24,047 nt of DNA from a virus: positions 1 to 24,047 of the IMG/VR virus record IMGVR_UViG_3300025770_001283; one strand, written 5' to 3'. Both the position numbers and the translations under genes were made by a program. Under the pieces are notes generated by a model that ran no database searches, was not told where the DNA came from, and worked only from the letters and a program-made list of their open reading frames with translations. Shown here in pieces: positions 1 through 24,047 of the stretch; position 1 is the first letter of the stretch, and the number at the start of each line of letters is the position of its first letter.

Positions 1-1442
1 GAAGAAGAAGAAGAAGAAGAAGAAGATTCTGAACTAAGTGAATACAATTCAGAAGAACTTGAAGATGTGGATGAACTTACTAAATACTCTTCAGAAGAGC
101 TTGAAGATGTGGATGAACTTGATGTGGATGAACTTGATGTGGATGAACTTGATGTGGATGAACTTGATGTGGATGAACTGGAAGAAGTTGACGAGCTAGA
201 ACTAGATGATGCATAAACTGGATGTTCACGAGACATTGCAATAATTACTGGATTAACAGCATCTCTAAAGATGTCACCTACTTCATTGTTGTAATTGTCT
301 ACATCAAATGTTGTTTCTATTGACAAAGATCCACTTGACCAGTTTGAGGTGACCAAGCTTTTAGAATTTAATAAGGAAAGAGAAGTTGTTTCAGGCTGTA
401 TGTCGCCATCATCTAAGTCAAACAAATATATTTGTTGATTTGATATAACTGCAATATTGAACGGGTCAAATACATATTGTGTTGAGTCAGGTTTTATTGG
501 TATGTCGGTTTTAGTATTACTCCATCCATTATCATATGTAAACTTTACGTTTTGAGCGCCAAGAGCAAATATGTGAGGAGTAATATCAGTATTGTAAGAT
601 AGACTTACATTTTTAAATCCACCAAGACTATATCCTGTTGGAGAAGTCAAACTGCTAATCTTAGTATAAATAGGATTAGATCCCAGTAAAGATTCACTAC
701 CTAAAGAATCTGATGTTACATAATAAATTTTCTGACCAGCGACATTAGAGATAAATGTAAATCCTGCTTCAGAAGAACGTGTTAATCCTCTAACATCGTA
801 ATCCACAAGATCGCCGACAGTAGAGCTAGTTAGCTCAATAAAACTGGAATTAGCCCATGAGTCAGAATTATAGTTATAAAAGTTAAAGTCAATTTTATCT
901 TCTGTTCTATTAGCTATAATAAAATTATCAATAGTGTTAGAGATTTTTATATCATCAAACGAATCCGCATCATATGTTTTAGTTCCTTTTAAGATTAGAT
1001 TCTCATCTGTTATTGCATACACCTTAAATGTGGAATCTTCATGAGTTATTAAATATGGTCTTTTATTCTCTGTTTTGTCAGAGATTAATCCTAGCCAATT
1101 AACGAAATAGTTTGTTGAATATTCAATTATCTCTTTAACTGTTTGATTTATTTTTATCAGACCTATAGTGGAATTGCTACTGTTTTTCTTAGAAAATACA
1201 ATTGTTATTTCGCTATTAACGATTAAGATATTCGAATAGCTTATCTCATCATCCGTTCTGTACAGCACATCGGTCCCAATTGATTCCCAACAAAATCCAT
1301 TCCAGAATTTATAAACAAGATCATAATGTCCATTTTTTTGCTCGACCCATGTAAGGTGAGGATATCCACGACTATCCAATTCCATAGAAAATGATTGTAC
1401 AGAATGCTTATTTGTTAAAATTTTAGTTTGTTTTAATATCAT
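1..1442 (-). CDS. Serine-rich phage surface/fibre-type protein, C-terminus beyond the window
   Basis: An open frame runs from an ATG at 1442 to the left edge without a stop, giving 480 residues of a longer protein. The first ~405 residues are beta-rich, with short repeated strands of the type HLTWVEQKNGHYDLVYKFWN that resemble sialidase or beta-propeller blades; I cannot assign a family. From about residue 410 the protein becomes almost pure Ser with some Thr (SSSSST units), broken by EEYLV and ELYSL, and it is still serine-rich at the edge. It starts 19 bases after the stop of the 1236-residue FG-GAP gene on the same strand, so both are probably on one transcript. Only a weak GGA precedes the start. 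The serine tail suggests a flexible linker leading to another domain outside the window. A role in host-surface binding is inferred from neighbours, not shown. Confidence 0.8.
   Translation of the reverse strand, partial: MILKQTKILTNKHSVQSFSMELDSRGYPHLTWVEQKNGHYDLVYKFWNGFCWESIGTDVLYRTDDEISYSNILIVNSEITIVFSKKNSSNSTIGLIKINQTVKEIIEYSTNYFVNWLGLISDKTENKRPYLITHEDSTFKVYAITDENLILKGTKTYDADSFDDIKISNTIDNFIIANRTEDKIDFNFYNYNSDSWANSSFIELTSSTVGDLVDYDVRGLTRSSEAGFTFISNVAGQKIYYVTSDSLGSESLLGSNPIYTKISSLTSPTGYSLGGFKNVSLSYNTDITPHIFALGAQNVKFTYDNGWSNTKTDIPIKPDSTQYVFDPFNIAVISNQQIYLFDLDDGDIQPETTSLSLLNSKSLVTSNWSSGSLSIETTFDVDNYNNEVGDIFRDAVNPVIIAMSREHPVYASSSSSSSTSSSSSTSSSSTSSSSTSSSSTSSSSTSSSSSEEYLVSSSTSSSSSELYSLSSESSSSSSSS
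64..180 (-). repeat. 15-bp tandem repeat encoding Ser-Ser-Ser-Ser-Thr
   Basis: The unit gatgtggatgaactt occurs five times head to tail at 106-180 (the last copy has one change at its final base) and once more at 64-78. Read on the minus strand it encodes SSSST. It forms part of the polyserine region of the partial gene. The near-perfect identity suggests recent slippage or unequal recombination. Confidence 0.9.
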
Positions 1443-1461
1443 TTTTTATTCCAGATACACC

Positions 1462-4400
1462 TCAATGTTCAAGCCTGTAAATATAAACAGATCCTGAACC
1501 TGCTCCATTATCATCATCCTCATCAGCTCCAACAATTGCATAATCTCCACTAATTGAAACAGACTCTCCAAAGCTATCATTAGCAGCGCCATCAGATGCA
1601 ATTATCTTAAATTCATTTCCCCAAGTGTTGCCTGAAGTTCTTTCATAAATATAAACAGCTCCTGCACTTTCACCATTATCATCATCCCTATTAGCTCCAA
1701 CTATTGCATAATTGTTGTCAATTGACACAGAATATCCAAAGTGATCACTAAGTTCTCCATCAGATGCGATTATTTTTAATTCATTTTCCCAAGTATTACC
1801 TGAAGTCCTTTCATAAATGTAAACAGATCCTGAAGTGCTTCCATTATCATCATCTAAATGAGCCCCAACAATTGCATAATCTCCACTAATTGATACAGAA
1901 TATCCAAATTGATCATTAGCAGCTCCATCAGATGCGGTTATTTTCAATTCATTTCCCCAAGTATTACCTGAAGTCCTTTCATAAAGATAGACAGATCCTG
2001 AACTTGAATCATCACCATGAGCCCCAACAATTGCATAATCTCCACTAATTGAAACAGAATCTCCAAAGCTATCATTAGCAGCTCCATCAGATGCGGTTAT
2101 CTTAAATTCATTTCCCCAAGTATTACCTGAGGTTCTTTCATAAAGATAAACAGCGCCTGAATCTGCTCCATTATCATCATCACCACGAGATCCAACAATT
2201 GCATAATCTCCACTAATTGAAACAGAATCTCCAAAATAGCCATAATCATCTCCATCAGATGCGATTATTTTCAATTCATTTCCCCAAGTATTACCTGAAG
2301 TTCTTTCATAAAGATAGACAGATCCTGAACTTACTCCATTATCTCCGTCAATAAAAGCTCCAACTATTGCATAATCTCCACTAATTGAAACAGAGTTTCC
2401 AAAAAAGTCAGATGCAGCGCCGTCAGATGCGGTTATTTTTAACTCATTTCCCCAAGTATTACTTGCCGTTCTTTCATAAATATAAACCGATCCTGAACCT
2501 GCTCCATTATCATCATCCTCATCAGCCCCAACAATTGCATAATCTCCACTAATTGAAACGGTTTTGCCAAATTGATCTGATGCAGCGCCATCAGATGCGA
2601 TTATCTTAAATTCATCAGCCATTAACATTGAACTACTTGAACTGCTACTTGAGGAAGTGCTGGAAGCACTTGAGTATCCTTCAGAGCTACTACTGGAAGA
2701 GCTTGAATATCCTTCAGAGCTACTACTGGAAGAGCTTGAATATCCTTCGGAGGAAGAACTAGAAGAGCTTGAATATCCTTCGGAGGAACTACTAGAAGAG
2801 CTTGAAGAACTAGAATACCCTTCGGAGGAAGAACTAGAAGAGCTTGAACTACTAGAATACCCTTCGGAGGAACTACTACTAGAAGAGCTTGAATATCCTT
2901 CTGAAGAACTACTAGAAGAATATCCTTCTGAAGAACTACTACTTGAAGAACTAGAATATCCTTCGGAGGAAGAACTAGAAGAGCTTGAACTACTAGAATA
3001 CCCTTCTGAGCTACTACTTGAAGAACTAGAATATCCTTCTGAAGAACTACTGGAAGAATATCCTTCTGAAGAACTACTGGAAGAGTAGCCTAGAGAAGAA
3101 CTACTTGAAGAACTAGAAGAATAGCCTAGAGAAGAACTTGAGCTATCTGAACTAAAAGAAGAAGAACTAGAGTCAGAAGTAGAACTGCTTTCTTCCATTA
3201 TACTTTCTTCTTCAATATTTAATTTTCTTATATCTACGATAGGTATAGATAGATCTACAACTGCAACACTTGAATTAGTTAGTCCAACATTGCTATTCCC
3301 ATCAGTGTCCGTCAAAGAGACTTTTATGAAGACCACATCGTTACTTGCAGTTAAAACAGAAGAAGGATTCCAAGTTATTTTTCTATATCCTGGCATTATA
3401 CCAAAACCTATATCTCCAATTACATTGCTTGACACAGATGAAAAAGTAATATTGTCAGTAGAATATGTCAATAAAACATTTGATTCACTAACCTCAAAGG
3501 CTCCTTTATAAAAATAGATTATGTCAATTAATCCACTTCCATCTTTTCTTTGTGAAGAAGTTACTTCAGTTATTGCAGGTTTATCGTGATCTAATGGGAA
3601 GAACAGTTTTCTTTGAAATACATTTGGGTTAGAATGAATGTCTGTAATTGTTACGCGAGCAGTAAGTATGTCTCCTGACAATAAGGTTGACCCACTATAA
3701 GTACAAGCTATCCCTGACGAATCAAAGTCAAAAGTATCTGACCTAGATGTTCCAGAGTTATCTGTGCTTTCCAGGTAGACTAAGTTGTTATTTATCCATA
3801 CTTGATAATATATGCTTTCTATTTGTTCTTCCCCAAATATTACATTAAACGATAACTTTATTTTGTCATCTCCACATTCTAAAGGCGCATTATTAAAGTC
3901 CGTGATTAATAATGTGTCAATCCCAATATTGTTTTTATATAGCTTTATTTTGTGAGGATAAGATTTAGGGGCTTTCGTCAAGATTTCTGTGTTTAAGTTT
4001 TCTACTACATATGGGGTAAATAGTATTCCATTAACTCCAGTATCGTCTGACAACTTTCCTAATGAGTCCATATGAATAATTCTAGGAGGATCTATAATAC
4101 TTTGAACGGACTGTGCATTAGAGTCAAACAAACTATCTATTTCATCTGCGAAACTAAATGTTTTATAGTTGGCAATTATTCCAAACAGTCTATTTTTTAC
4201 TATCTGTATGACAGAAGAATCAAATCGTTCAGCGTAAGTTATTGCGTTGTTTAATATCTTTTGTGGTTGTACGGATTGTTCTCCTCCATATCCTAAAATT
4301 CTTGATGGAGAATAATCAGAGGTAACTACAGGATGTTGAGATATAAAAAGAACAGCAACTTGATCAGCAATAATGGCTCTTTTTTGATCTTCACTTATTG

Positions 4401-5172
4401 TATTTTCATTTAGGTCATCTAAAGAAGAAAAAATACTTTTGTTATACAAAGTAAGAAACGAATCGCTAGCATGAGGACTAGACGTAAATATGTCGTGTTT
4501 ATTTGGAGTAACGTACTGAGCTTCTGCTGGAGCACTAAACGTCAACAGTTGCATATAAGAGTTTGACTCCTTATTTATATGAGTTGATGGAGACGACAAA
4601 TTTTTGTCAATAAAGAACTGACTAGTTATTTTGATTCTAAATACAAAGAGGCCAAACAAACCATAATTAGAAAATGCGTCTTGATTTTTACTAGGGACAG
4701 TCCATTGAAAATATCTTGCTGAATCATCTAATTCTAGATCGAACCCACTAAAAGTAGCTAGGTTATTCTCTTCTCCTGATATTAAATCTGTTACGGACAA
4801 TTGGATTGTGTTTTTTACATAAACGTAATCATCACCTAAGGAACCCTCAAGATGTCCTTTCTTATCAAACTTGATACTAATAGATTGATCATTAAAGCAA
4901 AAGGCGTTACTAATTGCAGTGGAGGTGGTGCTAATGTTTGAGGTTTCTTTAAATCCCCAAACAACTTGATTAAGTAAAATATTGCCTGCATTATTGTTTG
5001 CAACAAAATCGGAATTAATAATGTCAATTGACAAGGAAGTATTTCTAAAATTACCTCCATCATCTTGTATATATGGATACATTAAGTTGGCATATGTCGA
5101 ACCACTTTCTGTAAAATGCAGATCAGGATTATTTGTTGATCTTAAATACCCTACTCCATCTTTAATTGACAT
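1462..5172 (-). CDS. Large modular fibre/adhesin-like protein: N-terminal region, polyserine linker, seven FG-GAP repeats
   Basis: 1236 residues in three parts. Residues 1 to ~655 are beta-rich; the last ~120 of these (around [17 protein letters not shown] and [11 protein letters not shown]) look like an Ig/fibronectin-type fold seen in bacterial surface proteins. Residues ~657-850 are serine runs of 5-11 separated by 14 EGY or LGY spacers. Residues ~851-1236 hold seven FG-GAP repeats, each about 56 residues, with the pattern [22 protein letters not shown], then an acidic DDDNG loop that could bind Ca2+, then [15 protein letters not shown]. Seven repeats would make a closed integrin-alpha-like propeller. 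The start has AGAGG about 7 bases upstream (AGAGGAACAACAATG). There is no signal peptide, as expected for a virion protein. Host-receptor binding is inferred. The long ORF on the other strand across the serine region is a codon-repeat artefact. Confidence 0.9.
1465..2622 (-). repeat. Seven ~168-bp repeats encoding FG-GAP propeller blades
   Basis: The DNA itself is repetitive: segments such as attgcataatctccactaat and cattt(t)ccccaagt recur about every 168 bases. Six copies are close to full length, and one (around 1990-2140) is shorter in the acidic loop. The first and last blades share an almost identical [16 protein letters not shown] loop. Differences concentrate in the acidic loops and in the residues just before FG, while the strand-forming [13 protein letters not shown] core is kept. 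Confidence 0.9.
2626..3200 (-). repeat. Serine/EGY low-complexity linker region
   Basis: About 575 bases encode serine runs separated by EGY (12 times) or LGY (twice). Serine codons from both families (TCN and AGY) are interleaved, and blocks of 30-60 bases recur. This points to block duplication and selection for the protein sequence rather than single-codon slippage. Confidence 0.9.
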
Positions 5173-5257
5173 TGTTGTTCCTCTTTCCTAAATTGTGGTT
5201 CTATTATCTACTATGTAGATAAGTCTTTATCCTCTAAACCCATTATACAAATGGGCG
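5173..5257 (-). other. Intergenic stretch with two inverted repeats
   Basis: Between the NHL-type gene and the FG-GAP gene, both on the minus strand, lie two stem-loops. At 5204-5222 TTATCTAC and GTAGATAA face each other across three bases. At 5239-5255 CCCATT and AATGGG face each other across five bases. On the minus strand the second overlaps a TATAAT hexamer (5247-5242), but no good -35 sits at the right distance. Neither stem is followed by a T-run. They could be a processing site, a weak terminator or an operator; I cannot choose. Confidence 0.35.
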
Positions 5258-6376
5258 TTATGAGCTACTAGAACTGCTCAATGAACTACTAGTCATAGAA
5301 CTTGAGCTTGACGAGTCAATTGAGCTACTAGAGCTAGATGCGAATTCATTAAATGTTACAGTTCTTCCAACTTTTTCAACAACTATAATATCCCCATATT
5401 CTAATTCAAATGCAATGTGTGGTGAGTTAAACGTATCAGACTCTCCATTTGCATTAGAGAATTCCGAATATGAAGTAGTAATCGAATTAGTTAATTTGTT
5501 AATAACGTAAACAGTATTGTCAGACAGGTCTGTAGCCAGAATCCTATTATTATTGGCGTTAGAGTATGTCGCAGAGACTAGGTTGGAGAATGGGGCTATT
5601 GATGTCCAAACTAAATTATATGGATCAATGGTATATTCATATATAACTCCTGAAGAGTTTGTGACTAACAAAACGTTAGCATCTTCTGAATAATCTAAAA
5701 ATATTGGATTAGAGGTAGATATTGACGTTACAAGAGTGGACATACTCTCGTTAAGTTCTATTACTCTATTGTTTCCCGTATCGGCAACAAAATAATTGCC
5801 ATTTAGAGTCTGAATAGCAAAGGATGGACTACTTAATCCACTATATGAGTATATAACTGAGGACGAAATGGTTTCACTTACCCTAATTGAGTCAGAGTTC
5901 AATGAGAGTACTTCACCAGATTGATTAAATGAGATTGGTTCTCTGTTTCTTGAAGAGTCAATGAACTGAGATTTATTTATTCCACTATTGATGGAGACTA
6001 AATGACTAACATTAGATGTGCTAAATGACCTGTATTGAGGTAGAATTTTAATTCTTATGTCTGGAGTTTCTCCATATTTTAGGCTATTCTTTATATAGTC
6101 CCACCTTATTAGGTTCAAACTGCCCTTAGAAGAGCAAACAAGGTCTCTAAACCTGTTTTTATCTAATGAGTTGGCGGTAGAAAAGAGGACTTGTATGTCA
6201 GACCTCCACTCTTCACCATCACGCCCTCTAAATTCCACTAGAATGTCAAAATTAGACCATTTATCAGAATATGCAACGATTTCAATATCTACATATTTAG
6301 TGTTAATTTCTCCTATCTCTAAAGAGTAAGACAGATCTCCATTTATTGTCATAGATTGAGTGCTCCAATTTTCCAT
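5258..6376 (-). CDS. NHL-type beta-propeller protein with C-terminal polyserine tail
   Basis: 372 residues from the ATG that overlaps the stop of the upstream protease gene (TAATG). A TTG five codons earlier is possible but lacks a better ribosome site, and TAATG coupling favours the ATG. Residues ~1-125 are a beta-rich N-terminal domain. From ~180 to 345 there are propeller-like repeats, the clearest being PSFAIQTLNGNYFVADTGN followed by NRVIEL, a good match to the NHL repeat pattern. The protein ends in about 25 residues that are mostly serine (SSSSSIDSSSSSSMTSSS and so on) and stops directly after the run. NHL propellers bind proteins or carbohydrates; a tail or fibre component is the likely role, by context. 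The serine tail may be a linker that lost, or never had, a further domain. Confidence 0.8.
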   Translation of the reverse strand: MENWSTQSMTINGDLSYSLEIGEINTKYVDIEIVAYSDKWSNFDILVEFRGRDGEEWRSDIQVLFSTANSLDKNRFRDLVCSSKGSLNLIRWDYIKNSLKYGETPDIRIKILPQYRSFSTSNVSHLVSINSGINKSQFIDSSRNREPISFNQSGEVLSLNSDSIRVSETISSSVIYSYSGLSSPSFAIQTLNGNYFVADTGNNRVIELNESMSTLVTSISTSNPIFLDYSEDANVLLVTNSSGVIYEYTIDPYNLVWTSIAPFSNLVSATYSNANNNRILATDLSDNTVYVINKLTNSITTSYSEFSNANGESDTFNSPHIAFELEYGDIIVVEKVGRTVTFNEFASSSSSSIDSSSSSSMTSSSLSSSSSS

Positions 6377-7347
6377 TATAAAGTTTCCCAAGGTTTTAGT
6401 TTTAGAACTCCAAAGCCCAACTCATTATCCCAGCCATTGTTATTTGTGTCGTAAGCGTTATCATATAGCCATTGTCTAAACTCTTTAAGAACATCTTCTT
6501 TTTTAGGCATCGTATTATTTATTTTTTGCTTCTCTCTCCACAATAACGCTAATCCTGAAACGATTGGACATGATATACTTGTTCCTGTCATCTTGCCATA
6601 CTTATTGTTGGGCAATATACCATAATGGAAATTTAAGCTTGCAATAGCAATCTCTGGTTGCTCACAAACTGTTCCGCCTTTACCTGCGGTAGAATACCAC
6701 GCAGGCAAGTTATGCTCGTTAGCACTAGCAACTGATATACAGTTATTAAATGATGCAGGATAGGACATATATGGAGAACCTCGTAATCCTTCATTACCTG
6801 CTGCTGCAATAGGAATAATACCCAAAGAAACGGCTTCTTCTAAAGCGTCATATAGTAAAGCACTTTTATGAGGACTACCAAAACTCATAGAAATAACTCC
6901 GTAATTATTGCGACAAGCATATTGGATTGCCTTTACCACGTTTTTTTCAAATGCATGAAGATCGCCATCTCGTCCATCGCCATGAAGAACTTTTGCACTC
7001 AAACATGTTGATTTTGGGGCAATTCCATAATTGTCGGATATTATCTCTCCAACGATGAATGTTCCGTGATTAGAGTAATCGTATGAATCATCGCAATTTT
7101 CTATAAAACTCATTGGAAAGATTTTATTTATTATTTCTATGTGAGACTCGTCAACTCCTGTATCTAGAACGGCAACTTTCTCTCCTTCTCCCTTGCATAT
7201 CGTTTTGTCAAAGTTTCCATTTGTAACAAGCCAGTTGTTTTTGTCGTTTGATACGCTTGATTTAACAACACTATATTTGTTTAATCCAAATTTCGAAAAT
7301 TTGTATCTTAGGCAGGATATCCAATTATTTAGGTTTTTTATCTTCAT
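6376..7347 (-). CDS. Subtilisin-like (S8 family) serine protease
   Basis: 323 residues with the full subtilase catalytic set: Asp62 in VAVLDTGVD, His94 in NHGTFIVGEI, the oxyanion Asn185 in AAAGNEG, and Ser257 in GTSISCP. The catalytic core covers almost the whole chain (about 55-323). There is no signal peptide and little room for an inhibitory propeptide (about 50 residues before the core), so it is either cytoplasmic or carried in the virion. It overlaps the upstream lipoprotein gene by 23 bases and is coupled by TAATG to the NHL-type gene, so the three are probably made together. Possible roles are cleavage of structural proteins, self-processing of fibres, or attack on host surface proteins; the sequence does not decide between them. 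Confidence 0.93.
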   Translation of the reverse strand: MKIKNLNNWISCLRYKFSKFGLNKYSVVKSSVSNDKNNWLVTNGNFDKTICKGEGEKVAVLDTGVDESHIEIINKIFPMSFIENCDDSYDYSNHGTFIVGEIISDNYGIAPKSTCLSAKVLHGDGRDGDLHAFEKNVVKAIQYACRNNYGVISMSFGSPHKSALLYDALEEAVSLGIIPIAAAGNEGLRGSPYMSYPASFNNCISVASANEHNLPAWYSTAGKGGTVCEQPEIAIASLNFHYGILPNNKYGKMTGTSISCPIVSGLALLWREKQKINNTMPKKEDVLKEFRQWLYDNAYDTNNNGWDNELGFGVLKLKPWETL

Positions 7348-7762
7348 AATATATTAATTCGGCTGTATAAAGCTTTAACGATTGACTAATGATAAATTTA
7401 AATTGAGAAGGAGGAGTCTCGTTACTCTTAATGTAATGCAATACGTCATGCAGGAATATAGAAGTGATTTTAACATCTTCTTTAGAGGCTTTAATGGGAT
7501 AATTATTAGAGATGTAGCTGGTTTTAATGTTTTTAAGGAATTTCTCTGTTTCATTCTCTAACTCATTAAAATTATTGTAATTTTTGTTCGTTTTATGTGA
7601 ATATGTCTTAAAAATCGCTGCAACATTTAAAAAAGATACTTCTGGTTGATTTTGATAAGTTGCAACATTTTCGTTTACAATATGGTGTAACCCATCGTAA
7701 TCTGGTATTATACATCCCGTTAATAAGAATGCTAATGTTATGGTTTTTAAAATATTCCTCAC
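7325..7762 (-). CDS. Small lipoprotein with signal peptide and lipobox
   Basis: 145 residues from the GTG at 7762, which has AAAAAGG six bases upstream and gives a compact signal peptide, MRNILKTITLAFLLTGC, with lipobox LLTGC (Cys17). A GTG at 7789 would add nine residues but has no visible ribosome site. The mature part is mainly helical, polar and unrelated to anything I recognise. Its end overlaps the subtilase start by 23 bases, so translation is likely coupled. Candidates are a spanin-like or superinfection-exclusion lipoprotein, or a membrane partner of the protease; none is supported by a specific motif. Confidence 0.75.
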   Translation of the reverse strand: MRNILKTITLAFLLTGCIIPDYDGLHHIVNENVATYQNQPEVSFLNVAAIFKTYSHKTNKNYNNFNELENETEKFLKNIKTSYISNNYPIKASKEDVKITSIFLHDVLHYIKSNETPPSQFKFIISQSLKLYTAELIYYEDKKPK

Positions 7763-7873
7763 AAGATGCCTTTTTGTGGAATACTTCACTAGTTCTAGTA
7801 AAAATACCTATAAAAATAGGATAAAGAAGGTGCCTAATAGAATAAATATCTATTGAGGAATAATGTTAAGCTT

Positions 7874-8146
7874 ATGAAAATGAAACGTCTAAATAAAACG
7901 GCAATGCCTGCTAGATTGGGTGAGATTGATGGAATAGTCAATCCAATGCCTGCAAACCTTAGTGAAGAGTCAAAACTAGGTTATCCATCCTATGACCCTA
8001 AAAAGGTTAAGAAGCTAATAGCAACTTGCGATTTTTTAAGGTTCATGTTTTCTTCCTTGGGAAGTGATGAGAATGCATTAAGAGAGGTTTATAGCTCTTT
8101 TGTGTTAGAGAATAGCGGTTACTGCAAAAGATACAAAGAGGGTTAA
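7874..8146 (+). CDS. Small protein of unknown function
   Basis: 90 residues from the ATG at 7874; an in-frame TTG at 7853 would add seven residues. A GAGGAA lies at 7855-7860, 13 bases before the ATG, so the start is uncertain. The sequence begins with basic residues (MKMKRLNK) and contains PARLGEIDGIVNPMPANLS and YPSYDPKKVKKL. No domain recognised, no membrane segment. It is the first gene of a three-gene plus-strand set, divergent from the lipoprotein/protease operon, and ends three bases before the next start. Confidence 0.65.
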   Translation: MKMKRLNKTAMPARLGEIDGIVNPMPANLSEESKLGYPSYDPKKVKKLIATCDFLRFMFSSLGSDENALREVYSSFVLENSGYCKRYKEG

Positions 8147-8149
8147 ATA

Positions 8150-8620
8150 ATGGATTGGTATAAGGAATCCCAAAACAACTACGAAAATCTCCCTGATTCA
8201 TTAAAGGGTGGCGACTGCTTTACTGATGCCTTTAATTATATTTTTACGCAAGGAGTACTTGGTGGAAGAAAAGATTTACAACTCGTTCATGCGATAATTT
8301 GTCCAATAATGGGTAGATTAGAAGGTGTTACGTTTGGGCATGCTTGGGTAGAGGATGGAGATAAGGTTATAGACACATCTCGAAGCAACCAAGAACTTAA
8401 GAGAGAAAATTTTTATATGATAGGTGGATTAATTAACTTGCCAAACTCCAGAAATTTTCAAGACAGAAATTTTCAGACAACATTTAAAGAAGAACTTATA
8501 CATAGATACTCTGTGGAAGAGGCTCAAGAAATGTCTGTAGACCATAATGGGCGTGGACCATGGGAGACAAAATTTGACGAATATATAGTTGAAGACGAGG
8601 AATCTGATGGCAACAATTAA
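8150..8620 (+). CDS. Small protein with transglutaminase-like Cys-His-Asp pattern
   Basis: 156 residues, with GAGGG seven bases before the ATG. GGDCFTDAFNYI (Cys23), GHAWVEDGDKVIDTS (His64, Asp75) resembles the Cys...HAWVE...D(P/T) pattern of the transglutaminase-like/papain-like fold, so a cysteine peptidase, amidase or acyltransferase activity is possible. The spacing is shorter than in typical transglutaminases. It begins with MDWYKESQ. The C-terminus is acidic (VEDEESDGNN). The next gene starts inside its last five codons (14-base overlap). It sits next to a polyserine protein and opposite a subtilase, so processing or crosslinking of surface proteins is one idea. Family membership is suggested, not proven. 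Confidence 0.7.
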   Translation: MDWYKESQNNYENLPDSLKGGDCFTDAFNYIFTQGVLGGRKDLQLVHAIICPIMGRLEGVTFGHAWVEDGDKVIDTSRSNQELKRENFYMIGGLINLPNSRNFQDRNFQTTFKEELIHRYSVEEAQEMSVDHNGRGPWETKFDEYIVEDEESDGNN

Positions 8621-9422
8621 CATTAATGGTGTAAATACCATTACAAGTGATATAACTGGGGTACAGAATGTGAACTTCTCTTATCTAGGAGTAAAGCCTA
8701 CATCCATCCAACCAATTGACAGGATATGTGGAGTTTTTGTATCTGACATTGTTGTTGCAGATAGTGGTTTTGTTAGATGGTTAGATGTAGCTTGGGATGG
8801 AGATCAAGACAACTATAACCTTGGGTTATTCGTTAGATCTTCTAATGACCCACTATCTAATGAGAAATGGGTAGGTCCGTTTTACAATAAGACTTTTGAC
8901 ATAGGGACGCAAAAAGGCGAGAACCTTCAGTTTATGGTGGTAATGATTGCAGATGAATCTTATACTCCAAAACTAAATGAGATACAACTGCGATACGTTT
9001 CTTCTAGTTCTGCAACTAATTTTTATAGCAAAGCTTTTGATTTAACTTTTGCTCCTGAAACTATTTTGTTGACATACAATGCAGATTTAAATAACGACAC
9101 AGTTGTTAAGTTCTCTGTTTCAAGAAAAGATACAACTAACTCATTGGATTACGAGTCAATAACTCCCAATAAAATAGAGACATTATCTCAAACACAGGCT
9201 TCATCTAACAAGTTAAAATTGTTGATTGAATTGTCTGGAGAATTTACTGCTGACGTTTCTGTACACGAATTCTCTTTGACAATTGGTGGACGCAGTGTGG
9301 ATAGACTTAATAAAGTTGAAGTCGATAGCTCAAGCATGTCGATGTCTTCCGACTCGTCTTCAAGTAGTTCTAGCTCTATTGATAGTTCTAGCTCTTATTC
9401 AAGTAGTTCTAGCTCATCTTAG
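8607..9422 (+). CDS. Beta-rich phage structural-type protein with polyserine tail
   Basis: 271 residues from the ATG at 8607, which has GAGG six bases upstream. A TTG at 8589 is in frame but has no ribosome site. Residues ~1-235 are beta-rich, with regions such as GFVRWLDVAWDGDQDNYNLG and YTPKLNEIQLRYVS of the type found in fibre or baseplate-attached proteins; no family recognised. The last ~35 residues are mostly Ser with Met, Asp, Ile and Tyr, and the stop follows the serine run directly. The block tagttctagctc occurs three times in the DNA of the tail. The gene ends five bases before the stop of the convergent hydrolase gene. The tail matches those of three minus-strand proteins nearby. 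Confidence 0.8.
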   Translation: MATININGVNTITSDITGVQNVNFSYLGVKPTSIQPIDRICGVFVSDIVVADSGFVRWLDVAWDGDQDNYNLGLFVRSSNDPLSNEKWVGPFYNKTFDIGTQKGENLQFMVVMIADESYTPKLNEIQLRYVSSSSATNFYSKAFDLTFAPETILLTYNADLNNDTVVKFSVSRKDTTNSLDYESITPNKIETLSQTQASSNKLKLLIELSGEFTADVSVHEFSLTIGGRSVDRLNKVEVDSSSMSMSSDSSSSSSSSIDSSSSYSSSSSSS

Positions 9423-9427
9423 TAAGG

Positions 9428-10042
9428 TTACAGATTCCATTCGTTAATAGATTTAATTATCTCTTTCTTAACTTCTTTAGACTTCCAGTAAGCTTCGTGA
9501 GCTTTCATTGGAGAGTAACCAAAAGGACTAAATCTTTTTTTATCTATGTAAACGTTTTTTATGTTAGGGGCATTTAATGGATATGCTAAAACATCTTTTT
9601 TGTGAACAAAGTTTAAAACGTCAACATTAGGTGATCGAAAATTGGCAATTAATTCTTCTTCAATTTTTACTTCACCAATCTCAATAAATTTTAATGGACT
9701 ACCAAATATAACGCATTTATTTTTTGCAGCAGATAGAGCTAATATACTACCTGCTGAATGTCCAAAATAAATATCAGCTTCGGGTATTTTAATATCTTTA
9801 GTGTGAAGTAGAACATGCTGAAAATCTAGAATTCTTTCAGCTAGCCATCCCCTTAGAGATCCATAATGCAAATTTGAGTCATCAAGATTATGTTTATCAT
9901 CATGCTCTTCAATTAAATGAGAATGTGACCATTTAAATATCTCCCACTCAAACGATACTTCTGACGATATATCACTAAGGAACTTCCTATGTAATTTATC
10001 TTCTTCTTGATACCCAACTCCAGGTATAAATACGACTTTCAT
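9428..10042 (-). CDS. Alpha/beta-hydrolase fold protein
   Basis: 204 residues. Strand MKVVFIPGVG at the start is followed by a nucleophile elbow YFGHSAGS (Ser96), an acid in HKKDVLAYPL (Asp150) and a late histidine in MKAHEAYW (His182): the order and spacing of a Ser-Asp-His triad in an alpha/beta hydrolase of compact size, similar in layout to RBBP9/YdeN-like or small esterases. No signal peptide, so it acts in the cytoplasm. The substrate is unknown. The AGG of its ribosome site lies seven bases before the ATG, within the 3' arm of a 12-bp hairpin (10049-10091), so its translation may be restrained. It follows the vWA gene, 62 bases downstream. Confidence 0.82.
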   Translation of the reverse strand: MKVVFIPGVGYQEEDKLHRKFLSDISSEVSFEWEIFKWSHSHLIEEHDDKHNLDDSNLHYGSLRGWLAERILDFQHVLLHTKDIKIPEADIYFGHSAGSILALSAAKNKCVIFGSPLKFIEIGEVKIEEELIANFRSPNVDVLNFVHKKDVLAYPLNAPNIKNVYIDKKRFSPFGYSPMKAHEAYWKSKEVKKEIIKSINEWNL

Positions 10043-10048
10043 AGAGGT

Positions 10049-10091
10049 GCCTCGCTTATTAAGAGTTAAAATCTAATTCAATAAGCGAGGC
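10049..10091 (-). promoter_or_regulatory. Hairpin that covers the hydrolase ribosome binding site
   Basis: GCCTCGCTTATT (10049-10060) and AATAAGCGAGGC (10080-10091) form a perfect 12-bp stem with a 19-base loop. In the minus-strand transcript the second arm to be made carries GCGAGG, the Shine-Dalgarno sequence of the hydrolase gene that starts at 10042. No T-run follows on either strand, so it is not a standard intrinsic terminator. Sequestering of the ribosome site or an RNA processing site fits best. Confidence 0.65.
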
Positions 10092-10104
10092 ATTATCCCC
10101 TTCT

Positions 10105-10776
10105 CTATTTTTGAACGCCCAAGAGATCAATATTTCCAGTTGCGTCTAGTCTATCTTGGTCAGAGAAAGCTATAGTAGCCTCTCCAACGCTTGAAGTCCT
10201 ATATCCAGTGACACTCTTGGACAATGATCTATAAGCGTTGATAGACCCTTCAGCAGTGGCAGCGTATGTCATAGAGGCATCACCTCTAATTCCGAAGTTT
10301 CCTCCTTCTGCAATTGCGTCTTGATTTGCACCAAGGAAGATAAATTCATAATTTACCTTTTCGTCGTTCTGACAATCTTGAATCATATTAAAAACGCCTT
10401 CTCTGTCATATTCTTTAGATGAATTTTCTCCACCATCAGTAATGAACACAAAAAGACACTTTGCAGGTTTTTCATCATCTGGCATCCCTTCAATATTACT
10501 TCTTACAGACTCCAAAGTCATTCCCATTCCGTCTAAGAGAGCTGTCATCCCTCGTGGATTCAATTCCAATGGTCCTACGTCTGGCAAATCAATCATATCA
10601 TATACTAATTCATATTGATCGTCAAACCTAGCTAATGTTAGTGTTGCCTTTCCATCAACATCACGTTGACCATTAATAAATTCATCGAATCCTTCTTTCA
10701 TAGCTGCTGCAATTGAAGTCATTGAACCTGATCTGTCCACTGCGATTGCTAAATGTGTGTAATCTTCGTTTGGCAT
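10105..10776 (-). CDS. von Willebrand factor A domain protein
   Basis: 223 residues made up almost wholly of one vWA domain. The metal-ion-dependent adhesion site is intact: DRSGSM (Asp14, Ser16, Ser18), Thr78 in NPRGMTALLDG, and Asp114 in FITDGGENSS. No signal peptide or membrane segment, so it is probably cytoplasmic or packaged. vWA proteins of this type bind a partner through the metal; several act with AAA+ ATPases, but no MoxR-like partner is in the window. AAGGAG precedes the start by seven bases. A -10/-35 pair at 10867-10894 and five palindromes beyond it lie upstream. It is first in a probable two-gene unit with the hydrolase. Confidence 0.9.
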   Translation of the reverse strand: MPNEDYTHLAIAVDRSGSMTSIAAAMKEGFDEFINGQRDVDGKATLTLARFDDQYELVYDMIDLPDVGPLELNPRGMTALLDGMGMTLESVRSNIEGMPDDEKPAKCLFVFITDGGENSSKEYDREGVFNMIQDCQNDEKVNYEFIFLGANQDAIAEGGNFGIRGDASMTYAATAEGSINAYRSLSKSVTGYRTSSVGEATIAFSDQDRLDATGNIDLLGVQK

Positions 10777-10866
10777 TTCATTTCTCCTTTTTAAATGCTT
10801 TGTTGTTTTCTTATAGGAAGGATTAAAAATTGTCTAAAACAACATTGCCTAGAAAATCACATTGCT

Positions 10867-10894
10867 ATTATACAAATCATTTTTTCAAAAACAA
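10867..10894 (-). promoter_or_regulatory. Probable sigma70-type promoter for the vWA/hydrolase unit
   Basis: On the minus strand TTGTTT (10894-10889) and a perfect TATAAT (10872-10867) are 16 bases apart, with transcription directed to the vWA start about 90 bases downstream. The -35 matches TTGACA only in part. The palindrome array begins about 30 bases upstream of the -35. Confidence 0.5.
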
Positions 10895-10924
10895 GTTCTC
10901 TTGCCAAAATAAAGGGAAAACACA

Positions 10925-11068
10925 GGTTTAGTAATTTTTACTAAAGTTCCGAGGTTTAGTAATTTTTACTAAAGTTCAACGCCAAAGGTTTAGTAATTTT
11001 TACTAAAGTGTATGAAGGTTTAGTAATTTTTACTAATGTTTTTTAATAGGTTTAGTAATTTTTACTAA
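10925..11068. repeat. Five copies of a 20-bp palindromic element
   Basis: GGTTTAGTAATTTTTACTAA occurs exactly five times, starting at 10925, 10953, 10987, 11017 and 11049 (28, 34, 30 and 32 bases apart, close to three helical turns). Four copies extend to AAGT or ATGT. Within it TTTAGTAA and TTACTAAA form an inverted repeat across three T's in copies 1-3. All copies have the same orientation, and the sequences between them are unrelated. This is the layout of a multi-site operator/activator array or of replication iterons. Confidence 0.9.
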
Positions 11069-11234
11069 TTTATGTTAAATAGACATGCCGTAAGTCTTTG
11101 ATTGTAAGGCGTTTATAAAATCGAAAAACCCCCTTATTATTATAATAGTATTTATACTATAAGAATTAGTATAGGTATATTATAAGTGTAGTGATTTTTA
11201 AGGATGATAAATTGGAACGTTTTTAGAGTAAAAT
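11069..11234. other. AT-rich gene-free stretch beside the palindrome array
   Basis: No credible reading frame. Most of 11110-11200 is A/T, with an inverted repeat ATAGTAT/ATACTAT at 11145-11160, a run of five C's at 11129-11133, and several TATA-like hexamers on both strands. With the adjacent iteron-like array this would suit a DNA-unwinding region of an origin, or simply a promoter region. It follows the lysozyme stop codon; I see no clear terminator for that gene. Confidence 0.4.
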
Positions 11235-12167
11235 TTACAGAATATTTGGTTGCTCTGGTATATTTTCGTGATTTTGAACATTTGGTTGCTCTTGTACATT
11301 TTCGTGATTTTGAATATTTCTCATCATTTCGATAAGACGATCTGCTCTAGTTCCAGTTTGTCTTGCCCAGTTAGAGTCTCTCATTTCGTGAGCTGCGGAA
11401 TCGAAATTAAAATTCATCAGTGCTTCTCGAAAATTTCTAAATGTGGACAACCTTCCAAGTCCCATATTAAAAGACATATCAGATACAATCGTTTTAACTT
11501 CCGTAGGTTGATCACTAAAATTCGGTAAGAAACTTTGAGCATCTCCTATTGCATTTTGGATATCTTGTCCATATAATTGATTAACTTGCTCATCTGTAAG
11601 CATCTCTTTACCGCTTCTAATTTTATTATAATCTAATCCAAAAGCTTCAATCTTTGATTTAGCATCGCGTCTATTCAAATTAAATCCAACACCAATTGTA
11701 GGAACCTTCCATCCCTTTATGGGATCTTTATAAACTTTTCTAATATCAATAGTCTCTCCACCAATAGTAACCATTCGAGTAGAACCAGAAACTTCGTGCA
11801 ATCTTATTAAGGTTTCAATTCCAGAAACATCTAACGCAGTAGGTAATCCATGTGGTGTTTCTCGTTCAGGTTGAGCCTGTTCTATTACTTGTTCAGGCTG
11901 TTCAGCTTGTTCAGGCATCTCTAGGACACTCCACTCAGGAGTTGGACTCATTCTAGCCAATTCTATAATCTTTTGATCATTTAAAGCACTCTCAACCTCT
12001 TCTTGAGATAATCCACTTTTCTGACAAGCGGTAAATATTGACGCACCTGAAAGAATCAATGCTACAGCTAATAAAGATTTTTTAAAACTATCACCAAAAC
12101 CTGCTTCCTTTAATAATGCATCGTTAATCTTAGAATCGTTGTACCAGTTATAATTTTTGTTTGTCAT
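11235..12167 (-). CDS. GH24 (T4-type) lysozyme with N-terminal membrane segment
   Basis: 310 residues. The catalytic domain (about 113-285) has Glu125 in LIRLHEVSGS, Asp148 in YKDPIKGW and Thr157 in VPTIGVGFNLN, matching the Glu/Asp/Thr triad of T4 lysozyme, and the late SDMSFNMGLGRL, NWARQTGTRADRL region typical of the family. It cleaves peptidoglycan between MurNAc and GlcNAc. Before it are a polar 30-residue leader with NWYNDS, a hydrophobic segment (about 31-47) ending FTAC (Cys48), and a Glu/Pro/Gln linker (83-103). Cys48 is the only cysteine, so it may be a lipobox Cys, or the segment may act as a signal-arrest-release anchor without thiol switching. The C-terminus carries a twice-repeated QNHEN(V/I).EQPN unit. 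The ribosome site is weak. It could be the endolysin or a virion lysozyme. Confidence 0.9.
   Translation of the reverse strand: MTNKNYNWYNDSKINDALLKEAGFGDSFKKSLLAVALILSGASIFTACQKSGLSQEEVESALNDQKIIELARMSPTPEWSVLEMPEQAEQPEQVIEQAQPERETPHGLPTALDVSGIETLIRLHEVSGSTRMVTIGGETIDIRKVYKDPIKGWKVPTIGVGFNLNRRDAKSKIEAFGLDYNKIRSGKEMLTDEQVNQLYGQDIQNAIGDAQSFLPNFSDQPTEVKTIVSDMSFNMGLGRLSTFRNFREALMNFNFDSAAHEMRDSNWARQTGTRADRLIEMMRNIQNHENVQEQPNVQNHENIPEQPNIL
11243..11314 (-). repeat. Two 36-bp tandem repeats at the lysozyme C-terminus
   Basis: 11243-11278 and 11279-11314 match at 33 of 36 bases and encode two 12-residue units of the form QNHEN(V/I).EQPN. They lie after the last conserved lysozyme helix, so they are an added tail rather than part of the fold. 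Confidence 0.85.
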
Positions 12168-12374
12168 ATTTTATGTCACTTAGTAAGAGTTGTTTGTTAA
12201 ATCATTCAATCCTGAAAGATTCAAATCCTCTTTTTTACATTCAGATTACGCAGTTTAATAAGAAAAAAGAATGAATATAAGCTAATCCTGAAAAAAGCTA
12301 TGGGATTCTTGGAAACTCAGGGTATAATACCAATCATAACCAAATCGTCAGTTAATTTACTATAGGAAGGAAAT
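12168..12374 (+). promoter_or_regulatory. Divergent intergenic region with a probable plus-strand promoter
   Basis: The 207 bases between the lysozyme start (minus) and the next plus-strand gene should hold promoters for both directions. On the plus strand TATAAT at 12323-12328 sits in a perfect palindrome GGTATAATACC (12321-12331), about 45 bases before the GTG start; no good -35 is visible, so an activator or phage sigma factor may be needed. AATCCTGAAA occurs twice (12208-12217, 12284-12293). I could not pick out a minus-strand promoter. Confidence 0.4.
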
Positions 12375-12839
12375 GTGCCTACCCCAGAATACAACAAACA
12401 AATAAATAACGATGAAAGCAAATGTTTTCATTGTAGAGAGATGGTGGTAAAGTTTTTACAGACTAAACCCACCATAAGGTCTATATCCTTCGTAGAGATG
12501 GAACTTGAATCAGGAGAAGTAGTAAGAACAGGAGATATGACCTTTTCTGTATTCTTAGATGAAATCGGGTTCGATAGAGAATCATATGTAAAATATGGAA
12601 AAGAATTCTTCTCCAGTTTTATGATAAATTTCTTTGGTGAGTTTCTCGTTAGAGAGAATATTAGTAATTTTGTAGATTTGTCTTCAACAGTTGACTCACA
12701 AGACTTCATACAGGCAATTTCGTCCCAAAAGCATAGAAAGTTTGGGATATCTGTACAAGGAAATGCTGTGACATTTACTTTTCACATCAGTTTGCTTCCG
12801 ACAATTTTAACTGAAGACTTAAAGTCTCTAGATTGGTAA
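12375..12839 (+). CDS. Protein of unknown function
   Basis: 154 residues from a GTG at 12375, with AGGAAGGA a few bases upstream. An ATG two bases earlier is out of frame and closes after ten codons. The sequence has a single CFHC pair near residue 17-20, then alternating hydrophobic and charged segments with helices and strands, and no membrane segment. No family recognised. It is the first gene of a plus-strand series leading to the ATPase and RNR genes, and the next gene begins six bases after its stop. Confidence 0.7.
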   Translation: MPTPEYNKQINNDESKCFHCREMVVKFLQTKPTIRSISFVEMELESGEVVRTGDMTFSVFLDEIGFDRESYVKYGKEFFSSFMINFFGEFLVRENISNFVDLSSTVDSQDFIQAISSQKHRKFGISVQGNAVTFTFHISLLPTILTEDLKSLDW

Positions 12840-12845
12840 TAGAAA

Positions 12846-13034
12846 ATGGGTAAAGGTAAAACAGAAAATGAGTTGGGTCCGTCGTATGTATACGTTCCTG
12901 AAGGAGCTAAATTGAATTTGGAAAATACGAAAGCTGAACCACCTAAAACAAAATATGACGAAAGACAGTCAAATGTAGAAGAAAAAGTAGTTAAAAAACT
13001 ATGTGGAGGACGATATGGGAAAAATAACGACTAA
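12846..13034 (+). CDS. Small basic/polar protein of unknown function
   Basis: 62 residues, rich in Lys, Glu and Asn, starting MGKGKTENELGPSYVYVPEG. No domain recognised. It lies in the same direction as its neighbours, six bases after one gene and overlapping the next by 20 bases. The next gene's GGAGG is inside its coding sequence, so translation is probably coupled. No clear ribosome site precedes its own ATG. Confidence 0.6.
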   Translation: MGKGKTENELGPSYVYVPEGAKLNLENTKAEPPKTKYDERQSNVEEKVVKKLCGGRYGKNND

Positions 13035-14229
13035 GGGTGATGCCTTTTATATGGAACAAACATCTAAGTTTGAGTGCGTAGAAGATCAAATTACTAAAGA
13101 TACTCTTGTCAATCAAGATGTGCCTAAGTTTATTTCTGAAATGCCTAATTTTACTGAGACAAATATGCCTTTGGTAAAAATAAAGTCGATTTACATTAAG
13201 GATTTTAAAATCTTTCATGATTTCTTTATCGATTTTACTCACGAAGGAGAAGTAAGTGATTTTTCTTGTTTTATTGGTCCAAATGGATGTGGCAAGTCTA
13301 CTACTTTAGAAATTATCCAAAGCGTTTTTTCTAACTATGATAAATATGATGAGACAAGACTAAAATCTCTTTTGGGAAAAAAGGTTAGGCACACTGAAGG
13401 GGGAGACAAGAGTGGAGTTTATGGTGAGGCAGACTTCTTAGTTAGAGCCGTAATGCAGACTCCATTTGGAGATTATGAAGTTGTTCTAACAAAGAAAGGA
13501 TTTAAGGTAGATCATCCAGAAAATATTAAGGCTCTTGCAATGCGTTTATGCTACTATACTCGTTTTGACCAAGAGCTTAGAAAGTTCCAATTAGATAGAT
13601 CAAAGTGGTCACTCTTCAAAGAATTGTTCGAGGCCGTAACGGGGTTTGAGATTGAAGAAGAAGAAACTGAATTCGCTGTTGGTAACTCTAGAATTAGTAA
13701 AGAATTTGTGTTTGGCTTTTTTGTTAAGAAGCCAAATGAGACAATCCACTATAAGGAATGTAGCGATGGAGAAAGAAAAATAATGAAGTCGTTCTCCTCG
13801 TTATTGAACCTAGAATACATCCCTTCTGTTATCCTTATTGATAATGTTGAAATGCATGTTGAAAGTGGAAGACACTTACCCTTGATTAAGGCAATGAAAA
13901 AATGCTTTGATACTAGCCAAATAGTTACTACTACTCACAGTTACCATATCTCTAGGAACTTTTCAAATAAACATCAAGTATATGATTTGAGACTTTTGAA
14001 TTGTATGGAGATTTATAGAAAAGAACCTTGGAGATTGCAAGTTTTTGACGAAATCAAGGATTCACTAATAAAATTGGAAACTTTTAATGACACTCTAGAT
14101 CTTCAGAAAGATGGTAGAGATATACTTAAACAGTTAAACTATGAAATTGAAGACATTAGTGATTTCAGAAGTGATGTAAAACAATTCATGTTTGAAGTAG
14201 TCAGTTGTTCTGTCGAAGACATGATATAA
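13015..14229 (+). CDS. SMC/RecF-like ABC-type ATPase with altered Walker B
   Basis: 404 residues from the ATG at 13015 with GGAGG five bases upstream. After a ~50-residue leader comes KIKSIYIKDFKIF, the usual first strand of RecF/AAA_15-type ATPases, then Walker A GPNGCGKST (88-96), a signature CSDGERKIM (about 249-257), Walker B ILIDNVE (273-279) and the switch His308 in TTTHSYHI. In relatives the residue after the Walker B Asp is a catalytic Glu (DEPE); here it is Asn277, so hydrolysis may be slow or absent. The insertion between Walker A and signature is short (about 150 residues), with no long coiled coil, zinc hook or TOPRIM domain. Similar stand-alone ATPases work in DNA repair, recombination or phage defence; the exact role is unknown. 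It sits directly upstream of nrdA. Confidence 0.85.
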   Translation: MGKITTKGDAFYMEQTSKFECVEDQITKDTLVNQDVPKFISEMPNFTETNMPLVKIKSIYIKDFKIFHDFFIDFTHEGEVSDFSCFIGPNGCGKSTTLEIIQSVFSNYDKYDETRLKSLLGKKVRHTEGGDKSGVYGEADFLVRAVMQTPFGDYEVVLTKKGFKVDHPENIKALAMRLCYYTRFDQELRKFQLDRSKWSLFKELFEAVTGFEIEEEETEFAVGNSRISKEFVFGFFVKKPNETIHYKECSDGERKIMKSFSSLLNLEYIPSVILIDNVEMHVESGRHLPLIKAMKKCFDTSQIVTTTHSYHISRNFSNKHQVYDLRLLNCMEIYRKEPWRLQVFDEIKDSLIKLETFNDTLDLQKDGRDILKQLNYEIEDISDFRSDVKQFMFEVVSCSVEDMI

Positions 14230-14256
14230 TTTAGAAAAATAATAGGAGTTACAAAT

Positions 14257-16710
14257 ATGGGTCATCGTGTAAAAAAGAGAAATGGTAGACTAGAGCCATT
14301 TAAAGTTAATAAAATAAATGTAAATGTTGAAAGGGCAGGTCATGATTTACCAAATGCGTGTGTCAGTGAGGTAATATTTGACGCAGAGATAGGTCTTTAT
14401 GATAAAATTAAGACTGAAGATATAGATATTGCATTAATATTGGCAGCAAGAAGTAAGACCTATGAAGATCCCGATTATTGCAAAATGGCTTCAAGACTAG
14501 TTCGCAACTGTATTTATAAAGAGGTTTTTAAAGAGTCTGTTGATTCAGATACCTTCGAAGCAGATTATAAGTCCGCTTTTATTCGCAATATAAAGAAGCA
14601 AGTGAAAGAAGGAAGACTTGACCCAAGAAACTTGGGGTATGACCTTAAGGTTCTCGCGAATGCTATTGATGTTGATAGAGATGACCTATTGACGTATGTG
14701 GCAATACAGAACATCAAGGATAGATATCTCTTGAGAAAAAGTACTGACAAAAAGATCTTTGAAACACCTCAAGCATACTATATGCGAGTGGCTATGGGAC
14801 TTTGCTATAACCAGGAGAACAAAGAGGAAGCAGCGATAGCACTATATAACTGTTATTCTACTCATCGATCTTCTCCATCTACTCCAACCTTGTTTAATTC
14901 AGCAACTACTCACAATCAGTTGTCTAGTTGTTACCTATCAGAAATAGATGATTCAGTTGATGGCATTTTTGATGGTTTGTGGCAAGAAGCGAGAAAATCA
15001 AAGTATGCAGGAGGTCTTGGATTTCATGTATCAAAGATTAGAGCCATGGGTTCTCACATTAAGGGGACAAATGGGAGATCTAGTGGACTAATCCCTTGGT
15101 TAAAAGTTTATAACGATATGTTAATTGCTTGCGATCAAGCTGGCAAAAGGCAAGGTAGTGGATGCGCTTATCTTGAGCCTTGGCACCTAGACATTGAAGA
15201 CTTTATTGATTTGAGAAAGGAAACGGGAGAGGAGCGTAGAAGATGTCACGACCTAAATACCGCCCTTTGGTGTCCAGATCTATTCTTCGATAGAATAAAA
15301 AATGATGCCGATTGGACACTATTCTGTCCTTCTGAAACTCCTGACTTGCCAGACCTTTATGGTGAGGAATTTAATTTGAGATATGAGGAATACGAAAATC
15401 AGGCAAGAAATGGAGATATGGTTAACTTTAGGGTTATTAAAGCAAAAGAATTGTGGAAAACTGTATTAAAGTCCTTGTTTGAAACCTCTCACCCATGGAT
15501 TACGCATAAGGATAATGCAAATATGAGATATAGCAACGCTCACGAAGGCCCACTACATGGATCTAATCTTTGCACCGAAATTTTCCTACATACAAAGCAC
15601 TCAGAATATAAAGATGGGATAAAAACTGAGGTTGGAGAAACAGCAGTATGTAATCTTGCATCTATTGTATTGCCAAAGCACGTAAAAGATGGCAAGCTAG
15701 ATACGGAGAAACTTGCTGAAACGGTTGAATTAACTATACGAGGACTAAATAGCGTAATTGATATCAATTTTTATCCGACAAAAGAAGCTGAAAAATCAAA
15801 CCTTGCTCACAGACCTATTGGTCTTGGGACAATGGGATTTAATGATCTTTGTCATTTGTTAGATGTGGTTCAAGATAGTAACGAAGGAGTTCAATTGGCT
15901 GATGAAGTTGCGGAGTTTATCTCATATCATGCCATTTTAACTTCTTCAAGGTTAGCTAAAGAAGAAGGAAAGTATTCCACATATGAAGGCTCTAAATGGA
16001 GTCAGAACATTTTCCCAATTGACACTTACAATGAACTTATGAAATGGAAGAATCCTAATCATGTTGAGGCGAAAGAATCGGAAAATTTGGATTGGGAATA
16101 CGTTAGAGATCACGTAAAGAAGTACGGAATGAGAAACTCTAATACTATGGCAATTGCCCCAAATGCTTCTATCTCATATCAGATGGGATGTACACAAAGT
16201 ATTGAACCTGATAAGGCCGTTCTTTTTGTTTATGAAAACAAATCTGGTCAGTATTACTTACTAAATACTAATTTCGTAAACGACATGAAAAAAGAAGGTC
16301 TTTGGAATAAGGAATTCGCAGATCAAGTTCGTGAAGCAGATGGAGCCGTTAAGGATTTAGATATTCCTGAGAGATATAAGGCAAAATATAGAAATGCCTT
16401 TGATAAAGATCAGTTCAAACTTATAGAAGCAAATGCTGCTAGACAAAAGTGGATTGATATGGGAATAAGTTTTAATTGTTGGAATAACAAAACCAGTTTA
16501 AAGTATATAAACGATCTTTATGTCTATTCAAATGAGTTAGGCTTAAAATCTAATTATTACTTAAGAGGGATTGCCGCTTCACAAATTGCTAAATCTTCAG
16601 GAACTACTGTTCAAGAACGAAAAGAAGAAACTCCTGAGGAAGATGCGGCGAATGCTTGTTCTTTAGAGGCAATGATGAGTGGTGGAAGTTGTGAAATGTG
16701 TGAAGGATAG
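14257..16710 (+). CDS. nrdA: Class I ribonucleotide reductase, large (alpha) subunit
   Basis: 817 residues; reduces ribonucleoside diphosphates to deoxyribonucleotides together with NrdB, supplying dNTPs for phage replication. An ATP-cone covers about residues 3-90 (VKKRNGRLEPFKVNKI), giving activity regulation by ATP/dATP. Active-site residues fall at or close to the E. coli numbers: Cys225 in LSSCYLSEI, Asn437-Cys439-Glu441 in SNLCTEI, and the partner Cys465 in TAVCNLAS. The radical-transfer pair Tyr767-Tyr768 is in SNYYLRG, and the C-terminal redox pair is Cys812/Cys815 in SCEMCEG. All catalytic residues are present and no intein or split is seen. AGGAG lies about eight bases upstream. nrdB begins 18 bases after the stop, in one operon. 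Confidence 0.97.
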   Translation: MGHRVKKRNGRLEPFKVNKINVNVERAGHDLPNACVSEVIFDAEIGLYDKIKTEDIDIALILAARSKTYEDPDYCKMASRLVRNCIYKEVFKESVDSDTFEADYKSAFIRNIKKQVKEGRLDPRNLGYDLKVLANAIDVDRDDLLTYVAIQNIKDRYLLRKSTDKKIFETPQAYYMRVAMGLCYNQENKEEAAIALYNCYSTHRSSPSTPTLFNSATTHNQLSSCYLSEIDDSVDGIFDGLWQEARKSKYAGGLGFHVSKIRAMGSHIKGTNGRSSGLIPWLKVYNDMLIACDQAGKRQGSGCAYLEPWHLDIEDFIDLRKETGEERRRCHDLNTALWCPDLFFDRIKNDADWTLFCPSETPDLPDLYGEEFNLRYEEYENQARNGDMVNFRVIKAKELWKTVLKSLFETSHPWITHKDNANMRYSNAHEGPLHGSNLCTEIFLHTKHSEYKDGIKTEVGETAVCNLASIVLPKHVKDGKLDTEKLAETVELTIRGLNSVIDINFYPTKEAEKSNLAHRPIGLGTMGFNDLCHLLDVVQDSNEGVQLADEVAEFISYHAILTSSRLAKEEGKYSTYEGSKWSQNIFPIDTYNELMKWKNPNHVEAKESENLDWEYVRDHVKKYGMRNSNTMAIAPNASISYQMGCTQSIEPDKAVLFVYENKSGQYYLLNTNFVNDMKKEGLWNKEFADQVREADGAVKDLDIPERYKAKYRNAFDKDQFKLIEANAARQKWIDMGISFNCWNNKTSLKYINDLYVYSNELGLKSNYYLRGIAASQIAKSSGTTVQERKEETPEEDAANACSLEAMMSGGSCEMCEG

Positions 16711-16728
16711 TTTTAATAAGGAGAAAAA

Positions 16729-17742
16729 ATGAAGAAATTAAATAGATTGTTTGATGTAAAAGAAGATCATGTTAGTCAACTGGTGCAAAGTCCAAATTAT
16801 TGGGCGTTAGAACTTTGGGAAAAGGGTTGTGCCAACAACTGGATGCCACAGACGATTGACATGTCGCAAGACATTGAACAGTGGAGAGACAAAGCTCTTC
16901 TAACAGACGATGAAAGACTAATCGTAAAAAGAACTTTAGGATTATTCTCTGCTGGTGAAAGTTTAGTTAGCAATTCTATAACTGAAGCTGAGAGCAAATA
17001 CATTACTGACGGGGCATGTAAGCAGTATATGTTGCGCAAAGCCTTTGAAGAGTCCTTACACAACTACACAGTCAAGATGTGTGTAGAAGCTTATGGACTT
17101 GATGTAAACGAAGTCGCAGAAGCTTATTTAAATATCCCAACCATTTCTAAGAAAGAGAAGTTCTTGTCCGCAGTGCTTGGAAAGTTTGAAGATCCTAGCT
17201 TTGACATAACTACTACAGAAGGAATTCAACTTTTTACAAAGAATCTCTTTGTAATATATTTGATTTGTGAAGGCATTTGGTTTTTTCCAAATTTTGCTTT
17301 GATTATGTCCTTAGGTAGACAAAACAAACTTATTGGTTTGTATGACCAGATTAAATACACTATTCGAGATGAGACTCTTCATGTTGAATTTGGAGTTAAG
17401 TTAATTAATCAAATTGCTGTAGAGTATCCTGAGATTTGGACGCCTGAGTTTAAAGATGAATTAATTGAGTTGATGAAAGTTGGTGTTGAAATTGAAAAAG
17501 AATACTCAAAAGAGATTCTTCCTAATGGTATTCTTGGGGTTAACTCTGACATGCTTAACACTTATGTTGAATTCTTGGCTAATGAAAGGTTAGCTTCTGT
17601 AAATTTAAAATATAAGTTCCCTAGTGATAAAAATCCATTCCCATTCTTGGGAGAGACGCAAGATGGTGATGGTATGGCTGCGTTTTTTGAGCGTAGAGAA
17701 AAGAACTATAGAAATGCATCTGTATTAGAAGATGATCTCTAA
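16729..17742 (+). CDS. nrdB: Class I ribonucleotide reductase, small (beta) subunit lacking the usual radical tyrosine
   Basis: 337 residues. The dimetal ligands are all present at the normal spacing: Glu77, Glu108, His111, Glu181, Glu215, His218 (GES, EESLH, CEG, RDETLH). Four residues after His111, where E. coli has radical Tyr122, this protein has Val115; the nearest Tyr is 113. The first ligand is Glu, not Asp. Trp38 in NNWMPQ and Tyr327 near the C-terminus are probable members of the radical-transfer path. This pattern fits a tyrosyl-radical-independent beta subunit such as class Ic (Phe at this position in Chlamydia) or class Id, with the oxidised metal cluster itself as the initiator. 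AAGGAG precedes the start, and a strong terminator follows the stop by 18 bases. Confidence 0.96.
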   Translation: MKKLNRLFDVKEDHVSQLVQSPNYWALELWEKGCANNWMPQTIDMSQDIEQWRDKALLTDDERLIVKRTLGLFSAGESLVSNSITEAESKYITDGACKQYMLRKAFEESLHNYTVKMCVEAYGLDVNEVAEAYLNIPTISKKEKFLSAVLGKFEDPSFDITTTEGIQLFTKNLFVIYLICEGIWFFPNFALIMSLGRQNKLIGLYDQIKYTIRDETLHVEFGVKLINQIAVEYPEIWTPEFKDELIELMKVGVEIEKEYSKEILPNGILGVNSDMLNTYVEFLANERLASVNLKYKFPSDKNPFPFLGETQDGDGMAAFFERREKNYRNASVLEDDL

Positions 17743-17760
17743 ATAACCTTCAGGCAAGGT

Positions 17761-17804
17761 AAAAGGGTTATGTTTGACGAAATATACAAACATAACCCTT
17801 TTTT
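17761..17804 (+). terminator. Intrinsic terminator after nrdB
   Basis: AAAAGGGTTATGTTTG (17761-17776) pairs perfectly with CAAACATAACCCTTTT (17787-17802) across a 10-base loop, and T's run to 17804. The next start codon is only 12 bases after the T-run, so the downstream gene must rely on read-through or on a promoter I cannot see. Confidence 0.9.
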
Positions 17805-17817
17805 ATTGACGAAATAT
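17774..17817 (+). repeat. 12-bp direct repeat in terminator loop and across next start codon
   Basis: TTGACGAAATAT occurs at 17774-17785, in the stem and loop of the terminator, and again at 17806-17817, ending in the first two bases of the next gene's ATG. The similarity continues (ACAAAC versus GACAAAAC). It may be a binding site or a trace of duplication. Confidence 0.7.
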
Positions 17818-19138
17818 GACAAAACACATTAAAATTTTTGAGAAAAACGAAAAGTATTGCTTTTCCATTAACGATTTTTATTCTATTAGACATAGCCGAT
17901 TAACACAACACGCTGAAGAATACTATAGGTATGCTTGGGAAGCTCAAAGAGATGCGAGAAATCTAGCTGAGAAGCACGCTTATCATATTAAAACTTTAGA
18001 GAAATTTGCTTTTGAAGATTTGTCAAAACCAATTATAGAAGATATTGCGGCTGAAAGACGTTTAGCCGATCACTATGACGCAATATATGACGGGTTAGTA
18101 GATATTGCCTCAGGAATGGAAGAAGGCGACAAACTCCAAAGAAAAGTGAATTACTTTGAAGCTAAGGCGGTAATACAAGAAATCCTTTATATCATTGAAG
18201 AAGAAGAAAACGATGAACTCGCTGACGAGGACGAGAAAAAAGAAAGTGAAACTAGGCTTACCAAAGTTATTGGTAAAGTCAAAAAACTTGTCAAAAAGTA
18301 TTATCGCGAAGAATTAGCCGCAGATAAAAAGAAAAGTGAAGAAAATGCTAAAGTTCAGCCAGACATGGGAATGGGTGGAGGAATGGAGGAAATGGGGGGG
18401 ATGGAAGCACCAATGCCAATGGCCAGCACTAATTCTTGGATAAAGATTGCTTCTTCAGTAGAAAACGTCTCAGATGACGTAAAAATGGATTTAATTAATG
18501 ATTACTGTGAAAAGGCATGTTTAGCAATAGAGAATAAACATCCTGAAGTAATTTACTCTAGTGACTCCAGTGGAATAACGCTAAAAAGCAATGGAACTCC
18601 GATACTTCATTTAAGTATAAGCAAAGATTTGTTTCTTGAAGATATTCAGCCTGTTGGCGAATTCAAGAAGATGTATCCATATCATGGTACGAAATTTTAT
18701 CAATCTTATTGGAAACCGATTGTAGAAAAGATTGGTCACTGCTGCATTGGTAATGGCTCTGACATTCTATGTTTGGGAGATAAGGTTTTACCTGATGTCT
18801 CCAACAAAAGTGAAACAAAATATCAAACGATGAATAAAAAATCAAAAAACATAAATTTCTTTGAGGTTTCTTTTAGGGGTGATCCTGAAGCATGGTTTGT
18901 AAAAGAAGTCTCATTAAAAAAGAGTGCAAGCGCAAAGTATTCTAAAGAAGAGTATTATAAAAATGGGAAAGGAGCAATGGTTGTTTGTGTCGATCCTACA
19001 TTAAAAAGTTATTATAAGCAGACAGGACAAGTAGTACAAGTAATACCATTTGATGAACATCTAGAAGTCGATATTAACTTCGGGCACAACATATGTAGAA
19101 TGGTTGAGTCTCAATTTGAAATACTTAATGACTTGTGA
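17816..19138 (+). CDS. Protein of unknown function: coiled-coil N-terminus, Met/Gly-rich linker
   Basis: 440 residues. Residues ~25-180 are highly charged and helical, with probable coiled coils (EAQRDARNLAEKHAYHIKTL; an acidic EEEENDELADEDEKK stretch). A linker at about 182-203 is rich in Met and Gly (MGMGGGMEEMGGMEAPMPM), followed by NSWIKIAS and a ~230-residue mixed alpha/beta C-terminal domain containing FRGDPEAWFVKEV. No family recognised. The ATG lies just past a terminator and has no Shine-Dalgarno sequence, but the next in-frame ATG is about 100 codons downstream. It lies upstream of terL and overlaps the next gene by 11 bases, so a virion-assembly role is plausible but not shown. Confidence 0.75.
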   Translation: MTKHIKIFEKNEKYCFSINDFYSIRHSRLTQHAEEYYRYAWEAQRDARNLAEKHAYHIKTLEKFAFEDLSKPIIEDIAAERRLADHYDAIYDGLVDIASGMEEGDKLQRKVNYFEAKAVIQEILYIIEEEENDELADEDEKKESETRLTKVIGKVKKLVKKYYREELAADKKKSEENAKVQPDMGMGGGMEEMGGMEAPMPMASTNSWIKIASSVENVSDDVKMDLINDYCEKACLAIENKHPEVIYSSDSSGITLKSNGTPILHLSISKDLFLEDIQPVGEFKKMYPYHGTKFYQSYWKPIVEKIGHCCIGNGSDILCLGDKVLPDVSNKSETKYQTMNKKSKNINFFEVSFRGDPEAWFVKEVSLKKSASAKYSKEEYYKNGKGAMVVCVDPTLKSYYKQTGQVVQVIPFDEHLEVDINFGHNICRMVESQFEILNDL

Positions 19139-19985
19139 GTTAATAAAATTAAATCCTCTCACAAAAGAGCAGTCATCCATACAAATTGGTATGGAGGTTA
19201 GATCATTTTGCTGTGTAGATGATGATATTTACTTCATACATCGTGAAGGCATCGGCAAAATACAAAATGGCGTTGTAGACCATAATTGGTACCAAGAGCT
19301 ATGTAGCGTTGATATTCCAGATCTATCCTCACTTAGTTCAATAACTTATTGTCCGTTTAATAACAATTTATATGTTGTCAGTGATGGTGGAAGTCAAATA
19401 GGTAAGGTTGACTTGGTCATGTTGGATTTCGAGTTCATGATCTCTAAGGGAAGTGTCAAGCAATTCAAAGACAAATTTTTGTCAGTTAATGATTCAGATA
19501 CTTACATTGTTTCTGATGGTAGAAAAATTGTTTGGAGCATTACGGATTGCCACAGATGCTTTCAGATGGTAGATTGCAAAGCTGTTCCATTAGTTGGTTG
19601 TGGTAAATCAGGATATTCTATGTCTAAGTTAGAACATGCAAGAATTTCATGTCCCACAGGAATCGCCATTATGAATGGAGTAATTTGTTTTTCAGACATG
19701 GGAAATAATTGTTTAAGAGGGGTTAGCAATAATAAATTGTTAACTGTAATTAGTGACTGTAAAAACGTTAAAGATGTTTTCTATCATAATGAAAAGATTT
19801 TCTTTTTAAGCGATAAAACTATCTACATGTTGTCGTCTGAAGGAGATTCAGGTCACTTATTTGAAGTATATAGGTCTAAAAACCTAATTAAATCATTTTT
19901 TCCGAAAGGTAATGATTGCATGTATCTACTATATAACAATTATGGCATACCGCTCCAAGAAAGAAAAACCGATCAGTCCACTTGA
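19128..19985 (+). CDS. NHL-repeat-like beta-propeller protein
   Basis: 285 residues from the ATG at 19128, inside the end of the preceding gene; a TTG at 19104 is in frame. Repeated short strand patterns (DDDIYFIHREGIGKI, NNLYVVSDGGSQIGKV, GVICFSDMGNNCLRGV, EKIFFLSDKTIYML) and HARISCPTGIAIMNG, followed by SDMGNN, match the NHL signature of P.GIA....YV.D.GNN.IR. A single propeller of about six short blades is likely. It is unusually cysteine-rich for a phage protein (10 or more Cys). NHL propellers bind proteins or nucleic acid; no active site is evident. It overlaps terL by 44 bases. Confidence 0.75.
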   Translation: MTCELIKLNPLTKEQSSIQIGMEVRSFCCVDDDIYFIHREGIGKIQNGVVDHNWYQELCSVDIPDLSSLSSITYCPFNNNLYVVSDGGSQIGKVDLVMLDFEFMISKGSVKQFKDKFLSVNDSDTYIVSDGRKIVWSITDCHRCFQMVDCKAVPLVGCGKSGYSMSKLEHARISCPTGIAIMNGVICFSDMGNNCLRGVSNNKLLTVISDCKNVKDVFYHNEKIFFLSDKTIYMLSSEGDSGHLFEVYRSKNLIKSFFPKGNDCMYLLYNNYGIPLQERKTDQST

Positions 19986-21777
19986 CGAAATAATATCTAA
20001 AATAAAGTCTGATAATCCCTCCATTAAAAGCAAGAAATCAGATAAAGATGAAGAAATTGTTGACATAATTACTTTTTGTAATGGAGAACAATACCTAAAC
20101 CTAGTTAAGAACGGCTTAACACTCTGGATGTCACAAAGAGTCATTTTAAAGTGTTTTTACAAAAATACTATTGGCAATGATGATCTTAAGCTTACTACAG
20201 AGGAATGGGAATGGTTGTATGATAATGAAGAAAATGAAGAGTTAGAAGGATTTGTCTATGAGAGGAATATCAAAGATGTAATTAAGAAGATGATGGACAT
20301 GGACAAGTATCACACAGATAAGTCTGCGGGTAATGACTTTAATGAGGGGAAAGATACATCCGATCAAAAAGCTGAATACTTTAGCATGTTGCATTTAGTA
20401 TTGGGTCGTAGAGGATCTAAGACTTTAATGGCATCTATAATCACAGTTTATGAAGCTTATAAACTTTTGGTTGTTAATGGTGGAGATATGCATGAGTACT
20501 ATAATCTTCCATTTGACGATGAAGTTGCCATTATTAATGTAGCGTTATCGCAGGCGCAGGCAGGTCGTTTATTTGGACAGATACAGGCTAGACTAAGAAA
20601 CTCCCCATTTTTTAAGAATAAGATTGCAAAATCCACTAACTCGGAGATTCGCCTATATACTGACTCCGATTTAAGAAAAAAAGAAGCAGGCGTTGACGTT
20701 GACGTTAATGGATCTGTAATTCTATTATGTGGTCATAGTAATCCTGACTCATTAGCTGGTTATAGTGCAATATTGATTTTATTTGACGAAATTGCATTCT
20801 ATGATGAATCTGGCAAGGTAACAGGTACATACTTCTTTAATAGACTTAAACCTTCTTTATCTAAATTTTATAAATACAATGCTGCGCGAATTGTTATGAT
20901 CTCTTCTCCTAATAATAGACAGGGGATATTTTATGATAAATTTGAGGAAGCTAAGAAAGATGACTCGATATTGTCCTTTCAGTTGCCCACTTGGTGTGCA
21001 AATGAAGACATTGATTTTGATAACAAGGAGATGACTACTGATAGAGAGAGCAATCCAGACATGTTTTCAATTGAGTATGGCGCACAATGGGCTACTGGTG
21101 GTGCTTATGGTAATTACTTTGAATCAGGATTAATAGAGAGATGTGTAAAATCAGAAGCTGGGCCTCACACTAAACCTCAACCAGGATTTAATTATTTTGC
21201 CCATGTTGATCCTGCAAATGGTGGACATAACTATTGTATGGTTCTTGTAGGATCTAAACGATATTCTAATAATAGAGGAGAGAAGAGGTGGCAAATTCAT
21301 CTAGCAGGAGTCTGGATATGGAAACCTGTTCCTGGGATTGGATTACAGTTCCACGAGATTGATAGAGACGTTTTAACGATTTGTCAAATTTTTAGACCTA
21401 TTTCTGTTACATATGATGATTTTCAATCGGTCCACAGTTTGCAATTCTTAAGAAGTCATGGAGTTCCTGCAAGAAAGATACAGTATAATAGAAACGTAAA
21501 ACAAAAAATATATATGAATTTAAAAATGTTAATGGAGTATCAACCATTTTCAGAACTATTCCTTTATGATGATGGTGCAAATGCTTCTTATTTAATTGCT
21601 GAGATGTATAATTTGAAGTTCAAAAGAATTACTAGAGGTATTTCTTTGTTGCCTGACAAAAATGCAGACGTTAAAACAGATGACGTAATAGACTGTTTGG
21701 CAGGAGCGTGTTCGTCAGCAAACAATGCAATTACACCATGTCTTCCTATGCCCACAACAGTAAGAATGAGATTTTAG
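19942..21777 (+). CDS. terL: Phage terminase, large subunit
   Basis: 611 residues; the motor that pumps DNA into the prohead and cuts the concatemer. ATPase domain: P-loop LGRRGSKT (154-161), Walker B ILILFDE (277-283, Asp282/Glu283), coupling motif ISSPNN (320-325). Nuclease domain (RNase H fold): Asp423 in FAHVDPANGG, Asp492/Asp493 in VTYDDFQ, and acidic residues around 580-584 in VKTDDVID. The P-loop reads GRRGSKT where GRRSGKT is more usual; a Ser before the Lys is also known in PBSX-type terminases, so it is probably active. The start is uncertain: ATG at 19912 is in frame and preceded by AAAGG, but MAYRSKKEK at 19942 looks like a more natural N-terminus. No small subunit is visible next to it. 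Confidence 0.95.
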   Translation: MAYRSKKEKPISPLDEIISKIKSDNPSIKSKKSDKDEEIVDIITFCNGEQYLNLVKNGLTLWMSQRVILKCFYKNTIGNDDLKLTTEEWEWLYDNEENEELEGFVYERNIKDVIKKMMDMDKYHTDKSAGNDFNEGKDTSDQKAEYFSMLHLVLGRRGSKTLMASIITVYEAYKLLVVNGGDMHEYYNLPFDDEVAIINVALSQAQAGRLFGQIQARLRNSPFFKNKIAKSTNSEIRLYTDSDLRKKEAGVDVDVNGSVILLCGHSNPDSLAGYSAILILFDEIAFYDESGKVTGTYFFNRLKPSLSKFYKYNAARIVMISSPNNRQGIFYDKFEEAKKDDSILSFQLPTWCANEDIDFDNKEMTTDRESNPDMFSIEYGAQWATGGAYGNYFESGLIERCVKSEAGPHTKPQPGFNYFAHVDPANGGHNYCMVLVGSKRYSNNRGEKRWQIHLAGVWIWKPVPGIGLQFHEIDRDVLTICQIFRPISVTYDDFQSVHSLQFLRSHGVPARKIQYNRNVKQKIYMNLKMLMEYQPFSELFLYDDGANASYLIAEMYNLKFKRITRGISLLPDKNADVKTDDVIDCLAGACSSANNAITPCLPMPTTVRMRF

Positions 21778-21848
21778 AGGATTTTTATTTTCTATATAGA
21801 AGAAATAAAAGAAAAACTAAAGAAGTTTTTCAGGAGAACAAAACTAAA

Positions 21849-22745
21849 ATGGGTGATTATAAATTCGTAATCTATGAAAAATTAGATGGAGATGCACATA
21901 CTGACCGTATGTTGCAAGAGGATCATGGAAATGTTCCTGAAGAAATTACAAATAAACAATTAGAGTCTCACCATGTTGGATATAAAGATACAATAATGGA
22001 AGATTTATTGGAAAAGAATAGAACTGGTTCTGCGGAAGTTGTTCTAGAGAAGAATTTGAACGATTCGAAAGACCAATTTGGATCACAGCATAGAAATCCC
22101 TCCGCTTATGAAGGCGATATAAGCAAATTAGAAGAGCAAAGAATTGCTAATAACAAAAAAAATGAAGAATATGAAGTTGCATCAGAAACTCCAAAAAGAA
22201 GTAGATGGTGGGAGTTAAAAACAAAAGATGGTCTTAAAATTGCATCTAAAAAAGAAGCTCAGTTCCATTATGATGACATTAATTGGGAAGAACTTGATAG
22301 ACAGCAAGACGATGAGTTCGCTTCAGGTGATGTAGACGACGATCTTATGAACGATCTTAGTAATGATTTTTCAGTTGACGATATTGGATTCGAAGTAGAT
22401 GAATTGGACAAAAAGATTCCTAGTGTATTGAAAGAGGTTTCTTTTGATGTTCCAGATGTTGGAGGAACGCCAACGGCAAAAGGAGAAATACAAATTTCTA
22501 ATTTAGATTTTTACGATTCTGCTAATGATCCTAGACTTGAAGAAGATTTAAAAGATGTTCTTGATGATATTTCATATCGAGAGAAAGTTGAACTCCCTTT
22601 TAATTTAAGTTCATTCGATTTTTCTAAATTTTCAGAAGGTGTTATAAGCTTTGCTATGGAAACTCAGGGAACTCAAGGGTTCGAAATAGACGATTTAACT
22701 GCGTCAAATAATTTTCCTGTTGTTGAAGCTTCAAAAAAAAAGTAG
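21849..22745 (+). CDS. Acidic protein of unknown function, frame-0 product before a slippery site
   Basis: 298 residues from the ATG at 21849 (AGGAG 12 bases upstream) to TAG at 22743-22745. The same frame is open further upstream into the end of terL, so a start near 21738 cannot be excluded. The chain is hydrophilic and mostly helical at first (EVVLEKNLNDSKDQFGS), has RSRWWELKTKDGLKIASKK near the middle, a strongly acidic stretch (ELDRQQDDEFASGDVDDDLM) and a C-terminal part with regular hydrophobic spacing. It ends EASKKK at A9-G-TAG. The open frame continues as a further 64 codons in the -1 frame (separate entry). Its place after terL suggests head assembly, but it does not resemble a portal protein. 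Confidence 0.8.
   Translation: MGDYKFVIYEKLDGDAHTDRMLQEDHGNVPEEITNKQLESHHVGYKDTIMEDLLEKNRTGSAEVVLEKNLNDSKDQFGSQHRNPSAYEGDISKLEEQRIANNKKNEEYEVASETPKRSRWWELKTKDGLKIASKKEAQFHYDDINWEELDRQQDDEFASGDVDDDLMNDLSNDFSVDDIGFEVDELDKKIPSVLKEVSFDVPDVGGTPTAKGEIQISNLDFYDSANDPRLEEDLKDVLDDISYREKVELPFNLSSFDFSKFSEGVISFAMETQGTQGFEIDDLTASNNFPVVEASKKK
22736..22742 (+). promoter_or_regulatory. A AAA AAG slippery heptamer, probable -1 frameshift site
   Basis: In frame 0 the codons read TCA AAA AAA AAG TAG. A AAA AAG is the heptamer used for -1 frameshifting in E. coli dnaX. A slip back by one base next reads GTA GAA GAA and continues for 64 codons. The zero-frame stop lies immediately after the heptamer. I see no strong stem-loop directly downstream and no SD-like stimulator upstream. 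A one-base length error in the run of nine A's would give the same picture. Confidence 0.65.
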
Positions 22746-22936
22746 AAGAATCAAAGGTTAAGAAGGCTTTCAACGCATTTAAAGACGCATTTGATGGGGA
22801 AGATATACCAGCCACTCATGCAGAGCTACACAGTTTACTTCAATCAGCATTTTTTACAGAAAAAGAACGACAACTTTTCATTAGACAAGTAAAGTCTTAT
22901 GCAAGAGAAATGAATGTTGGGTTAGACTTGCTATAA
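22742..22936 (+). CDS. -1 frame extension of the preceding gene (fusion part)
   Basis: 64 codons and TAA, read after a -1 slip at the A-run. The peptide, starting VEESKVKKAFNAFKDAFDG and continuing with ELHSLLQSAFFTEKERQLF, is a credible pair or trio of amphipathic helices with a normal composition. The frame has no start codon except an ATG close to its end, and is closed upstream by TGA at 22724-22726, so it is unlikely to be translated alone. The fused product would have 362 residues. No family recognised. Confidence 0.65.
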   Translation, partial: VEESKVKKAFNAFKDAFDGEDIPATHAELHSLLQSAFFTEKERQLFIRQVKSYAREMNVGLDLL

Positions 22937-22950
22937 TATTATTGTATAAT
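22923..22950 (+). promoter_or_regulatory. Possible promoter upstream of the acidic protein gene
   Basis: TATAAT occurs twice, at 22932-22937 and 22945-22950. A partial -35 (TAGACT, 22923-22928) lies 16 bases before the second. The region overlaps the end of the -1 extension and lies about 32 bases before the next ATG. In a sequence this AT-rich the match could be chance. Confidence 0.35.
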
Positions 22951-22981
22951 ATGAAAAATAATTTTATTGTGGAGTTTTGTT

Positions 22982-23827
22982 ATGAAGGTTAATATTTATG
23001 GGCTTACTGAAGCCACTATCTCTTTTAATTCGATGGGTATGATGCTAAGAGGAAAATACAGTAGTATTCCTGAGGAATATGAAGCAGGCAGCGTGGCTTA
23101 TAATGTTGTTATTGATAATGAACATCAAGCTAACGAATTAAGGCAGATTTCTGACCTTAAATTGATTCGCGTAGAAGTTTTGGAAGAAGAAGAGAAAGAA
23201 GCAATCAATTTAAAGGACATTGTGTCATCTAGTCTTGTTGAAGAAACTGTTGAAGAAACTGTTGAGGTCATAACCACAACAGAACCTGCGTTAGAAGAGA
23301 TAGAGGACGACGTTAAGGTGTCGGAACTGCCTCCATCAGCAATAGATATTCAAATACCTTTGACTGATCAATACGAAAACTCATCTGATGCAGTCGTTAT
23401 GACATCAAGTGGACCAAGACGCGGAAAAATGACTCATAAGATGAATGGTGAGATTGACGACACGGATTCTCGTTGTGCAGCGTCATTGCAGGCTGCTGAA
23501 GATCTAAAGACAGAAGAAGAAAGACTTGACGATGTTATTGACGAGACTCTTTTAGATCCTTCTGAGCAAATGGGATCAAAGGCAGTATTAGGTGCTGGTA
23601 GCGGTAAAACGACAACTACAGCAATGAAGAATAACGCCTTTGGAGATAAGCCAGAACCTAACTTTCTTGATTTAGAAGTGGAAGACGACAAAAAGACAGA
23701 CAAGAGCAAAGAGGTGGAATCACCATTTATTGATTTAACACCTGATACGAATAGTACTGATGAGGCGTTTCTTGATCTTGATAAGGAAGAAGAGAATGAA
23801 TTAGGAGATTCCTTTATTGAATATTAA
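22982..23827 (+). CDS. Acidic, largely disordered protein of unknown function
   Basis: 281 residues from the ATG at 22982, with GTGGAG seven bases upstream (a TTG at 22967 is in frame but overlaps the ribosome site). Residues 1-~65 form a small compact domain (KVNIYGLTEATISFNSMGMM) of alternating strands with LRQISDLKLIRVEVL. The rest is rich in Glu, Asp, Ser and Thr, with repeats such as VEETVEETVEV and segments FLDLEVEDD, FIDLTPD and FLDLDKEEE that look like repeated short linear motifs (F-(L/I)-D-L). The N-terminal pattern resembles small phage proteins that precede head genes, but I cannot name a family. A GAGSGKTT stretch is not a real P-loop. The F(L/I)DL motifs may bind a partner. Confidence 0.75.
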   Translation: MKVNIYGLTEATISFNSMGMMLRGKYSSIPEEYEAGSVAYNVVIDNEHQANELRQISDLKLIRVEVLEEEEKEAINLKDIVSSSLVEETVEETVEVITTTEPALEEIEDDVKVSELPPSAIDIQIPLTDQYENSSDAVVMTSSGPRRGKMTHKMNGEIDDTDSRCAASLQAAEDLKTEEERLDDVIDETLLDPSEQMGSKAVLGAGSGKTTTTAMKNNAFGDKPEPNFLDLEVEDDKKTDKSKEVESPFIDLTPDTNSTDEAFLDLDKEEENELGDSFIEY

Positions 23828-23897
23828 AGGTTCACTAAGCTAAAAAATAGAATGATTTCTCTATCTTAATATTTGTTTTGGAGGTTGTGTTAACAGC
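23828..23897 (+). other. Short intergenic leader of the last gene
   Basis: 70 bases, A/T-rich, with GGAGG at 23879-23884 as the likely ribosome site, 13-14 bases from the ATG, which is longer than usual. No terminator or clear promoter is seen. Confidence 0.4.
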
Positions 23898-24047
23898 ATG
23901 AGTAAACAAAAGAAAACAGCTTATAGAACTACCATGCCTGAGATTATTGCTCCAGGTACTGGTCTTAGTGGAACGACTCAAAAATCAGTCATGCCATTTA
24001 ATAATGTGCATACCATTTGGGATGTTTTAACTGGTAAGCCATACTTA
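23898..24047 (+). CDS. Start of a gene cut by the right edge
   Basis: The first 50 residues of an open frame from ATG at 23898 to the edge, beginning MSKQKKTAYRTTMPEIIAPG and including TIWDVLTGKPYL. A GGAGG lies upstream. Too little is visible to assign a family. Its place after terL and two accessory genes makes the portal or another head protein a reasonable guess, on gene order only. Confidence 0.65.
   Translation, partial: MSKQKKTAYRTTMPEIIAPGTGLSGTTQKSVMPFNNVHTIWDVLTGKPYL

Follow-up and report, generated by a model that had tools for sequence, protein, structure and literature searches.

A terL-adjacent gene in a clade of uncultured large phages probably makes two products by programmed recoding, with transcriptional slippage the likely mechanism

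Runs of nine A's or T's make bacterial RNA polymerase slip efficiently in vivo, a property that dnaX of Thermus thermophilus uses: an A9 tract is the whole signal, and the products share their N-terminus (PMC5009743). The dnaX gene of the Chlorobi has 10 A's and two ORFs and has been read as a further case of transcriptional slippage (PMC3711429). In spa13 and mxiE of Shigella, part of the protein made carries a C-terminal extension as a result of transcriptional slippage. In dnaX of E. coli and in elements of the IS1 and IS3 families, A_AAA_AAG or A_AAA_AAA lies in frame and a -1 shift takes place; IS elements widely use both heptamers, and at times A_AAA_AAC (PMC4066793). Among phages, the tail assembly chaperone gene of lambda gives a short product, gpG, and a C-terminally extended one, gpGT.

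The locus described here resembles each of these systems in a gene that is unrelated to the dnaX genes of Thermus and the Chlorobi and to the Shigella proteins and their system; no relation in sequence or fold to lambda gpG/gpGT was found. It lies in a 24-kb record of an uncultured virus (24,047 nucleotides, the whole of which we analysed and call the window). Based on a comparison of the window with its relatives, we think it probable that a gene next to terL in a clade of uncultured large phages undergoes programmed recoding, likely through transcriptional slippage, and that it has two products.

In the window, terL, the gene of the terminase large subunit (19942..21777, plus strand; PHROG match, E 7e-29), is directly followed by an ORF for a 298-aa protein (21849..22745, plus strand), whose sequence was read directly, aligned with that of its relatives and modelled with AlphaFold2. 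Direct reading shows that frame 0 ends TCA AAA AAA AAG TAG. The nine A's (22733..22741) are followed by G at 22742 and by the TAG stop (22743..22745), all on the plus strand. Two heptamers are in frame within this stretch, A_AAA_AAA at 22733..22739 (codons TCA AAA AAA) and A_AAA_AAG at 22736..22742, the latter being the candidate put forward in an earlier note on this DNA. The -1 frame continues for 64 codons (22742-22933) to a TAA (22934-22936). As the earlier note had said, it is closed upstream by a TGA (22724..22726), at a distance from A_AAA_AAG of 9 nt rather than the 16 bases given there.

The extension, the whole of 22742..22936 with its stop, is reachable by a change of frame only, and its sole ATG, GTG or TTG is its codon 56. 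Its codon usage resembles that of the window's genes, unlike that of wrong frames: the score of 0.166 per codon falls at the 77th percentile of the coding distribution and is matched by 1.2% of wrong-frame windows of 64 codons. In codon usage, the coding signal passes from one frame to the other at the A run. Both the sequence and the codon usage therefore confirm what had been noticed earlier, a stop right after TCA AAA AAA AAG followed by a coding-like -1 frame of 64 codons.

Relatives were found by alignment of terL, at first as contigs with terL 75% identical to that of the window, including the 476-kb L011, and further ones at 53-60% and then 48-54% identity. Thirteen lineages, the window included, extend past the site; they come from separate metagenomes, and their terL is 100 to about 48% identical. 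The contigs L011 and L013 were counted as one lineage because they are identical over 13.8 kb. When the window's frame-0 protein or its extension was used as a direct query, no relatives were retrieved; the N-terminal domain as query returned known contigs only, and none were found among species genomes. Six related records, possibly fragments, held no RNA polymerase beta subunit, and there were no tRNA genes in the loci examined. An intein-like insert splits terL itself in two relatives; in L040 (5947-8643) it lies at the Walker A region, in L047 (5917-8829) further downstream.

In all 13 lineages the frame-0 ORF after terL ends NNA AAA AAA AAN TAG and a -1 extension continues beyond it, and in none of them is there a single fused frame. 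A comparison of homologues had been suggested in the earlier note, and its outcome is uniform: the A run and the frame break are kept by all 12 relatives that reach the site. This conservation rules out the alternative that the earlier note had raised, a length error of assembly or sequencing or a real inactivating indel in one phage. Homopolymer runs are generally error-prone, and the only near-identical second contig (L002, with 6,936 bases 100% identical to the window) ends at window position 21847, 2 nt before the gene, and is therefore unable to check the window's own A run. However, the same break recurs in 12 relatives from other metagenomes, L011 and L013, assembled separately, are in exact agreement there, and the probability left to such an error is negligible. 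We give as little weight to phase variation, in which replication slippage would toggle the extension between phage genomes; long A runs are mutable, but all 13 lineages share one phase, with the stop in frame, and the fused phase is absent among them.

Aligned at the stop, the 13 lineages read A9-N-TAGA. The nine A's are invariant, with a run of A10 in two lineages, and base 10 is free (G in six, T in four, C in two and A in one). On the terL tree base 10 changed about seven times and the A9 was never broken. The extension keeps its length (64-74 aa) and its pattern at 19-52% identity to that of the window, and it varies most at third codon positions in the -1 frame. The string A9NTAG occurs exactly 13 times in the 13 loci (369 kb of strand-bases), each time at the site, and once in the 476-kb relative. 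Runs of A9 are themselves rare, with five in the 476-kb record and one, the site itself, in a 94-kb record. The naive chance of finding NNA AAA AAA in all 13 lineages, given Lys-Lys, is about 10^-11, a figure that shared ancestry makes too small, although the lineages diverged deeply, as the low identity of their extensions shows.

The TAG is also invariant (13 of 13), although its A, the third position of an NTA codon (Val, Leu or Ile) in the -1 frame, is mostly silent there. Termination in frame 0 therefore appears to be selected, and it follows that both products would matter. Comparison across the lineages shows that selection acts, to judge from the sequences, on the A9, on the stop and on the extension alike. 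Programmed recoding that would yield a short product and one extended at its C-terminus is thus well supported, and the earlier proposal of a 298-residue protein accompanied by an extended form gains support from the conservation among relatives.

Other runs of A9 sit within coding frames of these phages, where they are tolerated, which weighs against the case for slippage on the tract. In four relatives a second A9 lies inside the frame-0 gene, past the N-terminal region (L034 at 8278, L045 at 8212, L046 at 6302 and L047 at 9322). Slippage at this second run would in L046 and L047 yield an N-terminal-only product, like the short genes of L049 and L050. In L044 an in-frame TAG (8751-8753) interrupts the frame-0 gene midway, and the protein is conserved beyond it. 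This prompted us to consider recoding of TAG as the event at the conserved site, and we rejected it because the conserved protein continues in the -1 frame, not in frame 0.

The extension could be a gene in its own right, on which ribosomes re-initiate after the TAG, and the short overlap is of the kind seen in coupled genes. However, no start codon is conserved in it: the first ATG, GTG or TTG falls anywhere from codon 5 to codon 58, and two lineages have none at all. Re-initiation would moreover leave the fixed A9 unexplained, and we rate it as highly improbable.

Transcriptional slippage is the recoding mechanism that we favour, and the pattern of conservation makes it fairly likely. RNA polymerase would slip on the A9, and an extra A would enter a share of the mRNAs (A10). 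On these, ordinary translation would run into the -1 frame and add a domain of 64-74 residues, predicted to be of three helices, whereas translation of the unslipped A9 mRNA would end at the TAG and give the short protein. An mRNA with two extra A's would be read into the +1 frame and end within 1-6 codons; in all 13 lineages a stop closes the +1 frame after six codons at most. A kept homopolymer of about nine or more with a free flanking base, as expected for transcriptional slippage at an A tract, is found in 13 of 13. The arrangement differs from that of Thermus dnaX in the product made without a shift, which is the long one there and the short one here. For the polymerase of E. coli, insertions are reported to be about three times as frequent as deletions; it is also reported to slip more on T runs than on A runs, which counts against polymerase slippage here (PMC6260861). 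A further point against it is that only A8 and A9 discriminate it from slippage of the ribosome, and the Lys codon of the -1 frame could partly explain these two bases.

Programmed -1 ribosomal frameshifting, in which two tRNA-Lys would slip back by one base on A_AAA_AAA (or on A_AAA_AAG where present) with no strong stimulator, is the main rival explanation, possible but less likely. As in E. coli dnaX and the IS1 and IS3 families, a suitable heptamer is in frame: all 13 lineages have A_AAA_AAA, and six of them have A_AAA_AAG. In contrast to those systems, the last base is free here, there are nine A's rather than six or seven, and no stimulator was found. E. coli dnaX-type signals combine a conserved A_AAA_AAG, as a rule, with an upstream Shine-Dalgarno-like element and a downstream stem-loop. 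At this site G, the most efficient last base, is not kept, and no Shine-Dalgarno-like element is present within 25 nt upstream of the tract in any lineage. Downstream folding shows no excess (mean z -0.23 to 0.23, from simple folding without pseudoknots), which bears out the earlier remark that no clear stem-loop is visible there; some known frameshifts at heptamers of the IS type do without such a structure. Nine A's are fixed although seven would suffice for a ribosomal shift. Compared with a dnaX-type signal, slippage on the A9, whether by the polymerase or at A_AAA_AAA by the ribosome, is therefore the better fit to the free base 10 and the lack of a detectable stimulator. Of the programmed -1 frameshift at A_AAA_AAG that was proposed in the earlier note, the programmed break stands, and the dnaX heptamer as its signal, with G in only 6 of 13 lineages, is not supported. 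Sliding of the ribosome on poly-A, as distinct from a classic -1 shift, is very unlikely: in the published experiments the yield with A9 or A10 was small and sliding became robust only with A11 (PMC4363877), and the longest run found here is A10.

The more distant relatives L048, L049 and L050 (terL 39-42% identical) have neither the tract nor the extension, and a profile search of these three records found no extension domain. In L049 and L050 the protein of the frameshift gene is present as an N-terminal version only, of 118-131 aa. In view of these three relatives, the trait is confined to one clade of the terL tree. In LMM01, the Microcoleus phage, LR745208 and Tunturi_5, all with distant terL, there is no recognisable homologue after terL. 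Downstream of the protease gene, L049 encodes the head domain of a poly-A polymerase / tRNA nucleotidyltransferase (10221-12656).

The N-terminal half of the short product is mostly disordered and carries repeated E-K-x-L-E-x-x-R motifs. Its sole confidently modelled part in AlphaFold2 is a predicted beta-beta-alpha-beta domain at about residues 190-272, followed by a disordered C-terminal tail ending KKK. The extension is predicted to form three helices (pLDDT 86). Neither product has a significant match in Pfam, PHROG, PDB or BFVD; the beta-beta-alpha-beta domain has no structural match, and the fold of the extension has none among solved or viral structures.

The next gene downstream (22982..23827, plus strand) encodes an acidic 281-aa protein with no assigned function, and its place in the order is kept. 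It is followed by a gene of which the window holds only the start (23898..24047, plus strand) and whose L011 homologue contains a protease domain of the trypsin-like kind. The order is thus terL, the frameshift gene, the acidic protein and the trypsin-like domain protein. From this order we would guess that the frameshift gene encodes an accessory protein of head assembly or packaging, a fraction of which has an extra interaction domain. A tail assembly chaperone of the gpG/gpGT kind was considered and rejected, the gene being located directly after terL and not between the major tail protein and the tape measure.

At the other end of the window, the minus strand encodes large proteins with long serine-rich repeats (SSSSSSEGY) at 1-5172 and 5258-6391, one of which has repeated ASDGAA... 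units. These proteins look like surface or tail fibres. A subtilase (Peptidase_S8, E 1e-35) is encoded at 6376-7347, also on the minus strand, and is flanked by structural-looking genes.

The recoding is of a familiar type, and the gene family that would undergo it is new. In a limited literature search for transcriptional slippage in phages, we found only the CPt10 methyltransferase, for which slippage was suggested and is not conserved (PMC2853527). With its free flanking base and no visible stimulator, the site is a clean natural test of slippage by RNA polymerase against slippage by the ribosome. What it contributes to the knowledge of phages of up to at least 476 kb is a strongly conserved recoding site in an unannotated gene family, together with an extension domain which, lacking a start codon, escapes ordinary gene callers. 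Should the A9 act at transcription, a double-stranded DNA phage would provide an unusual example of programmed transcriptional slippage. It is quite possible, though somewhat less likely than not, that the whole large-phage clade sets the ratio of two forms of an undescribed terminase-adjacent head or packaging protein by polymerase slippage on a bare A9.
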